Position numbers and translations under genes: made by a program. Shown piece by piece: positions 1 to 64,000 of a DNA stretch of 64,000 nt. How positions within the stretch are numbered: position 1 is the first letter of the stretch; every line of letters starts with the position of its first letter. The stretch is from SAR202 cluster bacterium Casp-Chloro-G2 (GTDB taxonomy: Bacteria > Chloroflexota > Dehalococcoidia > Lucifugimonadales > UBA3495). Under the pieces are notes generated by a model. It saw only the letters and a program-made list of their open reading frames with translations, searched no databases and was not told the origin of the DNA. Location: contig MUCI01000009.1 of the NCBI GenBank assembly GCA_002816575.1, positions 1 to 64,000 of the forward strand, given 5' to 3'.

Positions 1-299
1 CCCGCCGCGCCGTGGAAGTGAAGCGGGCGCGGCCAGCCCTGGGCACGGGCGCTTCCGAGTTCGGAAACCCGACAACCTACGACGAACTGCAAGCGGTGAA
101 CAACATCATCGTGGGCAGTCCCGAGACGGTAACCCGGAAGTTCACGGAGATCATCAACCGCCTGAGCCCCGGATACGTCCACATCTACGGCAACGAGGGC
201 GCCATGAAGCACGAGGACACCATGCGGTCCATCGAGCTTTTGGGCAAGGAAGTTATCCCGGCCCTTCACGAGCTGCAACTCAGGCCCTACGACGACTAG
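1..299 (+). CDS. LLM-class flavin-dependent oxidoreductase, C-terminal part (cut by window edge)
   Basis: The reading frame is open from base 3 and stops at 299, so only about the last 98 residues are visible. They contain IIVGSPETVTRKF and SIELLGKEVIPAL, the typical C-terminal tail of bacterial luciferase-like (LLM class) monooxygenases. These are TIM-barrel enzymes using reduced FMN or F420. The cofactor-binding N-terminal half is outside the window, so neither substrate nor cofactor can be named. A strong hairpin follows directly, so this is the last gene of its transcript. The family call is fairly firm; the function is open. Confidence 0.7.
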   Translation, partial: RRAVEVKRARPALGTGASEFGNPTTYDELQAVNNIIVGSPETVTRKFTEIINRLSPGYVHIYGNEGAMKHEDTMRSIELLGKEVIPALHELQLRPYDD

Positions 300-322
300 C
301 CGCCGACTTTCAGCTGTCAGCG

Positions 323-360
323 AAAAGGCCCCCTCCGACGTGGTGGGGGCCTTTTCTTTT
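323..360 (+). terminator. Rho-independent terminator
   Basis: AAAAGGCCCCC at 323-333 pairs with GGGGGCCTTTT at 344-354, followed by CTTTT. The A run on the 5' side also gives a T run in the opposite direction, so it can serve both the plus-strand gene ending at 299 and the minus-strand gene ending at 392. Confidence 0.85.
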
Positions 361-391
361 CTGATCAGCCTGCCTCGCGTGTTACTGCGGT

Positions 392-994
392 TTAGCTCAG
401 TGCGGCGATCGTCTCGTCGGTGTTCCTGACCCGGACCAGCAGGGGCAGCACGTGATTGATGGTCATCTCGTGAACGTCGACCTCGCCGGCGGTGCAGCAG
501 TCGCTGACCACCACGCACTGGATGTCCCGGTTCTTGGCGTCGCGGGCCGTGCCCTCAACGCTGCGCTGCGTGGAGATTCCGCCCACCAGGATGGTCTCGG
601 TACCCAGGTGACGCAATATCTGGTCCAGGTTGGTGCCGTAGAAGGCGCTGAACCGGGGTTTCACCAGCAGGAAGTCTTCAGGCCGCATGGCCAACTCGTC
701 GATGACGTCGACCGCCGGAGTGCCCGGCAGCATGGGGTTCCCGCCGCCACCGCCGATGTCGGACACGGTCTTGGGGCCGTCGGCGTTGTCTTCCCTGCGG
801 TGGGTGGTGATGTATATGAGCGGCGTGCCGACCTTACGGCAGTGGGCGATCATCTTCTCGAAGCTTCCCACTATGGCCTTGCGGTTATCCGGCAGGCTGT
901 AGGTGGGGCCGGGGCCTCCCTTGGCGATGGCGTTCACCATGTCGATGATGATGAAGGCGGTTTTCTTGGGGTCCAGCTTTATTGCATCGGGCAT
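392..994 (-). CDS. Isochorismatase-family hydrolase with the catalytic Cys replaced by Ser
   Basis: A 200-residue protein of the isochorismatase-like/cysteine hydrolase fold. The family Asp is visible (FIIIDMVN, D18), as is the Lys (LLVKPRFSAFYGT, K112). The loop that normally reads TNVCVEATARDA reads TQRSVEGTARDA here, so Ser145 stands where the nucleophilic Cys is expected. Amidases of this family (nicotinamidase, N-carbamoylsarcosine amidase) need that Cys, while true isochorismatases lack it, so an amidase role is unlikely. A run of five glycines (81-85) lies in the lid region. The start is firm: AGGAGG lies 5 nt before the ATG. No neighbour suggests a substrate. Confidence 0.85.
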   Translation of the reverse strand: MPDAIKLDPKKTAFIIIDMVNAIAKGGPGPTYSLPDNRKAIVGSFEKMIAHCRKVGTPLIYITTHRREDNADGPKTVSDIGGGGGNPMLPGTPAVDVIDELAMRPEDFLLVKPRFSAFYGTNLDQILRHLGTETILVGGISTQRSVEGTARDAKNRDIQCVVVSDCCTAGEVDVHEMTINHVLPLLVRVRNTDETIAALS

Positions 995-1100
995 GACATC
1001 CTCCTTTTTTGACTTAATGGCTGCTTGATGGCTCTTTGCCCTGATCGTTCTCTGGCCGGATCGTCGGTCAGGCTTGTTTCGTGCGGTCGGTCAGATGCGA

Positions 1101-1134
1101 GTAAAGGCGTCCCGATCCACCGGGACGCCTTTAC
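1101..1134 (-). terminator. Perfect 14-bp hairpin, probable terminator of the YHS gene
   Basis: GTAAAGGCGTCCCG (1101-1114) and its exact complement at 1121-1134 enclose a 6-nt loop. It lies just past the end of the minus-strand YHS gene. A clear T run is missing on either side, so it may act as a 3'-end stabiliser rather than a classical terminator. Confidence 0.55.
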
Positions 1135-1201
1135 TCATTTGTGTCATTCATGACAGTCTTAGACCGGTTCCCATCTAGCCTCAGACGCCGTTACGGACCC
1201 C

Positions 1202-1399
1202 TTAGCTGAGGTAGGTAGCGGGACTGGCCAGGAACTTGGTCCGGCAGTCCAGACCGCAGAAGTAAATCCACTGGCCGTCGTGGAAGATACGGGTGCCTTG
1301 GGCCGGGTCCACCTCCGACGCCCCATGGGCGGTCTGCGAGGTCTGCGCCCGTGCTTGCTCCTCGTCTATCTCGTTGCCACAAACCGGATCTTTGGCCAT
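1202..1399 (-). CDS. YHS-domain metal-site protein
   Basis: A 65-residue protein that is essentially a single YHS/TRASH-like domain. It begins MAKDPVCGNEID, and its second half, WIYFCGLDCRTKFLASP, has the usual C-x3-C ending of the domain. YHS domains occur alone, in copper/heavy-metal ATPases and in toluene monooxygenase subunits, and are thought to bind metal. A GGGAG ribosome site precedes the ATG. It lies about 90 bp upstream of an acyl-CoA dehydrogenase on the same strand but has no obvious functional tie to it. Metal and partner are unknown. Confidence 0.8.
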   Translation of the reverse strand: MAKDPVCGNEIDEEQARAQTSQTAHGASEVDPAQGTRIFHDGQWIYFCGLDCRTKFLASPATYLS

Positions 1400-1491
1400 T
1401 GGTGCTCTCCCTTTACCGCAGCCGTGGTCCTGGCTGCTTCATATATCTGATATCCAACGATGTATCCCCTGGGCTTCGCGCCGGAGTCGCT

Positions 1492-2667
1492 TTAGGCCCC
1501 GGTGGGCAGGGGCATCCCCAGGCGGACCTCGCCGGGAACGTCCAGCAGCGCCGCGGCGATCCTCGCCCGGTGGTCGTAGGTCGTCCCCAGACGCATGGTC
1601 CAGGCGGTGACGCGGCGGAACCACAGGTGGAGGTCGAATTCCATCATAAAACCGATTCCGCCGTGGACCACCTGCGAGTGGCGGACCACCGATTCGCATT
1701 TCTCGTTGCAGAATGCTTTGGCCTGGGAGACCTCAACCGAAGCGGGCATTCCCTCGTCCATCTTCCACAGCGCCTCATAGGTCAACATCTGGCCGCCGTC
1801 GACATGCAGAATCATGTCTGCCAGCAGGTGCTGCACCGACTGGAAAGACCCGATGGGCCGCCCAAAGGCCACCCGGTTCTTGGCATACTCGATGGCCATC
1901 TCAGCGTCTTTACGGGTCGCGCCGACCATCTGGCAGCAAAGCAGGGCAGTGGCACGGTCCAGCATGCTCTGGATGATGGGCCAACCCTCGTCAACTTCGC
2001 CCACCAAAGCGGCCCGGTCGACCCGAACGTTGTTCAGGTCAACCCGGCTCTGCTTGTCTTTGGCCAGGGTGACCAGCGAAGTCTGGTTCACGCCGGTGCC
2101 GTTGGGGTCGATTATGAACAGGGAGATGCCCTCGTTGGCCTCCGAAGCGGGGGAGGTGCGGCAGGCCACCAGACACCGCTGGGCCACGACAAAGTTATCG
2201 ACGAACATCTTGGTGCCGTTCAGCACCCAGCCGTCTCCGTCGGCCACGGCCTGCAGCTGCATGGCGCTGGGTATCAAACGGGGGTCGCGCTCATATACAG
2301 CCCAGGTCAGAATCATGTTGCCGTCGGCGACCGCCGGGAGTATGTCCTGTTTCTGCTGGCTGGTCCCTTCGTTGGCGATGGTCAAAGCCGCCACCATGGT
2401 ACTGTGCAGGGGCACCGGCGCCATGACCCGGCCGATCTCTTCATGCACCAGGCCCAGGTAGGTCAGGGGCAGCCCTTGTCCGCCGTATTCCTCGGGTAGG
2501 GCCAGGCCCAGCCAGCCCAGGTCGGCCATCTGTTTCCAGAGCGCCGGGGGGTAACCCAGCCCGTCGATCTCCATCTCGCGGACCATGGCCGTGGAGACTT
2601 CCGCTTCCAGGAACTCCCTGGCCACGTTCTTAAGCATCTGTTCTTCTTCGGAAGGCAGTATATCCAT
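1492..2667 (-). CDS. Acyl-CoA dehydrogenase (subunit-like, without the canonical catalytic Glu)
   Basis: A 391-residue FAD-dependent acyl-CoA dehydrogenase: N-terminal helical domain, central beta domain (ILTWAVYERD... WVLNGTKMFVDN), and C-terminal helical bundle with AFGRPIGSFQSVQHLLADM and VHGGIGFM. It would oxidise acyl-CoA thioesters and pass electrons to ETF, whose fused gene lies at 4149-6005. Around residues 360-366 it reads LGTTYDH, where medium/short-chain enzymes carry YEGT with the catalytic Glu. It is adjacent to a second family member (2773-3975), as in two-subunit dehydrogenases of sterol and acyl side-chain breakdown. AAGGA lies upstream of the ATG. The substrate is unknown. 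Confidence 0.88.
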   Translation of the reverse strand: MDILPSEEEQMLKNVAREFLEAEVSTAMVREMEIDGLGYPPALWKQMADLGWLGLALPEEYGGQGLPLTYLGLVHEEIGRVMAPVPLHSTMVAALTIANEGTSQQKQDILPAVADGNMILTWAVYERDPRLIPSAMQLQAVADGDGWVLNGTKMFVDNFVVAQRCLVACRTSPASEANEGISLFIIDPNGTGVNQTSLVTLAKDKQSRVDLNNVRVDRAALVGEVDEGWPIIQSMLDRATALLCCQMVGATRKDAEMAIEYAKNRVAFGRPIGSFQSVQHLLADMILHVDGGQMLTYEALWKMDEGMPASVEVSQAKAFCNEKCESVVRHSQVVHGGIGFMMEFDLHLWFRRVTAWTMRLGTTYDHRARIAAALLDVPGEVRLGMPLPTGA

Positions 2668-2772
2668 TGTTTTCCTTACAGGCGCTTTCGGCTCTGGGTT
2701 AGTTGCCAGGCCGCGGCGCAGACATGAACTCGATTTGCCAACTTGATCTGCCGCCTAGATTATACGGACGAG

Positions 2773-3975
2773 CTAACCCCGGGGCATGCCCAGGCCACGG
2801 CGGGCCATCTGGTCGCGCATGATCTGCACGCTGCCGTGGTTGATGCCCGACTGGAACGAACCCATCAGGTTGTGAGCGTACAAGCCGCCCTCGATGGCCT
2901 CTTCAGAGCTGCTAAGCAATTGGGCGTAGGGCCCCAATATCTGTGATATCGCCTCGGTGGTGTGGACTCCGTGCTCGGGCGCCCATACTTTCTCAGCCGA
3001 ACCTTCGTAGGTGAAGTTGCCGCCGCGTTCCACCAGCGACATGCTGCGCATGGTCATCAGACGGCAGACCTGGGCCTCGGTCCAAAGCTCGGCCAACTTG
3101 TCGCGCACGGCCGGGTCGTCGGCCGGGGAATGGCCGCCAAAGTCGTTCTGTTTGACCCAGTTGACGATGTCCTCGTCGCGGCGGACGGAGATCAGGTATC
3201 GGCTGGCGCCGACACGGTCCAGGTTCAGGCCCATGGCTCCCACGTACCAGCCCTGGTTCTCCTCGCCCAACAGGCACGACGCCGGGATGCGCACATTCTC
3301 GAAGAAGGTCTCATTGGTTCGGGCCATGCCGTAGGTTGTGCCCAGGGGGGCGGGCGGGTCGCTCTGGATCGTCCACAGCGGCCTCACGGTGATTCCAGGA
3401 GTGTCCATCGGTATCAGGAAGATGGAGATGCCCCGGTGCCTTGGGGCGTCAGGGTCGGTCCGGCACATCATATAGATGTGGGTGGCGTAGTGAGCGGCGG
3501 AGGTGTACATCTTCTGTCCGTTGATGACGTACTCGTCACCGTCGCGCACCGCCCGGGTCTGCAGTCCGGCCAGGTCGGCCCCCGCCTGAGGCTCGGTGAA
3601 CCCCAGGGCGAATATAATCTCGCCGCGAATCATACCGGGAATGAAATACTCTTTCTGTTCCTCGGTCCCGGCGGCTAGGATGGCCGGAGCGCCGCTGCCT
3701 GCGCCGCCAATCCCGATGCCCAGCCTCATGAACTCTTCTTCGACGATGTACTGGTCCATGCGGCTGCCGCTCTGGCCGCCGTATTCCTTGGGCCAACTGA
3801 TGCCGATCCAGCCCTTCTCGGCGACCTTCTGCACCAGGGCGCGGTACTCGGGGCCTCGGCCGCCTTCTTCACCGCTGTCCATCTCGTCGATGAGACCCTG
3901 GCTGACGTTTTCAGCGATGAACGCCCGAACTTGCTGGCGAAGGTCTTCTTGTTGCTGTGTATAACCGAAATCCAT
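2773..3975 (-). CDS. Acyl-CoA dehydrogenase (second of an adjacent pair)
   Basis: A 400-residue acyl-CoA dehydrogenase. It starts MDFGYTQQQEDLRQQV, with AGGAGAG about 8 nt before this ATG; the longer frame to 4083 lacks support. Flavin-domain signatures are FALGFTEPQAGADLAG and YVINGQKMYTS. The C-terminus INHGSVQIMRDQMARRGLG aligns with the usual YEGTSQIQR segment, but His380 takes the place of the catalytic Glu. Together with the next gene downstream (1492-2667) it probably forms a heteromeric dehydrogenase. Electrons would go to the EtfB-EtfA fusion encoded just upstream. Substrate not predictable. Confidence 0.88.
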   Translation of the reverse strand: MDFGYTQQQEDLRQQVRAFIAENVSQGLIDEMDSGEEGGRGPEYRALVQKVAEKGWIGISWPKEYGGQSGSRMDQYIVEEEFMRLGIGIGGAGSGAPAILAAGTEEQKEYFIPGMIRGEIIFALGFTEPQAGADLAGLQTRAVRDGDEYVINGQKMYTSAAHYATHIYMMCRTDPDAPRHRGISIFLIPMDTPGITVRPLWTIQSDPPAPLGTTYGMARTNETFFENVRIPASCLLGEENQGWYVGAMGLNLDRVGASRYLISVRRDEDIVNWVKQNDFGGHSPADDPAVRDKLAELWTEAQVCRLMTMRSMSLVERGGNFTYEGSAEKVWAPEHGVHTTEAISQILGPYAQLLSSSEEAIEGGLYAHNLMGSFQSGINHGSVQIMRDQMARRGLGMPRG

Positions 3976-4004
3976 TTTGAGACTCTCCTCTCTTTGGATA
4001 GAGC

Positions 4005-4052
4005 AGGCCTGGGGTAAAACAGGCCCAGGGATAAAACAGGCCTGGCTCAGGC
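4005..4052. repeat. Three short direct repeats upstream of the acyl-CoA dehydrogenase
   Basis: Units of 15-17 bp sharing AGGCCTGG or AGGCCCAGG, followed in the first two by TAAAAC (4005-4020, 4021-4037, 4038-4052). They lie in the spacer between the fused etf gene and the dehydrogenase start. Function unknown. Confidence 0.5.
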
Positions 4053-4148
4053 AAGCCAGCCGGGCCACGGCCCCGTGGTTCACGCGTTGTCATTTTCCAG
4101 TGCCACCGAATCGGTGTCAAGTTGACCCGGACGCGATCGTCCGGACGC

Positions 4149-6005
4149 CTATTCCTCGTTCAGCCCCAGCAGTATCGGCCGCAACTGCTCGACCAAGGGC
4201 GGCAGGTACTCCTCCCACGTGCCCACGATACCGAAGTCTGACGAACGAAACATAACCGCCCGGCGGTTCTGGTTCAGGGCGATGATCACCCCGGCCCGTT
4301 GCAGTCCCACGGTGTGATTGAAGGCCCCGCGAATAGCCACCGCCAGGTACACCTTGGGGGCGATGGTGCGCCCGCTGATGCCTACCATGGCCTGCTGGGG
4401 CAGCCACCCCTCGTGGACCACGTCGCGGGTGGTGGCGATGGTGGCGCCGATGGACCGGGCCAACTCCCGTATCTTGGTCAGGCTCTCCGTGCCGCCGATC
4501 CCCATGCCCACGCCCAGTACCACCCGGGCTTTGGCCAGCATCAGGCCGGCCAGGTCTTCCTGGAACTCCTCACTCAGCAGACGGACGTCCGGGCCGTCAA
4601 AGGGTGCGGCAGCAAGTTCTTCCACGGTTGGGGCAACGCCCGGCTCCGGGACGGCGGGAGTGAGCAGCCCCGGCCGCAGCGTCACCAGGTTGGGCAGAGT
4701 CTTGGAGAGGATGGGCGCGATCACGTTGCCGCCCAGGGCTGGTTTCAGCTGGACCAGCCGGCCTTCCCCGTCGATCTCCAGGTCGATGGCGTCACCCGTA
4801 AGGCCCAATTCCAGCCTGGCCGCCAGCCGGGAAGCCAGGTCGCGTCCGTCGGCGGTGGCGGCGAACAGAACGGCGTAGGGCCGTTCTCTCGCGACGGCGC
4901 CGGCGAACGCCTGGCCCACGGCGCGCCCGCAGACCGGCCCGATAGGCGAGTTATCCAAGACCAACACCCGGTCGGCCCCCTGAGAACCCAGTTCTGCGAT
5001 GGTGTCTTCCCGCCGGGGCGCGATGACCACAGCCACGACTTCGCTCCGGGTGGTCTGGGTCAACTCGCGGGCCTTTCCCAGCATTTCCATGGTGACATGC
5101 GCCAGGCCTTCATTGGTGTTTTCGGCCACCACCCAGATGCTCCGTTCCTTCCTGCCGGGATAGCGAGGCAGGGCAACGGGAGCGTCAACATAGGCATCAG
5201 CTTGGGACTCCGCCGCCAACTCCGCGAGACGCAGACGCAGGAAATCGGCCACCTGCTTGGCGGCCTCTTCGGGAGTGAGGTCCTGCAGCAGGACACCCAG
5301 CCGATTGGGTTCCACCAGGCGGATCTCATCCACCCAAGTAGGCGAGCCGGCAGACCCGATGGTGGAGAGGTCTATGGACAGGTCGGCGCAGGTCAGCACC
5401 TCAGTGGGAATCCCCGCCGCCCGGTCCATCTGTTCCTGATCAGGAAAGAGTTCGGGGGCCACGCCTTCGGTCACGCAGACGAGTGCGGGGAGGTCGCATT
5501 CAAGGATCTGAAACCCCTCGTCTGTCATGCGCTCCACGATCACCGCTTTCCCGTCGTCCCGCATCTCCAGTTTGCGGACATTGCTGATATGGGGTAGGCC
5601 CATCAGTTCGGCAATCTCGGGGCCGACCTGGCCCGTTTCGCCGTCGCTGCTGTTCCGGCCGCAGATGATCAGGTCAGGCTTCTCCCGGGCCAGCGCCCGC
5701 GACAGCGCCCGCGAGGTTGCCAGCGTGTCAGACCCGGCCAATGCCCGGTCGGATAGCAGCACGGCCCGGTCCGCGCCCAGGGCCACGCAGTTGGTCAGCC
5801 CTTCGGTGGCGTTGGGCGGCCCCATTGAGATTACAACCACCTCGTCACCGGGTGACTGCTTTAATTCGACAGCCCGGACCAAGGCCAGAAGGTCGAAGGG
5901 GTTAACCTCGGAGGGGACTCCTTCGCGGATGATGGTCTTGGCTTCGTAGTCGAATCTGATACGCGCGATGACTGGCACGTACTTCATGCATACGGCGGTT
6001 TTCAT
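4149..6005 (-). CDS. Electron transfer flavoprotein, EtfB-EtfA single-chain fusion
   Basis: A 618-residue protein joining both ETF subunits. Residues 1 to about 260 are EtfB (MKTAVCMKYVPV start, LLALVRAVELK, LIICGRNSSDGETGQVGP). From about 290 to the end is EtfA (IWVVAENTNEGLAHVTMEM start), with the FAD domain showing ATTRDVVHEGWLPQQAMVG, SGRTIAPKVYLAVAIRG and DFGIVGTWEE. ETF accepts electrons from acyl-CoA dehydrogenases and passes them to ETF:quinone oxidoreductase; no such gene is in the window. Separate etfB and etfA genes are the usual state, fusions being known in some archaea and bacteria. It lies upstream of two dehydrogenases on the same strand. Confidence 0.92.
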   Translation of the reverse strand: MKTAVCMKYVPVIARIRFDYEAKTIIREGVPSEVNPFDLLALVRAVELKQSPGDEVVVISMGPPNATEGLTNCVALGADRAVLLSDRALAGSDTLATSRALSRALAREKPDLIICGRNSSDGETGQVGPEIAELMGLPHISNVRKLEMRDDGKAVIVERMTDEGFQILECDLPALVCVTEGVAPELFPDQEQMDRAAGIPTEVLTCADLSIDLSTIGSAGSPTWVDEIRLVEPNRLGVLLQDLTPEEAAKQVADFLRLRLAELAAESQADAYVDAPVALPRYPGRKERSIWVVAENTNEGLAHVTMEMLGKARELTQTTRSEVVAVVIAPRREDTIAELGSQGADRVLVLDNSPIGPVCGRAVGQAFAGAVARERPYAVLFAATADGRDLASRLAARLELGLTGDAIDLEIDGEGRLVQLKPALGGNVIAPILSKTLPNLVTLRPGLLTPAVPEPGVAPTVEELAAAPFDGPDVRLLSEEFQEDLAGLMLAKARVVLGVGMGIGGTESLTKIRELARSIGATIATTRDVVHEGWLPQQAMVGISGRTIAPKVYLAVAIRGAFNHTVGLQRAGVIIALNQNRRAVMFRSSDFGIVGTWEEYLPPLVEQLRPILLGLNEE

Positions 6006-6094
6006 TGATCGGTGCGCCTCGAGATTAGAATGGCAGGGGAGGGGTATTTCCCCATTTATTGCGTATTGCGGTCGATTGCGATCGACTGATGTGT

Positions 6095-7480
6095 CTAGTC
6101 GCTGTCCGAAACGTTGACGCCCATCGCCTCTTCCCGGACCGCCGATGTCAGTCGCTCCAGGCGTCCGCTGATGCCAACGGGGTAGCGGGGTGGGTTGCTC
6201 AGGGCTTTGAAGCGGTCGTCCAAAAGGCCGAAGTCCTCTTGGAACCGGCGTCTGACCTCTTCTAGGGTGGCGGCCGGCCCGACCCTCCGCCCGTCCTTCA
6301 TGACCTCTTCCAGGACCGGCAGCCCACCCGGCAGTTCTTCTTCGGCCATGGCGATGATATCTTTGGCGAACATGCCGCCTGCGCCCTTGGTGCGGTAGAC
6401 CTGCTTGGCGCCGGGCAGAGAAACCTTGTCTGTGCTGAGTTTCATCACCGGCCGGCCATCATAAGAGACCAACTTGTAGGCCATGTCGGTCCAGGGCGCG
6501 TCGGCCGAGACGCCCGCTTTGGTGCCCACGCCGAACATGTCGATGGGAGCGCCCGCTTTGACCAGCTTCTCCAGTTCGTATTCATCGAGGCCGCCGCTGG
6601 CCAGTATCTTGACGTGATCCAAACCCGATTCGTCCAGTATCCGGCGCACCTGACGGCTCAGTTCATCGAAATCTCCCGAGTCCAGCCGAACCGCCGTCAA
6701 CTTTTGCCCCTTGGCTTCCATCTCCTTGCCCACCGTCACCGCGTTCCAGGTCCCGGCGACGGTGTCGTAGGTGTCCACAAGGAGCACGGTGCGGTCGGGG
6801 AAAGATTCGGCGTAGGCCCGGAAGGCGTTTAGCTCGGAATCAAAGCTGGAGATGAATGAGTGGGCCATGGTGCCGGTAGGCGGCATCCCGTAAAGGTTGG
6901 CGGCGAGGACGTTACTGGTGGAATTGAACCCGGCGATGTAGCTGGCCCGGGCCATCTTGAGGGCCGCGTCGGTGCCCTGGGTGCGCCGCGAGGCGAAGTC
7001 GGCGACGCCTCGCCCCTGTGCCGCCCAGACGCAACGGGAGGCTTTGGTGGCCAGCATGCTTTGGAGGTTCACCTGGTTGATGATGAAGGTCTCAGCGATC
7101 TGGGCTTGGATCAGAGGCGCCGTTACCTCCACCGCCGGTTCGCCGGCGAAATATAGCCTGCCTTCGGGGATGGCGCGGACACTGCCAGTGAACCGGAAGC
7201 CAAGCAGGTAATCTAGAAAGTCATCGTTGAATATGCCGGTGGCCCGCAGGTAATCGACGGAGCGGTCGCTGAAATTCAGGTTGGAAAGATAGTCCAACAC
7301 GTCTTCCAGACCGGCGGACACGAAGTAGGCGCGGTTAACTGGATAGGTGCGGGTGAACAGGCTGAAGGTTGCCTCGGCTGACATCCCCTGGCGTAGGAAC
7401 GCCTGGGACATGGTTAGCTCATAAAGGTCGGTGAAAAGGCCCAGGTCTTCTCCGGGCAGTGGGAGTTTTGGCTCGGTCAT
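6095..7480 (-). CDS. pncB: Nicotinate phosphoribosyltransferase
   Basis: A 461-residue type II phosphoribosyltransferase making nicotinate mononucleotide from nicotinate and PRPP in NAD salvage. Visible marks are the N-terminal LFTDLYELTMSQAF, the core SRRTQGTDAALKMARASY and MPPTGTMAHSF, and the ribose-phosphate-binding part VRLDSGDFDEL ... KILASGGLDEYEL. Length and motifs fit PncB rather than nicotinamide phosphoribosyltransferase. It is transcribed away from the SAM-riboswitch operon, with 131 bp to that operon's promoter. No linked NAD genes are seen. Confidence 0.93.
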   Translation of the reverse strand: MTEPKLPLPGEDLGLFTDLYELTMSQAFLRQGMSAEATFSLFTRTYPVNRAYFVSAGLEDVLDYLSNLNFSDRSVDYLRATGIFNDDFLDYLLGFRFTGSVRAIPEGRLYFAGEPAVEVTAPLIQAQIAETFIINQVNLQSMLATKASRCVWAAQGRGVADFASRRTQGTDAALKMARASYIAGFNSTSNVLAANLYGMPPTGTMAHSFISSFDSELNAFRAYAESFPDRTVLLVDTYDTVAGTWNAVTVGKEMEAKGQKLTAVRLDSGDFDELSRQVRRILDESGLDHVKILASGGLDEYELEKLVKAGAPIDMFGVGTKAGVSADAPWTDMAYKLVSYDGRPVMKLSTDKVSLPGAKQVYRTKGAGGMFAKDIIAMAEEELPGGLPVLEEVMKDGRRVGPAATLEEVRRRFQEDFGLLDDRFKALSNPPRYPVGISGRLERLTSAVREEAMGVNVSDSD

Positions 7481-7611
7481 CTATTCCGCAATGGGGCTGT
7501 GTGGTTTCCGTTAGGTTAGGGCGTATTATGTTGGCGTTCCGAAGGCGATGTCAACCGAGTCTGGGCGTGGTCCACGCCTGAGCGCCGTACAGCCAAGCGG
7601 CCACCCTCTTC

Positions 7612-7640
7612 TTGACACGATGACTGCCCCTTAGTAACAT
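7612..7640 (+). promoter_or_regulatory. Sigma-70-type promoter of the SAM-riboswitch operon
   Basis: TTGACA at 7612-7617, a 17-nt spacer, and TAACAT at 7635-7640 place transcription start near 7647, about 75 nt before the riboswitch core. The same TTGAC(A/C)-17-TA...AT pattern recurs before both cobalamin riboswitches in this window. Confidence 0.7.
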
Positions 7641-7721
7641 TTAGGCGACCCTCGGTGTGTTTACCAAGCCACCTGCGGTTGGTTTTACTGATTGTCTTAA
7701 AAACAGAAAAGTAACTCAGAA

Positions 7722-7858
7722 ACCCTTATCCAGAACGGCAGAGGGGACGGCCCGATGAAGCCTAGCAACCGGTCCTAGTCCGCCACGGCAGGCGACGATA
7801 CGGTGCTAATTCCGGCGCCAGACGCTGCGCCAGCAGCGCCAGGCGAAAGATGAGGGGA
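7722..7858 (+). promoter_or_regulatory. SAM-I (S-box) riboswitch
   Basis: S-box signatures occur in order: CCTTATC (P1 5' side), CGATGAAGCCTAGCAACC (kink-turn and core), GGTGCTAATTCC, and AAAGATGAGGGG closing P1 (CCCTTATC pairs with GATGAGGG with one G-U). It lies upstream of mtnA and is followed by an intrinsic terminator, so SAM binding should stop transcription of the SAM-cycle operon. Confidence 0.93.
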
Positions 7859-7875
7859 GGCTCAGAGTACCTGTG

Positions 7876-7900
7876 AGCTTCTCTCTCGAGAAGCTTTTTT
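7876..7900 (+). terminator. Expression-platform terminator of the SAM riboswitch
   Basis: AGCTTCTC (7876-7883) and GAGAAGCT (7888-7895) form a perfect 8-bp stem with a 4-nt loop, ending in a run of six T (7895-7900). It lies 18 nt after the aptamer and about 94 nt before mtnA. Confidence 0.9.
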
Positions 7901-7993
7901 AATGTCTGAGACCAATCATATCCCCCGGTTCCACGGCGATGGCGCTAGGCCATCGCCCAAGGATGCGGCCTAGAAACCCCTGGAGTATTTCCG

Positions 7994-9037
7994 GTGAGCG
8001 AGATTCGACCTATAGAGTGGGCCAACGGCACACTCAGACTGCTTGACCAGACCCTGCTTCCATCTCAAGAAGTGATCGTGGAAGCTCATGGGTATCTGGA
8101 AGCCGTCGACGCCATCAAGACGATGCGCGTGCGGGGAGCTCCAGCTATCGGCGTCACCGCCGCTTACGCCGTCGCCATGGCCGCCAGAGAGCTGGATTCT
8201 CCCGACCGGGACCGATTCTTACAGCGGTTGGCAGAGGCCGGCGCCGTGATCAAGGCTGCCCGCCCCACCGCCGTTAACCTGATGTGGGCCGTGGACCGGA
8301 TGGTTGCCCTGGCCAACACTCAAAGCGGTATAGCGGACATCCGCGAACGCTTGATGTCGGAAGCCATCACGATCGAGAAAGAAGATGAAGCGATCAACCG
8401 CAAGATGGGCAGCCACGGCAAAGAACTGATGCCCGACGGCGGGTCGGTGCTGACACACTGCAACGCCGGCGCTCTGGCGACAGCCGCCTTTGGCACGGCG
8501 GTTGGGGTCATTCGGGCTGGCTGGGAAGACGGCAAGCGCTTCAAGGTGTTCAACACCGAGACCAGGCCGTTCCTGCAGGGCGCGCGGTTGACGGCTTGGG
8601 AGTTCAAGCAGCTTGGCATACCTTCCACCCTGATAGTGGACTCCGCGGCCGGCATGCTCATGCGCCGGGGCGAGATCGGCTGCGTCATCACTGGGGCCGA
8701 CCGCATCGCCGCCAACGGAGACACGGCAAACAAGATCGGCACCTACACGCTGGCGGTGCTGGCCAAAGAGAATGGGATACCCTTCTACGTCGCCGCTCCC
8801 ATCAGCACGGTGGACCTGAGCCTTAGCAACGGAGACGAGATCGAGATAGAACAACGTTCCCAGACCGAGGTCACTGAATTCAGGGGAGTGCGTATCGCGC
8901 CCGACGGAGTAGAAGCCCTTAATCCTGGGTTCGACGTGACACCCGCCAGATACGTGAGCGCCATCATCACCGAAGCTGGGGTTGCCCGCCCGCCCTATAC
9001 CGACAGCCTTGCCCTGGCGGCTAAGGCGGCCCGATGA
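7994..9037 (+). CDS. mtnA: S-methyl-5-thioribose-1-phosphate isomerase
   Basis: A 347-residue enzyme that converts methylthioribose 1-phosphate to methylthioribulose 1-phosphate in the methionine salvage pathway. The substrate loop RGAPAIG (48-54) and the catalytic pair, Cys156 in SVLTHCNAGALAT and Asp236 in VITGADRIAANGDTANKIGT, are all present. The GTG start has GGAG 8 nt upstream. It is the first gene behind the SAM-I riboswitch and overlaps mtnP by four bases (ATGA). The related eIF2B-like ribose-1,5-bisphosphate isomerases are less likely given the mtnP neighbour. Confidence 0.93.
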   Translation: MSEIRPIEWANGTLRLLDQTLLPSQEVIVEAHGYLEAVDAIKTMRVRGAPAIGVTAAYAVAMAARELDSPDRDRFLQRLAEAGAVIKAARPTAVNLMWAVDRMVALANTQSGIADIRERLMSEAITIEKEDEAINRKMGSHGKELMPDGGSVLTHCNAGALATAAFGTAVGVIRAGWEDGKRFKVFNTETRPFLQGARLTAWEFKQLGIPSTLIVDSAAGMLMRRGEIGCVITGADRIAANGDTANKIGTYTLAVLAKENGIPFYVAAPISTVDLSLSNGDEIEIEQRSQTEVTEFRGVRIAPDGVEALNPGFDVTPARYVSAIITEAGVARPPYTDSLALAAKAAR

Positions 9038-9906
9038 GAACGGCGCAGGGAGCCACGGTGGCGGTGATCGGAGGCAGCGGCCTCTATGACATGGACGGTT
9101 TGACCGGCGTCGAATTCGTGAATGTGGACACGCCTTTCGGGAAACCCAGCGACGCCATAGTGCTGGGAGAGTTGGAAGGGGTGCGAGTCGCCTTCCTGCC
9201 GCGTCATGGCCGGGGGCACCGGTTCAACCCGACCCACATTCCGGCCCGCGCCAACATCTACGCGCTCAAGTCGTTGGGCGTGGAACGCATAATCTCAGTG
9301 AGCGCGGTTGGCAGCCTTAAAGAGGAGTTCGCTCCGCTGGACCTGGTGATACCCAATCAGTTGATCGACCGCACCAGACTGCGCGAAAGCACCTTCTTCG
9401 ACACCGACATGGTGGTGCACGTGGCCATGGCCGACCCGTTCTGCGCGGCAACCAGCCAGGCGGTGCACCAGGCGGCCCAGCAGTTGGACATCACGGTGCA
9501 TCCCGGCGGGACCATGGTGGTGATGGAAGGACCGGCCTTTTCAACCAGGGCCGAATCGTTCATGTACCGCTCCTGGGGAGCAGACATAATCGGCATGACG
9601 GCGCTCCCGGAGGCCAAGCTGGCCCGGGAAGCCGAGATGTGCTACGCCACCATGGCCTGGATCACCGACTACGATTGTTGGCACCAAAGCTCGGAGTCGG
9701 TCACGGTGGACATGGTGATCGCCAATCTATTGAAGAACGTGGCGACCTCAAAAGCACTGCTGCGGCAGGTGATTCCGGCGCTGAAAGGCGAGCGCAATTG
9801 TCCCTGCGAGTCGGCGCTTAAAGATGCGATAATCACCCGGAAAGAAGAGATTCCGGAAGATTTGAAACGAAAACTAGCCCCGGTAACAGGAAGATATTTA
9901 AGTTAG
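9034..9906 (+). CDS. mtnP: S-methyl-5'-thioadenosine phosphorylase
   Basis: A 290-residue trimeric purine-nucleoside-phosphorylase family enzyme cleaving methylthioadenosine to adenine and methylthioribose 1-phosphate, the substrate of MtnA. Marks: VAVIGGSGLYDMDGL, FLPRHGRGHRFNPTHIP (phosphate site), SVSAVGSLKEE, VVMEGPAFSTRAES, and GMTALPEAKLAREAEMCYA followed by TDYDCWH. The last two favour methylthioadenosine over inosine/guanosine. Translational coupling to mtnA is likely. With a phosphorylase, no methylthioribose kinase is needed, and none is seen. Confidence 0.93.
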   Translation: MRTAQGATVAVIGGSGLYDMDGLTGVEFVNVDTPFGKPSDAIVLGELEGVRVAFLPRHGRGHRFNPTHIPARANIYALKSLGVERIISVSAVGSLKEEFAPLDLVIPNQLIDRTRLRESTFFDTDMVVHVAMADPFCAATSQAVHQAAQQLDITVHPGGTMVVMEGPAFSTRAESFMYRSWGADIIGMTALPEAKLAREAEMCYATMAWITDYDCWHQSSESVTVDMVIANLLKNVATSKALLRQVIPALKGERNCPCESALKDAIITRKEEIPEDLKRKLAPVTGRYLS

Positions 9907-9945
9907 GGACCGGTAACGTCCCGGCTAAGATCGAGGAGGACCGAA

Positions 9946-10290
9946 ATGCCTAGACAAGACCCAGGGGAGCCATATTTCAGGGTGAATTCCGCCGAAGGCC
10001 AGGCGATGCGTGAAGCGGACCCTGATGGCATTGTGGTGATAGATGTCCGGCGCGACGATGAGTGGGTCACCGGCCACGTCGCTGGCGCCATCCACGTTCC
10101 GGTTGACGACCTGACGGACAGGATCGACCAGATCCCCACCGACAAGAAAGTATTGTTCATCTGCGCCGCCGGCGTAAGGAGCGGCTTGGCCTGCGAGATG
10201 GCCGCGGCCCTGGGCTACGAAGCAGAGAACCTGTACAACATCGAAGACGGGACACCCGCCTGGATCGCCGGCGGCCATCCCACTTCTTAC

Positions 10291-10302
<12 letters not shown>
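9946..10302 (+). CDS. Single-domain rhodanese-like sulfurtransferase
   Basis: A 118-residue rhodanese domain. VVIDVRRDDEWVTGHVAGAIHVP is the usual first half, and the active-site loop CAAGVRS (73-79) carries the persulfide-forming Cys73. It would move sulfane sulfur to an acceptor, unidentified here. It lies between mtnP and ahcY, so it is co-transcribed with SAM recycling, perhaps linking it to sulfur handling; that is inference. GAGGA lies before the ATG. Its stop codon falls in the first of several short degenerate repeats. Confidence 0.88.
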
Positions 10303-11713
<1,411 letters not shown>

Positions 11714-11798
11714 GCCACCAGACATAACGCATACACCGGCAAATTCAACACGAGGGGCAGACCGGCCCCAGGTTGCAACAGGAGAGAGAAGAACTACC

Positions 11799-13007
11799 AT
11801 GCCAATGCTATTCCACGAATCGCCCAAATACCTGCTGACTTCAGAGTCGGTAACCGAAGGACACCCCGACAAGCTATGCGACCAGATCTCCGACGGAGTA
11901 CTGGACGCCGTACTGACCAACGACCCCATGGGCCGCGTCGCCTGTGAGACCGCCGTCACCAACGGACTGGTCATGGTCATGGGTGAGATCACCACCAACT
12001 CGTATGTGGACGTGCCCAAGATCGTCCGCGAGACCCTGGCCAGGGCCGGGTACACCAACTCCGACTACGGTATCGACGCCATGAGCTGCGGAGTGGCTGT
12101 CTCCATCCAGGAGCAGTCCAGCGATATCAGCGCCGGCGTTACCACCGCCCTGGAACAGCGCGGCTCGGCCGCGGAAGAAGCCTTGATGCAGACCGGCGCC
12201 GGCGACCAGGGAATGATGGTCGGGTTCGCCTGCAATGAGACTCCCGAACTGATGCCCCTCACGGTGAGCCTGTCCCAGCGGTTGGTTGAGCGACTGGCCC
12301 TGGTCCGGAAGGAGGGCATCCTGCCCTACCTGCGGCCCGACGGCAAGTCCCAGGTGACCGTTGAGTATCGCCACGGGGTCGCCCACCGCGTTGACACCGT
12401 GGTCATCAGCGCCCAGCACAACCCCGAAGTCACCAACGAGCAGATCGAGAAGGACATCACCGAGCAGGTCATCAAGAAGATCGTCCCCGCCAATCTGATG
12501 GACGCCGACACCAAGATCTTCGTCAACCCCAGCGGCCGGTTCGTGATTGGCGGACCCGCCGGGGATAGCGGCCTGACCGGCCGGAAGATTCTGGTCGACA
12601 CCTACGGCGGCATCGCTCGTCACGGCGGCGGCGCTTTCTCGGGCAAGGACCCGACCAAGGTTGACCGTTCGGCGGCCTACGCTGCCCGCTACGTGGCCAA
12701 GAACCTGGTGGCGGCCGGCCTGGCCGACCGCGCCGAAGTTCTAGTCTCCTACGCCATCGGCGTGGCCACCCCCATATCGGTGGCGGTCGAGACCTTCGAC
12801 ACCAACAAGGTCGACAGCGACACCATCCACGCACTGGTGGCCAAGCACTTCGACCTGCGTCCCGCGGCAATCATCCGCGACCTGGACCTGCGCCGGCCGA
12901 TCTACCAGGCCACGGCCGCCTACGGGCACTTTGGGCGGGAATCGCTCAACCTGTCCTGGGAGAGGACCGATAAAGCCGAAGCCTTGAGGAAAGACGCTGG
13001 CCTCTAG
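11799..13007 (+). CDS. metK: S-adenosylmethionine synthetase
   Basis: A 402-residue enzyme making SAM from methionine and ATP. Family marks: [19 protein letters not shown] near the N-terminus, the [18 protein letters not shown] loop, and [14 protein letters not shown] with [18 protein letters not shown]. The start is the ATG giving [11 protein letters not shown], with GGAGAGA about 12 nt upstream; the frame extends further 5' but that part overlaps ahcY. It is the last gene of the SAM-riboswitch operon and ends at a strong terminator, so the final product feeds back on the first control element. Confidence 0.95.
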
Positions 13008-13065
13008 CCTTCCGGTCTAAGCTGTTTATCAACTCTCTAGGGGGCAGTTGATAGCAGGCAGATCC

Positions 13066-13101
13066 TGGGGTCCTTGGCAGATTGCCAAGGACCCCATTTT
13101 T
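13066..13101 (+). terminator. Terminator of the SAM-cycle operon
   Basis: A perfect 14-bp stem, TGGGGTCCTTGGCA (13066-13079) with TGCCAAGGACCCCA (13083-13096), a 3-nt loop and TTTTT (13097-13101), 58 nt after metK. Confidence 0.93.
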
Positions 13102-13205
13102 ATTGCCCTTAACGGATTCTGGTAACATGCGTTTTACCGTATCGATGGCCGGAGCGGCGAAAACATGCCAACCGGCATCGAAATCCAACTCACCGAGGCG
13201 TTGAA

Positions 13206-14639
13206 TTGGCCGACCTGACAGACATAAGATTCGGGACCGACGGCTGGCGGGCGTTGATCGCCAACGAGTATACGTTCGAGAACGTGGCCCGTTGCGCTGA
13301 GGGCCTGTGTGTTCATCTGAAAGCGGCCGGAACGGCCGGCAAGGGTTTGGTCGTTGGCTACGACACCCGGTTCCTGTCGCCCGAGTTCGCAGATACCGTT
13401 GCCGCTGTGTGCGCCGCCCAAGGAGTCAAAGTTTACCTGGCTGATAAACAAGCCCCTACCCCGGTCCTCAGCTACAACGTATTGCACCATCAGGCAGGCG
13501 GCGCCGCCATCATCACCGCCAGCCACAACCCCGCCCAGTGGAACGGGTTCAAGTTCAAGCCCGAATACGCCGGCAGCGCCACTCAGGAGATCACGGACCG
13601 TCTGGAGGCGGCCATCGCCCAGGTCCCGGTTAAGCCAGTCCCCAGCATGGCGGCGGGGCGGGAGAGCGGAATGATTGTGGACATTGACCCCGCGCCTCCC
13701 TACCTCGAGCGCATCGCCTCTCAGGTGAACCTGGACGCCATCAAGAGCGCCGGCCTCCAGGTTGTCGTGGATGCCATGTACGGGGCCGGATTGGGCTACC
13801 TGCCGGCGCTCTTAGCCGGCGGCAAAACCACCGTCAGGGAGCTCCACGGCCACCGTAACCCGGCATTTCCCGGTATGCAGCAGCCTGAGCCCATCGCCCA
13901 CAATCTGACGGAGATTTCGGCTCTCATCGCCAAGGAGGGCGCTCACGGGGGAAAGTCGGTGGGTATCGCCCTGGATGGCGACGCCGACCGTGTGGGAATC
14001 ATCGACGAGCAGGGCCGCTTCGTCACCACATTGGACACTTTTTCCATGCTGGCCCAGTACCTTTTGGAGCAGAAGCAGCAGCGCGGAGCACTGGTCAAGG
14101 GCGTCACCTCATCCATCGCCCTCAACCACTTGGGCGCGGCCTACGGGGTGGATGTCCACGAGATGCGGGTTGGCTTCAAAAACATCGGCCCCAAAATGAC
14201 TGAGGTGGACGCCTTGATGGGCGGGGAGGAGAGCGGCGGGTTCGCCTTCCGGGGCCATATCCCCGAACGCGACGGCATCCTGAGCGGGCTGTATATCCTG
14301 GAATACATGGCCGTAACCGGCGAAAGTCCAACCCAGTTGTTGCAGCGGTTGATCGACAAGGTCGGCCCCCACTCGTACCACCGGCGTGACATCGGCTTCC
14401 AAGCCAGCGACCGGGAACGGATCCTAGAAGCGGTGAACGACCCGGCTTTTACCGAGGTCGCCGGAATCCCGATTCTCGGCTCCGACACAATCGATGGCCG
14501 CAGGTTCCGGGTGGATGACGGCTGGCTGGCGGTGCGGTTCTCCGGCACCGAGCCCCTGCTCCGCATCTACGCCGAAGCCGCCACGCCCGAGTTGGTGGAG
14601 AAGCTACTTGATGGGGCCATGACCTACCTCAAGGTCTAG
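13206..14639 (+). CDS. Phosphoglucomutase/phosphomannomutase family protein
   Basis: A 477-residue alpha-D-phosphohexomutase with all four active-site segments: TASHNP with phospho-Ser106, the metal loop DGDADR (257-262), the sugar-binding GEESGG (340-345), and the phosphate-binding RFSGTEPLLRIYAE near the end. It interconverts 1- and 6-phosphates of glucose or mannose; motifs alone do not choose the sugar. The start is TTG (MADLTDIRFGTDGW) with GAGG about 8 nt upstream. It stands alone between the metK terminator and the ribosomal operon, transcribed toward the latter. Confidence 0.9.
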   Translation: MADLTDIRFGTDGWRALIANEYTFENVARCAEGLCVHLKAAGTAGKGLVVGYDTRFLSPEFADTVAAVCAAQGVKVYLADKQAPTPVLSYNVLHHQAGGAAIITASHNPAQWNGFKFKPEYAGSATQEITDRLEAAIAQVPVKPVPSMAAGRESGMIVDIDPAPPYLERIASQVNLDAIKSAGLQVVVDAMYGAGLGYLPALLAGGKTTVRELHGHRNPAFPGMQQPEPIAHNLTEISALIAKEGAHGGKSVGIALDGDADRVGIIDEQGRFVTTLDTFSMLAQYLLEQKQQRGALVKGVTSSIALNHLGAAYGVDVHEMRVGFKNIGPKMTEVDALMGGEESGGFAFRGHIPERDGILSGLYILEYMAVTGESPTQLLQRLIDKVGPHSYHRRDIGFQASDRERILEAVNDPAFTEVAGIPILGSDTIDGRRFRVDDGWLAVRFSGTEPLLRIYAEAATPELVEKLLDGAMTYLKV

Positions 14640-14975
14640 CCAGCAGGTGACCGTGCCGGTCAACACGAATCAAGCGAAGCGTCCGGACGCCGGGGTTGAG
14701 CCAGAGTTCACCAAGCAACGAGGGTCTTTCCCGAATCGTCGGCCTCAAGTAATCAGGCCGCTCCCGTTGGTCCTGAGCTCCGTCGAAGGGCGTGCATAAG
14801 TCTCGTTGGGGGATAACGCTAAATGCGGTGGGTTCCAGGTCTTAATCCCGAAGGATGCCACGAACGGGACGCCGGGAATCCGGCCTGTCGGGTGCAACCG
14901 GCTACAATCACCAAAGGAATGAGACCGTTGGCCCATCTCCAGAAGGGCTCGGAATGACGGCTTTCGTTGAATGAA
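14640..14975. other. Intergenic region between phosphohexomutase and rpsI
   Basis: About 335 bp with no credible gene. At 14769-14791 it carries GGTCCTGAGCTCCGTCGAAG, close to the TCCTGAGCTTGTCGAAGG-type sequence I recall as dispersed between genes in many environmental bacterial genomes. The rest shows no clear promoter or RNA. Confidence 0.5.
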
Positions 14976-15003
14976 AAAGGCCCCGGAATTATCCGGGGCC
15001 TTT
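14976..15003 (-). terminator. Terminator of the ribosomal protein operon
   Basis: AAAGGCCCCGGA (14976-14987) and TCCGGGGCCTTT (14992-15003) form a perfect 12-bp stem with a 4-nt loop. Read on the minus strand it is followed by TTTTTCAT, 25 nt after the rpsI stop. It can also stop plus-strand readthrough. Confidence 0.9.
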
Positions 15004-15027
15004 CGGTTTCCAGTTGTTGCTGGGTCT

Positions 15028-15438
15028 CTACCGCTTGGTGTACTGCGGCGCCCGGCGGGCCCGCTTGAGGCCGTACTTCTTGCTCTCTTTGATGCGGGCG
15101 TCGCGGGTGATGAGACCGGCCCGGCGCAAACTGGGCTTGAGGGTGGCGTCGTAGACCACCAGCGCCCGGGCGATGCCGTGACGGATGGCCTCGGATTGCG
15201 CGTTCACACCTCCGCCGGCGACCTTGACCACCACCCGGAACTTGTTGACGGTATCGCTGATACGGAACGCTTCGTTGATCGTCTTCTGCCAGGGGGCCCA
15301 GTTGAAGAACTCGTCCATGGGCTTCCCGTTGACCAGGATGGGGCCGCCGTCGTCCAGGTAAAGGCGCACCCGGGCGATGGCCGTCTTACGCTTGCCCGTT
15401 CCGTAGAAATAAGTCTGGTTGGCTTCAGCTTGTACCAA
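15028..15438 (-). CDS. rpsI: 30S ribosomal protein S9
   Basis: A 136-residue S9. The N-terminal FYGTGKRKTAIARVRL and the C-terminal RRAPQYTKR, whose last basic residues reach the P-site tRNA, are both intact. GGGVNAQSEAIRHGIARAL is the central family signature. It is the final gene of the long translation operon, 56 bp after rplM, in the usual rplM-rpsI pair. Confidence 0.96.
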   Translation of the reverse strand: MVQAEANQTYFYGTGKRKTAIARVRLYLDDGGPILVNGKPMDEFFNWAPWQKTINEAFRISDTVNKFRVVVKVAGGGVNAQSEAIRHGIARALVVYDATLKPSLRRAGLITRDARIKESKKYGLKRARRAPQYTKR

Positions 15439-15494
15439 GGTTGGTCTTTCCTTTTATTTGACTATGCGCTACTCGGCTAGGGGTTAGGCGAGCG

Positions 15495-15953
15495 CTAGGC
15501 GTCCGTTGTCGGGGGTTCGGCTACCGGATGTCCGGTCACCTGGGCCTCGTGCGGATGGTCCGGGCCGCTGTACACCTTGAGGCGGCGCAACATCTGCCGT
15601 CCCATATGGTTCTTGGGGAGCATGCCCTTAACGGCCAGTTCCAGCACCCGATCGGGCTTGGAGTCCATCAGATCCCTCAGACGGAAAGTCCTCAGGTTTC
15701 CCACGTACCCACTGTGCCGGTAGTACATCTTCTGGTCCAACTTCTTGCCGGTGACCTTAAGGTCGGCGGCGTTGGTCACCACCACGAAGTCACCCGTGAG
15801 GGTGTGGGGCGTGTAGCTGGTTTTGTCTTTGCCTTGCAGGGCAATGGCGATGTTTCTTGCTATCCGACCCAGGGTTTGGCCCTGAGCGTCGATCACTCGC
15901 CACCGTTCGGCGGTGTCGCCAGGCTTGGCAAAATATGTGCTGGTTCGTTTCAT
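15495..15953 (-). CDS. rplM: 50S ribosomal protein L13
   Basis: A 152-residue L13 beginning MKRTSTYFAKPGDTAERW. The core reads VIDAQGQTLGRIA, YTPHTLTGDFVVVTNA, and AVKGMLPKNHMGRQMLRRLKVY. An in-frame TTG three codons earlier (to 15962) is possible, since no strong ribosome site marks either start; the ATG fits the family better. It lies between truA and rpsI. Confidence 0.95.
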   Translation of the reverse strand: MKRTSTYFAKPGDTAERWRVIDAQGQTLGRIARNIAIALQGKDKTSYTPHTLTGDFVVVTNAADLKVTGKKLDQKMYYRHSGYVGNLRTFRLRDLMDSKPDRVLELAVKGMLPKNHMGRQMLRRLKVYSGPDHPHEAQVTGHPVAEPPTTDA

Positions 15954-16015
15954 TTCTTTCAATTCCGTTCTAGTTATTCCAGTGGCCAGTCCGGTCGTCC
16001 CAATATCAGCGGCGC

Positions 16016-16753
16016 TTATTGGACTTCAAACCTGACGGAACCTGGATATCTTACACTAATTAGGCAAAGTCCGTGTGCGGGCAACAAGGGCGATCCGTCT
16101 ACGGCGCCGTCCAGCGCCTGAGTGATTCGCTCCACCGGATATTTCCCTCTTCCGATCTCTGTTAAAATTCCGTTCGCTTTCCTTATCTGTTGTTTCAAGA
16201 AGCCGTTGGCTTCACACTCGATAACGATGTTGTCGCCGGTCTGTTCAATGTCCCACCGCTTCACTTCCCGAACTGAGCCGCGGTCTTCGGGATGCCCCAC
16301 GGCCAGCGCCCGAAAGTCGTGGATCCCCACCAGGAGCTGGGCTGCCTCGGCCATCTTCCCGGTGTCCAGGCACTCCCTGATCCAGAGGTGGCTGTGCCTG
16401 CGCAATGGCGAAGGCGAGGGCCGGTTCAATATGCTGTACTGGTAGGTCCTGCCCAGTGCGCTCCGCCGGGAGTTGAAATCCTCGTCCACCCGGTAGGCCT
16501 CGAGGACTTTGATGTCCTCGGGGAGATGATAGTTCATGGCGGGAGCGAATCTTTCCAGCGGGTGCCGGGTGCCGGTCAGGAAGTCTACCATCTGACCCTT
16601 GGCGTGGGCCCCGGAATCGGTGCGGCTGGCGCCCCGGATCCTGGTTTCCTGCCCGGTAAACTTGGCCAGAGCCTTCTCCAGTTCACCTTGAATGGTCGGA
16701 GGACCTGCCTGGAGTTGGAAGCCGGCGTAATTGGTGCCTTGATATTCAACCAA
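16016..16753 (-). CDS. truA: tRNA pseudouridine(38-40) synthase TruA, start uncertain
   Basis: A 245-residue TruA that isomerises uridines 38-40 in the tRNA anticodon arm. Catalytic Asp46 lies in GASRTDSGAHAKGQ; NRPSPSPLRRHSHLW and FLKQQIRKANGILTEIGRGK are further marks. The only standard start codon is the TTG giving MVEYQGTNYAGFQ. Yet the residues encoded just upstream in the same frame (LWRAAL before LVEYQGTNY) match the first beta strand of the family (as in RIALVVEYDGTNY). The frame stays open 30 codons 5' with no ATG, GTG or TTG, so the true start may be non-standard. It sits between rplQ and rplM, as in many bacteria. Confidence 0.9.
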   Translation of the reverse strand: MVEYQGTNYAGFQLQAGPPTIQGELEKALAKFTGQETRIRGASRTDSGAHAKGQMVDFLTGTRHPLERFAPAMNYHLPEDIKVLEAYRVDEDFNSRRSALGRTYQYSILNRPSPSPLRRHSHLWIRECLDTGKMAEAAQLLVGIHDFRALAVGHPEDRGSVREVKRWDIEQTGDNIVIECEANGFLKQQIRKANGILTEIGRGKYPVERITQALDGAVDGSPLLPAHGLCLISVRYPGSVRFEVQ

Positions 16754-16858
16754 CAGGGCGGCCCGCCAAAGGTGCTCGCCCGTTTCTTTCTCTAAACCGC
16801 TGGCTGATTCGTTAACTGAGTTTTGGACTCTGCCGTCTTTTATCTAGATCTTGCTCCG

Positions 16859-17212
16859 TTAGACCAACTCGATGATCGCCATCAGGGCGGAGTCACCGGT
16901 GCGCGGTCCCAATTTCATGATCCTGGTATAGCCGCCGGGCCGTTCGGCGTAGCGGACCGCCACGTCGTCAAACACTTTCTTTACCACTTTGGAGTTGGGC
17001 ACCTGGGCCATGGCCAACCGGCGATGGTTCAGGTTGCCCTTTTTGCCGTGGGTGATCAGTTTCTCGGCCATCACCCTGGTCTCTTTGGCCTTGGCCAGGG
17101 TGGTGGTGATGCGTTCGTGGGTTATCAGTTCCACAACCAAACCCCGCAGCAATGCGGTGCGTTGGTCGCGGTACCGGCTGAGTTTTCTACCGGCAATTCT
17201 GTGGGAGGCCAT
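16859..17212 (-). CDS. rplQ: 50S ribosomal protein L17
   Basis: A 117-residue L17 starting [25 protein letters not shown], the diagnostic N-terminus, with [18 protein letters not shown] and the C-terminal [24 protein letters not shown]. It starts 2 bp after rpoA ends, so the two are probably translationally coupled, in the normal rpoA-rplQ order. Confidence 0.96.
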
Positions 17213-17214
17213 GG

Positions 17215-18366
17215 CTACTCGTCATCCTCGTCTTCGATATCGTCCAGGTCGTCTTCGTCGGGCCCGTCGTCCAAGTCGCCGGTCTCTTCAATTGACATTC
17301 CGGGAGCGTCGGCTGGCGAGTCGGGTGGGGCGTCGCCCATCAGTTCGCCCAAGTCCTCGGTGGAAAGGTCAGGCACCCTGCCGGCGGGCCGGTCGGCAAA
17401 GTCGGTAACACCGTTCTCATACAGCTTTTCTTTCAACTCAACCAGCGATTTCTCGCCGAAGTTGCGTATCTTAAGCAGTTCGTCGTCGGACATCTCCAGG
17501 ACTTCGCCGACCTTGGAGATGTGAGAGCGCTTCAGGCAGTTCAGGGTGCGCGGAGACAGTTCCAGCTTCTCTATAGGCGTCTGGTAGATCTCCGGGGACA
17601 CCACCAACGGCACTCGTTCGTTCCCTTCCTCGGCAACCCGGTTCAAGTTGCTGAATAGGAAGAAGTGATTAACGAGATTCTCGGCGGCTTGCTGAATGGC
17701 CTCGACAGCCTTGATCGTGCCGTCGGTCCAAACTTCCATCACCAAGCGCTCGTAATCGGTAACTTGACCGACCCTGGTGCGCTCGACGTTGTAATTGACC
17801 TTGCGAACGGGGCTGAACACGGCGTCCACGGGCAGAACACCCACTGGCGGGTTGTTGGTCCCGTCGTGCTGTGCCGCTGCCTGGTAGCCAACGCCCTGTT
17901 CGACGTTGAATTCCATGGACAGGTGGGAGTCATCGGAGTCCAGGGTCGCCAGGTGCAACTCTGGATTCACAATCTCGAAGTCGCTCGACGTTGCGATGTC
18001 ACCCGCGCAAACCCGGCCTTCGCCTTTGACGTCCAGGCGCATCTTGCCCGCCCGGTCCGATTGGGAGCGGATCCGGATGCGCTTGACGTTTAGGAGGAGT
18101 TCCATAACTTCCTCTTTGACGCCAGGCACGGCGGCATACTCGTGGACCACGTCGTCAATCTTGACCCACGTGACCGCGCAGCCTTTGGTGGAGCTGAGCA
18201 ATATCCTCCGAAGAGGGTTGCCGATGGTCAGACCGAAACCACGGGGCAGCGGCTCGACGGCCACCTTCCCATAAGTATCCTCTGATTCCAACACCCGAAT
18301 CTCGGGCTTTATGATTTCTGTACCGGTCTCCGGCGAACCCGGAGTCAGGATTAAGGTGTCCAACAT
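17215..18366 (-). CDS. rpoA: RNA polymerase alpha subunit with long acidic C-terminal tail
   Basis: A 383-residue alpha subunit. The N-terminal dimerisation domain contains [20 protein letters not shown] and [15 protein letters not shown]. The C-terminal DNA/activator-binding domain contains [23 protein letters not shown] and [16 protein letters not shown]. After about residue 335 comes a tail dominated by Asp, Glu and Pro that ordinary alpha subunits (about 315-330 residues) lack. The ATG giving [10 protein letters not shown] has GAGGTAG about 10 nt upstream and is preferred over a TTG two codons earlier. Confidence 0.95.
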
Positions 18367-18373
18367 GGACAAA

Positions 18374-19000
18374 CTACCTCGAGTAAAACTCTACTATCAG
18401 CCTTGAATCTACTATTGCTTGCAGGTCCTCATCGGCGGGGAGCGACACCACTGTGCCAGTCATCTCGCTTTGGTCCAGACTCAGCCAAGCGGGGATGGGC
18501 CGTTTGGGGATCCCGTCGATCCGGCCGGCGTAGAAGTCGGTGGTCTTGATGGACTCCTTCCAGGAAATCACATCGCCGGGTCTTACCTGGTATGAGGGCA
18601 CATCGGTCTTGTTACCGTTGACCCGGAAGTGGCCGTGGAGCACGGTCTGGCGGCCCTGTTTCCTGGAGTCGGAGAAACCAAGCTGGAATACCACATTGTC
18701 CAAACGACGCTCCAGAGACCGGAGCAGGTTCATGCCGGTCACTCCGGGCGTGTTGAACGCGTTGGTCATGTAGCGCCTGAATTGGCCTTCCATGACGCCG
18801 TAGATGTATTTGGCCTTTTGCTTCTCCCGCAGGTGAACGGCGTAGTCGGTAGGCCTTCGGCGGCGGCGGGAGATGTCGCCGGGGGGATTGCGGCGCTTCT
18901 CGAAAGCGCAGCGGGGCGTGAAGCACTTATCGCCCTTTAAAAATAGCTTTTCGCCGGACCGCCGGCAGAGGCGGCAGGAGGGTCCTGTATATCTTCCCAT
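18374..19000 (-). CDS. rpsD: 30S ribosomal protein S4, zinc-type
   Basis: A 208-residue S4 beginning MGRYTGPSCRLCRRSGEKLFLKG. The N-terminal Cys set (C-x2-C, then CFTPRC) is complete, so this is the zinc-binding form. The S4 RNA-binding domain is clear at MNLLRSLERRLDNVVFQLGF and ARKQGRQ-like SRKQGRQTVLHGH. It initiates assembly of the 30S body. The start is the ATG preceded by AAGGAGAG; a 13-codon 5' extension is in frame but unlike the family. Confidence 0.96.
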   Translation of the reverse strand: MGRYTGPSCRLCRRSGEKLFLKGDKCFTPRCAFEKRRNPPGDISRRRRRPTDYAVHLREKQKAKYIYGVMEGQFRRYMTNAFNTPGVTGMNLLRSLERRLDNVVFQLGFSDSRKQGRQTVLHGHFRVNGNKTDVPSYQVRPGDVISWKESIKTTDFYAGRIDGIPKRPIPAWLSLDQSEMTGTVVSLPADEDLQAIVDSRLIVEFYSR

Positions 19001-19008
19001 GGACGGAG

Positions 19009-19392
19009 TTACACTCTCCTTCGTTTTGGCGGGCGGCACCCATTGTGAGGGATGGGCGTCACGTCCCGGATGCTGGTCACGAAAAGTCCTGCTCCCTGGA
19101 GGGAACGGATGGCGGCTTCCCGTCCCGCGCCAGGTCCCTTGATGAGGACGTCGATCTGGCGGAGTCCGGAATCCATACCCTTGCGGGCGGCCTGCTCGGC
19201 GGCGCGCTGGGCGGCGAAAGCGGTGCCCTTCCGGGAGCCTTTGAAGCCCACGGTGCCGGCGCTGGCAGTGGCGATAACGTTGCCCTGGGGGTCTGTAAGA
19301 CTCACCAGGGTGTTGTTGAATGTCGAATAGATATAGGCCCGTCCTTGAGGCACCGAACGGCGCTCACGACGCCTTGTCCTTGGTCTAGGCAT
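19009..19392 (-). CDS. rpsK: 30S ribosomal protein S11
   Basis: A 127-residue S11. The signatures [35 protein letters not shown] and the C-terminal [22 protein letters not shown] are full-length and canonical. It forms part of the 30S platform near the mRNA exit. It lies in the alpha-operon order rpsM-rpsK-rpsD-rpoA-rplQ. Confidence 0.96.
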
Positions 19393-19430
19393 AAATAAAT
19401 CTCTCTCGTACTAGCTGGTCTAGCTCGTGG

Positions 19431-19820
19431 CTACTTGCCGCCGGTGCGCCTGCCGCGGCCTGCGACGGTGCGGCGGGGTCCTTTGCGGGTTCGGGCATTG
19501 GTCTTGGTGCGTTGCCCGGCGACGGGCAGGTTCCGGCGGTGGCGCAGACCCCGGTAGGTGCCGATCTCGATGAGACGGCGAATGTTCTGGTTAACTTCCC
19601 GGCGCAGATCGCCTTCGTTGATGTAGTCCCGGTCGACCAATTCCCTGATCCGGTCAACCTGTGCCTCGGTCAGTTCAATCATCCGCGGGGGAATGACCGG
19701 GTCAAGTTCGGCTTTGATCAGGATCTCTTCAGCAATCTTCGGGCCGATGCCATAGATGCTGCGAAGGGCTACATGCGCCCTCTTTCGGTCGGGAACGTCT
19801 ACTCCGGCGATACGGACCAC
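19431..19820 (-). CDS. rpsM: 30S ribosomal protein S13
   Basis: A 129-residue S13 beginning [26 protein letters not shown], with the C-terminal basic tail [19 protein letters not shown] that touches tRNA and the bridge to the 50S. It lies directly after rpmJ, as in most bacteria. Confidence 0.96.
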
Positions 19821-19908
19821 TCCGGGCCTCCTTAAATTAACCCCATCTAATCCAATGGGTGACGGTCATCAAGACGACCGTCATTAAATTACCGTATATT
19901 GCTCTTGC

Positions 19909-20022
19909 TTAACCCTGCCGCTGGGAGTGCCTGGGGTTGGAACAGATTATCCTGACCACACCCTTGCGCTTGATCACATGGCAGTTGCTGCACCTGGGCT
20001 TAACCGATGCTGATACTTTCAA
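19909..20022 (-). CDS. rpmJ: 50S ribosomal protein L36, zinc-type
   Basis: A 37-residue gene found by reading the gap between infA and rpsM. It starts with TTG, with AAGG 8 nt upstream, and reads [20 protein letters not shown] followed by [17 protein letters not shown]. The zinc ligands C-x2-C, C and H are in the usual L36 positions, so this is the zinc-containing form. Position between infA and rpsM is canonical. Confidence 0.95.
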
Positions 20023-20081
20023 AACTAATGCCTTATAGCTGATTGACCGGTGAAATCGGGGAACGAGTCACTAGGACCGAA

Positions 20082-20300
20082 CTACTTGAACCGGTAGGTT
20101 ATCCGGCCCCGGGTCAGATCGTATGGAGACAACTCCACCAGCACCCGGTCGCCGGGCAACACCCGGATAAAGTGCATCCTGATCTTTCCGGAAACGTGGG
20201 CCAAGACCTCATGATCGTTGGGAAGCTCCACCCGGAACATGCCATTGGGAAGAGCCTCTTTGACGCTGGCCTCAACCTCGATCGCTTGTTTCTTCGCCAT
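20082..20300 (-). CDS. infA: Translation initiation factor IF-1
   Basis: A 72-residue OB-fold protein: [38 protein letters not shown], and the C-terminal [15 protein letters not shown]. It occupies the ribosomal A site and helps IF-2 and IF-3 at initiation. It lies between map and rpmJ as in many bacteria. Confidence 0.96.
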
Positions 20301-20396
20301 AATGCCTCGTTAAGTAATCCCGTAAGATAATTCCAAATCGCGCCCTCCCCGGTCCCACCGGTGGGAGAACGCTGCGGACCGCTGGCCGGCCCGGTG

Positions 20397-21203
20397 TTAG
20401 CCGTGGACCGTTAGAATCTCCGGTCCATCTTCAGTGATGGCTATAGAATGCTCGAAATGGGCCGAGAGTTCGCCGTCGGCGGTTATCACGGTCCATTCGT
20501 CATCCAGAATCTTCGTGTGCCAGTCCCCCATGTTGAACATCGGCTCGATGGCGATGCACATCCCAACGCGAAGCAGCGGGCCCATGCCCGCCTGCCCGTA
20601 GTTGGGCACCTGGGGGTCTTCGTGCAGGAACCGGCCAACGCCGTGTCCCACAAACTCCCGCACCACGCCGTAGCCGAGGCTCTCACCGTAGGCCTGCACC
20701 GCAGCGCCAATATCGCCGACCCGCCCGCCGGGCTGGGCCGCTTTGATACCCATTTCCAAGCTGATACGAGTGGCGTCCATCAAAGCCACGGCTTCCGGCG
20801 TTACTTCGCCAACGGCCATTGATACCGCTGCGTCGCCAATCATGCCCTCGATGGTGGCTCCCACGTCAACCTTCACGATATCGCCCTCTTTAAGCACCCG
20901 TTTGCCGGGTATCCCGTGGACGATCTCTTCATTGACCGAAGTACAGATACTGGCAGGGAATCCCCGGTAACCCATGAATGTGGGTTTGGCTCCCTGACGA
21001 GTAATCTCTTTGTAAGCGATCTTGTCCAAATCTTTGGTGGTCATTCCAGGTTCCACCGCAGCTTTCAACAGATCGATCACCGCGCCTACGATGCCTCCCG
21101 CACGACGCATAGAGTCCAGCTCCTGGGGCGATTTAATCGTAATCCCCCCCGAGTAGGTGGACGCCGAGTTTGAGGCGGTCTCATTTTTACGGCCGCGATT
21201 CAC
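20397..21203 (-). CDS. map: Methionine aminopeptidase, type I
   Basis: A 268-residue metalloprotease that removes the initiator Met. The five metal ligands are visible: Asp in KVDVGA, Asp in MIGDAAVS, His in FVGHGVGR, Glu in IEPMF and Glu in HFEHSIAI. The N-terminal 20 or so residues before ITIKSPQELDSMRRAGGIV are low in conservation. The start is GTG. It lies between adk and infA in the spc operon. Confidence 0.94.
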   Translation of the reverse strand: MNRGRKNETASNSASTYSGGITIKSPQELDSMRRAGGIVGAVIDLLKAAVEPGMTTKDLDKIAYKEITRQGAKPTFMGYRGFPASICTSVNEEIVHGIPGKRVLKEGDIVKVDVGATIEGMIGDAAVSMAVGEVTPEAVALMDATRISLEMGIKAAQPGGRVGDIGAAVQAYGESLGYGVVREFVGHGVGRFLHEDPQVPNYGQAGMGPLLRVGMCIAIEPMFNMGDWHTKILDDEWTVITADGELSAHFEHSIAITEDGPEILTVHG

Positions 21204-21308
21204 TTTGTATATTCTACTCCCGATTGATGGCCTTGGGAACCCAGGGGGTTATCACTATCGTTAGGTTCCGGTAAACCCGCTAGCAAGCCGCCTGGCCGAA
21301 ATGGACGT

Positions 21309-21962
21309 TTAGGCGTCCAGCGCCGCCAGGACTTGTTGGTTAACATCGTCAACGGTCTGGTCTCCGGAGATGTCCACCACGACATCGCGGTCGCGGTAGA
21401 AACCCAGCACGGGCGTGGTCTCGTCGTTGTAAACCTGGATCCGCTTCTTGACCGCCTTGGGCTGGTCGTCGTCACGCTGGTACAGTTCACCGCCGCATTG
21501 GCTGCAAACCTTGGATGCGTCCTCGCCCTCGCCGATGGAATGCGGCGCCTGGCAATCACGGCAGACGAACCGCCCGCCCAGTCGGCGGAGCAACACCGGC
21601 TCCGGGACCTCTATGTGGACCACTTTGTCCAAGCCGCGAACGGCGCCCGACAGGGCTTTCTCCAACTCTTCGGCCTGGTGGGGGTTCCTGGGGAACCCAT
21701 CCAAGATGAACCCTTCCTCGTTGGGAACGGACAACACCTTGTCCAGAATGATGTCGATGGTAACTTCGTCGGGGACCAACTCCCCTTTGTTCATATATTC
21801 CTTGGCCCGCAGACCCAAGGCTGTGCCCTGTCCCAGATGGTATCGGAAAAGGTCGCCAGAGCTGATGTGCGTGACCTTGAGCCGGTCTCGCAGCAGTTGG
21901 GCTTGGGTGCCCTTTCCGGCGCCGGGAGGGCCGAACAGCACGAGTCTAAGTCCCTGGGCCAT
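21309..21962 (-). CDS. adk: Adenylate kinase with zinc-binding lid
   Basis: A 217-residue kinase interconverting ATP + AMP and 2 ADP. The P-loop FGPPGAGKGTQ (10-20) and the AMP-binding LDGFPRNPHQAEEL are intact. The lid carries four Cys (134, 137, 153, 156) as C-x2-C ... C-x2-C, the structural zinc form of Gram-positive-like enzymes. The ATG overlaps the secY stop by one base (TAATG), so translation is probably coupled. Confidence 0.96.
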   Translation of the reverse strand: MAQGLRLVLFGPPGAGKGTQAQLLRDRLKVTHISSGDLFRYHLGQGTALGLRAKEYMNKGELVPDEVTIDIILDKVLSVPNEEGFILDGFPRNPHQAEELEKALSGAVRGLDKVVHIEVPEPVLLRRLGGRFVCRDCQAPHSIGEGEDASKVCSQCGGELYQRDDDQPKAVKKRIQVYNDETTPVLGFYRDRDVVVDISGDQTVDDVNQQVLAALDA

Positions 21963-23290
21963 TATCTAAGGAAACCCTCGTAGTTGCGCATCATAAGCTG
22001 CGCCTCTAGCTGACGCAGGGTATCTAGACCCACACCCACCATGATCAACAGGCTGGTGCTGCTCAGCGATATCGCTTGAACGCCGGTTATCAGCGACGCG
22101 ATATAAGGCATGATGGCGATGGTGCCCAAGAACAGGGCGCCGCCCAACGTGATGCGCACGATCACACGGTTCAGGTAGTCCTGGGTGGGTTTGCCAGGCC
22201 GGATACCCAAAACAAACCCTCCGTTCTTCTGAAGATTCTCGGCCAGTTGCTGCTGATTGAACACAACCAGCGTGTAGAAGAAGGTGAACATCACAACCAG
22301 CACGAACACCATCACCCAATATAGGGGGGATGAAGGGATCAGCAGGTCCGAGGCGAAGTTGGCCACGTCACCGATCCAAGAGGTATTGGTGGCGAAGTAG
22401 GTGGCGATGGTCCCGGGCAGAATCACGATGGAAAAGGCAAAGATCAAGGGAATCATGCCCGCCGAGTTTATGCGCAGCGGTAGATAGGTCGCGCCACTCT
22501 GCCGGTACATCCTGCCGCCCCTGAAGATGCTGCGGCCGTATTGCACCGGGATGCGACGGTGGGCCTCGTTGAACATGACGATGGCCGCGATGATCAGAAC
22601 GCCGATTATGGCGAAGAAGCCGATGCCAAGCACGTTGTCCCGGTCCAAGAAACCCCGGGTGATTAGGTTGGGGAAACCGGCGACGATTCCCGCGAAGATT
22701 ATCAGGGAGATGCCGTTGCCGATGCCGCGCTCGGTAATCATCTCACCCAACCAGACCAAGAACATGGTGCCGGCGGCGATGGAGAACAGGGCGGCGATGG
22801 TCGGCAGGAGTGCGTCGCCCGAGAATCCCACATCGGCTATGACGTTGCTCTGCTCCAGAAGAACGAGCTGTCCGTACCCTTGGGCAAAGGCGATGGGGAT
22901 GGTGATCCAGTGGGTCAGCCGGTTCATCTTGGCTCGGCCGGCTTCGCCCTCGCGGGCCATGTCTTGGAGCGTTGGAATGACCGGAGTCAGCAACTGGATG
23001 ATGATTGACGAAGTTATATAGGGGAAAACGCCCAGCGCTACGATGCTCATACGGCTGAGGGCCCCGCCACTGAAGAGGTCCAAGAAGCCAAGTAGTTCGT
23101 TGTTCCGGAAGAGGTTATCCAGCTGTACCTGGTCGATACCCGGAAGAGGAATATGGGCGACGAACCGGTAGAGGGCCAATATGGCCAGGGTGAAAAGAAT
23201 CTTGGCCCGCAAGTCGGGGAGGCTGAAGGCGTCGATCGCCGCCTGAATCAGCTTAGGGAATTTACCAGCCTGGGCCTCGGCGTTCATCAT
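21962..23290 (-). CDS. secY: Preprotein translocase subunit SecY
   Basis: A 442-residue, ten-helix channel protein of the Sec translocon. Family marks: LALYRFVAHIPLPGID in the first helix, GALSRMSIVALGVFPYITSSI (plug and helix 2), the cytoplasmic loop QSGATYLPLRINSAGMIPLIF, and the C-terminal loop GIRPGKPTQDYLNRVI. It starts within the rplO stop codon (TAATG), the usual rplO-secY arrangement. SecE and SecG are not in the window. Confidence 0.96.
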   Translation of the reverse strand: MMNAEAQAGKFPKLIQAAIDAFSLPDLRAKILFTLAILALYRFVAHIPLPGIDQVQLDNLFRNNELLGFLDLFSGGALSRMSIVALGVFPYITSSIIIQLLTPVIPTLQDMAREGEAGRAKMNRLTHWITIPIAFAQGYGQLVLLEQSNVIADVGFSGDALLPTIAALFSIAAGTMFLVWLGEMITERGIGNGISLIIFAGIVAGFPNLITRGFLDRDNVLGIGFFAIIGVLIIAAIVMFNEAHRRIPVQYGRSIFRGGRMYRQSGATYLPLRINSAGMIPLIFAFSIVILPGTIATYFATNTSWIGDVANFASDLLIPSSPLYWVMVFVLVVMFTFFYTLVVFNQQQLAENLQKNGGFVLGIRPGKPTQDYLNRVIVRITLGGALFLGTIAIMPYIASLITGVQAISLSSTSLLIMVGVGLDTLRQLEAQLMMRNYEGFLR

Positions 23291-23739
23291 TACGCCGAGG
23301 TCTCCTCCGCTGTTCCTTTGGCCGCTTCGATCTTCGCTTTGGCGGAGCGGGTGAATCTGGCGGCCACCACGGTCACAGCCTTGCTGATCTCACCGTCGCC
23401 CACGATCTTCACCGGCAGGTTCAAGTTCCGCAGGAAACCCTTCTCCAAAAGGAGTTCGGGGGTGATGCGCTCTCCGGCGTCAAATAGGTCCAGCGTGGTC
23501 AGTTTGATCAGGGAGTAATAGGTCTTGAACGGGTTGTGGAAGCCCCGTTTCATGGGCAGTCCCTTGATCAAAGGCAACTGACCGCCTTCAAACCATATGG
23601 GCGGTCCGCCGCCGGAGCGGGACTTCTGGCCCTTCATGCCACGGCCGGCAGTGCTGCCTTGTCCTGCCGCGTCACCGCGGCCGATCCGTTTTCTGCTTTT
23701 CCTGGCTCCCTTGGAAGGGGCCAGCTGATGTTCCATCAT
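23290..23739 (-). CDS. rplO: 50S ribosomal protein L15
   Basis: A 149-residue L15: KRIGRGDAAGQGSTAGRGMKG, GGGPPIWFEGGQLPLIKGLP, and KRGFHNPFK. It ends in an Ala/Glu-rich tail. It is separated from rpmD upstream by 161 bp, unusually far for this gene pair. Confidence 0.95.
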   Translation of the reverse strand: MMEHQLAPSKGARKSRKRIGRGDAAGQGSTAGRGMKGQKSRSGGGPPIWFEGGQLPLIKGLPMKRGFHNPFKTYYSLIKLTTLDLFDAGERITPELLLEKGFLRNLNLPVKIVGDGEISKAVTVVAARFTRSAKAKIEAAKGTAEETSA

Positions 23740-23900
23740 AAGAGGGGCCTCATTAAGATGTGACGTAACCTGTTAGAGGAGCGCCTACGCCATGTATCTG
23801 ATTCTAACTGCCTTGTGGCCGTGGTTAAACGATTTGATCGCCAGCGAAACCCCAGTTTACCGCCGCTGAGGGTTCACAAACGTCCTAAAGGGCAGAGTAG

Positions 23901-24080
23901 CTAGGCTATTTCGACCTTTACCATGTGGCTGACCTTGTTAACCATGCCGCGGATGGTCGGTGAGTCCTGGTGGACCACCGTATGGTGCAGGCGCCGCAGA
24001 CCCAGCGACTCGATGATTCGGCGCTGGATTCCGGGGCGGCCGATACCGCTCCTGGTCAAAGTGATCTTTATTTCCGCCAT
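23901..24080 (-). CDS. rpmD: 50S ribosomal protein L30
   Basis: A 59-residue L30 read directly from the sequence between rpsE and rpl[21 protein letters not shown], then [20 protein letters not shown] and [20 protein letters not shown]. The RxIxxxLGLxxxxxxVxxxDxPxxRGMxxKVxHxVxV pattern is diagnostic. It follows rpsE as in most spc operons. Confidence 0.95.
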
Positions 24081-24134
24081 ATCGTCTCGTCCAGTGTTTT
24101 CGGGTTGGGTCTTTCCGGTTTTAATGATGCGAAG

Positions 24135-24707
24135 TTACGCTTCGACCGGCACTTCTTTCGCGGGTTGTTCCTTGGACGGGACCGGCCGGCCGAGGCGGCG
24201 CGCGATCTCAACCTCAGGGTCCTTCAATTGGCGCAGGGCTTCCATCGTCGCGTATACGATATTGATCGGGTTCCTGGATCCAAGGGATTTTCCGACCACG
24301 TCTTTCACGCCGCCCAGTTCCAAGATGGCGCGCATGGCGCCGGCCGCGATCACCCCGGTCCCTTCGCGGGCGGGCTTAATCATGACGATGGTCGCGCCCT
24401 TCTTGACCGTGATCTTCTGGGGAATGGTGCTTCCAATCAGCGGAATGGTGACCGTCTCGCGCCTGGCTACCGCATTGCCTTTTCTGACGGCGTCGGGAAT
24501 CACGAGGGCCTTGCCCAAGCCAGCGCCTACCTGCCCTTGACCGTCACCAACGACGACCAGGGCGTTGAACCGGAGCCGACGGCCTCCCTTTACAACTTTG
24601 GAGATACGGCGGGTAAAGACGACCCTCTCGGTGAATCCACCGGTGTCTTCATCCCGGCCTCGTCCTCGGTCTCGATCAGAGAAGAACCTATTTGGGGCTT
24701 GGACCAT
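24135..24707 (-). CDS. rpsE: 30S ribosomal protein S5
   Basis: A 190-residue S5 with an N-terminal Arg/Asp-rich stretch (RDRGRGRDEDTGG) before the double-stranded RNA-binding domain FTERVVFTRRISKVVKGGRRLRF. The second domain shows GAMRAILELGGVKDVVGKSLGS, and the core KALVIPDAVRKG is clear. It takes part in mRNA entry and decoding accuracy. Confidence 0.96.
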   Translation of the reverse strand: MVQAPNRFFSDRDRGRGRDEDTGGFTERVVFTRRISKVVKGGRRLRFNALVVVGDGQGQVGAGLGKALVIPDAVRKGNAVARRETVTIPLIGSTIPQKITVKKGATIVMIKPAREGTGVIAAGAMRAILELGGVKDVVGKSLGSRNPINIVYATMEALRQLKDPEVEIARRLGRPVPSKEQPAKEVPVEA

Positions 24708-24770
24708 TAGCGAGCTAGACCTCCCAGTCTCCGCGGAAAATCGCGTGGGTTATTCAGGTTGATTAATATA

Positions 24771-25139
24771 TTAGAACTTCAGACCGGCTTCCCGGGTAGC
24801 TTCGGCGAGGGCTTTGACCCGGCCATGGTATTTGCATCCGCCCCGGTCAAACACGACCTGTGTGACGCCTGCGGCCTGGGCCCTTTCTGCCACCAGCTTC
24901 CCCACCGCGGCTGATGCCGCGATCTTGGGGGTGATGGGACCGCCGGCTTCCTTGATGGCGTCGGCGCTGGATGCCGCCACCAGAGTGGTCCCTGTGGTGT
25001 CGTCGATCACCTGAGCGTAGATGTGCTGCAGGCTGCGGAATACGGCCAGCCTGGGCCGTTCCGGCGTGCCGGACACTTTGTTGCGAAGCCTGACGTGGCG
25101 TATCTTCCGGAGACTTTTCGCGTTCTTATCTTTAGGCAT
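24771..25139 (-). CDS. rplR: 50S ribosomal protein L18
   Basis: A 122-residue 5S-rRNA-binding L18: [43 protein letters not shown], and [28 protein letters not shown]. Full length, between rplF and rpsE. Confidence 0.96.
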
Positions 25140-25176
25140 GTTTGTTTCTTTATCAGCGCGGCGCCGTATTCAGGCC

Positions 25177-25749
25177 TTAGGCCTTTCTGGCGGCCGCCTT
25201 TCCTGGCTTAAAGTGTAGGGTTTCGTCGGAGTACCTGATGCCCTTTTCCTTATACGTGTTGGGCGGGCGGACCCTCCGCACGTTGGCCGCAAGTTGGCCT
25301 ACTTTTTGCTTGTCGATACCCCGAACGTGTATTCGTGTTGGTCCTTCCACCTCCAGAGTTACACCCTCTTCAGGATGCATCTCCACAGGGTGGCTGTAGC
25401 CCACATTCAAGATGATTCCGTTGCCGGCGGCGGCGACCCTATATCCGACGCCCATGATCTCAAGCGTCCTAGTGAAGCCTTCCGAAACCCCGATCACGGC
25501 ATTGGATATCAGGCTGCGGGTTAGGCCGTGCAACGAATGGTGGAATTTGTTGTCCGAGTGACGCTCCACCAGGATCTCGCCGTCCCCAACCTTAACCACC
25601 ACTTCGGGGTGGTACTTCTGCTCGATCGTCCCCCTAGGACCGGTGACTTTGACCCCGCCGTACTGGACTTCTACCTGAACGCCGTCGGGCACAGGTATGG
25701 CCTTCCGGCCGATGCGGGAGAGTGTTTTCTCTTGTTTCTTTTCGTTCAT
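25177..25749 (-). CDS. rplF: 50S ribosomal protein L6
   Basis: A 190-residue L6 with two related domains. SRIGRKAIPVPDGVQVEV marks the start, and the C-terminal GIDKQKVGQLAANVRRVRPPNTYKEKGIRY is the most conserved stretch of the family. A ten-residue lead (MNEKKQEKTL) precedes the usual start. Confidence 0.96.
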   Translation of the reverse strand: MNEKKQEKTLSRIGRKAIPVPDGVQVEVQYGGVKVTGPRGTIEQKYHPEVVVKVGDGEILVERHSDNKFHHSLHGLTRSLISNAVIGVSEGFTRTLEIMGVGYRVAAAGNGIILNVGYSHPVEMHPEEGVTLEVEGPTRIHVRGIDKQKVGQLAANVRRVRPPNTYKEKGIRYSDETLHFKPGKAAARKA

Positions 25750-25799
25750 AACCGGTTTACCAGACTAAACAGAGTAGTTAAAGACATTCTTAGATCCGT

Positions 25800-26198
25800 C
25801 TACCAGACGTAGCAGAGCAGTTCCCCGCCAACGCCTTGACGCCAGGCGTTTCTCCCGGCCATTACGCCTTTGGAGGTGGAGACGATGGCCAGTCCGATGC
25901 CGCCGTAGACCCGGGGTATCTCACCCTTGCCCACATAGACCCTCAGTCCCGGTTTGCTCACGCGTTTCAGACCCGAGATGGCCGGCTGCCGTCCTTCGCG
26001 GTAGGTCAGGTGCAGGCGGATGGTCGGATGGGCCTGGGCCCGGGGTATGTCGAAGTCTCGGATAAAACCCTCATCTTTGAGAATCTTGGCCAAGGCCAAC
26101 TTCATCTTGGAATGCGGGAGACTAACGGAATCGTGACGCACCTGTATGGCGTTACGGATCCGCGTAAGCATGTCTGCAATTGGGTCGGTTACCGGCAT
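25800..26198 (-). CDS. rpsH: 30S ribosomal protein S8
   Basis: A 132-residue S8: [41 protein letters not shown], and the C-terminal [31 protein letters not shown]. In other bacteria S8 also represses the spc operon by binding its mRNA; no such site was identified here. Confidence 0.96.
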
Positions 26199-26262
26199 TT
26201 TAGGTCTTTCTCCCCTTTCCGCCTGAAGTTATCTAGTTCGTGCATCAGTGACATCCGGGTGG

Positions 26263-26448
26263 CTACAAGCTGGCCTTGCGCACGCCGGGCAATTCTCCGT
26301 TCAGAGCCATTCCCCGGAAACAGATGCGGCACAGCCCGGTGTACCTGTTATAGGCACGCGGCCTCGCGCATTTGTGGCACCGGTTGTAACCCCGGACTTT
26401 GAATTTAGGCTCCCTGAGCCATTTTTGGACCATTGATGTTTTTGCCAA
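26263..26448 (-). CDS. rpsN: 30S ribosomal protein S14, zinc-type
   Basis: A 61-residue short S14 with all four zinc Cys: RCHKCARP and GLCRICFR. The C-terminus [11 protein letters not shown] is canonical. The start is the TTG giving [10 protein letters not shown], preceded by GGAGG at 5 nt; the frame continues further 5' but only this start matches the family. It lies between rplE and rpsH. Confidence 0.95.
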
Positions 26449-26491
26449 CGACGCCTCCGTTAGGCTCTTCCGTGTTAATAGACCGGTTTGC

Positions 26492-27232
26492 TTAGGCCTC
26501 GACCGTGTCTTTGATAAAGGGCATACCGTAGAGTTCCAGCAAGCGGATCGCCTCGGCGTCATTCTTGGCCGTGGTGGCGATGGTCACCTGCAGTCCGCGT
26601 ATCTTGTCTATCTGGTTGTAATCAATCTCCGGGAAGATGATCTGCTCCCGGATCCCGATCGTGTAATTTCCCCGACCGTCCAGGCCGCGCCTTTGCAGGC
26701 CCCTGAAGTCCCGGATACGTGGAAGGGCCGTGTTTATCAGGCGGTCCAAGAAGTGGTACATACGGGCGCCCCTAAGAGTAACCGCAGTGCCGATGGCGTT
26801 GCCCTGCCTGATCTTGAATCCGGCGATGGACTTTTTCGCCCGCGTAATCACCGGTTTCTGACCGCTGATGATGGTCAGGTCGTTGCTGGCGGCCTCCATG
26901 GCCCGTCCGTTGGTCAGCGCCTCGCCCACGCCGATGTTCAGAACAATCTTCTGCAGGCGGGGCACCTCCATGGTGTTGTCGTAATTGAATTCCTGCACCA
27001 TGGCGGGAATGATCGTCGTCTTGAATTGTTCATAGAGACGCGGCGGAGGCGGTGGCTCCGTTGGCGGTCCTAGTTCGGCAGGGGCATTCCGGCCGCCACC
27101 CGTGCGTTCCCGCCTGGAACGGCGAGGGGCTTCCTGCGTCACGGCCTCGGCAGCTTCCGAACTCTCAAGTTCGGCTACCGTTTCTTGAGATTCTTCCGCG
27201 CCCTCTGGTTGTTGTCTCTCGTCATCGAGCAT
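26492..27232 (-). CDS. rplE: 50S ribosomal protein L5 with a 64-residue N-terminal extension
   Basis: A 246-residue L5; the conserved 5S-rRNA-binding protein begins only at about residue 65 ([14 protein letters not shown]). Core marks: [32 protein letters not shown], and [19 protein letters not shown]. The extra N-terminus is Glu/Ser-rich, then Arg-rich, then Pro-rich (PPTEPPPPP). No internal ATG or GTG sits at the core boundary, and the ATG overlaps the rplX stop by 11 bp, so the extension is probably made. Confidence 0.94.
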
Positions 27233-27542
27233 CGTCGATTACTTCCTGGCATTTGGTGCAACTGCGAACCCTGGAGCCCGTGTCCAAGAAAACGGTCTTG
27301 GGCTTGGTGGGCGCGTTGCATTTATTACAGATCAGAACCACGTTTGAGGCATGGATCGACGCCTCTTTCTGGATGCGCCCGCCCTGGCTCACACCGGGCC
27401 TGGGCTTCATGTGGCGTGTCACCAAGTTTACACCCTCGACAACCACACGTTCATTTTCACGGTCCTGGCGTTCAACCCGGCCGGTCTTGCCCTTCTCTTT
27501 CCCGGCGATCACCAGCACATTGTCTCCGGTGCGGACTCGCAT
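27222..27542 (-). CDS. rplX: 50S ribosomal protein L24
   Basis: A 106-residue L24 with the KOW motif [22 protein letters not shown] and the C-terminal zinc-ribbon-like part [13 protein letters not shown] ... [11 protein letters not shown], with two C-x2-C pairs. It follows rplN with one-base overlap. Confidence 0.95.
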
Positions 27543-27910
27543 CAGACCACCTCCGGCGCAAGGGACACGATCCGCATGAACCCCTTGTCTCTCAGTTCAC
27601 GGGCGACCGGGCCAAAGATGCGGGTGCCCCTGGGCAGTTGGTCGTCGGCGATCAATACCGCCGCGTTGTCGTCAAACTTGATGTAGGTCCCATCGGGCCG
27701 GCGGCGGGGTTGGGCTTGGCGAATGACCACGGCCTTGACCACCTCTCCCTTCCGGACCGGCGAGTTGGGGGCGGCTTCCCTCACGTTGCACACGATGATA
27801 TCGCCCACGTGAGCGTACCTGCGCCTGCTGCTCCCGGGTATGTTAATAAGGCGTATAACCTTGGCCCCACTATTGTCGGCCACCTTCAGCCGGGTATAGG
27901 TCTGAATCAT
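27542..27910 (-). CDS. rplN: 50S ribosomal protein L14
   Basis: A 122-residue L14: [35 protein letters not shown], and [28 protein letters not shown]. Its start overlaps the rpsQ stop by four bases (ATGA). Confidence 0.96.
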
Positions 27911-28449
27911 TCCTTTTCTTCCTGTTCACCTTCGTCACCGCTCTCGGAATCATCAGCTTCAGCGTCTTCTTCAGCTTCGACTGGTTCCTCTTCGGCGACA
28001 AGCTCTTCATCAGAGGCGTCGTCAGCCTCTGGTTCTTCTACTTCCAATTCTTCAACGGCAGACGCTTCCATTGCATTGTCCGCGGTATCACCACTGGAGT
28101 CGTCTTCGGCTGCCCTGGCCTCCGCAGCCGCGATGCGGGGCTGGGTAATTTCTTGGCTGACATCGGTCTCCACATCTATGGGGCGGACCTCAGCAATCTG
28201 CTTGCGTTCCAGTATCGCCATGAGTCGCCAGTGCTTGCTCTTGGAGATACGCCTGGTCTCTTCGATACGAACGGTATCGCCCAGGACACACTTGTTCTCC
28301 GGGTCGTGCACGTAGAAACGCGCTACCCGGCGCACCTGCTTCCGGTAGAGCCGGTGACGCTGTTTCCAAACCATCTCAACGATGGCGGTCTTGTCTTGAG
28401 AGTTCCGCACGACTGCGCCGACGCGGACTTTGCGCATGGACCTTGCCAC
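27907..28449 (-). CDS. rpsQ: 30S ribosomal protein S17 with a long acidic C-terminal extension
   Basis: A 180-residue protein; S17 is normally 80-100 residues. Residues 1-90 are ordinary S17 ([53 protein letters not shown]). From about residue 95 a tail of about 85 residues made largely of Glu, Asp, Ala and Ser follows, ending in EGEQEEKE. The reading frame is unbroken and the downstream gene overlaps its stop, so the tail is translated. The GTG start has AGGAGG only 3 nt away; an ATG four codons later is an alternative. Confidence 0.93.
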
Positions 28450-28649
28450 TAGCCAGCCTCCTGGATCTGCCGTTCTTTAATCACCGTCCGGAGCCTGGCA
28501 ATGGTCTTTTTAACCGTGTTGGGCTCGTTGGAATCGGGCAACTGGTTGGTCGCGGCGCGGAAACGAAGATTCATCAATTCCCGGCCGGCTTTCTCCAGCT
28601 CCTCGTACAACTGATCGTTGCTTAGTTCTCTGATTTCGTGGGCACGCAT
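28449..28649 (-). CDS. rpmC: 50S ribosomal protein L29
   Basis: A 66-residue two-helix L29: MRAHEIRELSNDQLYEEL, MNLRFRAATNQLPDSN, and IARLRTVIKERQ. It forms part of the tunnel-exit docking site. One-base overlap with rpsQ. Confidence 0.95.
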   Translation of the reverse strand: MRAHEIRELSNDQLYEELEKAGRELMNLRFRAATNQLPDSNEPNTVKKTIARLRTVIKERQIQEAG

Positions 28650-28652
28650 GGG

Positions 28653-29093
28653 TTAAACCAAGCCGTTGGCCACGGCGGCGGCCAAACGGTCTCTTACGAC
28701 TGTCTTCGTGGGGATCGGCAACTTTTGCGAGGCCAGGCGAAGTGCCTGGACCGCCTCTTCGTGGGGCACTCCGGCCACCTCAAAGAGCACCTTGCCCGGT
28801 TTTACCACTGCCACCCAGTATTCATTGGCGGCTTTTCCGCCGCCCATGCGGGTTTCAGCGGCTTTCTTGCTGACGGCCTTGTCAGGGAAAACCCTGACCC
28901 AGACCTGTCCACCGCGCTTTAAGTGCCGGGTTACGGCGACGCGGGCGGCTTCGATCTGCCTGGCGGTGATCCATGAGGCCTCCATGGCCTTAAGACCGAT
29001 CTCGCCGAAGGAAACCGAACTTCCGGTGATCGCGGTTCCCCGCATCTTGCCACGGAAGTGCTTCCTAAATTTTGAGCGTTTGGGTTGCAGCAT
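28653..29093 (-). CDS. rplP: 50S ribosomal protein L16
   Basis: A 146-residue L16: [43 protein letters not shown], and [24 protein letters not shown]. Full length. It orders the A-site tRNA region of the 50S. Confidence 0.96.
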
Positions 29094-29114
29094 GGGTTGC
29101 TCCTAGTCCGGTCC

Positions 29115-29858
29115 CTATTCGGGGTTTTCCAGTTCGACGGCCCCGAGGGCTTCTTCGATGTCCTCTGCCTGTACCGTTACTTCGATGTTATCCAGTTCTT
29201 CGACTTCTTCAGCCCGGGGCGGCAGCACCTCGCCGTGGTAGACCCAGGTCTTGACGCCAACCTGTCCCATCGCGGTGTGCGCCTCAGCCAAGGAGTAGTC
29301 AATGTCGGCCCGAAGGGTGTGCAGGGGCACTCGGCCGATCATCAGTTTCTCGACGCGGGCAATCTCCGACCCGGTGATGCGTCCCTTGATGATGATCTTT
29401 ATGCCTTCGGCGCCCGCCTGCATGCACCTTTGCGCCGCCTGCCGCATCGCCCGGCGGTAGGCAACCCTACGCTCCAACTGCTCGGCCACGTTCCGGCCCA
29501 CCAGATAGGCGTTGGTCTCAGGGTGCTCGATCTCGACGATATTGAGCTGTATCCGGCTTTCGGTGATGGCTTCGAGCTTGGCACGCAGGTTCTTGACCCG
29601 TTCGCCGTCCCGTCCGATCAGTATCCCAGGACGGGCCGAGTGGATATTGATGACGCTGTCTTGGGCGCCGCGGTCAATCTCAACCTTGGCGATACCGGCA
29701 TCGGAGAACGCCTTGTACTCGTTCTTGATGCTATCGCGAAGCCGCAGGTCCTGGGTCACCAAGTCACGATAGGAACTGCTGTTGCCAGCGTACCAATGGG
29801 CCTTCCAGTCCTTGATGATACCCAGGCGGAAACCGTATGGGTGGGTCTTATGCCCCAT
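29115..29858 (-). CDS. rpsC: 30S ribosomal protein S3
   Basis: A 247-residue S3: MGHKTHPYGFRLGIIKDWKAHW, the KH domain SARPGILIGRDGERVKNLRA, and GRITGSEIARVEKLMIGRVPLHTLRADIDY. The last 30 or so residues after VYHGEVLPP are Glu-rich and longer than usual. It forms part of the mRNA entry helicase site. Confidence 0.96.
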   Translation of the reverse strand: MGHKTHPYGFRLGIIKDWKAHWYAGNSSSYRDLVTQDLRLRDSIKNEYKAFSDAGIAKVEIDRGAQDSVINIHSARPGILIGRDGERVKNLRAKLEAITESRIQLNIVEIEHPETNAYLVGRNVAEQLERRVAYRRAMRQAAQRCMQAGAEGIKIIIKGRITGSEIARVEKLMIGRVPLHTLRADIDYSLAEAHTAMGQVGVKTWVYHGEVLPPRAEEVEELDNIEVTVQAEDIEEALGAVELENPE

Positions 29859-29860
29859 TC

Positions 29861-30208
29861 CTAGCTCCTATTCTCGTCTTCGTCCACAACCACCATTACG
29901 TGGCTGGAGCGCTTGATTATCCGCCCGATTCGGCCTCTGGCCCGGGGCCGAAAGCGCTTAATCGACTTGGCGTTGTCTGCCGATATGTGGACGATCCGTA
30001 GATTGTCCCGGTCCATCAGCATGTTGTTCTCGGCGTTGGCCGCCGCCGACGCCACTACCTTAGCCACCGACTTCGCCCAAGGCGAGGGCAACAGATTAAG
30101 GCTATTCAGGGCGTCGTCCACCCGCTGGCCTCTTACGAGGTCCAAGATGGGCTTGAGCCTCTTTTGGGAGGTCCCCAGTGATTTGGCTAATGCTTTTACG
30201 GGTGGCAT
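29861..30208 (-). CDS. rplV: 50S ribosomal protein L22
   Basis: A 115-residue L22: AKSLGTSQKRLKPILDLVRGQ, AKSVAKVVASAAANAENN, and the tunnel loop FRPRARGRIGRIIKRSSHVMVVV. Full length, two bases upstream of rpsC. Confidence 0.96.
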   Translation of the reverse strand: MPPVKALAKSLGTSQKRLKPILDLVRGQRVDDALNSLNLLPSPWAKSVAKVVASAAANAENNMLMDRDNLRIVHISADNAKSIKRFRPRARGRIGRIIKRSSHVMVVVDEDENRS

Positions 30209-30212
30209 TGGT

Positions 30213-30497
30213 TTACCTCACCCGGCTGGTGCGTTCGGACCGTGATATATGACCGCGAAAGGTCCTGGTGGGAGAGAACTCTCCCAGCCGGTGACCGACC
30301 ATGTTTTCAGTGATGAACACCGGCACGTGCCGGCGGCCGTCATGGACCCCAATCGTCAACCCAACCATCTCTGGCATGATCATGGAGGCGCGGGCCCAAG
30401 TCCGAATGACCGTGTTGGCCCCGGAGCGCTGCACCGCTTCCACGTGTTTCATCAATTTGGGATGGACGTAAGGTCCCTTTTTAATCGAACGGGACAT
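30213..30497 (-). CDS. rpsS: 30S ribosomal protein S19
   Basis: A 94-residue S19 starting [15 protein letters not shown], with [39 protein letters not shown]. The frame is open far upstream into rplB, but only this ATG (one base after rplB ends) gives a normal S19. Confidence 0.96.
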
Positions 30498-30498
30498 C

Positions 30499-31332
30499 TT
30501 AGCGTCTCCTGGTTCTGCGCATGATAAATTTGCTCGACGCCTTCTTCTTGCGGCGCGTCTTGTAACCCAAGGTGGGTTTGCCCCAGGGCGACTTGGGCCC
30601 CGGCATGCCGATGGGGGAGCGGCCCTCACCACCACCATGGGGGTGGTCCACTGGGTTCTTGGCCACACCGCGGACCTGCGGGCGGCGGCCCTTGTGGCGG
30701 GTTGCCCCAGCCTTGCCCAGGCTTTCATTCTTATGGTCGGGGTTGGAGAGTTGTCCCACACTGGCGCGGCAACGCAGCAACACCCGCCGCATCTCGCCAG
30801 AGGGCAGACGCACCAACACGTATTCGCCTTCCCGTGACAGCAGCTGGGCGCCGGTGCCGGCGCCCCGGACGATCTGTCCGCCCCTACCCGGAGTCAATTC
30901 CATATTGTGGACCACGGTTCCGGTAGGTATGTTCGCCAACGGCAGGCAGTTGCCCAGGCTGATCTCGGCATCCGGCCCGGACTGGACCAGGGAGCCTACC
31001 TCCAGCCCGTGGGGGGCTAGGATGTAGCTCTTCTCGCCGTCCACGTAGTAGATCAAAGCGATGCGGGTGGTCCGGTTCGGGTCGTACTCGATGGACTTTA
31101 CGCGGCCAGGGACCCCGTCCTTGATCCGCTTGAAGTCAACCTTGCGGTACATGCGCCGCGATCCGCCGCCGCGGCTCCGGGTGGTGATCCGTCCCCGGTT
31201 GTTGCGCCCGGCATGGTTCTGCTTGGCTTCGACGAGGGACTTTTCCGGCTTGGTGGCGGTGAGCTCTTCGAAAGAAGGGCGTACCGCGTTCCGGGTTCCC
31301 GGTGTTCTCGGTTTTAGATTCTTAAGCGGCAT
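30499..31332 (-). CDS. rplB: 50S ribosomal protein L2
   Basis: A 277-residue L2: [41 protein letters not shown], and the peptidyl-transferase-proximal [21 protein letters not shown]. The catalysis-linked His in HPHGGGEG is present. Canonical length and position. Confidence 0.96.
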
Positions 31333-31341
31333 GCGAGGTTT

Positions 31342-31626
31342 TTACAGCCCCTCGATCAGGTTGATGCGGTCGCCTTGCTTCAAGGTGACAACCGCTTTCT
31401 TCGTGTCGGGCCGCTGGGTGATGCGGGCGCCGTAGCGCTTCTTCTTACCCCGCAGCTTGGTGATATTCACATCCAGCACGGTTACGCTGAAGTTCTTCTC
31501 GACGGCCTCTTTGACCTCCACCTTGTTCGCCTGGGGTGCGATGTGGAAGGTGTACTTGCCGGACTCTTGCAGGAGCGTGCTTTTCTCCGTGATGGTGGGC
31601 TTGAGGAGCACGTGTTGGATATCCAT
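31342..31626 (-). CDS. rplW: 50S ribosomal protein L23
   Basis: A 94-residue L23: LLKPTITEKSTLLQESGKYTF, IAPQANKVEVKEAVEKNFSV, and the RNA-binding loop KKRYGARITQRPDTKKAVVTL. Docking site for trigger factor and SRP at the tunnel exit. Directly follows rplD. Confidence 0.95.
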   Translation of the reverse strand: MDIQHVLLKPTITEKSTLLQESGKYTFHIAPQANKVEVKEAVEKNFSVTVLDVNITKLRGKKKRYGARITQRPDTKKAVVTLKQGDRINLIEGL

Positions 31627-32571
31627 CTACGCCTGTTCCTCCGAAGAATCCCCAGTTGGAGCGTCCTGGGACGCCGTCTCAGGGGCTGCTTCTTCACCCG
31701 CGGCGGCGGTGGCGCGGCGGCGCCTGGTCCGCGGCTTGGGAGCCTCTTCTTCCGCCGGCGCCTCTGTCGGGTCAGCCGTACCTGCGGCGGCAGCAGGCGT
31801 GGCGCTGCGGCGGCGAGGCCTGGGCTTCGTTTCTTCCTCGGCAACAGCGGTCGCGGTATCTTCCGTTACGGAAACAGCCTCGTCGTCGGCTGCCTCAGGC
31901 TCGGCCGTTCCGCCGCTGGCCCATCTGGCGCCGCGGCGTCCGTGGGGCTCAACCGCAAGCGTTTCTTCCGCCCAGCGGGCCGCTTCCACGGTCATGATTA
32001 CCGTGTCCCGGGCCAACAGTTCCTGAGCGTTCAGTTGGTTGACTGGAATCGTCCAGATCTTTTTCAGGTTATGGGCCGATTGGACCACCTCTGTAACGGT
32101 CCCCATGGTGACGACCAGAGCCGATCCGCCAACTGCGAGATTCTCCAGCAATTGGGCCATGGACTTGGTCTTGCCGTCGATGGTGCTCGTGGAATCGAGA
32201 CAGAACAGACGGCTTTGGCGCGCCTTATCCGATAGCACGCAACGCAGGGCTTGCCGCTTCATGCGCTTGGGAAGGGCGGCCCGGTAGCTGCGGGGATGCG
32301 GTCCGAAGACCACGCCGCCGTGACGCCACTGGGGGGCGCGGGTGCTGCCCTGCCGGGCCCGGCCGGTGTGTTTCTGCAGCCACGGTTTGCGGCCGCCGCC
32401 GGAAACCTGCGCCCTGGTCTTCGTGTCATGGGTTCCCTGGCGCTTGTTGCCCTGGTAGATGACCATGGCTTGGTGCACCAAGGATTGGTTCATCGGCACG
32501 TTGAAGACGGCATCGTTAAGTTCGATGTTATCTAGTGTGTCGCCGCTCTGGTTTTTTACTGCAACTTGCAT
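31627..32571 (-). CDS. rplD: 50S ribosomal protein L4 with a C-terminal low-complexity extension
   Basis: A 314-residue L4; the usual length is about 205-215. The core is clear: THDTKTRAQVSGGGRKPWLQKHTGRARQGSTRAPQ region (basic tunnel loop), VVFGPHPRSYRAALPKRMKRQAL, and LNAQELLARDTVIMTVEAARW. After about residue 210 it carries some 105 residues rich in Ala, Glu, Thr and Arg, with two similar blocks (KPRPRRRSATPAAAAG and KPRTRRRRATAAAGEE). The extension keeps the frame and stops one base before rplW. Confidence 0.93.
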   Translation of the reverse strand: MQVAVKNQSGDTLDNIELNDAVFNVPMNQSLVHQAMVIYQGNKRQGTHDTKTRAQVSGGGRKPWLQKHTGRARQGSTRAPQWRHGGVVFGPHPRSYRAALPKRMKRQALRCVLSDKARQSRLFCLDSTSTIDGKTKSMAQLLENLAVGGSALVVTMGTVTEVVQSAHNLKKIWTIPVNQLNAQELLARDTVIMTVEAARWAEETLAVEPHGRRGARWASGGTAEPEAADDEAVSVTEDTATAVAEEETKPRPRRRSATPAAAAGTADPTEAPAEEEAPKPRTRRRRATAAAGEEAAPETASQDAPTGDSSEEQA

Positions 32572-32598
32572 TTGGAGATCTTATAGTCGCCGGCGCCC

Positions 32599-33216
32599 TT
32601 AGGCGCCGATCCTTCTAATCTGGACCAGGCTGTTGGTAGCCCCAGGAATGCCGCCCTTGACCAAGAGCAGATTCCGTTCGGCATCCACTTCAATGATTTC
32701 CAGGCCTTTAACGGTGATCCGGCGGTTGCCCATGTGTCCGGCCATCTTCAGGCCTTTGTAGACCTTGCCGGGAGTGGTGCCGCCGCCGATGGAACCCGGC
32801 GCCCGGGAGCGGTCCGACTGACCATGGGTCCGGGGGCCGCCACCGAATCCCCAGCGTTTCATCACGCCGGCGAATCCACGGCCCTTGGATGTTCCAATCA
32901 CGTCTACTTTCTCGCCGGCTGCGAAGATATCGACACCGACGGATTGACCCACCTGGAATTCGGTGGGGTCGTCTGCTGTCACTTCCCTAAGGAAGCGGCT
33001 GAGACGGCTGTCTTTCAGATGGCCGCTTTCAGGCTTGTTTCGCCGTTTCACATCGCCGAAACCCAGCTGGACCGCTTCGTAGCCGTCGGTCTCCTTGGTT
33101 TTGACCTGGGTTACGACACACGGGCCGGCTTGGATGACGGTAACGGGGACCACTCTACCGTCTTCACGGTAGATCTGGGTCATCCCTATTTTCTTTCCCA
33201 GGTATCCCTGGAGCAT
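32599..33216 (-). CDS. rplC: 50S ribosomal protein L3
   Basis: A 205-residue L3: [40 protein letters not shown], and [24 protein letters not shown]. Full length, second gene of the S10-type cluster. Confidence 0.96.
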
Positions 33217-33250
33217 CGTTATTCGCCTTTGTTGATCTGAATGGTTGAGT

Positions 33251-33562
33251 CTAGAGTTTGATCGAGATATCGACGCCCGCCGGCAGGTTCAACCTGGTCA
33301 GCGAGTCTATAGTCTTCGAGGTTGGCTCCAGGATGTCGATCAAACGTTTGTGTGTGCGTATCTCAAAATGTTCGCGAGAGTCTTTGTCCACGTGGGGGCC
33401 ACGGATGACGCAGAAGCGGCGAATGTGGGTGGGCAGCGGCACCGGTCCGGCGACGCGCGCTCCGGTCCGTTCGGCCGTCTCCACGATCTGTCCGGTGGAA
33501 AGGTCCAACATCTTGTGGTCGAAGGCTTTCAAGATGATCCGTACTTTTTGCCGAGTTACCAT
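33251..33562 (-). CDS. rpsJ: 30S ribosomal protein S10
   Basis: A 103-residue S10: [43 protein letters not shown], and the C-terminal [17 protein letters not shown]. It follows fusA directly; the tuf gene usually found in this gap is absent. The 86-bp spacer carries two tandem 13-bp repeats. Confidence 0.96.
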
Positions 33563-33588
33563 AAGCCTGCTTTCTGTTCGTCCTTCTT

Positions 33589-33614
33589 ATTGGATACCGG
33601 GATTGGATACCGGG
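33589..33614. repeat. Two perfect tandem 13-bp repeats in the fusA-rpsJ spacer
   Basis: ATTGGATACCGGG occurs at 33589-33601 and again at 33602-33614, just upstream (minus strand) of rpsJ. It lies near a hairpin that encloses the fusA stop codon (GCCTAGGT 33636-33643 with ACCTAGGC 33648-33655). No known function. Confidence 0.6.
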
Positions 33615-33649
33615 TTATGAGACGCCACGGCCCTGGCCTAGGTTGAGAC

Positions 33650-35731
33650 CTAGGCTGGGACCAAAGTCCTTACGATGTGGTCCGGGACCGGCTCGTAATA
33701 CTTGAATTCCATGCTATACGAAGCCCGGCCCTGGCTGATGGAACGTAACGCAGTCGTGTACGCGAACGTCTCGCCCAGAGGCAGAAGCGCCCGCACGTAC
33801 TGCAGGTTGTCCTGGCCCTCGATGCTCTGAATCTGAGCCCGGCGGGTCCCCAGGTCACCGATCACTTCACCGAGGTATTCCTCGGGGGTCACCACTTCCA
33901 AATCAGCTATCGGCTCAAGCAGTACAGGGGCGCACTTGGGCGCGCCCTCTCTGATGGCCAGCATCCCGGCGCTCCGGAAAGCCATTTCGGAAGAGTCCAC
34001 TTGGTGGAAGCTTCCGTCCACCAGAGACACTTTTAGGTCAACCAGAGGATACCCGGCTAGAGGGCCGTTGTCTAGGGCGTCCCTCACGCCTTTTTCGACC
34101 GCAGGGATGAACTCCCTGGGGATCGCGCCCCTGGTGATGTTGTTCTCGAAGATTATGCCTTCGCCCCGCTCCAGCGGGATCAGGTCCAGTATCACGTGTC
34201 CGAACTGACCGTGTCCGCCGGTCTGACGCACGAAGCGGCCTTCAACCTGTCGCTGACTGGTCAATGTCTCGCGGTAGGAGACACGGGGCATGCCGACCTG
34301 GGCGGCGACGTTGAATTCACGGCGCATCCGGTCGACCAATACTTCAAGATGTAGTTCACCCATACCGGAGATGATCGTCTGGCCGGTCTCGTCGTTGACC
34401 GAGACTACGAAGGTCGGGTCCTCGTCGGCAAGTTTCCGCAGGGAGTCGGTCAAGCGGTCCTGATCGGCCTTGGTCGTCGGCTCGATGGCCACCGACACAA
34501 CCGGCTTGGGGAACTTGGGCGGCTCTAGAATCACCGGGCGGTCTTGGGTGCCAATGGTATCGCCGGTGAAGGTGTCCTTCAGTCCGATGGCGGCGCAGAT
34601 GTTCCCCGCGGTTACCTCATCCAGTTCTTCCCTGGAGTTGGCGTGCATGCGGAGCAGACGCCCCATGCGCTCGCGGCTGTTCTTGGTAACGTTGTTCACC
34701 ACGGCGCCGGCCTTGACCGTGCCGGAATAGACCCGCAGGAACACCAGACGGCCCACATAGGGGTCGGTGGCGACCTTGAAAGCCAGCGCCGACAACGGTT
34801 CGTCGGCATCCGGATGGCGGAGTTCAATCTCATTGGTGCGTGGGTTGATTCCTTCCACTGGGGGGGCGTCCGCAGGGGAAGGCAGGTAATCTATGATGGC
34901 GTCCAGCAGATTGTGGATTCCCTTGGCGAACATGGCGCTGCCCAGCAGCACGGGCACTATCTTCCGATCACAGGTGGCCTGCCGGAGCGCCGCCTTCAGT
35001 TCATCTTCGGAGATCTCCTCGCCTTCCAGATATTTGACCAGCAGAACTTCATCGGTCTCGGCAACCTTCTCGATAAGTTCCTGCCGGTATTGTTCGAACT
35101 GCTCGGCGAACTCGGGCGGCGTGTCCACTTCTTTCGGCCGGTCGACGTTGCCTTCATTGACCCTTCCCACCGGGTATATGGTGGCCTTGCCGGTGATCAG
35201 ATCGATCATCCCGGCGAAGGAATCTTCTGAGCCGATGGGCAGTTGGATAGCAACAGGGTTGCCGTTCAAGCGGCGGCGGATGGACTCGATCGTGCGCTCA
35301 TAGCTGGCGCCGGCCCGGTCCATTTTATTGACGAAACAGATGCGGGGGACCTTGTAGGTGTCGGCCTGCCGCCAAACGGTCTCCGACTGTGACTGGACAC
35401 CGGCAACGGCGTCGAGCACGACGATGCCGCCATCCAAAACACGGAGGCTGCGTTCCACTTCGGCGGTGAAATCGACGTGGCCGGGCGTGTCGATCACGTT
35501 GACGCGGAATTCTTTCCAGTAGGTGGTGGTTGCCGCGGCGGTGATGGTGATGCCCCTTTCTTTTTCCTGGGGCATCCAGTCCATCGCCGTATTGCCCTCG
35601 TCCACGCCACCCGCACGGTGAATACGGCCTGTGGCGAACAGGACCTGCTCAGTTACCGTGGTTTTTCCGGCGTCGATATGGGCGATAAACCCGATATTGC
35701 GGATCTTTTCGATCGGAAAGTTGTCTGCCAT
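33650..35731 (-). CDS. fusA: Elongation factor G
   Basis: A 693-residue translational GTPase driving translocation. The G1 loop FIAHIDAGKTT (15-25), G3 DTPGHVDF and G4 NKMD are intact. Domain IV motifs GGHGQFGHVILDLIP and YPLVDLKVSLVDGSFH are present, and the end GRASYSMEFKYYEPVP is normal. One copy only in this window. It lies between rpsG and rpsJ in a str-S10 fusion without tuf. Confidence 0.97.
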   Translation of the reverse strand: MADNFPIEKIRNIGFIAHIDAGKTTVTEQVLFATGRIHRAGGVDEGNTAMDWMPQEKERGITITAAATTTYWKEFRVNVIDTPGHVDFTAEVERSLRVLDGGIVVLDAVAGVQSQSETVWRQADTYKVPRICFVNKMDRAGASYERTIESIRRRLNGNPVAIQLPIGSEDSFAGMIDLITGKATIYPVGRVNEGNVDRPKEVDTPPEFAEQFEQYRQELIEKVAETDEVLLVKYLEGEEISEDELKAALRQATCDRKIVPVLLGSAMFAKGIHNLLDAIIDYLPSPADAPPVEGINPRTNEIELRHPDADEPLSALAFKVATDPYVGRLVFLRVYSGTVKAGAVVNNVTKNSRERMGRLLRMHANSREELDEVTAGNICAAIGLKDTFTGDTIGTQDRPVILEPPKFPKPVVSVAIEPTTKADQDRLTDSLRKLADEDPTFVVSVNDETGQTIISGMGELHLEVLVDRMRREFNVAAQVGMPRVSYRETLTSQRQVEGRFVRQTGGHGQFGHVILDLIPLERGEGIIFENNITRGAIPREFIPAVEKGVRDALDNGPLAGYPLVDLKVSLVDGSFHQVDSSEMAFRSAGMLAIREGAPKCAPVLLEPIADLEVVTPEEYLGEVIGDLGTRRAQIQSIEGQDNLQYVRALLPLGETFAYTTALRSISQGRASYSMEFKYYEPVPDHIVRTLVPA

Positions 35732-35804
35732 TTAGATTTGGCACTGGATACTTACTATGAAGACTGGGCGCTGGGGCCTACGGGGGAATCAACTGAAAAG
35801 TAAA

Positions 35805-36275
35805 TTACCGACGGTAGTGCACAAAGGCCCGGTTGGCTTCCGCCATCCGGTGCAACTCCTCCCTTCTACGGACGGCCGAACCCTCGCCACGGGAGGCATC
35901 CATTAATTCTTGTGCCAGTCCACGCATCATGGGCATACCGTTGCGGGCCCTGGCTCCTCTGATGATCCAGCGCATGGCAAGCGCTTCGCTGCGTGTCGCC
36001 CGGAGTTCCGTCGGTACCTGAATCGTGGAGCCGCCGATACGCTTCGGTTTTACTTCAACCGCGGGGGTGGCATTCCTGAGGGCCTGTTGGAAAACCTCTA
36101 GGGGTTCCCGATTGGATTCCGCCTGGATGATGTCGAACGCACTGTAGGTGATGCGTTGGGCAATGCTTTTCTTGCCCTTAATCATCACCCTATTGATGAA
36201 ACGGGCCAGCTCCACGTCGTTAAAACGCGGGTCGGGCGCAATCTCTCGTTTTTCAGCCGCTCGTCTTCTAGACAT
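35805..36275 (-). CDS. rpsG: 30S ribosomal protein S7
   Basis: A 156-residue S7: DPRFNDVELARFINRVMIKGKKS, PAVEVKPKRIGGSTIQVPTE, and the C-terminal EELHRMAEANRAFVHYRR. It nucleates the 30S head. It is separated from rpsL by about 139 bp, the place where S7 autoregulation acts in Escherichia coli. Confidence 0.96.
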   Translation of the reverse strand: MSRRRAAEKREIAPDPRFNDVELARFINRVMIKGKKSIAQRITYSAFDIIQAESNREPLEVFQQALRNATPAVEVKPKRIGGSTIQVPTELRATRSEALAMRWIIRGARARNGMPMMRGLAQELMDASRGEGSAVRRREELHRMAEANRAFVHYRR

Positions 36276-36414
36276 AGGTAATCACACCTGCGTTTTGGTA
36301 CCAATCGTTTGGGTCCCCTGGGAATAGATCCAACTATGGTCCAAACAAGCCATAGGAACCAGGGAAAATCTAAGGAATCAAAGCTGTAGACCTGAGTCTA
36401 CAATAACCGGCGGG
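36276..36414 (-). promoter_or_regulatory. rpsL-rpsG spacer with hairpins, possible S7 control site
   Basis: A 139-bp spacer within the operon. TGTAGAC/GTCTACA (36385-36402) forms a perfect 7-bp hairpin with a 4-nt loop just after rpsL. A second CTATGG/CCATAG pair lies nearer rpsG. In E. coli the equivalent spacer binds S7; equivalence here is inference. Confidence 0.4.
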
Positions 36415-36831
36415 CTAGTCCCGGGGCTTGATCGCTCCGTACTTGCTGCGGCCTCGCCGGCGGTCCGGCACACCCTCACAGTCGAGAGCGCTGCGGACTA
36501 CGTGGTAACGGACACCCGGCAGGTCTTTAACACGACCGCCTCGAATCAGCACCACCGAGTGTTCTTGGAGGTTATGGCCTTCACCGCCGATGTATGCGGT
36601 GACTTCCACTCCGTTGGTCAAGCGGATCCTGGCGATCTTCCGAAGAGCTGAGTTCGGCTTCTTCGGAGTCATGGTGCGCACCTGGATGCAGACACCCCGC
36701 CTCTGCGGGCAACCGGGACCCCATTTCACTCTATTCGTGAGGGAGTTCTGGACCCAGTGCATCGCCGGAGCCTTCGTCTTTTTGTGGACGGGCTTTCGGC
36801 CTTTTCTTACTAACTGATTTACTGTCGGCAT
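36415..36831 (-). CDS. rpsL: 30S ribosomal protein S12
   Basis: A 138-residue S12: [42 protein letters not shown], and [20 protein letters not shown], including the decoding-site PNSALRK loop. The start is the ATG with GAGGGG about 8 nt upstream; a 15-codon extension 5' of it would run into the promoter region. First gene of the operon. Confidence 0.96.
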
Positions 36832-36867
36832 GGCGTTCCCCTCGCCGCAATGGGCGCGATATATAAC

Positions 36868-36895
36868 TCTATACAATCGACCGTGGCATTGTCAA
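36868..36895 (-). promoter_or_regulatory. Strong promoter of the ribosomal operon
   Basis: On the minus strand, TTGACA (36890-36895), a 16-nt spacer and TATAGA (36868-36873) place the start near 36861, about 30 nt before rpsL. It is the only convincing promoter found for the whole 22-kb translation operon. Confidence 0.75.
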
Positions 36896-37006
36896 CAGAT
36901 TTTACTCGTGATTCGCCTGTGCTTCAACTCCCACGTACTCGGGGGAATCCAGACGTTTCACCCGGCCAATAAGACTCCGTAGACCCTGGATCCAGCCGGA
37001 ATCTTC

Positions 37007-37035
37007 TTGACAAGCTAAGCCCCCAATCATAAAGT
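37007..37035 (+). promoter_or_regulatory. Putative promoter of cbiE-cobN
   Basis: TTGACA (37007-37012), a 17-nt spacer and TAAAGT (37030-37035) predict a start near 37042. The leader to the cbiE ATG would be about 140 nt. Confidence 0.55.
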
Positions 37036-37062
37036 AGCCCATGACTCCAATCTGCCGATCTG

Positions 37063-37096
37063 AGCCCTCGGCGCCACGAATGCCGGAGGCTTTTTT
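37063..37096 (+). terminator. Terminator-like hairpin in the cbiE leader (possible attenuator)
   Basis: AGCCCTCGGC (37063-37072) pairs with GCCGGAGGCT (37082-37091) with one C-A mismatch and one G-U, loop of 9, then six T (37091-37096). No plus-strand gene precedes it, so it lies between a promoter and cbiE as an attenuator would. No cobalamin-riboswitch core is visible around it. Confidence 0.5.
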
Positions 37097-37180
37097 AATA
37101 CCCATGACTCACCACAGCGCCCCCAGGCATACGGCCTGTAGCTTCACTCCGTCCCGACCCGCCAACGCCGGCGCCGCCAT

Positions 37181-37873
37181 ATGACATCCCAAGATGGCGG
37201 CACACGGGTTACCATTATAGGCGTGGGTCCCGGCGACAACGGATTCCTAACCCTGAAGGCAAAACAAGCGGTTGAGGAAGCCGACCTGGTGGCCGGTTTC
37301 GCGACGGTCTTGAACGTCGTCCGACCCTTCGTCAAGAATGCCGAACTCTGCCCCATGGCCTACCGCGACCAGGAAGAGGTTCTTGACTACGCCGTGGGAA
37401 AGGTGAAACAAGGCAAGAGCCTCGTCGTATGCGCCTGGGGAGACCTGAACGTGTCGGCCAAGGAGTTGCTAGACCGCGTGCGGCGGCGGGTGGACCACGT
37501 TGACCTGATCCCCGGCATCAGTTCGGTGCAGATCGCGCTGGTCCGTTCCGGCATATCCTTGGAGCATGCGGTCTTCGTCACGCTTCACGTTCGGGACGGC
37601 GCCGAATCGGCCTTGGAAGAATTGGTCCACTATATAAAGGAAGGCCGGCGGAACGTGGTCCTGCTGCCCCGACCCTACGACCTGATGCCGGCCGGTATCG
37701 CCGCTGGCGTTATCGAGGCTGGGATCTCCGGGGACCGCCAGATGACGGTCTTCCAACGCCTCACTCACGACGACGAGCAGTCTTGGAGCGGCAGCGTCAG
37801 CGAATGCGCCGCCATCACCTCCGATTTCAGCGATCTGTCGATAATGGTTTTCCACAAGCCTGACTCGGACTAG
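37181..37873 (+). CDS. cbiE: Cobalt-precorrin-7 (C5)-methyltransferase-like protein
   Basis: A 230-residue tetrapyrrole methylase. VTIIGVGPGDNGFLTLKAKQAVEEADLV is the SAM-binding N-terminus, PGISSVQIALVRSGI (111-125) is typical of CbiE/CobL-N, and the loop usually reading GDPxxxG reads GDLNVSAKE. It would methylate C5 of the corrin ring in cobalamin synthesis; the partner CbiT domain is not fused and is not in the window. The ATG sits in the loop of a hairpin (GCCGCCAT 37173-37180 with ATGGCGGC 37194-37201), and no clear ribosome site precedes it. It lies 155 bp upstream of cobN. Confidence 0.82.
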   Translation: MTSQDGGTRVTIIGVGPGDNGFLTLKAKQAVEEADLVAGFATVLNVVRPFVKNAELCPMAYRDQEEVLDYAVGKVKQGKSLVVCAWGDLNVSAKELLDRVRRRVDHVDLIPGISSVQIALVRSGISLEHAVFVTLHVRDGAESALEELVHYIKEGRRNVVLLPRPYDLMPAGIAAGVIEAGISGDRQMTVFQRLTHDDEQSWSGSVSECAAITSDFSDLSIMVFHKPDSD

Positions 37874-38028
37874 GCAGCATCAGGCACGGGCTTTCGCAAG
37901 CCCGATTCCGGTTAAAGTTAACCAGGCCTTCTAACCCACCGGTCCGCCCCCGCACGGGTTGGCGAGACCGGACAAGATATTTCACCGGCCTGCCTCGAAG
38001 GGGGAGGCTGGGAGGGACCGGTCCCAGT

Positions 38029-41000
38029 TTGATCCTTTTCGTCACCACTGCAGACACCGACCTGCTCACCGCTGGCCGGGCATTGGAGATTCTGCCGGCT
38101 GATTTTCCACAGGTAAAGGCGTTCAACCCGGCCACTCTGCCGGGGGAAGGCGAGCAAGACGCCATCCTGGCGGCCGCCGCGGAGGCCGACGTTGTTGTGC
38201 TGCGCCTGCTGGGCGGCAAACGGGCCATGCCCGAAAACTTCGACCCATTGGTCCGCCTCTGCCACGAGCGGGGCATTCCCCTCATCGCCTGTCCTGGCCA
38301 TCAGGAATGGGACCAAGACCTGGTCACGGCCTGCACCGTTCCGCCCTCTGAGCTAGACGCCGTTTTCTCCTACCTGATTCGTGGCGGCGTGGCCAATTTC
38401 GAGAATCTTTTCCTCTTTTTAAGTGACTCCTACCTGGGCTCGGACTACGGCCACGAGGCCCCGGCGGAAGTCTCATGGGAAGGCATCTACCATCCCGACG
38501 AAGCCGACGGCATGTCAGCCCAGGATTTTGTGGTGCGCCGCTTCAAGCCCGGCCGGCCCAGCGTGGCGGTGCTGTTCTACCGCGCCCACTGGATGAGCGG
38601 CAACCTGCAGACGGTGGACGCACTGGTCCGGCGGCTTGAGGAACTGGAAACCAACGTGATGCCCGTCTATTCGTTCAGCCTGAAACACAATCCGGAGGGC
38701 GACGGGCAGGCCAACCGGACCTTCTCGGAGATCCTCTGCGACGAGAATGGCGACGCCCGCGTCGACTGCATCATCAACACCATGGGCATGTCCATGACCG
38801 ACCTGCACCAAGACGGCGCAACCTTCGCCGCCGGCCCCCAGGTCGACTATCTGGACAAGCTGAACGTCCCCATAATCCAGGGCATATTCAGCACCGGCAA
38901 CGAGGCCGAATGGGAGGAGAGCTCCCTGGGTCTGGGCCCCATAGACACCGCCATGAGTGTGGCCCTGCCCGAGTTCGACGGGCGGATCATCACCGTGCCA
39001 ATCTCATTCAAAGAAGAGGTATCTTCGGAATCCGTTGGCCGCGATGGCAAGATGGACGCCCGGCTGCAGCGAAACCTGCCCCGGCCCGACCGCATCGACC
39101 TCCTGGCCCGGCTGTCCGCCAAATGGGCCTCGCTGCGGCTAAAGCCGAACGCTGACAAGCGCATCGCCATCATCCTCAGCAACTACCCGACCAAGGACGC
39201 CCGCGTCGGGAACGCGGTGGGACTGGACACCCCCGCTTCGGTCATCAACGTGCTAAACGCCATGGCCGCGGCCGGGTACACCGTGACCGACATCCCCGCC
39301 GACGGCGATGAACTGGTCCACCGGATAATCGAGCGGTGCAGCAACGACACCGACACGCTGACCGAAGAGCAACTCCGGCTGGCGGCGGGCCACGTTAGCT
39401 CCACCCAGTACAAAGAGTGGTTCCGCGGTTTCCCGCAAACCGTCCAGAACGACATGGTTGAGGCCTGGGGCCAGCCGCCGGGGCAGGTATACCGCACCGG
39501 AGACAACCTGGCCATCGCCGGTATCGACTTGGGCAACGTGTTCGTCGGACTACAGCCGCCCCGAGGCTTCGGCGAGAACCCCATATCCGTGTACCACAGC
39601 CCGGACCTGGTCCCCACCCATCACTACATCGCCTATTACCGGTGGATGCGGGACGTTTTCAAAGCCGACGCGATGGTCCATGTGGGCAAGCACGGCACCC
39701 TGGAATGGCTGCCCGGAAAGGGGATCGGCCTGTCCGCTGCCTGCTACCCCGAGGTGGCCCTGGATGACGTGCCGCTGTTCTACCCGTTCATCATCAACAA
39801 TCCCGGTGAGGGCGCCCAGGCCAAGCGGCGGGCCCACGCCACCATCATCGACCACCTCATACCGGCCATGACCACCGCCGACAGTTACGGCGACATCGCC
39901 CGGCTGGAACAGTTGATGGACGAGCATTACCAGTGCCAGACGTTGGACCCGGCCAAGCTGCCCTTGCTTGAGGGCCAGATCTGGGACATGGTGCGTCAGG
40001 CCGACCTGGACCGCGACCTGGGAGTGGACGAACATCCGGAGGACTTCGGCGACTTCATCTTGCACATCGACGGCTATCTCTGCGAACTGAAAGACGCCCA
40101 GATCAGGGACGGTCTCCACACCCTGGGCGAGGTGCCCCAAGACGAGCAGATGACCGGCCTGTTATCCTCCCTCACTCGCTTGGATACCGGAGGGATACCC
40201 AGCCTTAGACGCTCGCTGGCCGAGGCCATGGGCTTGGATTACACCAGCCTGCTTGACGAACCGGCGCTGCCCGCCCCCGAGCCGGTCCCAGCGCCGCTGG
40301 CCGCCGGCGACGGCACGCCGGTCCGCACCCAAGGCGACCTGCTGGAAAGACTGGAAGAGCTGTCCCGCTCGGCTTACACCATGCTGGACGCCGGCGGGTT
40401 CAAAAGGCAGGACGTGGCCGGCATTGTCTTAAAGCTACTGGGAACCGAAGACGCCCAGTCCAGCCACGTGCTGAACTACGTGACCGACACCCTGCATCCG
40501 GCGCTGCTGCGGACCACCGACGAGATCGGCAATCTGCTGCGCGGCCTGGACGGTCAATTCGTCCCCGCCGGACCCAGCGGCGCACCGACCAGGGGCATGT
40601 CCAACATCCTGCCCACCGGCCGCAATTTCTATTCCGTCGACCCCAAGACCATCCCATCGCCCACCGCCTGGGACATGGGCGTCGGCCTGGCCAACGCGCT
40701 GCTGCAGGTCTATCTGGAGGAAGAGGGCGGCTACCCCGAGATGGTGGGGCTGGTCATCTGGGGCACGTCCGCCATGCGCACCCACGGCGACGACATCGCC
40801 CAGGTGTTCAGCCTTCTCGGCATCAAGCCGGTCTGGCAGGAAGAGAGCCGGCGCATCACCGGACTCGAGGTGATACCTCTGGCGGACCTGGGCCGTCCCC
40901 GGATCGACGTCACGGTTCGGATCAGCGGCTTCTTCCGGGACGCCTTCCCCAACCTGATCGAGTTGATCGACCAGGCGGTGGAGCTGGTGGCCTCGTTGGA

Positions 41001-41853
41001 CGAATCGCCGGAAGACAACATGGTGGTCAAACACCTGCGGGAGGACGCCGCCGCCAGGGAGTCCGGCGAGGAACAGTCGGCCGAGCCGACCGTGTCCCAG
41101 GGCAACCCCGCGCTGTACCGGATATTCGGCAGCAAGCCCGGCACCTATGGGGCCGGGATATTGGCCGCCATCGATGAACGCAACTGGGAGAGCGTTCAAG
41201 ACCTGGCTGAGGTCTATACCGCCTGGGGCGGCTACGCCTATACCCGCCAGGACTTCGGCGTTAACGCCCGGAACGAGTTCCGCCGCCGGTTCAGCCAGAT
41301 CGTGGTTGCGGCCAAGAACCAGGACAACCGGGAGCACGACATCTTCGACAGCGACGACTACATGCAGTATCACGGCGGCATGATCGCCACCGTGAGGGCG
41401 CTGACCGGCAGCAACCCCCAGCAATTTTTCGGAGACAGTTCCGACCCCACCCGCGCCAGGGTTCGAAAGTTGGAGGAGGAAGCGCGCCGGGTCTTCCGCA
41501 CCAGGGTGGTCAACCCCAAGTGGATCGACTCCATGAAGCGCCACGGCTACAAGGGCGCCTTCGAGCTGTCGGCCACCGTCGATTACATGTTCGGCTATGA
41601 CGCCACTGCCCAGGTCATTGAGGACTGGATGTACGAGAATGTCACCGAGTCCTACGTGCTGGACCCGGAGACCCAGGAGTTCTTCCAGCAGAGCAACCCC
41701 TGGGCGCTAAGAGACATTGTGGAGCGGCTGTTGGAGGCGATAGAGCGCGGCATGTGGGAGAACCCGCCCGAGGACATGAAGGAAAAGCTTCAAAACATGT
41801 TCTTGGACCTGGAAGCCGATCTGGAAGCCCGCCAAGAGGGCCCGCAAAGCTAA
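38029..41853 (+). CDS. cobN: Cobaltochelatase large subunit CobN
   Basis: A 1274-residue protein of the CobN/BchH family, the porphyrinoid-binding subunit that inserts cobalt into the corrin ring with ATPase partners. It starts MILFVTTADTDLL, typical of CobN. HVGKHGTLEWLPGKG (from residue 551), FYPFIINNPGEGAQAKRRAHA and GTSAMRTHGDDIAQVFSLLG are family marks, as is the C-terminal GYKGAFELSATVDYMFGYDAT. The TTG start lies after GGGAGGG and a 12-bp palindrome, GGGACCGGTCCC (38014-38025). The matching ATPase subunit is ChlID at 48100. With cobalt transporters and B12 riboswitches nearby, CobN is favoured over magnesium chelatase BchH. Confidence 0.94.
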   Translation: MILFVTTADTDLLTAGRALEILPADFPQVKAFNPATLPGEGEQDAILAAAAEADVVVLRLLGGKRAMPENFDPLVRLCHERGIPLIACPGHQEWDQDLVTACTVPPSELDAVFSYLIRGGVANFENLFLFLSDSYLGSDYGHEAPAEVSWEGIYHPDEADGMSAQDFVVRRFKPGRPSVAVLFYRAHWMSGNLQTVDALVRRLEELETNVMPVYSFSLKHNPEGDGQANRTFSEILCDENGDARVDCIINTMGMSMTDLHQDGATFAAGPQVDYLDKLNVPIIQGIFSTGNEAEWEESSLGLGPIDTAMSVALPEFDGRIITVPISFKEEVSSESVGRDGKMDARLQRNLPRPDRIDLLARLSAKWASLRLKPNADKRIAIILSNYPTKDARVGNAVGLDTPASVINVLNAMAAAGYTVTDIPADGDELVHRIIERCSNDTDTLTEEQLRLAAGHVSSTQYKEWFRGFPQTVQNDMVEAWGQPPGQVYRTGDNLAIAGIDLGNVFVGLQPPRGFGENPISVYHSPDLVPTHHYIAYYRWMRDVFKADAMVHVGKHGTLEWLPGKGIGLSAACYPEVALDDVPLFYPFIINNPGEGAQAKRRAHATIIDHLIPAMTTADSYGDIARLEQLMDEHYQCQTLDPAKLPLLEGQIWDMVRQADLDRDLGVDEHPEDFGDFILHIDGYLCELKDAQIRDGLHTLGEVPQDEQMTGLLSSLTRLDTGGIPSLRRSLAEAMGLDYTSLLDEPALPAPEPVPAPLAAGDGTPVRTQGDLLERLEELSRSAYTMLDAGGFKRQDVAGIVLKLLGTEDAQSSHVLNYVTDTLHPALLRTTDEIGNLLRGLDGQFVPAGPSGAPTRGMSNILPTGRNFYSVDPKTIPSPTAWDMGVGLANALLQVYLEEEGGYPEMVGLVIWGTSAMRTHGDDIAQVFSLLGIKPVWQEESRRITGLEVIPLADLGRPRIDVTVRISGFFRDAFPNLIELIDQAVELVASLDESPEDNMVVKHLREDAAARESGEEQSAEPTVSQGNPALYRIFGSKPGTYGAGILAAIDERNWESVQDLAEVYTAWGGYAYTRQDFGVNARNEFRRRFSQIVVAAKNQDNREHDIFDSDDYMQYHGGMIATVRALTGSNPQQFFGDSSDPTRARVRKLEEEARRVFRTRVVNPKWIDSMKRHGYKGAFELSATVDYMFGYDATAQVIEDWMYENVTESYVLDPETQEFFQQSNPWALRDIVERLLEAIERGMWENPPEDMKEKLQNMFLDLEADLEARQEGPQS

Positions 41854-41878
41854 ATCACAGATCTTCAGGAGGCCACCT

Positions 41879-42304
41879 GTGGAAATAACGATGGAACTAC
41901 TCCGTGAACTGACCCAAGATGACAAGAAAACGTGGGTGATCGGCGGCAGCAAGGTGTCCAGCGAGAATAGCTCCAAGGGCATCAAAGAGCCGGAGGTCTC
42001 GGGCAAATACGTCACGATCGAAGCGGACAATTGGCATTTTCACCTGGCCCTGGACGATGTTACCGGGATCCAGTTCGTCGATTCCGAGAGCCATGGGGAC
42101 ATGCACTCCTACTACGTCCGGTTTTCCGGCCCGGGATACGAGGACACGTTGGTCCGCAGCTATTTCCCCAATCCCAACCTGGACGACGACGAGAAGCGGA
42201 CCGAGTTCCAGCCCGAAAAACTCAAGGCGTTCGAAGAGTTCCGGGACCGGTACGTGGGCCGCGAGGGCATCGTGTTCGTGACCAGGCCCCGGCAGGCCAG
42301 TTAG
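41879..42304 (+). CDS. Unrecognised 141-residue protein downstream of cobN
   Basis: Starts at GTG with CAGGAGG 6 nt upstream, 25 bp after cobN, so very likely co-transcribed with it. No signal peptide or membrane segment. The centre, NWHFHLALDDVTGIQFVDSE, then a Ser/Tyr strand and Gly-containing strands, recalls the beta-sheet pattern of ChuX/HutX/HemS-type haem-handling proteins. This is a weak resemblance by eye only. His-rich NWHFHL could bind metal or tetrapyrrole. The second half is charged (NPNLDDDEKRTEF) and predicted helical. Given its place, an accessory to cobalt chelation is a reasonable guess, not a call. Confidence 0.75.
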   Translation: MEITMELLRELTQDDKKTWVIGGSKVSSENSSKGIKEPEVSGKYVTIEADNWHFHLALDDVTGIQFVDSESHGDMHSYYVRFSGPGYEDTLVRSYFPNPNLDDDEKRTEFQPEKLKAFEEFRDRYVGREGIVFVTRPRQAS

Positions 42305-42389
42305 CCGGCTTTCCCTATAATAATCTAAGATTTCCTGCGATCTCGATCTTTCAGTTTTGATCCGGAACTGGGATTGGGCCGTATAGCTA

Positions 42390-42418
42390 TTGACCACGCT
42401 GTCCGCGAGGAATAACAT
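42390..42418 (+). promoter_or_regulatory. Promoter of the first cobalamin-riboswitch transcript
   Basis: TTGACC (42390-42395), 17-nt spacer, TAACAT (42413-42418). Start expected near 42425, inside a 6-bp hairpin (TGGCTT/AAGCCA, 42423-42440), about 40 nt before the aptamer. Confidence 0.6.
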
Positions 42419-42463
42419 CAACTGGCTTACCACGAAGCCAAAGCGCTTAACAATCTAAAACAT

Positions 42464-42644
42464 GTCCATAGGTGGTCCCGATTATTCGGGACTGAAAAGG
42501 GAAGCCGGTGAGATACCGGCGCGGTCGCGCCACTGTAACTGGTGTCAGCCACCCCACTAACGAATCGCCACTGACCCGATAACTCGGGATGGGAAGGCGG
42601 GGGTACTTGACCTAAGCCAGGAGCCAGGAGACCTGCCTATGGAT
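42464..42644 (+). promoter_or_regulatory. Cobalamin riboswitch 1
   Basis: Contains the class signatures in order: GGGACTGAAAAGGGAAGCCGG, CCGGCGCGGTC, GCCACTGTAACTGG, and GCCAGGAGCCAGGAGACCTGCC (B12 box). P1 is GTCCATAGG (42464-42472) with CCTATGGAT (42636-42644). A terminator follows, then the NikA/DppA-type binding-protein gene, so cobalamin should switch this transporter off. Confidence 0.95.
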
Positions 42645-42696
42645 TGACTTGATGCACTTCGCAATTGAGGGTGTGAGTCTTACCGATTCTCTATGA

Positions 42697-42724
42697 CCTG
42701 ACTTCCGAAGTCGGGTTTTTTTTT
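42697..42724 (+). terminator. Expression-platform terminator of cobalamin riboswitch 1
   Basis: CCTGACTT (42697-42704) with AAGTCGGG (42708-42715), one G-U pair, then nine T (42716-42724); 30 nt before the binding-protein ATG. Confidence 0.9.
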
Positions 42725-42754
42725 GCTCAAGATCAAACGTCTGGAGATTTCAAC

Positions 42755-44338
42755 ATGCACTGGCGTTCAACGGCCTTTGGGTTCATCTTTGGCACTTTGC
42801 TCCTGGCTATCTTGGCGTGTGGCGGTCCTGCCAGCGCCACGCCCACCGGTTCGGTTGTAGCCGAATCGAGCGGAGCGCCTACTGGTTCCGCAGAGCAACG
42901 CGTGTTGAAAGTAGCCCTGACTTTCCTGGACGAGCCGCCAGACCCTTATCAGACCGGTTGGCTGGCGGTCCCCACCGGTCTGGCCGAAACTTTGTTCCGA
43001 TTGAGCGACGACCTTAAGCCGGAGCCTTGGCTGGCCACCGGCGCGGTACAGACCGCTCCGGAAACCTGGGAGATCACCCTGCGCGAGGGCGTCACCTTCC
43101 ACAACGGCGTGTCGATGGACGCCGCCAAGGTCAAAGGCTCGCTGGACCTGGCGCTGCAACGGCGGCCCGGCACCAGGGTCCTTCTGGACATTGCCCGGAC
43201 CGAGGTCAAAGACCCGTACACCGTGCTCATCACCACCAACTCGCCCAACCCGACCCTGCCCGGCCTGTTGACCAACCAGAACACGAGCATCGCCGACCCC
43301 GGCACGGTGCCGGCATCGCCGGAAGATTCGGCGGAAAGCGCTGCGATGACCGGTCCCTACAAGCTGGTGTCCTTCAAAGCCGATCGGGAGATGATTGTCG
43401 AAGCGCACACCGGTTATTGGCAGGGCCGACCGGCGTTGGACCGGATCGAATACGTTGCCTTTAACCAGAGCGACACCCGCCTCATCGCCCTCCAAAGCGG
43501 CGACGTCGACATATCGGTCAACCTCTCCCCACAGGGAGCGGTGACCGCCGAGAAAGATTCGTCACTGGAAGTTTTGATTGCTCCACCGTCGGGCATGCTG
43601 TTCATGTTTGTGAACCATGAAAGTCCGGCGATGCGGGACCCGCTGGTGCGCCGGGCCGTCGCCATGGCGGTGGACCGGAATGCCATGGCAACCGGCGTGG
43701 CGGACGGGCGCGCCGTCCCTGCGGAAAGCATGTTCCCGCCCGGGTTCATCTCCTGCCAGAATCCGGCTGGGTTTTCCTACAACCCGGAAGCGGCCCGTCA
43801 ACTGCTTGCCGATGCCGGCTATCAGGATGAAAACGGCGACGGCATCGTGGAAAAAGACGGGAAAGCCTTGGAGTTGGTCCTACAGACCTATCCCGAGCAG
43901 CCACTCTTGCCGCCGATGCTCGAAGCATACCAATCGATGTTGAAGGACATCGGCGTTGGCGCCAAGGTCCAAATCGTGGAATGGACCCTGGCCAGCCAGG
44001 GCGGTTACGACCTGTTCGGCTACAGCAACGGCACCATCACCACGGGCGACCCCGGGTGGGCGCTCAACCGCCAGTTCCTGACCGGCGGCGACGAGAACCG
44101 GGGCAATTTCAGCAACGCCACGGTGGACGAACTCATCGGTAAGTTGTCCGGCGCGGCCGGTCCGGCCCAGCGGGAGCAGATCGCCTGCGAAGCCCTGAAA
44201 GCAGGGAATGATGAAGTTGCCCTGATACCGGTGATGTTCCCCAACCGGCTCTACGGGATATCGGACTCCGTCGATTGGCCGTCGGGTCCGCACGCCGTCC
44301 AACTCTACTTCATAGACTACAGAATCGGACTGAAATAG
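42755..44338 (+). CDS. ABC transporter substrate-binding lipoprotein, NikA/DppA family (predicted cobalt or corrinoid-precursor uptake)
   Basis: A 527-residue family-5 binding protein. The N-terminal signal MHWRSTAFGFIFGTLLLAILAC ends in a lipobox with Cys22, followed by a Ser/Thr/Gly-rich linker, so it is membrane-anchored outside. GLAETLFRLSDDLKPEPWLATG, WEITLREGVTFHNGVSMDAAKV and GPYKLVSFKADREMIVEAH are the family pattern. Such proteins bind peptides, nickel or metal chelates. Control by a B12 riboswitch points to cobalt or a corrin precursor; the ligand is inference. It is followed directly by two permease genes. Confidence 0.88.
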   Translation: MHWRSTAFGFIFGTLLLAILACGGPASATPTGSVVAESSGAPTGSAEQRVLKVALTFLDEPPDPYQTGWLAVPTGLAETLFRLSDDLKPEPWLATGAVQTAPETWEITLREGVTFHNGVSMDAAKVKGSLDLALQRRPGTRVLLDIARTEVKDPYTVLITTNSPNPTLPGLLTNQNTSIADPGTVPASPEDSAESAAMTGPYKLVSFKADREMIVEAHTGYWQGRPALDRIEYVAFNQSDTRLIALQSGDVDISVNLSPQGAVTAEKDSSLEVLIAPPSGMLFMFVNHESPAMRDPLVRRAVAMAVDRNAMATGVADGRAVPAESMFPPGFISCQNPAGFSYNPEAARQLLADAGYQDENGDGIVEKDGKALELVLQTYPEQPLLPPMLEAYQSMLKDIGVGAKVQIVEWTLASQGGYDLFGYSNGTITTGDPGWALNRQFLTGGDENRGNFSNATVDELIGKLSGAAGPAQREQIACEALKAGNDEVALIPVMFPNRLYGISDSVDWPSGPHAVQLYFIDYRIGLK

Positions 44339-44339
44339 C

Positions 44340-45287
44340 TTGGGCAATCACCTAACGCGACGCCTGATAACACTTCCATTTCTCTTGGTGGGCATCTCAA
44401 TCATCAGCTTTTTGCTGTTGAATTTCGCCCCCGGCGACGCCGCGGAGATCAGGCTGCTCCGTCAGAACGGGGGCGTAGCGCCTTCCGAGGAAGCGGTGAT
44501 GGAATTGCGGCAAGAATTGGGTTTAAACGACGCCCTGCCGATCCGCTATGCCAGATGGGTATCTTCCGCGGTGCGCGGCGACCTGGGTGAGTCCTACCGC
44601 ACCGGTGCTTCGATCGCCTCCGAATTGACCCGGCGATTGCCAGCGACCCTCCTGCTTGCAGCCACCGCTTTAGCCTTGGCGGTGGCTGCAAGCATCCCCC
44701 TCGGCGTATTGGCGGCGGTGAGGCGGGGCTCTTGGGTGGATACCATATGCCGCATACTCGCCCTCGTAGGGGCGGCAGTGCCCAGCTACGTGATGGCGCC
44801 GGCCTTGATGCTGCTATTCGCCGTGAAGTTGGACTGGCTGCCGGCCATCGGCTACGGGTCCTTCAGCGCCCTTGTGCTGCCGGCCCTGGCGCTGTCCTTC
44901 GGAACCATGGCCCAGTTGATGCGCCTGACGCGGGCCAGCGTGCTAGAGGTGCTGGACCAAGACTATATGCGGACGGCCCGCGCGAAAGGCCTGACCGAGA
45001 CGGTGGTGGTTTGGCGTCACGGCTTGAAGAACGCCCTGCTGCCGGTGGTCACGGTCCTGGGGACCAATACGGGGTATCTTCTGGGCGGCGCCGTGATCAT
45101 CGAGACCATCTTCGGCTGGCCGGGTGTCGGTCAGTTCGTCGTCACCGGAATCTCCCAACGGGACTACCCCGTGGTACAAGGGTTCGTGCTGTACATGGCT
45201 GTGATCTTCCTGCTGGTCAACCTGGCGGTAGATATCTCATACCGCTGGCTGGACCCGAGGCTTCATTTTGGCCGGCGGCATCACTAA
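44340..45287 (+). CDS. ABC transporter permease, NikB/DppB family
   Basis: A 315-residue inner-membrane permease with about six helices. RRLITLPFLLVGISIISFLLLNFAPGD is the typical N-terminus, GDLGESYRTGASIASEL the following periplasmic part, and the EAA loop DYMRTARAKGLTETVVVWRHGLKNALLP contacts the ATPase. ETIFGWPGVGQFVV is conserved at the end. It starts with TTG one base after the binding-protein stop, so it shares riboswitch control. Confidence 0.9.
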   Translation: MGNHLTRRLITLPFLLVGISIISFLLLNFAPGDAAEIRLLRQNGGVAPSEEAVMELRQELGLNDALPIRYARWVSSAVRGDLGESYRTGASIASELTRRLPATLLLAATALALAVAASIPLGVLAAVRRGSWVDTICRILALVGAAVPSYVMAPALMLLFAVKLDWLPAIGYGSFSALVLPALALSFGTMAQLMRLTRASVLEVLDQDYMRTARAKGLTETVVVWRHGLKNALLPVVTVLGTNTGYLLGGAVIIETIFGWPGVGQFVVTGISQRDYPVVQGFVLYMAVIFLLVNLAVDISYRWLDPRLHFGRRHH

Positions 45288-46257
45288 CATGAAGACTGAC
45301 GCTAAGCCTGTAAGAACGCCTCTTCGCCTTCGAGAACCGGCTCTTGCCCCAAGATTGCCCCGACCTGGAGACGTCACCATACAGAACACGATCCAACAAC
45401 CGGTTTCCCAGCGACGGGCTTCACGAAAGACGGTGTTCCATCACTTGCGCCACGACCCCGGAGCCGTTGCTGGTTTCGTGATCGTGGCCGCAGCTATCCT
45501 GGCGGCGCTGTTTGCCCCGTTGCTCCCCCTGCCAAGCCCGGTGGAAGTGGACCTGCAGAACCGGTTGCTTTCTCCCTCCGGCGCTTTCCCGTTGGGCACC
45601 GACCACCTGGGCCGGGATGAGTTGAGCCGCCTGGTCTTTGGCGCACGGACCACGTTGATGATGTCCGGCGCATCGTTGGCCATCATCATGGTCATCGCAA
45701 CCGTGGTCGGTTCCCTGGCCGGCTACTACGGCGGCTGGCTCGACACCGGCTTGATGATGCTGGTGGACCTGCTGCTGGCATTTCCGGCGCTGATCCTGGG
45801 GGTGGCCGTGGCCGGTATCTTGGGGCCAAGCCTGGTCAACGTGATGATTGCCGTCTCAGTGGTCTGGTGGGCCAGCCACGCCCGAGTCATCCGCGCCATG
45901 GTCTTGTCGGCAAGGCACCGGGAATATGTTGTGGCCGCCAGGGCTATCGGGGCTAGCGACGGCCGAATCATCGTCTTCCACATCGCCCGTAACATCATGG
46001 GGCCGTTCGTCGTATTGGCGACGCTGGACATCGGCTGGATAATCTTGGGGATAGCCGGTTTGAGTTTCCTGGGACTGGGCGCCCAGCCGCCCACGCCCGA
46101 ATGGGGGGCCATGCTCAACGACTCGCGCTCGTACATGCAGACCGCGCCATCGTTGTTGCTCGCCCCCGGAATCGCGATCTTTCTATTGGTGCTGGGCTTC
46201 AATCTTTTGGGCGACGGGCTGCGCGACATGCTTGACCCGACGACCTACCGGCTTTAG
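45268..46257 (+). CDS. ABC transporter permease, NikC/DppC family
   Basis: A 329-residue permease. After a charged N-terminal region come LRHDPGAVAGFVIVAAAILAALFAP, FPLGTDHLGRDELSRLVFGARTTL, and the EAA loop EYVVAARAIGASDGRIIVFHIARN. The TTG start at 45268 has GAGG 7 nt upstream and overlaps the previous gene by 20 bp; an ATG at 45289 is the alternative. No ATP-binding subunit (NikD/NikE type) follows, so ATPases must come from elsewhere in the genome. Confidence 0.9.
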   Translation: MAGGITNMKTDAKPVRTPLRLREPALAPRLPRPGDVTIQNTIQQPVSQRRASRKTVFHHLRHDPGAVAGFVIVAAAILAALFAPLLPLPSPVEVDLQNRLLSPSGAFPLGTDHLGRDELSRLVFGARTTLMMSGASLAIIMVIATVVGSLAGYYGGWLDTGLMMLVDLLLAFPALILGVAVAGILGPSLVNVMIAVSVVWWASHARVIRAMVLSARHREYVVAARAIGASDGRIIVFHIARNIMGPFVVLATLDIGWIILGIAGLSFLGLGAQPPTPEWGAMLNDSRSYMQTAPSLLLAPGIAIFLLVLGFNLLGDGLRDMLDPTTYRL

Positions 46258-46315
46258 AGGACATAGCCGCGCCGGAGGGACGATAGATTCGGCCTGGCGT
46301 GCCGGGAATCACCTA

Positions 46316-46344
46316 TTGACCCTATCGGTCAAAAAGGCTATTAT
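46316..46344 (+). promoter_or_regulatory. Promoter of the second cobalamin-riboswitch transcript, with inverted repeat on the -35
   Basis: TTGACC (46316-46321), 17-nt spacer, TATTAT (46339-46344). The -35 is also one arm of TTGACC-5-GGTCAA (46316-46332), a possible operator. Start expected near 46351, where a 7-bp hairpin CGAAGAG/CTCTTCG (46351-46379) begins. Confidence 0.65.
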
Positions 46345-46394
46345 TCTGCTCGAAGAGCAACCGAAAGATTGTCTCTTCGTTTAACAACTTAGAC

Positions 46395-46580
46395 GAGCTG
46401 CTTGGTGGTCCCGTTCATTCGGGACTGAAAAGGGAAGCCGGTGCGAGTCCGGCGCGGTCCCGCCACTGTAACTGGTAACCCCCTCTCCCACCGGGAGTGG
46501 AGTCACTGTTCCGAGTAATTGGAACGGGAAGGCGAAGGGGGGGTAGAAAAGCCAGGAGCCAGGAGACCTGCCACCAGCTT
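46395..46580 (+). promoter_or_regulatory. Cobalamin riboswitch 2
   Basis: Nearly the same as riboswitch 1 in its core: GGGACTGAAAAGGGAAGCCGG, TCCGGCGCGGTC, GCCACTGTAACTGG, and GCCAGGAGCCAGGAGACCTGCC. P1 is closed by GGTGG with CCACC. It precedes cbtB-cbtA and the ChlID chelatase gene. Confidence 0.95.
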
Positions 46581-46629
46581 GACTTGGAAGCCTTCGTGGA
46601 TTGGGGGTATGAGTCAGTATGACGATTCC

Positions 46630-46657
46630 GCCCGACTCCGCCAGTCGGGCATTTTTT
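46630..46657 (+). terminator. Expression-platform terminator of cobalamin riboswitch 2
   Basis: GCCCGACT (46630-46637) and AGTCGGGC (46643-46650) form a perfect 8-bp stem with a 5-nt loop, followed by ATTTTTT. It resembles the terminator after riboswitch 1. Confidence 0.9.
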
Positions 46658-46842
46658 ATGCCCTGACCGGATGGTGGTTGGGCAAAGAACAGAAAATTGA
46701 ATAGCTAGGTTGTTCGTGGCTTTAGCCTGCTCGGCTATAATCCTGGTGGAAAACTGAGTTGACCGGAGCGGCGGGTCCTTTATCCAGCCGCGGAAAAAGT
46801 CAGACATAAATTCGAGACATAGAGAAATCTGAGGGGGAAATC

Positions 46843-47040
46843 ATGGTACAGGTGTTTCGGCAGTCCATAGCAAACAGAGAGTCTTCCCGATGGCTTCCCG
46901 CGGTGTTGGCGGCAACCGTCGCCTTGTATTTCATCGGCTACGTCGACGGCACGGCCCAGGGAGCGTTCTTGGGCGGCAACATGGCGGTTGTCCATGAGGT
47001 CTTCCACCACGCCCGCCACGTTGCCTTCATGTGCCACTAG
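46843..47040 (+). CDS. cbtB: Cobalt transporter small subunit CbtB
   Basis: A 65-residue protein with one membrane helix (WLPAVLAATVALYFIGYVDG) and the diagnostic C-terminal motif HEVFHHARHVAFMCH, whose His and Cys residues are proposed to bind cobalt. GAGGGGG precedes the ATG. CbtB acts with the five-helix CbtA encoded downstream; in other bacteria the pair is commonly controlled by B12 riboswitches, as here. About 185 bp separate it from the riboswitch terminator. Confidence 0.92.
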   Translation: MVQVFRQSIANRESSRWLPAVLAATVALYFIGYVDGTAQGAFLGGNMAVVHEVFHHARHVAFMCH

Positions 47041-47122
47041 GCTAGGAGCCCGCTCCTAGCAGGCAACTCTAAGACCCGGCTTAAGAGAAAAATACCGCAG
47101 TCTCCGCTACGGAGACTGCGGT
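47041..47122 (+). other. Two strong hairpins in the cbtB-cbtA spacer
   Basis: GCTAGGAG/CTCCTAGC (47041-47060) starts right after the cbtB stop. A perfect 13-bp stem, ACCGCAGTCTCCG (47094-47106) with CGGAGACTGCGGT (47110-47122), follows. Neither has a good T run, so they may mark mRNA processing or partial termination, lowering cbtA relative to cbtB. The remaining 210 bp to cbtA show no gene. Confidence 0.55.
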
Positions 47123-47332
47123 TCTAATCAACCCGCCTCCTCCCCAGCCCCGCGCTTCAACTTAGCCGTTTCTCACCCGGCGCTGTATGGCCTCGCACTG
47201 CAGTTTCGCGTATCTCATCGCCCCCAAAACGATGTCCCGCCGCGGCTTCGCGATCCACGGACAGGGCTTCTAAACAGATTTTCTCCAAACGGACTTTCAT
47301 GGACTTTCAACGCATGTCAGGGAGGGGCAATC

Positions 47333-48103
47333 ATGCCTAGAATATTGATCATTGGGCTGGTGGCGGGCCTATTCGCCGGCCTGCTGGTGGGCGGGTTTCA
47401 CAACCTGTTCACCGTGCCCGTCATCGAACGGGCCATAGATTTCGAAGAAGCACAGTCTGCATCGGCGAATCCCAATGCCCCGGAAGAAGACCCGCTGGTC
47501 TCCCTGGGGGCGCAACGGTGGGGAATGGCGGCCGGGACCGGCATCTACGGCGCCATCCTTGGCGTGGTCTTCGCCGCCGCCGTCACCGTACTCCGCAAGG
47601 TAGTCCCAGATTGGAAGCCCTTGGCCATCGCCGTCACCGCGGCCGCCTTGGGATTCTGGGCCTTGTCTTTGTTCCCGTTCATCCGGTACCCGCTGAATCC
47701 GCCCGGTGTGGGCGAGTCCGACACCCTCACCTACCGGCAGGGTCTGCAGACCATGTTCATGATTCTGTCGGTACTAGGCGTCGGGGTATTGCTGTTTGGC
47801 CTGCGTGAGATCAACGGTCGGTTCCAAGAAACTAGCAAGCGGGTCAAAATGTACGGCGCTGCCGGGCTGGCCTACGTTGTCTTCGCGGTAATCATGTACT
47901 TCGCCCACCCGGCCAATCCAGACCCGGTGGAGATGCCCATCGACCTCCTGGAACTGTTCCGCACGCTGACGATGGTCGGGCAATTCCTGACCTGGGCCAT
48001 GATGGCCGGACTGGCAACCGCCGGCATGTATTGGTATCAACGCCGCGATGCGAAGGCGGGCAACCGCTTCGATCCGGTGACCGGAGCGCCCGTAAGCCTG
48101 TGA
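47333..48103 (+). CDS. cbtA: Cobalt transporter CbtA
   Basis: A 256-residue integral membrane protein with five or so helices. ILIIGLVAGLFAGLLVGGFHNLF is the first, and the loop has PVIERAIDFEEA, usual for CbtA. SLFPFIRYPLNPPGVGESDTLTYR is the conserved central segment. It imports cobalt with CbtB, energy source unclear. GGGAGGGG lies before the ATG. Its last codons overlap the ChlID start (GTGA), so the transporter and chelatase subunit are translationally coupled. Confidence 0.92.
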   Translation: MPRILIIGLVAGLFAGLLVGGFHNLFTVPVIERAIDFEEAQSASANPNAPEEDPLVSLGAQRWGMAAGTGIYGAILGVVFAAAVTVLRKVVPDWKPLAIAVTAAALGFWALSLFPFIRYPLNPPGVGESDTLTYRQGLQTMFMILSVLGVGVLLFGLREINGRFQETSKRVKMYGAAGLAYVVFAVIMYFAHPANPDPVEMPIDLLELFRTLTMVGQFLTWAMMAGLATAGMYWYQRRDAKAGNRFDPVTGAPVSL

Positions 48104-50274
48104 CCAGATCAAGCACGACAACCACCAGTGAGAACCCCGGAAATAAAAATCCCGGCAATAAAAACCCCGGCAATAAAAACCCCGGCGGAAACGCCGGCAG
48201 AATCCCAGAGTCCCGGTTTCCGTTCACGGCCATCGTAGGTCAAACGGCCATGAAACGAGCGCTGCTCCTGAACGCCGTCAACCCGAAGATCGGCGGCGTT
48301 CTGGTGCGCGGCAAGAAGGGCACCGCCAAGTCCACGGCGGTCCGTTCTCTGGCTGCGCTATTGCCCGAGGTAACCGTGGTCCAGGGCTGCCCCTACAACT
48401 GCAGTCCGGAAGAACGCCAGGGGCTGTGCAACCGCTGTGAGCCGATCGACACCGACGCCGCAACCGTCGTTCGCCAGATCCCGATCGTGGACCTGCCGGT
48501 TGGCGCGACGGAGGACAGGCTGGTGGGGTCTCTGGACATCGAGGAGGCCATCAAAACGGGAAACCGGGTCTTTGAGCCGGGCCTCATCGCAGCGACGCAC
48601 CGGGGCATTCTCTACATCGACGAAGTTAACCTGCTCAACGACCACCTGGTGGACATTCTGCTGGACGCCGCCGCCATGGGCCGCAACTATGTGGAGCGGG
48701 AGGGTATCTCGGTGACCCATCGTTCGGAGTTTATCCTGGTGGGCACGATGAACCCGGAAGAAGGCGACCTCCGGCCCCAACTGCTGGACCGCTTCGGACT
48801 GGCGGTTGAAGTCGACGGGCGGTTCTCCCCCGAGGAACGCCAAGAGGTGGTGAAGCGCCGCATCGCCTACGAGGCCGACCCCCAGGCGTTCATGGCCCGG
48901 TGGCAGCAGCCGGAGCAGGAGGAACGGCAGCGGGTGCTGCGGAGCCAGCAGTTGCTGCCCCAGGTGGTTGTCAGCGATGACATCTTGTCCCTGATCACAT
49001 CCATCTGCGCCGAATACGATATCGACGGCATGCGCGGCGATATCGTCATGTACAAGACAGCCAGCACCATCGCCGCCTACGAGCAGCGGACGGAAGTCAA
49101 CGCCGAGGACGTGCGCGAGGCCGCCAACCTGGCCCTGCTTCACCGCCAGCGCCGGCAGCCCTTCCAGCAGCCCAATCTGGAGACCAGCCAGCTCGACTCA
49201 ATGGTGGACGACTTTCAGAGTCAGGACCGCCAACGCGAATCGCAAGACCAGGCCGGGGATAACGATCAAGGAGAGGGCGATTCCGAGCCCTCGGATTTAA
49301 GACCGGAAGATTTAGAGTCACCGGACCCCGAATCACCTGAGCCCCAGGACCCCGACGCCGAACCGGACAATCCGGGATTCGGGCTGCCCCAGAATGAGCA
49401 GTTCGAAGTGGGCGACCCCTATGCGGTGCGGTCTCTCGACCTGAAGCCTCCAGACCAACGCTCCCGCCGCGCCTCGGGCCGCCGTAACGTCACCATCAGC
49501 GACTCCTCCGCCGGGCGGTACGTCCGCTCCCGCCAACCGGAGGGCAAGGCGACCGGGCTGGCCTTGGACGCCACCCTGCGCGCCGCCGCACCGCACCAAC
49601 TGGGCCGCCGGTCATCGTCCCAATCAGCCAACGCCGTGCTGGTCGAGCCCCAGGATATCCGCGATAAGGTCAGGGAGAACAAGGCGGGCAGCCTGGTGCT
49701 GTTCGTGGTTGATGCCAGCGGCTCCATGGGCGCTCAGCGGCGCATGGTGGCGGTCAAGGGGGCGATCATGTCCCTCTTGCTGGACGCCTACCAGCGGCGC
49801 GACCGGGTGGGACTGATCTCATTTCGCGGGACACAGTCCAGTCTGCTGCTGCCGCCCACCAACAGCGTCGACCTGGCCCAGGTCCACCTGAAAGACATGC
49901 CCACGGGAGGCCGAACTCCGCTCAGCGCCGGTCTGTTCAAAGCGTTGGAGATCGTCGAGACGGAACGCATCAAGGACCGGGACGTCATGCCCCTGCTGGT
50001 GCTGCTGTCCGATGGCCGGGGCAACGTGGCCCAAGGCCAAGACTCGCCCTTGGACGAAGCGTCGGTGGCGGCTGGGATCATCGGCGAGGGCAAGATCCCG
50101 TCGGTGGTGGTGGACACCGAGTCCGGGTTCATCAAGCTGGGCATGATACAGCCGATAGCCACGGCCATGGGCGCCCAATACCTGAAGCTGGAAGACCTGA
50201 GGGCCGACAACCTGGCGGAGGCGGTGCGGCTCAACATGCCCATTATCGGCGAGGCCCCGCCCCACGTTAACTAG
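48100..50274 (+). CDS. ChlI-ChlD fusion: ATPase subunit of the cobaltochelatase
   Basis: A 724-residue protein. The N-terminus has tandem NPGNK repeats. The AAA+ ATPase domain shows Walker A GKKGTAKST (72-80), Walker B ILYIDEVN (170-177), and a Cys cluster CPYNCSPEERQGLCNRC (97-113). An acidic/Pro-rich linker (about 365-427) leads to a C-terminal von Willebrand A domain with MIDAS DASGS (538-542) and FRGTQSSLLLPPT. This is the I and D subunits of magnesium chelatase in one chain, as found with CobN in organisms lacking CobST. The GTG start overlaps cbtA by four bases; an upstream in-frame extension overlaps cbtA and is unlikely. Confidence 0.92.
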   Translation: MTRSSTTTTSENPGNKNPGNKNPGNKNPGGNAGRIPESRFPFTAIVGQTAMKRALLLNAVNPKIGGVLVRGKKGTAKSTAVRSLAALLPEVTVVQGCPYNCSPEERQGLCNRCEPIDTDAATVVRQIPIVDLPVGATEDRLVGSLDIEEAIKTGNRVFEPGLIAATHRGILYIDEVNLLNDHLVDILLDAAAMGRNYVEREGISVTHRSEFILVGTMNPEEGDLRPQLLDRFGLAVEVDGRFSPEERQEVVKRRIAYEADPQAFMARWQQPEQEERQRVLRSQQLLPQVVVSDDILSLITSICAEYDIDGMRGDIVMYKTASTIAAYEQRTEVNAEDVREAANLALLHRQRRQPFQQPNLETSQLDSMVDDFQSQDRQRESQDQAGDNDQGEGDSEPSDLRPEDLESPDPESPEPQDPDAEPDNPGFGLPQNEQFEVGDPYAVRSLDLKPPDQRSRRASGRRNVTISDSSAGRYVRSRQPEGKATGLALDATLRAAAPHQLGRRSSSQSANAVLVEPQDIRDKVRENKAGSLVLFVVDASGSMGAQRRMVAVKGAIMSLLLDAYQRRDRVGLISFRGTQSSLLLPPTNSVDLAQVHLKDMPTGGRTPLSAGLFKALEIVETERIKDRDVMPLLVLLSDGRGNVAQGQDSPLDEASVAAGIIGEGKIPSVVVDTESGFIKLGMIQPIATAMGAQYLKLEDLRADNLAEAVRLNMPIIGEAPPHVN
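48133..48189 (+). repeat. 15-bp coding tandem repeat at the ChlID N-terminus
   Basis: Three full units (48133-48147, 48148-48162, 48163-48177) close to AACCCCGGCAATAAA plus a 12-bp partial (48178-48189), encoding NPGNK repeats. The length is a multiple of three, so unit gain or loss keeps the frame. Confidence 0.85.
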
Positions 50275-50402
50275 CGGTCAGGACTGTGCGGTCGGGATCC
50301 AGCCTGGTTCGAGTTGGCAGGCGGCCCTTCGAGGGCTTGCTCCCAGTTGATGCGGCATTGCCGTCCCGTTTACATCGCCCACCGGACTTGGTAATCTCGA
50401 CT

Positions 50403-50434
50403 GTGGCCCGATTACCGGCCACTATCCCTTTTTT
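50403..50434 (+). terminator. Possible terminator after ChlID
   Basis: GTGGCC (50403-50408) with GGCCAC (50417-50422), then six T at 50429-50434. The 6-nt gap between stem and T run weakens the call. It lies in the 204-bp spacer before glyS, which shows no other clear feature. Confidence 0.35.
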
Positions 50435-50478
50435 ACTTAATGCGGCTGCGCCGCCCCGCCACCCCAGGAGGTACCCGT

Positions 50479-52005
50479 TTGGCCCGCAACATGCTCTATG
50501 CCGACATGGACAAGATGCTTTCTCTGTCCAAGCGCCGGGGATTCATCTTTCAAAGCTCGGAGATCTATGGGGGCCTGGGTTCCACCTGGGACTACGGCCC
50601 CTTGGGCGTGGAGCTGAAACGCAATGTCAAAGAGGCCTGGTGGCAGGCCGTGATCGCCCAGCGCGACGACATGGTGGGCCTGGACGCCGCCATCCTGATG
50701 CATCCCAAGACCTGGGTCGCCAGCGGCCACGTGGAGAACTTCTCCGACCCCTTGGTTGAATGCGGAAATTGTCGGCATCGGTTCCGACTTGACCATCTAA
50801 CTTATGGCCACGCCTGGCTCGAGAACGGCGCCTCTGTAGAATTGAGTTTAGACGGAGCGTCAAATGACGACGTTGAGAAAGCGTTAAGAGAAAGAGCCGG
50901 GAGGATTGGTTCACCGATCTCAATCTCCAGGGAACTTGTAATATTGCCAGTGGTAGGTGGTTCACGAGCTGATCCAGTCACTAGCGTTCCGTGCCCGATA
51001 TGCGAACAACGCGAACTGACCCCGCCGCGCCGGTTCAACCTGATGTTCAAGACCTTCATGGGGCCGGTGGAAGACACGGCCAACGAGGTGTTCCTGCGAC
51101 CGGAGACGGCCCAGGGCATCTTCGTCAATTTCAAGAACGTTTTGGACTCGACCCGCAAGAAGCTGCCCTTCGGCATCGGCCAGATCGGCAAGTCATTCCG
51201 GAACGAGATCACCCCCGGCAACTTCACTTTTAGAACCAGAGAGTTCGAGCAGATGGAAGCCGAGTTCTTCGTTAAGCCGGGCGAAGACGTGGAATGGCTG
51301 GACCGGTGGGTCCAACACCGCTTCCAGTGGTACATCGGCCTGGGCATTCGGAAGGAAAACCTGCGTCTGCGCGAGCATGGTCCCGATGAACTGGCCCACT
51401 ACGCCAAGGCCTGTTACGACATCGAATACCGCTTTCCCTGGGGCTGGGCCGAACTGGAGGGCATCGCCAACCGCGCCGACTTCGACCTGCGGCAACACCA
51501 AGACGCCAGCGGGCAGGACATGACCTACTTCGACGATGCGGCGGCCGAGGGCGAGGAGCCTCGCTACCTCCCCTACGTCATCGAGCCGTCGGGCGGCGTT
51601 GACCGGGCCACCTTGGCCTTCTGGCTGGACGCCTATGACGAAGAACCCGACGGCCCGATTGAAAAGGGAGCCGTGAGGGTGGTCTCCCACATCCACCGGG
51701 ACCTGGCGCCCATCACCGTGGCGGCGCTGCCCCTGAGCCGTAACGAGAAGCTGCTGCCCACCGCCCGCCGGGTCTACGACACGCTCCGCAAGCACTTCCG
51801 GACGCAGTACGACGACGCCCAGAGCATCGGCCGCCGCTACCGGCGCCAGGACGAGATCGGCACGCCCTACTGCGTGACCATCGATTTCGACACCATCGAC
51901 GACGGCCAGGTGACCATCCGGGACCGGGACTCGATGCACCAGGCCAGGGTCCCCATCTCCCAGTTGGTGGACATCCTGAAAGACAAGATCGAACACGCCT
52001 GGTAG
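50479..52005 (+). CDS. glyS: Glycyl-tRNA synthetase (single-chain, dimeric type)
   Basis: A 508-residue class II synthetase of the alpha2 type. YGPLGVELKRNVKEAWW, FLRPETAQGIFVNFKN, motif 2 SFRNEITPGNFTFRTREFEQMEAEFF region and the C-terminal anticodon-binding domain (LPLSRNEKLLPTARRVYDTL) are clear. Two Cys pairs (ECGNCRHRF and PCPICEQ) flank an insertion that probably binds zinc. The DNA of that insertion (about 50755-50995) is near 50% G+C against about 65% nearby. The TTG start with AGGAGG at 7 nt is preferred over a longer frame. Confidence 0.94.
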   Translation: MARNMLYADMDKMLSLSKRRGFIFQSSEIYGGLGSTWDYGPLGVELKRNVKEAWWQAVIAQRDDMVGLDAAILMHPKTWVASGHVENFSDPLVECGNCRHRFRLDHLTYGHAWLENGASVELSLDGASNDDVEKALRERAGRIGSPISISRELVILPVVGGSRADPVTSVPCPICEQRELTPPRRFNLMFKTFMGPVEDTANEVFLRPETAQGIFVNFKNVLDSTRKKLPFGIGQIGKSFRNEITPGNFTFRTREFEQMEAEFFVKPGEDVEWLDRWVQHRFQWYIGLGIRKENLRLREHGPDELAHYAKACYDIEYRFPWGWAELEGIANRADFDLRQHQDASGQDMTYFDDAAAEGEEPRYLPYVIEPSGGVDRATLAFWLDAYDEEPDGPIEKGAVRVVSHIHRDLAPITVAALPLSRNEKLLPTARRVYDTLRKHFRTQYDDAQSIGRRYRRQDEIGTPYCVTIDFDTIDDGQVTIRDRDSMHQARVPISQLVDILKDKIEHAW

Positions 52006-52049
52006 GCGGCGAAATGGCGTTTCTTTGAACCGGCTGAAGATAATCTCTT

Positions 52050-52829
52050 ATGCCTCCTAATCTTGTCGCCGCTACCGTCCGGCAGGGGTTGTTCACCCGC
52101 ATCGTGGGCCGGCGGCTGCTGTATTACCCGGAGCTTGCTTCCACCATGGATGAGGCCGCCAAGCTGGGCGAGGGCGACGCCGATGAGGGCGCGGTGGTGG
52201 TGGCCGAGGTGCAGACCGCCGGCCGGGGTCGCCGTGGGCGCAGTTGGGTATCCCAACCCGGCAATTTGCTCGTGTCGGTCCTGTTCCGTCCCTCTTTGGA
52301 AGTCCTGCCGTTCATCAGTATTATCGGCGGGGTCGCCGCCGCCAGGGCTGTGCGCAAAGTGACCGGACTGGAACCCAAGATCAAATGGCCCAACGACCTG
52401 CTGATCAGCGGACGCAAGGCCGCCGGCATACTGGCCGAGAGCGCGGTCGCCGGGGATACCGTATGGTATGCTGTGCTCGGTCTAGGCATGAATGTGAGCC
52501 TGGACACCAGCCAGACGGCGGAGATTTCGTCCTTCGCGGTCAGCGTCAACGCGGCTGCCGGAAGGGAGGTCCCACGGGAAGATTTGCTTCGGCAGTTCCT
52601 GATGGACCTGGACGCCCTTTACCTGGCGCTCGGCCAAGGAGATTCACCCATCGCTGAGTGGCAGGACCTGTTGGAAACCACCGGGCAGCGGGTGACTGCA
52701 ACCTGGGCCGACGACTCGTACACCGGCTTGGCCGAAGGCACTGACGAGTTGGGTAATCTGCTGCTGCGCCAGGACGATGGCGTTCTGCTGACCCTGACCG
52801 CCGGGGACGTAACGCTGAGCGGGCGATAA
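52050..52829 (+). CDS. birA: Biotin-[acetyl-CoA-carboxylase] ligase, without DNA-binding domain
   Basis: A 259-residue biotin-protein ligase that activates biotin as biotinyl-AMP and attaches it to carrier-protein lysine. The adenylate loop GRGRRGRSWVS, GNLLVSVLF and the KIKWPNDLL segment with the catalytic Lys are present, and VLGLGMNVS follows. There is no N-terminal helix-turn-helix, so this is a monofunctional ligase without repressor role. No biotin or carboxylase genes are nearby. Confidence 0.92.
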   Translation: MPPNLVAATVRQGLFTRIVGRRLLYYPELASTMDEAAKLGEGDADEGAVVVAEVQTAGRGRRGRSWVSQPGNLLVSVLFRPSLEVLPFISIIGGVAAARAVRKVTGLEPKIKWPNDLLISGRKAAGILAESAVAGDTVWYAVLGLGMNVSLDTSQTAEISSFAVSVNAAAGREVPREDLLRQFLMDLDALYLALGQGDSPIAEWQDLLETTGQRVTATWADDSYTGLAEGTDELGNLLLRQDDGVLLTLTAGDVTLSGR

Positions 52830-52897
52830 TCGCCTTGGTTCCTGGCCCGGTTTTGCCGCAATCAAATCGCCGCCACAATTAGCTATCAGAGGAACAG

Positions 52898-53704
52898 ATG
52901 CTGGAATCACTTAGCCTGGATGGAACATCGGTTGTCATAACCGGCGGGGGCACCGGACTGGGCCGGGCCATGGTCCGGGACATGGCCCGCGCCGGCGCCA
53001 ACCTGGTCATCGCCGGCCGCCGCACGGGTCCCATCGAAGAGGCCGCCGCCGAGGCCATCAGCCTGGGCGTGGATGCAACTTCGGTGGCAACGGATGTGAC
53101 CGACTCCGCACAGGTGGCAAACCTGATGCAGACCTGCCTGGACCGCTTCGGCAAGATCGACGTCCTGCTGAATAACGCCGGGGCAGTGTCGGACAACGTC
53201 CGGAAGCCCATCTGGGAGCATACCGACGAGGAATGGGACCGCATCATGCGGGTAAACCTCACCGGCGCTTTCTACTGCGCCCGCGAGGTGTCCCAGACCA
53301 TGGTGACCCAGGAACACGGCAAGATCATCAACGTGGCTTCCGGGTTCGGCCTGCGGGGCGGCCGCGAGATCTATATGTACTGCTGCAGCAAGGGCGGCAT
53401 GATCCAGCTCAGCCGGGTCCTGTCATTCAATCTGGCCCGGTACGGTATCACGGCCAACACCATAGTACCCGGCTTCGTGCCCACCGGCGCCACCGACACC
53501 ATGGCCGCCAGCCTGCCGAGGGGCGGCGAATTCCTGCCCAACGGCAAGCTGGGCAAGCCCGCCGACTTTGGCCCCTTGGCCGTCTACCTGGCTTCGGCGG
53601 CGTCGGACTACATGACCGGGGAGATGTTCATCGCCGACGGCGGCGGCTTGGCTGCCGGCATCACGCCCACCGGCCACGCTCCGGTCATCGCTCTGGAAGC
53701 CTAA
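52898..53704 (+). CDS. Short-chain dehydrogenase/reductase, complete active site
   Basis: A 268-residue classical SDR. The cofactor loop TGGGTGLG (15-22), NNAG (92-95), Ser148 in NVASGFG, and the catalytic Tyr161-x3-Lys165 in YCCSK are all present. Arg41/Arg42 after the second strand suggest NADPH. MGRAM-type helix and the end MFIADGGG are normal. It oxidises or reduces an alcohol/ketone that cannot be named. A related but degenerate SDR follows 61 bp downstream. Confidence 0.9.
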   Translation: MLESLSLDGTSVVITGGGTGLGRAMVRDMARAGANLVIAGRRTGPIEEAAAEAISLGVDATSVATDVTDSAQVANLMQTCLDRFGKIDVLLNNAGAVSDNVRKPIWEHTDEEWDRIMRVNLTGAFYCAREVSQTMVTQEHGKIINVASGFGLRGGREIYMYCCSKGGMIQLSRVLSFNLARYGITANTIVPGFVPTGATDTMAASLPRGGEFLPNGKLGKPADFGPLAVYLASAASDYMTGEMFIADGGGLAAGITPTGHAPVIALEA

Positions 53705-53765
53705 CCAGCAACTTTTAGACCAAGTCTGGGGCCCAAACAACGGCCCCGGTTTCAGGAGAGAATCA

Positions 53766-54533
53766 ATGCCGGTCCTACCCGAGTACGACCTATCCGGCAA
53801 GACGGCCATCTTGGCGACCTCAGGCGGGGGTGAGGCTCCCTTCCTGGCCCAGGCCCTGGTTGAGGGCGGCGCCAGCGTGTTCGCCGTGGCCCGCACTCAG
53901 GCGCTTCTCGACGCCGTGCTTGGCTCACTGCCGGCTGGTTCCAGCGGCGCGGTGATGGACGCCAACGACCCCGGCAGCGCCAAGCAGGTCATGGAGCGGT
54001 TCGACCGGGCGTACGGCGGCCAGTCCTCCGGCAAGATTGACATACTGGTTAACGACGCCCGCAGCATGTACGCCCAGGCACTGGAGCAGATCAGCGTTGA
54101 CGAGTGGGACTCCGTCCAGACCCGGAACGCCAAGGCGCCATTCCTGCTTTCCCAGCAGGTGCTGCCGCGCATGGCCAAGGCCGAGTACGGCCGGGTGGTA
54201 AACATGATCTCCGAACTGGCCGAACGGGGCATGATCAACGGCTCGGCATTTGCCGCCAGCCAGGCCTCGGTGTTGGCCCTGACCCGTTCTTTGGCGGTTG
54301 AATGGAGCCGGTTCAACATCCGGATCAACGCCATCGGCACCGGCTGGATCGACACCCAGGGGCAGACCCTGGAGGAGCAGCGGGAAGAATTGCTGGTCCG
54401 CTACATCCCCCTCCGGCGCAAGGGCAGCCCCGGCGACATCGGCCCCCTCCTCGTCTACCTGTGCTCCGAGTCCTGCGATTACTCCACCGGACAGCCGGTG
54501 TATGTCGATGGCGGCCTGAACGCCCACCCTTAG
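53766..54533 (+). CDS. SDR-fold protein with degenerate cofactor and active sites
   Basis: A 255-residue SDR paralogue; overall fold and the end GQPVYVDGG are clear. The usual TGxxxGxG loop reads TSGGGEAP, NNAG reads NDAR (96-99), and the Tyr-x3-Lys pair is replaced by Phe162-x3-Gln166 (FAASQ). Only the Ser (149, in NMISELAE) remains. It is therefore unlikely to be a normal dehydrogenase and may be a non-catalytic partner of the SDR upstream, which shares its transcript by position. GGAG precedes the ATG. The gene is intact, with no frameshift. Confidence 0.85.
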   Translation: MPVLPEYDLSGKTAILATSGGGEAPFLAQALVEGGASVFAVARTQALLDAVLGSLPAGSSGAVMDANDPGSAKQVMERFDRAYGGQSSGKIDILVNDARSMYAQALEQISVDEWDSVQTRNAKAPFLLSQQVLPRMAKAEYGRVVNMISELAERGMINGSAFAASQASVLALTRSLAVEWSRFNIRINAIGTGWIDTQGQTLEEQREELLVRYIPLRRKGSPGDIGPLLVYLCSESCDYSTGQPVYVDGGLNAHP

Positions 54534-54577
54534 CCCGGTCCGGGCCTGAACCAGCCTTTCGGGCGTCCGTTCGAATC

Positions 54578-54607
54578 TTGGATGTAACGCCTGGGCTGAT
54601 GTACAAT
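54578..54607 (+). promoter_or_regulatory. Possible promoter of the his operon
   Basis: TTGGAT (54578-54583), an 18-nt spacer and TACAAT (54602-54607) lie in the 157-bp gap before hisZ. The -35 match is poor. No attenuator with His codons was seen. Confidence 0.35.
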
Positions 54608-54690
54608 GATTCCAGCCCAAAGGCGTCTCCAATCTTTCGAGCCGCCCTTATCATTTTGACCAAGTTTTCTACCTTTCCCTGCGTAAAACA

Positions 54691-55917
54691 ATGTTCCGCC
54701 AACCTACCCAATCCACCAAACCCGTCTCCCGGCTGCAGGGCATGAACGACCTGTCTGAAGACGCTTGGCGCGGCCGGCTGGGGCTTCAAGACCGGCTCGG
54801 CCAGCTTCTCGGCAGCTACGGTTACAGCCTGTTGGAGACCCCGGTCTTGGAATCCACCGAGCTGTTTCTACGGAAGTCTGGCGGTGAGTTGGCCTCCCAG
54901 CTGTACAGTTTCATCGACGCCGGCAGCAACCACGTAAGTCTGCGTCCCGAGTTCACCTCGCCCATCATGCGGCACTATCTGGAGAACGCGGCCGGCATCG
55001 GCCTGCCAGCCCGGTGGCGGTACTGCGGCCCGGTGTTCCGGTTCGACGAGTCTCACCCCGAGGCCAGCGGACAGTTCACCCAGGTGGGCGGCGAATTGAT
55101 CGGCTCATCGGACATCTCAGCCGACATTGAGCTACTGAACCTGGCCATTTCCGTGCCCGCCAAATTGGCACTGGACGGCTGGAGTCTGCGGCTGGCCGAC
55201 CTGGATATCTTGGACAGTTTGCTGGACCCGTTGGGTGTTTCCGAACGGGCCAGGTCGTTCATCATCCAGAGCATGCCCCGCCTGCGGGAAGGGCACGGCG
55301 CCGTATCCAAGCTGGTGGAGGAAGGCCGCCGTCTGCATCTGGCCGGCGGCGACGGTTCCGGAGACGGTGAAGAAGCCGCTCTGCACCAGGCGGTCCAGGG
55401 ATTGAACGACGACCAGGCCCGGTCCGTATTGCTGGGCCTGTTGCGATGGAACTCGGCCGACCACCTGGGGCAGCGGACCCCGGAGGACGTGGTGGAGCGT
55501 CTGCTCCGCAAGATACGGGGCGCCGACAGCGAGGACAAGCTTCGGCAGGGCTTGGAGTTGGCCAGCGACCTAGCGGTTATCAAGGGCGAACCCCAAGCGG
55601 CGCTGGAATCGGTCAACGCTGTTCTGGCATCGGCCGGCGCCAACCGGAACGCAGCCAGTCGCTTGACGGAGATAATCGGCCTGATGGCAGACGGGCAAGA
55701 TGCCAAGGGCAGGGTTGTGTTGGACTTCAGCCTGGTCCGCGGCCTGGCCTACTACAACGGCGTGATATTCGAGGTCAGCCATCCCGGTTGGCCAGGACCT
55801 TTGGGCGGCGGCGGCCGGTACGACAACCTATCTCGGGCGCTGGGCGGCAGCGACGCGGTCCCGGCCCTTGGCTTTGCCTATAACCTGGACGCCCTCATCG
55901 CCCTGGGCGCAGGCTAG
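54691..55917 (+). CDS. hisZ: ATP phosphoribosyltransferase regulatory subunit (HisZ)
   Basis: A 408-residue histidyl-tRNA-synthetase-like protein. LQGMNDLSEDAWRGRLGLQDRL, YSLLETPVLESTELFLRKSG, SLRPEFTSPIMRHYLE and RYCGPVFRFDES follow the class II catalytic fold. VRGLAYYNGVIFEV and GGGGRYDNLSRALGG mark the C-terminal part. There is no anticodon-binding domain after it. Position directly before hisG favours HisZ over HisS. HisZ normally partners the short HisG; here the HisG is the long form. No ribosome site is evident before the ATG. Confidence 0.88.
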   Translation: MFRQPTQSTKPVSRLQGMNDLSEDAWRGRLGLQDRLGQLLGSYGYSLLETPVLESTELFLRKSGGELASQLYSFIDAGSNHVSLRPEFTSPIMRHYLENAAGIGLPARWRYCGPVFRFDESHPEASGQFTQVGGELIGSSDISADIELLNLAISVPAKLALDGWSLRLADLDILDSLLDPLGVSERARSFIIQSMPRLREGHGAVSKLVEEGRRLHLAGGDGSGDGEEAALHQAVQGLNDDQARSVLLGLLRWNSADHLGQRTPEDVVERLLRKIRGADSEDKLRQGLELASDLAVIKGEPQAALESVNAVLASAGANRNAASRLTEIIGLMADGQDAKGRVVLDFSLVRGLAYYNGVIFEVSHPGWPGPLGGGGRYDNLSRALGGSDAVPALGFAYNLDALIALGAG

Positions 55918-55926
55918 GCCAGGACC

Positions 55927-56970
55927 ATGACCATTCAAGACGAGAATAAGAACCGGAGCGATGGCCCCCTGCGCATCGTCCTGCCCAGCGACGGCGAACT
56001 GTACGACTCGACCACCGCCTTCATGCGCGCCTGCGGCCTGGCGGTATCCCGGCCCAACGCCCGGCGCTATACCGGCTCGGTCCCGGCGATACCCGGCGTT
56101 GAGGTCCTTTTCCAACGATCGGGGGACGTCACCCAAAAAGTGGAAGAAGGCAGTGCCGAACTGGGCGTAACGGGCCTGGACAGGGTGCTGGAATACCGCA
56201 ACGACGAGGCACGGGCGGCGGTGTTGATTGACGACCTGCGCTACGGCCGCTGCGAGTTTGTCATGGCCGTGCCCAACTCCTGGATGGACGTGACTTCATT
56301 GTCTGACCTGGCCGACCTGGCTCTGGAATTCAGGCAGGAGGGCAAGCAACTCCGCATCGCCACCAAGTATCCCCGGCTGCTTCGCAGCTACCTCTACGAA
56401 CGGGGCATCAATTTCTTCACTCTGGTGCCGGCCAGCGGCGCCATGGAAGCAGCCCCGGCAGCGGGTTACGCCGACCTGATAGCCGACCTTACGGCCACCG
56501 GCGCCACCCTGAGAGAGAACCAGCTCAAGATGCTGGAAGAGGGCACGATCCTCACCTCCCAGGCCTGCCTGATCGCCAATCCGGTGCTGCTGTCGGCCTC
56601 GAGAGAGATTCGAGGCATGGCCCGGTCGATCGTCGAATTGATGGAGGGTCACCTGAGGGCAGAACCCTACTACCGCGTCACCGCCAATGTGCGGGCAGGT
56701 TCGGCTGAGGAAGCCAGCGCCACGGTCCTGACCCGCCCCGACCTGGCCGGCCTGCGCGGCCCCACCGTCGCCAGGGTCTACAACGTGGAAGAACAGGACT
56801 GGTTCAACGTGAGCCTGCTGATCAAGAAGGGCAAGCTATTGGAAGCGGTTGACCACCTGAGAGGCTGCGGCGCCATCGACGTGGCCGCGTCCCAACTCAG
56901 CTACCTGTTCGACGGCCATTCCGAGGCCTACAGGTCGTTGTTCGGTGAGGAATCCGCCACCCGGAACTAA
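55927..56970 (+). CDS. hisG: ATP phosphoribosyltransferase, long form with regulatory domain
   Basis: A 347-residue HisG catalysing the first step of histidine synthesis, ATP + PRPP to phosphoribosyl-ATP. The catalytic part has LRIVLPSDGELYDST, ELGVTGLDRVLEY, LRIATKYPRLLRSYL and TGATLRENQLKMLEEGTIL. The C-terminal 80 residues (YYRVTANVRAGSAEEAS, LAGLRGPTVARVY, WFNVSLLIKKGKLLEAVDHL) are the histidine-binding HisG_C domain of long-form enzymes. It lies 9 bp after hisZ, a combination that is unexpected because long forms do not need HisZ. Confidence 0.93.
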   Translation: MTIQDENKNRSDGPLRIVLPSDGELYDSTTAFMRACGLAVSRPNARRYTGSVPAIPGVEVLFQRSGDVTQKVEEGSAELGVTGLDRVLEYRNDEARAAVLIDDLRYGRCEFVMAVPNSWMDVTSLSDLADLALEFRQEGKQLRIATKYPRLLRSYLYERGINFFTLVPASGAMEAAPAAGYADLIADLTATGATLRENQLKMLEEGTILTSQACLIANPVLLSASREIRGMARSIVELMEGHLRAEPYYRVTANVRAGSAEEASATVLTRPDLAGLRGPTVARVYNVEEQDWFNVSLLIKKGKLLEAVDHLRGCGAIDVAASQLSYLFDGHSEAYRSLFGEESATRN

Positions 56971-56989
56971 CCCGCAGGGTCTAGAAGAA

Positions 56990-57748
56990 ATGCCAAACCT
57001 GCCGATGCACATATACCTGGCCAATCTGGCTGCAGAGGAGCTGGACCGTGGTTACTTACACGACCACCGGGGCAGCTTTTATCTGGGTTCGACTGCTCCG
57101 GACATCCGCGCCATGACCAGGAAACCCAGGGAGCTGACCCACTTCGCGCCCCTGTCGGTGGAGGAAGTCGGCACCGGGACCAGGACCATGTTCCAGATGC
57201 ATCCCGAGTTGAGCGACGCGTTGACGCCGGCCTCTCAGGCGTTCTTGGCTGGCTACATCTGCCATCTGGCGGCGGACGAGATCTGGATCACCAGCGTGTT
57301 CCGGCACAATTTCGACACGTCTTTGGAAGACAGCCGCTTGACCGACGACGAGGTGCAAGCCAACATCTGGGACCGCGCGATGCAACTGGACCTGGACCGT
57401 CAGACCCTCAGCCAGTTCGACGGGGACAATCACCCGAAACGGCTGTTAGCCTGCTCCGATCAGGACGTGTCCATGCCTTTCTTTGAAGACGGCCTTCTGG
57501 CAGAGTGGAAGGACCGGGTTGGGCGGTTCGCTGTCTGGGAGTTCAACTGGGACCGATTGAAAAGCGCCCTCAACCGGCTGTACCGTGATGACGAACAGGT
57601 GCAACAGGCCGTGGAGAAGTTCCTGGATGGGATGCCACGCAGTCTGGAACAGGTCTACAAGAAAGTCCCCGAGGGCGAGATCTCGGCCTACCAGCAACGG
57701 GCCGTGTCCGCCACCATCGACCAAGTCCGGGAGTTTATGCCGGAGTAG
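56990..57748 (+). CDS. Zinc-dependent phospholipase C-like protein inside the his operon
   Basis: A 252-residue cytosolic protein. MPNLPMHIYLANLAAEEL, GSFYLGSTAPDIRAM, LTHFAPLS and FLAGYICHLAADEIW carry the His/Asp ligands of the zinc-dependent phospholipase C/S1-P1 nuclease fold (PF00882 type). No signal peptide is visible, unlike secreted phospholipases. The ATG at 56990 lies 19 bp after hisG; a longer frame overlapping hisG is less likely. Nothing in histidine synthesis needs such an enzyme, so it may be a hitchhiker. Substrate unknown. Confidence 0.82.
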   Translation: MPNLPMHIYLANLAAEELDRGYLHDHRGSFYLGSTAPDIRAMTRKPRELTHFAPLSVEEVGTGTRTMFQMHPELSDALTPASQAFLAGYICHLAADEIWITSVFRHNFDTSLEDSRLTDDEVQANIWDRAMQLDLDRQTLSQFDGDNHPKRLLACSDQDVSMPFFEDGLLAEWKDRVGRFAVWEFNWDRLKSALNRLYRDDEQVQQAVEKFLDGMPRSLEQVYKKVPEGEISAYQQRAVSATIDQVREFMPE

Positions 57749-57777
57749 AATGGGCAACGGATATAGGGAGAATCAAC

Positions 57778-59109
57778 GTGGCGCTTAATGTGATACATGG
57801 AGTCAAGAACGCCGAGAACGTTCTGGTCCGCATCGACCCTTTGGACCTGGACTCATTACCCGAGTCAGTGCTGGCTCGGACCGAGGCCGCCTTCGGCAAA
57901 GGCGTGACCCCGCTTCAGTCGATCAACCAGATGCTGGACGACGTGCGCCGGGAGGGCGACGCCGCGGTGTTACGCTACGCCAAACTCCTAGACGGCTCGG
58001 ACCTGGAAGAGTTCCGGGTGACCGAAGCCCAGATGGCCCAGGCCAGAGATTCGATCAGCAAGGAACTTCGGGAGGCGTTGGAGATGGCCGCTGACCGGGT
58101 GCGGAGCTTCCACGAATCCACCATGCCCAAAGACTGGATCGACCGCGAACAGGGCCTTGGCGAATTGGTCCGCCCCCTGGACCGGGTCGGCCTCTACGCC
58201 CCCGGCGGCAGCGCCGCCTACCCTTCCACCGTGCTGATGACCGCCGTGCCGGCCAGGGTGGCCGGCGTCCGTGAGGTCATCCTCTGCACACCGCCCCTCC
58301 GTGGGGAATCGCTGAATCCAGCCGTGATTGCCGCCGCCGAGATCGCCGGGGTCGACGCCCTCTATCAGGTGGGCGGAGTGCCTGCCATCGCGGCCATGGC
58401 CTACGGCACCAAGTCGATCCCCAAGGTGGACAAGATATGCGGGCCCGGCAACGTCTTCGTGGCGATGGCCAAGAAACTAGTCCAGGGCCAGGTGGCCATC
58501 GACGGCGTATTCGGCCCAACCGAGACGATCGTGCTGGCCGATGACACCGCCAACGCCTATTTCTGCGCGGCCGACCTCATAGCCCAGGCCGAACACGACC
58601 CGCTGGCCACGGCCATCATGATCACAACCAGCCAGGACCTGATCAACCGCACCGAAGCGGAGGTCGACCGGATGCTGGCCTCCCAGCCCAGAGGCGACGT
58701 GGCCAAAGCAGCTTTGGACCGTCAGGGCAGGGTTGTCTTGGTGGACTCGCTGGACGAAGCCGTTGACCTGGTGAACCGGATAGCCCCAGAGCACCTGTGC
58801 CTGCTGGTGGCGGACCCCTGGTCCTGGGTCGGCAAGATCAAGCACGCCGGCGGCCTGTTCCTTGGCGAGTTCTCGCCGGAGGTCATGGGCGACTATATCG
58901 CCGGGCCCAGCCACGTCATGCCCACCGGGGGCACCGCCAGGTTCGGTTCCGCCCTGAGCGTGCACCATTTCCTGCGCACCATGCCGGTGGTCGGTCTCAG
59001 CCCCACCGAGTTCAAAAAGCTGGGCCGGGCCGCCGTGCACATCGCCGACGCCGAAGGACTCTCCGGGCACGCCACCGCCATCCAGGTCAGACTGGACTCG
59101 CTGAACTAA
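57778..59109 (+). CDS. hisD: Histidinol dehydrogenase
   Basis: A 443-residue zinc enzyme carrying out the last two oxidations to histidine. VGLYAPGGSAAYPSTVLMTAVPA, DKICGPGNVFVAMAKKLV, GPTETIVLADDTANA and HAGGLFLGEFSPEVMGDYIAG include the zinc and substrate residues; ALSVHHFLRTM follows. GTG start with GGGAGA about 9 nt upstream. Confidence 0.95.
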   Translation: MALNVIHGVKNAENVLVRIDPLDLDSLPESVLARTEAAFGKGVTPLQSINQMLDDVRREGDAAVLRYAKLLDGSDLEEFRVTEAQMAQARDSISKELREALEMAADRVRSFHESTMPKDWIDREQGLGELVRPLDRVGLYAPGGSAAYPSTVLMTAVPARVAGVREVILCTPPLRGESLNPAVIAAAEIAGVDALYQVGGVPAIAAMAYGTKSIPKVDKICGPGNVFVAMAKKLVQGQVAIDGVFGPTETIVLADDTANAYFCAADLIAQAEHDPLATAIMITTSQDLINRTEAEVDRMLASQPRGDVAKAALDRQGRVVLVDSLDEAVDLVNRIAPEHLCLLVADPWSWVGKIKHAGGLFLGEFSPEVMGDYIAGPSHVMPTGGTARFGSALSVHHFLRTMPVVGLSPTEFKKLGRAAVHIADAEGLSGHATAIQVRLDSLN

Positions 59110-59145
59110 GGCGCATGCGTGCCAGCATGATCCGGCAATCCACCA

Positions 59146-60264
59146 ATGGCCCAGAGCGCAATGAATCAGAATAAATCATCAAATAAACTGCCGCCCATGT
59201 TGCCCCACATCCAAGCCTTGGAAACATATCAGGGCGTGGACCCCATGGAAGTCATGGCCGAGCGGGCCGGTATCGCCCCCGACAAGATCATCCGCCTGAA
59301 CGGCAATGAGAACCCGTATGGGCCTTCGCCCAACGTTGCCGCGGCTTTGGGCGGGTATCCCAATTTCAACTACTACCCCGACCCCGACCAGCGCACCCTG
59401 CGCCGGGTGCTTTCAGGCTATATGAACGTTGAGCCGGAGCGGATCGTGGCCGGAAACGGCAGCGACGAGCTGATTGACCTGCTGCTGCGGATGTACGTGG
59501 GCATCGGCGACAACGTAATCGTTCCCTCGCCGACCTTCGGCATGTACTCGTTCTCGGCGGGCATCTGCGGCGGCAAGGCCATCGCGGTGGAGCGCGACGA
59601 TAACTTCGAGATTGACTTGGAGGCGATGAAGGCGGCCATCACCCCCCAGAGCAAGATCATCTTCCTGACCTCGCCCAACAACCCCACCGGCAACATCGTT
59701 CCAGAGGCCCAGACCAGGGCATTGCTGGACACCGGGCTGATCGTGGTGATGGACGAAGCCTACTTCGAGTTCTGCGGCGACACCGCCATCCCGCTGCTGG
59801 CCGATTACCCGAACCTGGTGGTGCTGCGTACCTTCAGCAAATGGGCCGGACTGGCCGGATTGCGCATCGGAGTCGGCGCCATGGACCCCGAACTGGCCGC
59901 AACCATGATGGCCATGAAGCCGCCCTACAACGTGAACCTGGCCGCCGAGGTCGCCCTGATCTCGTCCCTGGAAGACACGCCGGGGCTGCTGGTCCGGGTG
60001 AAGCAGATCGTGGATGAGCGCGACCGGATGATGCAGATGTTGCAGCAGGTCCCCAACCTGACCCCCTGGCCGTCACGAGCCAACTTCATACTCTGTCAGG
60101 TGCCCGAGGGCCGGGGCCAAGAGGTATTCGACGGCCTGTGCAGCCGGGGGATTTTCCTGCGGTATTGGAGCAGCGGCCGGTTGAAGGACTACATCCGCAC
60201 CAGCGTCGGGCTGCCCCATGAGACCGACGCCGTGGTGGCGGCTTTCGCGGAATTATGCGCTTAG
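59146..60264 (+). CDS. hisC: Histidinol-phosphate aminotransferase
   Basis: A 372-residue fold-type I PLP enzyme. IRLNGNENPYGPSP, AGNGSDELIDLLLRMY, LTSPNNPTGN and VMDEAYFEF are family marks, and Lys232 in RTFSKWAGLAGLRIG binds PLP. It transaminates imidazole-acetol phosphate with glutamate. It may start at the ATG at 59146 or at 59161. Between hisD and hisB, in operon order. Confidence 0.94.
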   Translation: MAQSAMNQNKSSNKLPPMLPHIQALETYQGVDPMEVMAERAGIAPDKIIRLNGNENPYGPSPNVAAALGGYPNFNYYPDPDQRTLRRVLSGYMNVEPERIVAGNGSDELIDLLLRMYVGIGDNVIVPSPTFGMYSFSAGICGGKAIAVERDDNFEIDLEAMKAAITPQSKIIFLTSPNNPTGNIVPEAQTRALLDTGLIVVMDEAYFEFCGDTAIPLLADYPNLVVLRTFSKWAGLAGLRIGVGAMDPELAATMMAMKPPYNVNLAAEVALISSLEDTPGLLVRVKQIVDERDRMMQMLQQVPNLTPWPSRANFILCQVPEGRGQEVFDGLCSRGIFLRYWSSGRLKDYIRTSVGLPHETDAVVAAFAELCA

Positions 60265-60355
60265 CCGGCTCGCCTGATCAGATTGCTCCAGCCATGTGCC
60301 CTACCCAGTCCCTAAACGTGTGCCCAACCGTGTGCCTAACCATATGGAGAAAGTG

Positions 60356-60973
60356 ATGGCGTCTACCCCTACCAACAATGGCCGGACAGCGGCTATTGAA
60401 CGCAAGACCAGCGAGACCGAGATATCCCTGAGCCTGAACCTAGACGGGACCGGCGTCTACGACGTGGACACCGGCAACGGGTTCCTCGACCACATGGTCA
60501 GCCAGATATCCCGGCACGGATTGATCGACATAACACTGAAAGCCAAAGGCGATCTTCACGTGGGTTGGCACCACCTGGTGGAGGACGTGGCGATCACGCT
60601 GGGGCGGGCGTTCAACGAGGCTTTGGGCGAGGCGCGGGGCATCCGCCGCATGGGCCACGCCATAGTTCCCCTGGATGAGACGCTGGCCATGGTGGCGCTG
60701 GACTGCAGCGGACGGGGTTACGCCGTGATCGAAACAACCCTGGACGACACCATGGTGGAGACGCTGCCCGGCGCGTTGGTGAAACACTTCTTCGAGTCAT
60801 TCGCGCTGGAAGGCAAGATAAACCTCCACGCTCAGATCATGACCGGCACCAGCCCCCACCACAAGGCCGAAGCGCTCTGCAAAGCCCTGGCCCGCTCCCT
60901 GCGCGACGCGTTGGAGCCGGACCCCCGCGCCCCGTCCCAGATACCCAGCACCAAGGGCACTCTGAGCGGCTAG
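60356..60973 (+). CDS. hisB: Imidazoleglycerol-phosphate dehydratase
   Basis: A 205-residue monofunctional HisB. DTGNGFLDHMVSQISRHG, HHLVEDVAITLGRAFNEALG and the duplicated second half GTSPHHKAEALCKALARSLRDAL provide the His/Glu manganese sites. No phosphatase domain is fused. The start ATG has GGAG at 6 nt; the open frame further 5' encodes repetitive PVPKRVPNRVPN and is probably not translated. Its TAG stop shares the palindrome CTAG with the stop of the convergent next gene. Confidence 0.93.
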   Translation: MASTPTNNGRTAAIERKTSETEISLSLNLDGTGVYDVDTGNGFLDHMVSQISRHGLIDITLKAKGDLHVGWHHLVEDVAITLGRAFNEALGEARGIRRMGHAIVPLDETLAMVALDCSGRGYAVIETTLDDTMVETLPGALVKHFFESFALEGKINLHAQIMTGTSPHHKAEALCKALARSLRDALEPDPRAPSQIPSTKGTLSG

Positions 60974-61647
60974 GTGCGAGTGGCGACCCACAGGAAATAA
61001 TATCCGCCGCCTTTACGTCCGCTGCGGGCGCGTGCCTTAACTTCCTCGACCTTGAATCCGGTCTTGATCAGCCTTCTGGTAAACGCTGGGTCAGGATCGG
61101 TTGACCAGATGGACAAAACGCCTTGCGGCCGCAGAGCGGCGAAAGACGCTTCCAGGCCGTTATTGCCATAGATCCAGTCATTGCCCTCCTGGGTCATTGC
61201 CTGCGGGCCATTGTCGACGTCGAGCATGATAGCGTTGTAATCACCCTTGCCGTCCTTTATCATCTGCGCGACATCGGTCACCCGGACCGTGACCCGGCCA
61301 TCATCAAGTGGACTACGGGCGAGATGAGCAAGGAAGTCCCGGTTCCACTGCACCACTTCGGGCACTATCTCGGCGACTACAACTTGGGCGTCGGCTTTGA
61401 GTTCATCCAGGGCCGATCTCAGGGTGTAACCCAGCCCCAGACCGCCGATCAGGACCCTGACCTCCGGGAAGACGGCGATCTTTTCACAGGCGAGTTTGGC
61501 TAAAGCGTCTTCCGATCCATGGACCTGACTGTTCATGAGTTCCCGGTTGTCAGCTTTGATCGAGAACTCAGTGTCCCGCTGGTACAACCGGAGCTCAACC
61601 CCGTTCCGAGACGTCTTTGCAGTGCCGAGCAACTTCCAGGGAATCAT
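60970..61647 (-). CDS. Spermidine-synthase-like methyltransferase-fold protein
   Basis: A 225-residue Rossmann protein of the spermidine/spermine synthase type. RVLIGGLGLGYTLRSALDEL is the nucleotide loop, VVVAEIVPEVVQWNRDFL the acidic strand, and AIMLDVDNGP the DxDNG segment in place of the usual aminopropyl-transfer motif. The short N-terminal beta region reads VELRLYQRDTEFSIKADN. No decarboxylase for polyamines is nearby, so the substrate is open; a small-molecule methyltransferase is possible. It is convergent with hisB with a four-base overlap. Confidence 0.8.
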   Translation of the reverse strand: MIPWKLLGTAKTSRNGVELRLYQRDTEFSIKADNRELMNSQVHGSEDALAKLACEKIAVFPEVRVLIGGLGLGYTLRSALDELKADAQVVVAEIVPEVVQWNRDFLAHLARSPLDDGRVTVRVTDVAQMIKDGKGDYNAIMLDVDNGPQAMTQEGNDWIYGNNGLEASFAALRPQGVLSIWSTDPDPAFTRRLIKTGFKVEEVKARARSGRKGGGYYFLWVATRT

Positions 61648-61684
61648 GGGTTACTCTACACCCAACCCTTGCTGGCGATTAACC

Positions 61685-61957
61685 CGGGGGAGTCGTCCTC
61701 GACTCCGAAGTCTTTGATCACGTTTTGTCACGTTGGTGTGGTCCTTATAGATCTGCCACTTGTCGTGCAGGTCGGCGGTTGCCTATGGGCAGTATATGCT
61801 TGATGCCCTTCACCTGCCCTTGGTGGTTCTTGTGGTGGTTCTTGGCGATCAGGGTCAACGCCTCCTTGGTCTTGGCCCGCGATTCTCCCACCGGGACCAC
61901 GTTGTTCAGCAAGCCGCCCTGGAGAACCCCTTGGCCTTGGGCCAGCCCGTCCCTCAA
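61685..61957 (-). pseudogene. Decayed crotonase (enoyl-CoA hydratase) fragment
   Basis: DNA and translation closely follow the C-terminal part of the crotonase at 63603-64000. GLLNNVVPVGESRAKTKEAL and TLIAKNHHKNHQGQVKGIKH match GLLNHLVPAGELRAKTMEMA and TLIAKNHQGSVKGIKQ there. A 12-bp duplication (KNHHKNH), a frame change after about 61800 toward the C-terminus, and missing 5' half show it is not functional. Both lie on the minus strand, flanking the surface-protein gene. Confidence 0.8.
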
Positions 61958-62346
61958 GCCGATAACCGGCTTGGGTGACGTCGAGCTATCATACATCCAT
62001 TGGGAGTGCTGGACGTCCCGCTCCTCCTCGGGGCGGTCACGGGCGTCACGGCGACAAAGCCAGATCATCTACCCGCGCTCATCCGGCGTATAGTTTTAGG
62101 TGCTGGCCCTTAGCGGGTTTGTAGTACACCCTCAAGAATCGCACCATATCTTCCGGTAGGCTGTCTCTAGGATGTCTCCCTAGATCGTTCCACCAGAGAT
62201 TCAGGGGGGCGTTAACTTAGACGTTCCTTGAGAAGTTCCCAGGTGCGGTCCGAACATGGACCACAACTGGAACCGCCTGATCCGGGGCTCCAGGCCAGCG
62301 GCATCGCCGCCGGTCGCCCTCGAGATCGGCTTCATCCGGGGGGTGA
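61958..62346. other. Intergenic region with no recognised feature
   Basis: About 390 bp between the crotonase remnant and the surface-protein gene. Short frames are present on both strands but none resembles a known protein or has a good ribosome site. No tRNA, terminator with T run or clear promoter was found. Confidence 0.4.
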
Positions 62347-63555
62347 GTGGTGCGGAAATCTTCGGCAATCGCGTTGGTTATCGCGGGTATCTTTTTCTCT
62401 GTCTTTGCCGTCCTTGGAGCGGCCCCGTCCACGGTGTCCATATCTCCACCGGGCGCGGCGCCAAGTTTGACGGTAACCCCATCCAGCGGCCCCAGGGGAA
62501 CTCAGGTCACCATCGACGGCGAAAACTTCACCAACAGCGGCAATATAGCCGCCAATGGAATCACGCTGGACGGCATCCCAATGGTCCACCCACAGATCGC
62601 CGCGACCGGCGGTGGTGAATTGAGCGCCAGCTTCAGGGTGCCGGCAACCACCGGATTGGGCGCCAAGCCAGTATCGGTTATCGATTCTGGTTCTCTGGCC
62701 GGCGCGGCCACATTCACAGTTACCCAGCCAACAATAGCGATCAGTCCCGCCACGGCGGTCATGGGCCAAGTTATCACTGTCACCGGGACCGGTTGGGTGC
62801 CGCTAACGTCCGCGGCCCTGACGTTAACTTCCGGTGGCGTGGTGGTGGGGATCCACTCCGCGGACGCCGATGCCAACGGGGGCTTTGTTGCCAAGATAGC
62901 GTTGCCCAACACGGTAGGCGTGGGACCCAAAGAGGTTTCGTTCACCGCCGCGGATGCCGGTTCGTTGGGTAACACCGCCTCCGGGCAGACCCTGACGGTT
63001 ACCGCTCCCACTATGACATTGTCGGCGGCCGAGGCAACGGTGGGGTCCGAAGTTACGGTCACTGCCGCCGGCTTCATGCCCTACACCGCCCTAACGGCAT
63101 TCTCCATCGGCGCCGCGGATGTCAGGCGGGGCGTGGCGATAACCGATTCCACGGGTAGCTTATCCGTCACGTCAATGGTGCCCGGATTCTCGGGAGCGCA
63201 ATCGGTCTCTATCACCGTTGGGGGGGTTACATCCTCCAAATCAATAAAGGTGAAACCAGCGTCTACGCCTGAGCCCGAGCCAGCGGCGGCAACACCGGCC
63301 GAGCCTCTGCCACCCGCGCCCCTGGATGAAGTGTTCGCCAACCTCATCGCCAACGATGGCAACTTGGTCCGGATATTCCGGTTCGACAACTCCACTCAGA
63401 CTTGGGCGTTCTTCGACCCGCGGCCCGCGTTCGTCAGCACCAACGACCTGACCGCCGCTGGGTCCGGCGACATCGTGTGGGTCAAGGTGAACACCCAGCA
63501 GGAGTTCCGGGGAAGGATTCTGCTCCCTGGCTGGAGCTTGTTCTCGCTGGAGTGA
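62347..63555 (+). CDS. Secreted IPT/TIG-like repeat protein
   Basis: A 402-residue exported protein. Residues 1-25 are a signal peptide (IALVIAGIFFSVFAVLGAA). Three immunoglobulin-like units follow, starting near 40 (LTVTPSSGPRGTQVTIDGENF), 128 (PTIAISPATAVMGQVITVTG) and 221 (PTMTLSAAEATVGSEVTVTA), the IPT/TIG pattern. A Pro/Ala/Glu linker (303-327) leads to a C-terminal domain (328-402) rich in aromatic residues (FRFDNSTQTWAFFDPRP, LPGWSLFSLE) that I do not recognise. There is no sortase or membrane anchor. Probably a surface or secreted binding protein. GTG start after GGGGGTG. Confidence 0.75.
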   Translation: MVRKSSAIALVIAGIFFSVFAVLGAAPSTVSISPPGAAPSLTVTPSSGPRGTQVTIDGENFTNSGNIAANGITLDGIPMVHPQIAATGGGELSASFRVPATTGLGAKPVSVIDSGSLAGAATFTVTQPTIAISPATAVMGQVITVTGTGWVPLTSAALTLTSGGVVVGIHSADADANGGFVAKIALPNTVGVGPKEVSFTAADAGSLGNTASGQTLTVTAPTMTLSAAEATVGSEVTVTAAGFMPYTALTAFSIGAADVRRGVAITDSTGSLSVTSMVPGFSGAQSVSITVGGVTSSKSIKVKPASTPEPEPAAATPAEPLPPAPLDEVFANLIANDGNLVRIFRFDNSTQTWAFFDPRPAFVSTNDLTAAGSGDIVWVKVNTQQEFRGRILLPGWSLFSLE

Positions 63556-63602
63556 CGCTTCGAAGGCCACCGGGTTTCGGCGGAATGAACGGTCCGCCCG
63601 GT

Positions 63603-64000
63603 TTAGGCGCGGCCCTTTCTGGCGAGGAACTCGGGGAAGGCGTCTTCGACCCCGAACCCTTTCTGCACGGCGGTGAAATCCTTCTCGTTCTCCCACATGC
63701 CCCGCAGGTCGGCGGTCATGTCTTGCAGCAAGAGTTGCTTGATGCCCTTCACCGACCCCTGGTGGTTCTTGGCGATCAGCGTTGCCATCTCCATCGTCTT
63801 GGCCCGCAGTTCTCCCGCCGGGACCAGGTGATTCAGCAGGCCAACCTGAAGAGCTTCCTCGGCTTCCACCACTCTGGCGGTGAACAGGAACTCCTTGGCC
63901 TTGGGCCAGCCCACCTGGTTGGGGAGGGTCCAGGTGCAGTTGATGCGGCCATAGGCCACGGCCAGGAAGCGGAACTTGGTGTTTTCGCAGCCGACCCGGA
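63603..64000 (-). CDS. Crotonase-family enoyl-CoA hydratase/isomerase, C-terminal part (cut by window edge)
   Basis: About 132 visible residues; the frame continues past 64000, so the start is outside. VGCENTKFRFLAVAYGRINCTW, QVGWPKAKEFLFTARVVEAEEAL and GLLNHLVPAGELRAKTMEMATLIAKN are the second half of the crotonase fold, including the region after the oxyanion hole. It acts on enoyl- or related acyl-CoA esters, in keeping with the dehydrogenases at the other end of the window. A decayed partial copy is at 61685-61957. Confidence 0.88.
   Translation of the reverse strand, partial: RVGCENTKFRFLAVAYGRINCTWTLPNQVGWPKAKEFLFTARVVEAEEALQVGLLNHLVPAGELRAKTMEMATLIAKNHQGSVKGIKQLLLQDMTADLRGMWENEKDFTAVQKGFGVEDAFPEFLARKGRA

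Follow-up and report, generated by a model that had tools for sequence, protein, structure and literature searches.

A gene directly behind cobN in the SAR202 cluster bacterium Casp-Chloro-G2 raises the question of what a protein of 141 residues, here called p141, contributes to the handling of vitamin B12. Corrinoids are scarce and reactive, and to our knowledge their movement inside bacterial cells, after import by BtuCD or after cobalt insertion, is largely obscure; we know of no recognised bacterial carrier for the step that leads from importer or chelatase to adenosyltransferase. A sequence-only reading had suggested that p141 is a soluble tetrapyrrole carrier that hands the ring to CobN. 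Analysis of the window, a stretch of 64,000 nucleotides from contig MUCI01000009.1, and of related loci indicates that p141 is probably an undescribed intracellular carrier of B12-type rings.

The p141 gene (41879..42304, + strand) begins with GTG, ends with TAG and starts 25 nt after the end of cobN, with a perfect Shine-Dalgarno sequence, AGGAGG (41867..41872, +), 6 nt ahead of the start codon. It is present as a single copy in the genome and belongs to a unit with the order cbiE-cobN-p141. The first gene, cbiE (37181..37873, +), encodes the precorrin-6Y/precorrin-7 C5-methyltransferase (TIGR02467, 123 bits, cut-off 92.9), and cobN (38029..41853, +) encodes the cobaltochelatase large subunit (PF02514, 1406 bits; TIGR02257, 1276 bits, cut-off 822). 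The unit is followed by two cobalamin riboswitches. One, 3′ of p141 (42453..42654, +; RF00174, 114.7 bits), heads genes for a nikABC-like ABC transporter, comprising a substrate-binding protein and two permeases (42755..46257, +; Opp2B and Opp2C above the NCBIfam cut-offs, nickel-type), which probably form a B12-regulated cobalt importer. The other (46385..46589, +; RF00174, 116.6 bits) lies upstream of cbtA (47333..48103, +; PF09490, 150 bits), for a probable cobalt transporter subunit, and chlID (48031..50274, +; TIGR02442, 817 bits, cut-off 779), for a chlID-type cobaltochelatase AAA+/VWA subunit presumed to be the partner of CobN. The called chlID reading frame overlaps cbtA, and its true start is probably near 48200. 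No cobalamin riboswitch was found ahead of cbiE in the window. A SAM riboswitch is also present in the window (7723-7856; RF00162, 70.9 bits).

Conservation of the gene was assessed with one protein scan of species-representative genomes, which gave 40 loci. In 39 of 39 cobN-linked loci (38 of the 40, plus the window), the p141 gene shares the strand of cobN and comes immediately 3′ of it; the spacing between the two ranges from 4 to 273 nt (median 43), and identities are 58-91%. Among 35 aligned homologues, W52, H53, H55, R81, R93, Y95, P99 and F118 are invariant, which, together with retention at all of these loci, argues that p141 is a real gene. A cobalamin riboswitch precedes cbiE-cobN-p141 in nine loci (L008, L011, L013, L014, L016, L018, L024, L027 and L028). 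The group is narrow, since among 294 sampled genomes of the class just four further matches were found outside the window genome.

Within the GTDB family of the window, 15 genomes, the window's included, carry cobN with an adjoining p141 gene. In one of these, G003, the gene is frameshifted (locus L030, G003:C43), reflecting either an assembly error or decay. In G001 and G010, cobN is intact and the p141 gene is cleanly absent; an overlooked copy was ruled out, as the DNA from cobN to the riboswitch holds no trace or remnant of it. In G019, cobN runs straight into chlID with p141 missing between them. These three losses indicate that p141 is kept by most members of the family yet is dispensable beside CobN. 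We also rejected the notion that homologues invariably follow cobN, because those at L040, L041 and L056-L060 are not cobN-linked and three cobN loci are without the gene. The coupling to cobN that the sequence-only reading had proposed therefore stands within the close group of p141, and it breaks down in G001, G010 and G019 and in G023, a genome of the same family that has a homologue and no detected cobN.

Structure prediction gives p141 a fold known from haem-handling proteins. An AlphaFold2 monomer model built from a 35-row alignment (pLDDT 91.9, pTM 0.88) forms one compact domain, and the ten best Foldseek matches of this model are all of the HemS/ChuX/HutX kind, with E-values of 1e-7 for 3na2, 3fm2 at 3e-6, 2hqv at 3e-4, ChuX at 4e-4 and HutX at 1e-3. 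Structural comparison of the model gave Z scores of 15.0 (3na2), 12.3 (ChuX), 12.1 (2hqv), 11.9 (3fm2) and 10.8 (HutX), compared to 6-9 for the two-domain proteins HemS, ChuS and PhuS and 6.3 or less for folds not of the HemS type. Sequence profiles searched against the PDB agree (3na2, 2.4e-6; 3fm2, 9.1e-6; 2hqv, 0.003; HutX, 0.083), so that p141 is predicted with consistency to have the ChuX/HutX/HemS fold. The motif NWHFHL (residues N51-L56; codons at 42029..42046, +) lies in a region predicted as a beta strand at residues 53-57, and its W-H-x-H core lines up with haem-carrier strands such as LHGH in HutX and GGH in 2hqv. The sequence-only reading was thus right about the ribosome site, the strand and, by eye, the ChuX/HutX pattern, as well as about solubility, given that the sequence of p141 contains no hydrophobic segment.

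Family profiles refined this assignment. p141 passes the gathering cut-off of DUF7676 (PF24724; 33.7 bits, cut-off 27), with the match in two pieces, and 34 of 35 homologues match DUF7676 at E<=0.01. An hhalign comparison of the p141 group with 14 DUF7676 proteins gave a probability of 98.2% and an E-value of 3.5e-14 over residues 36-131, and the two share the features GY(L/V)T, WHFH, (L/F)PNP and R-YxG; W-H-x-H is found in most DUF7676 proteins. In the profile alignment, p141 is missing the N-terminal part of full-length DUF7676 and the insert after WHFHLC. ChuX_HutX (PF06228) did not match p141 itself at E<=1; it matched 21 of 35 homologues at E<=0.01, and one homologue 46% identical to p141 (L071:9051-9464) scores above cut-off for DUF7676 as well as for ChuX_HutX (31.4 vs 25 for the latter). 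The LFE_1968-like family (PF22684) matched 30 of 35 homologues at E<=0.01, with p141 below its cut-off (15.9 bits vs 27), and no NCBIfam family was found for p141 (best E 0.22). On these profile matches we file p141 as a shorter sister group of DUF7676 rather than a full member, and we call it HutX-fold rather than HutX since it lacks a direct ChuX_HutX match.

Relatives of p141 outside cobN loci point to B12 uptake. In G023, the homologue sits inside a transporter operon in the order cobalamin riboswitch (RF00174), Peripla_BP_2 (btuF-like), homologue, FecCD (btuC-like) and ABC ATPase; the best NCBIfam match of the permease is BtuC and the second match of the binding protein is BtuF, both below cut-off. 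A tblastn search of plasmids with this homologue gave no matches. At L030, from the same genus as the window, cobN and the frameshifted p141 are followed by a riboswitch, a gene that reads as encoding a CbiX-like/2Fe-2S ferredoxin, genes for a substrate-binding protein (SBP), FecCD and ATPase, and chlID.

DUF7676 genes of cyanobacteria, Proteobacteria, Actinobacteria and other Chloroflexota likewise occur in operons of the TonB receptor/BtuFCD type. On cyanobacterial, proteobacterial and actinobacterial plasmids the order is TonB receptor, DUF7676, binding protein, FecCD and ATPase; a cobalamin riboswitch heads the operon in 10 of 12 distinct plasmid loci, SBP/FecCD genes adjoin DUF7676 in nine of the 12, and two more riboswitch-led cases are found in Chloroflexota (L074, L075). 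In cyanobacteria, DUF7676 is fused to a thioredoxin-like 2Fe-2S domain (Pfam; L087:8764-9636, P0002). Such fusions, seen in L087, L088, L089 and L091, are annotated merely as ferredoxin or (Fe-S)-binding. DUF1636 genes recur beside B12 uptake operons (L087, L088, L092 and L097), and at L085:1-3327 a DUF7676 gene follows genes that resemble those for a nitrile hydratase alpha subunit and a 2Fe-2S protein, with an amidase-like gene downstream on the opposite strand (by eye). Taken together, the loss of p141 beside cobN, the btu-like operon of G023 and the DUF7676 uptake operons show that the common thread of the family is corrinoids in general, not CobN.

A side branch of the family lacks this setting. 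In a clade of five divergent homologues (L040, L056-L059), the neighbourhood is free of cobN, btu genes and riboswitches, suggesting that the HutX-type fold also serves another purpose; the btu-linked L060 groups on a long branch with the cobN-linked set, outside the clade. Homologues scattered without a link to cobN, which would weigh against the sequence-only reading, were thus encountered in part. By eye, divergent clade loci (L040, L069-L072) have genes of the LLM type, amidohydrolase-like genes, hydrolase genes or SDR genes in their vicinity and no corrinoid genes. Comparison of L041, L040 and L083 showed that an Acidobacteria-labelled contig nearly matches Chloroflexota contigs in the gene and its start region, and this contig is probably misbinned.

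We propose, with about even confidence, that p141 handles corrinoids, and not haem, in the cytosol as the B12 equivalent of HemS/HutX, carrying the ring onward from the entrance of the cytosolic corrinoid pool, as HemS, PhuS and HutX do for imported haem. At that entrance p141 would take up the ring, which in the relatives would be a corrinoid brought in by a BtuCD-type importer. In the window genome, which is 75% complete, neither a FecCD importer nor CobO/BtuR was detected and a PduO-type adenosyltransferase is present, a gene content suggesting that here p141 would receive the cobalt-corrinoid leaving the CobN/ChlID chelatase; because no FecCD importer was detected, an import role is not claimed for this genome. 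p141 would then hand the ring to a reduction or adenosylation step, for example the PduO-type adenosyltransferase. Corrinoid binding, the corrinoid concerned, the direction of transfer and the partners are what we infer for p141. A shared fold need not mean a shared type of ligand, and corrinoids are bulkier than haem; the corrinoid ligand of p141 is accordingly a prediction from its model and setting.

The fold and the strict place after cobN in the close group of p141 would also suit a carrier dedicated to CobN, which supplies the chelatase with hydrogenobyrinic acid a,c-diamide, the ring without its metal. We regard this as improbable, because p141 is missing beside cobN in three genomes, the G023 homologue belongs to a btu-like operon in a genome with no detected cobN, and across DUF7676 more broadly the association is with uptake operons. 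The carrier part of the sequence-only reading is in keeping with the fold, whereas delivery to CobN is not established, and these findings are better matched by a carrier of either CobN's product or an imported corrinoid than by an obligate feeder of substrate. It is still more improbable that p141 is a cobalt chaperone or sensor, whose W-H-x-H strand would bind Co2+ and feed the chelatase: H53 and H55 are invariant and cobalt transport genes are next to p141, but importers of finished B12, for which cobalt delivery is not needed, keep the gene, and the fold is that of tetrapyrrole carriers, with the motif matching their strands. The slimmest chance falls to an ordinary HutX-type haem handler that lies near B12 genes by coincidence. 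This would account for the shared fold and agree with the crystallisation of the relative 3fm2 as a putative haem-binding protein, but not with recurrent cobalamin riboswitch control and a BtuFCD-like setting in four phyla, nor with the neighbours of p141 (cbiE, cobN, nikABC-like genes, cbtA and chlID), among which no haem uptake or degradation genes of the hutWXZ type were found.

The strongest rival is ferredoxin-linked corrinoid reduction or dealkylation, in which a CblC-like p141 presents the corrinoid for reduction or removal of the upper ligand, with electrons from a fused or neighbouring (2Fe-2S) ferredoxin. Co(III) corrinoids that have been imported must be reduced ahead of adenosylation, cyanobacterial DUF7676 carries a fused thioredoxin-like 2Fe-2S domain, and (2Fe-2S) proteins adjoin DUF7676 or p141 in the Rhodococcus, Streptomyces, L074 and L030 loci. 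Against this, p141 in the window is without an adjoining ferredoxin, its fold shows no evident redox site, and DUF1636 and the CbiX-linked 2Fe-2S proteins that recur in these settings may serve other steps, so that we consider a redox partner unlikely as an account of p141. A broader form of the carrier reading combines elements of both. Tentatively, and with less confidence than we place in a carrier role for p141 itself, we suggest that DUF7676 and the p141 group could be a bacterial class of HutX-fold cytosolic corrinoid chaperones at CobN-type and BtuCD entrances, and that the cyanobacterial 2Fe-2S fusion could also ready imported B12 for adenosylation, making it comparable in function to animal CblC, whose fold is unrelated.

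With its riboswitch control and with both the fold and the position of haem carriers, this family is a concrete candidate for a corrinoid carrier and, if the proposal is true, one fold has been reused for iron and cobalt tetrapyrroles. It also offers a working hypothesis for the function of DUF7676, for which we found no literature making a connection with cobalamin (for the names ardX/frdX, the literature found gave only an unrelated ferredoxin naming), and for that of alr4030 in an experimentally tractable cyanobacterium. In Anabaena, alr4027-btuB2-alr4030-btuFCD sits behind a cobalamin riboswitch, cobalamin uptake needs BtuB transporters, TonB3 and BtuD, and alr4030 is described as ferredoxin-like and given no role (Graf et al. 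2024, PMC10878165). The same gene order is found at L087, where a DUF7676-ferredoxin gene occupies the alr4030 slot, and from gene order we conclude that alr4030 is very probably such a fusion.

Comparison of p141 with these systems revealed both shared and distinct features. The window genome differs from the BtuBCDF uptake of Anabaena in having no detectable FecCD importer, and p141 differs from DUF7676 in coming after cobN and not after a TonB receptor. Its best structural match is 3na2 of the LFE_1968-like family, over 130 residues. 3fm2 (Ava_4353 of Anabaena variabilis) has a similar strand, and its haem binding is the inference of its depositors. p141 resembles ChuX/HutX in fold over 116-117 residues at 2.3-2.6 Å and, for its btu-linked relatives, in a comparable position in an import operon; in contrast, it is only 11-19% identical to them, is shorter by about 40 residues at the N terminus, and has a setting and riboswitch of the B12 type, not the haem type. 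PhuS and HutX are cytosolic haem carriers behind a haem importer (review, PMC12670364), and this slot behind the importer is the one occupied by the btu-linked relatives of p141.
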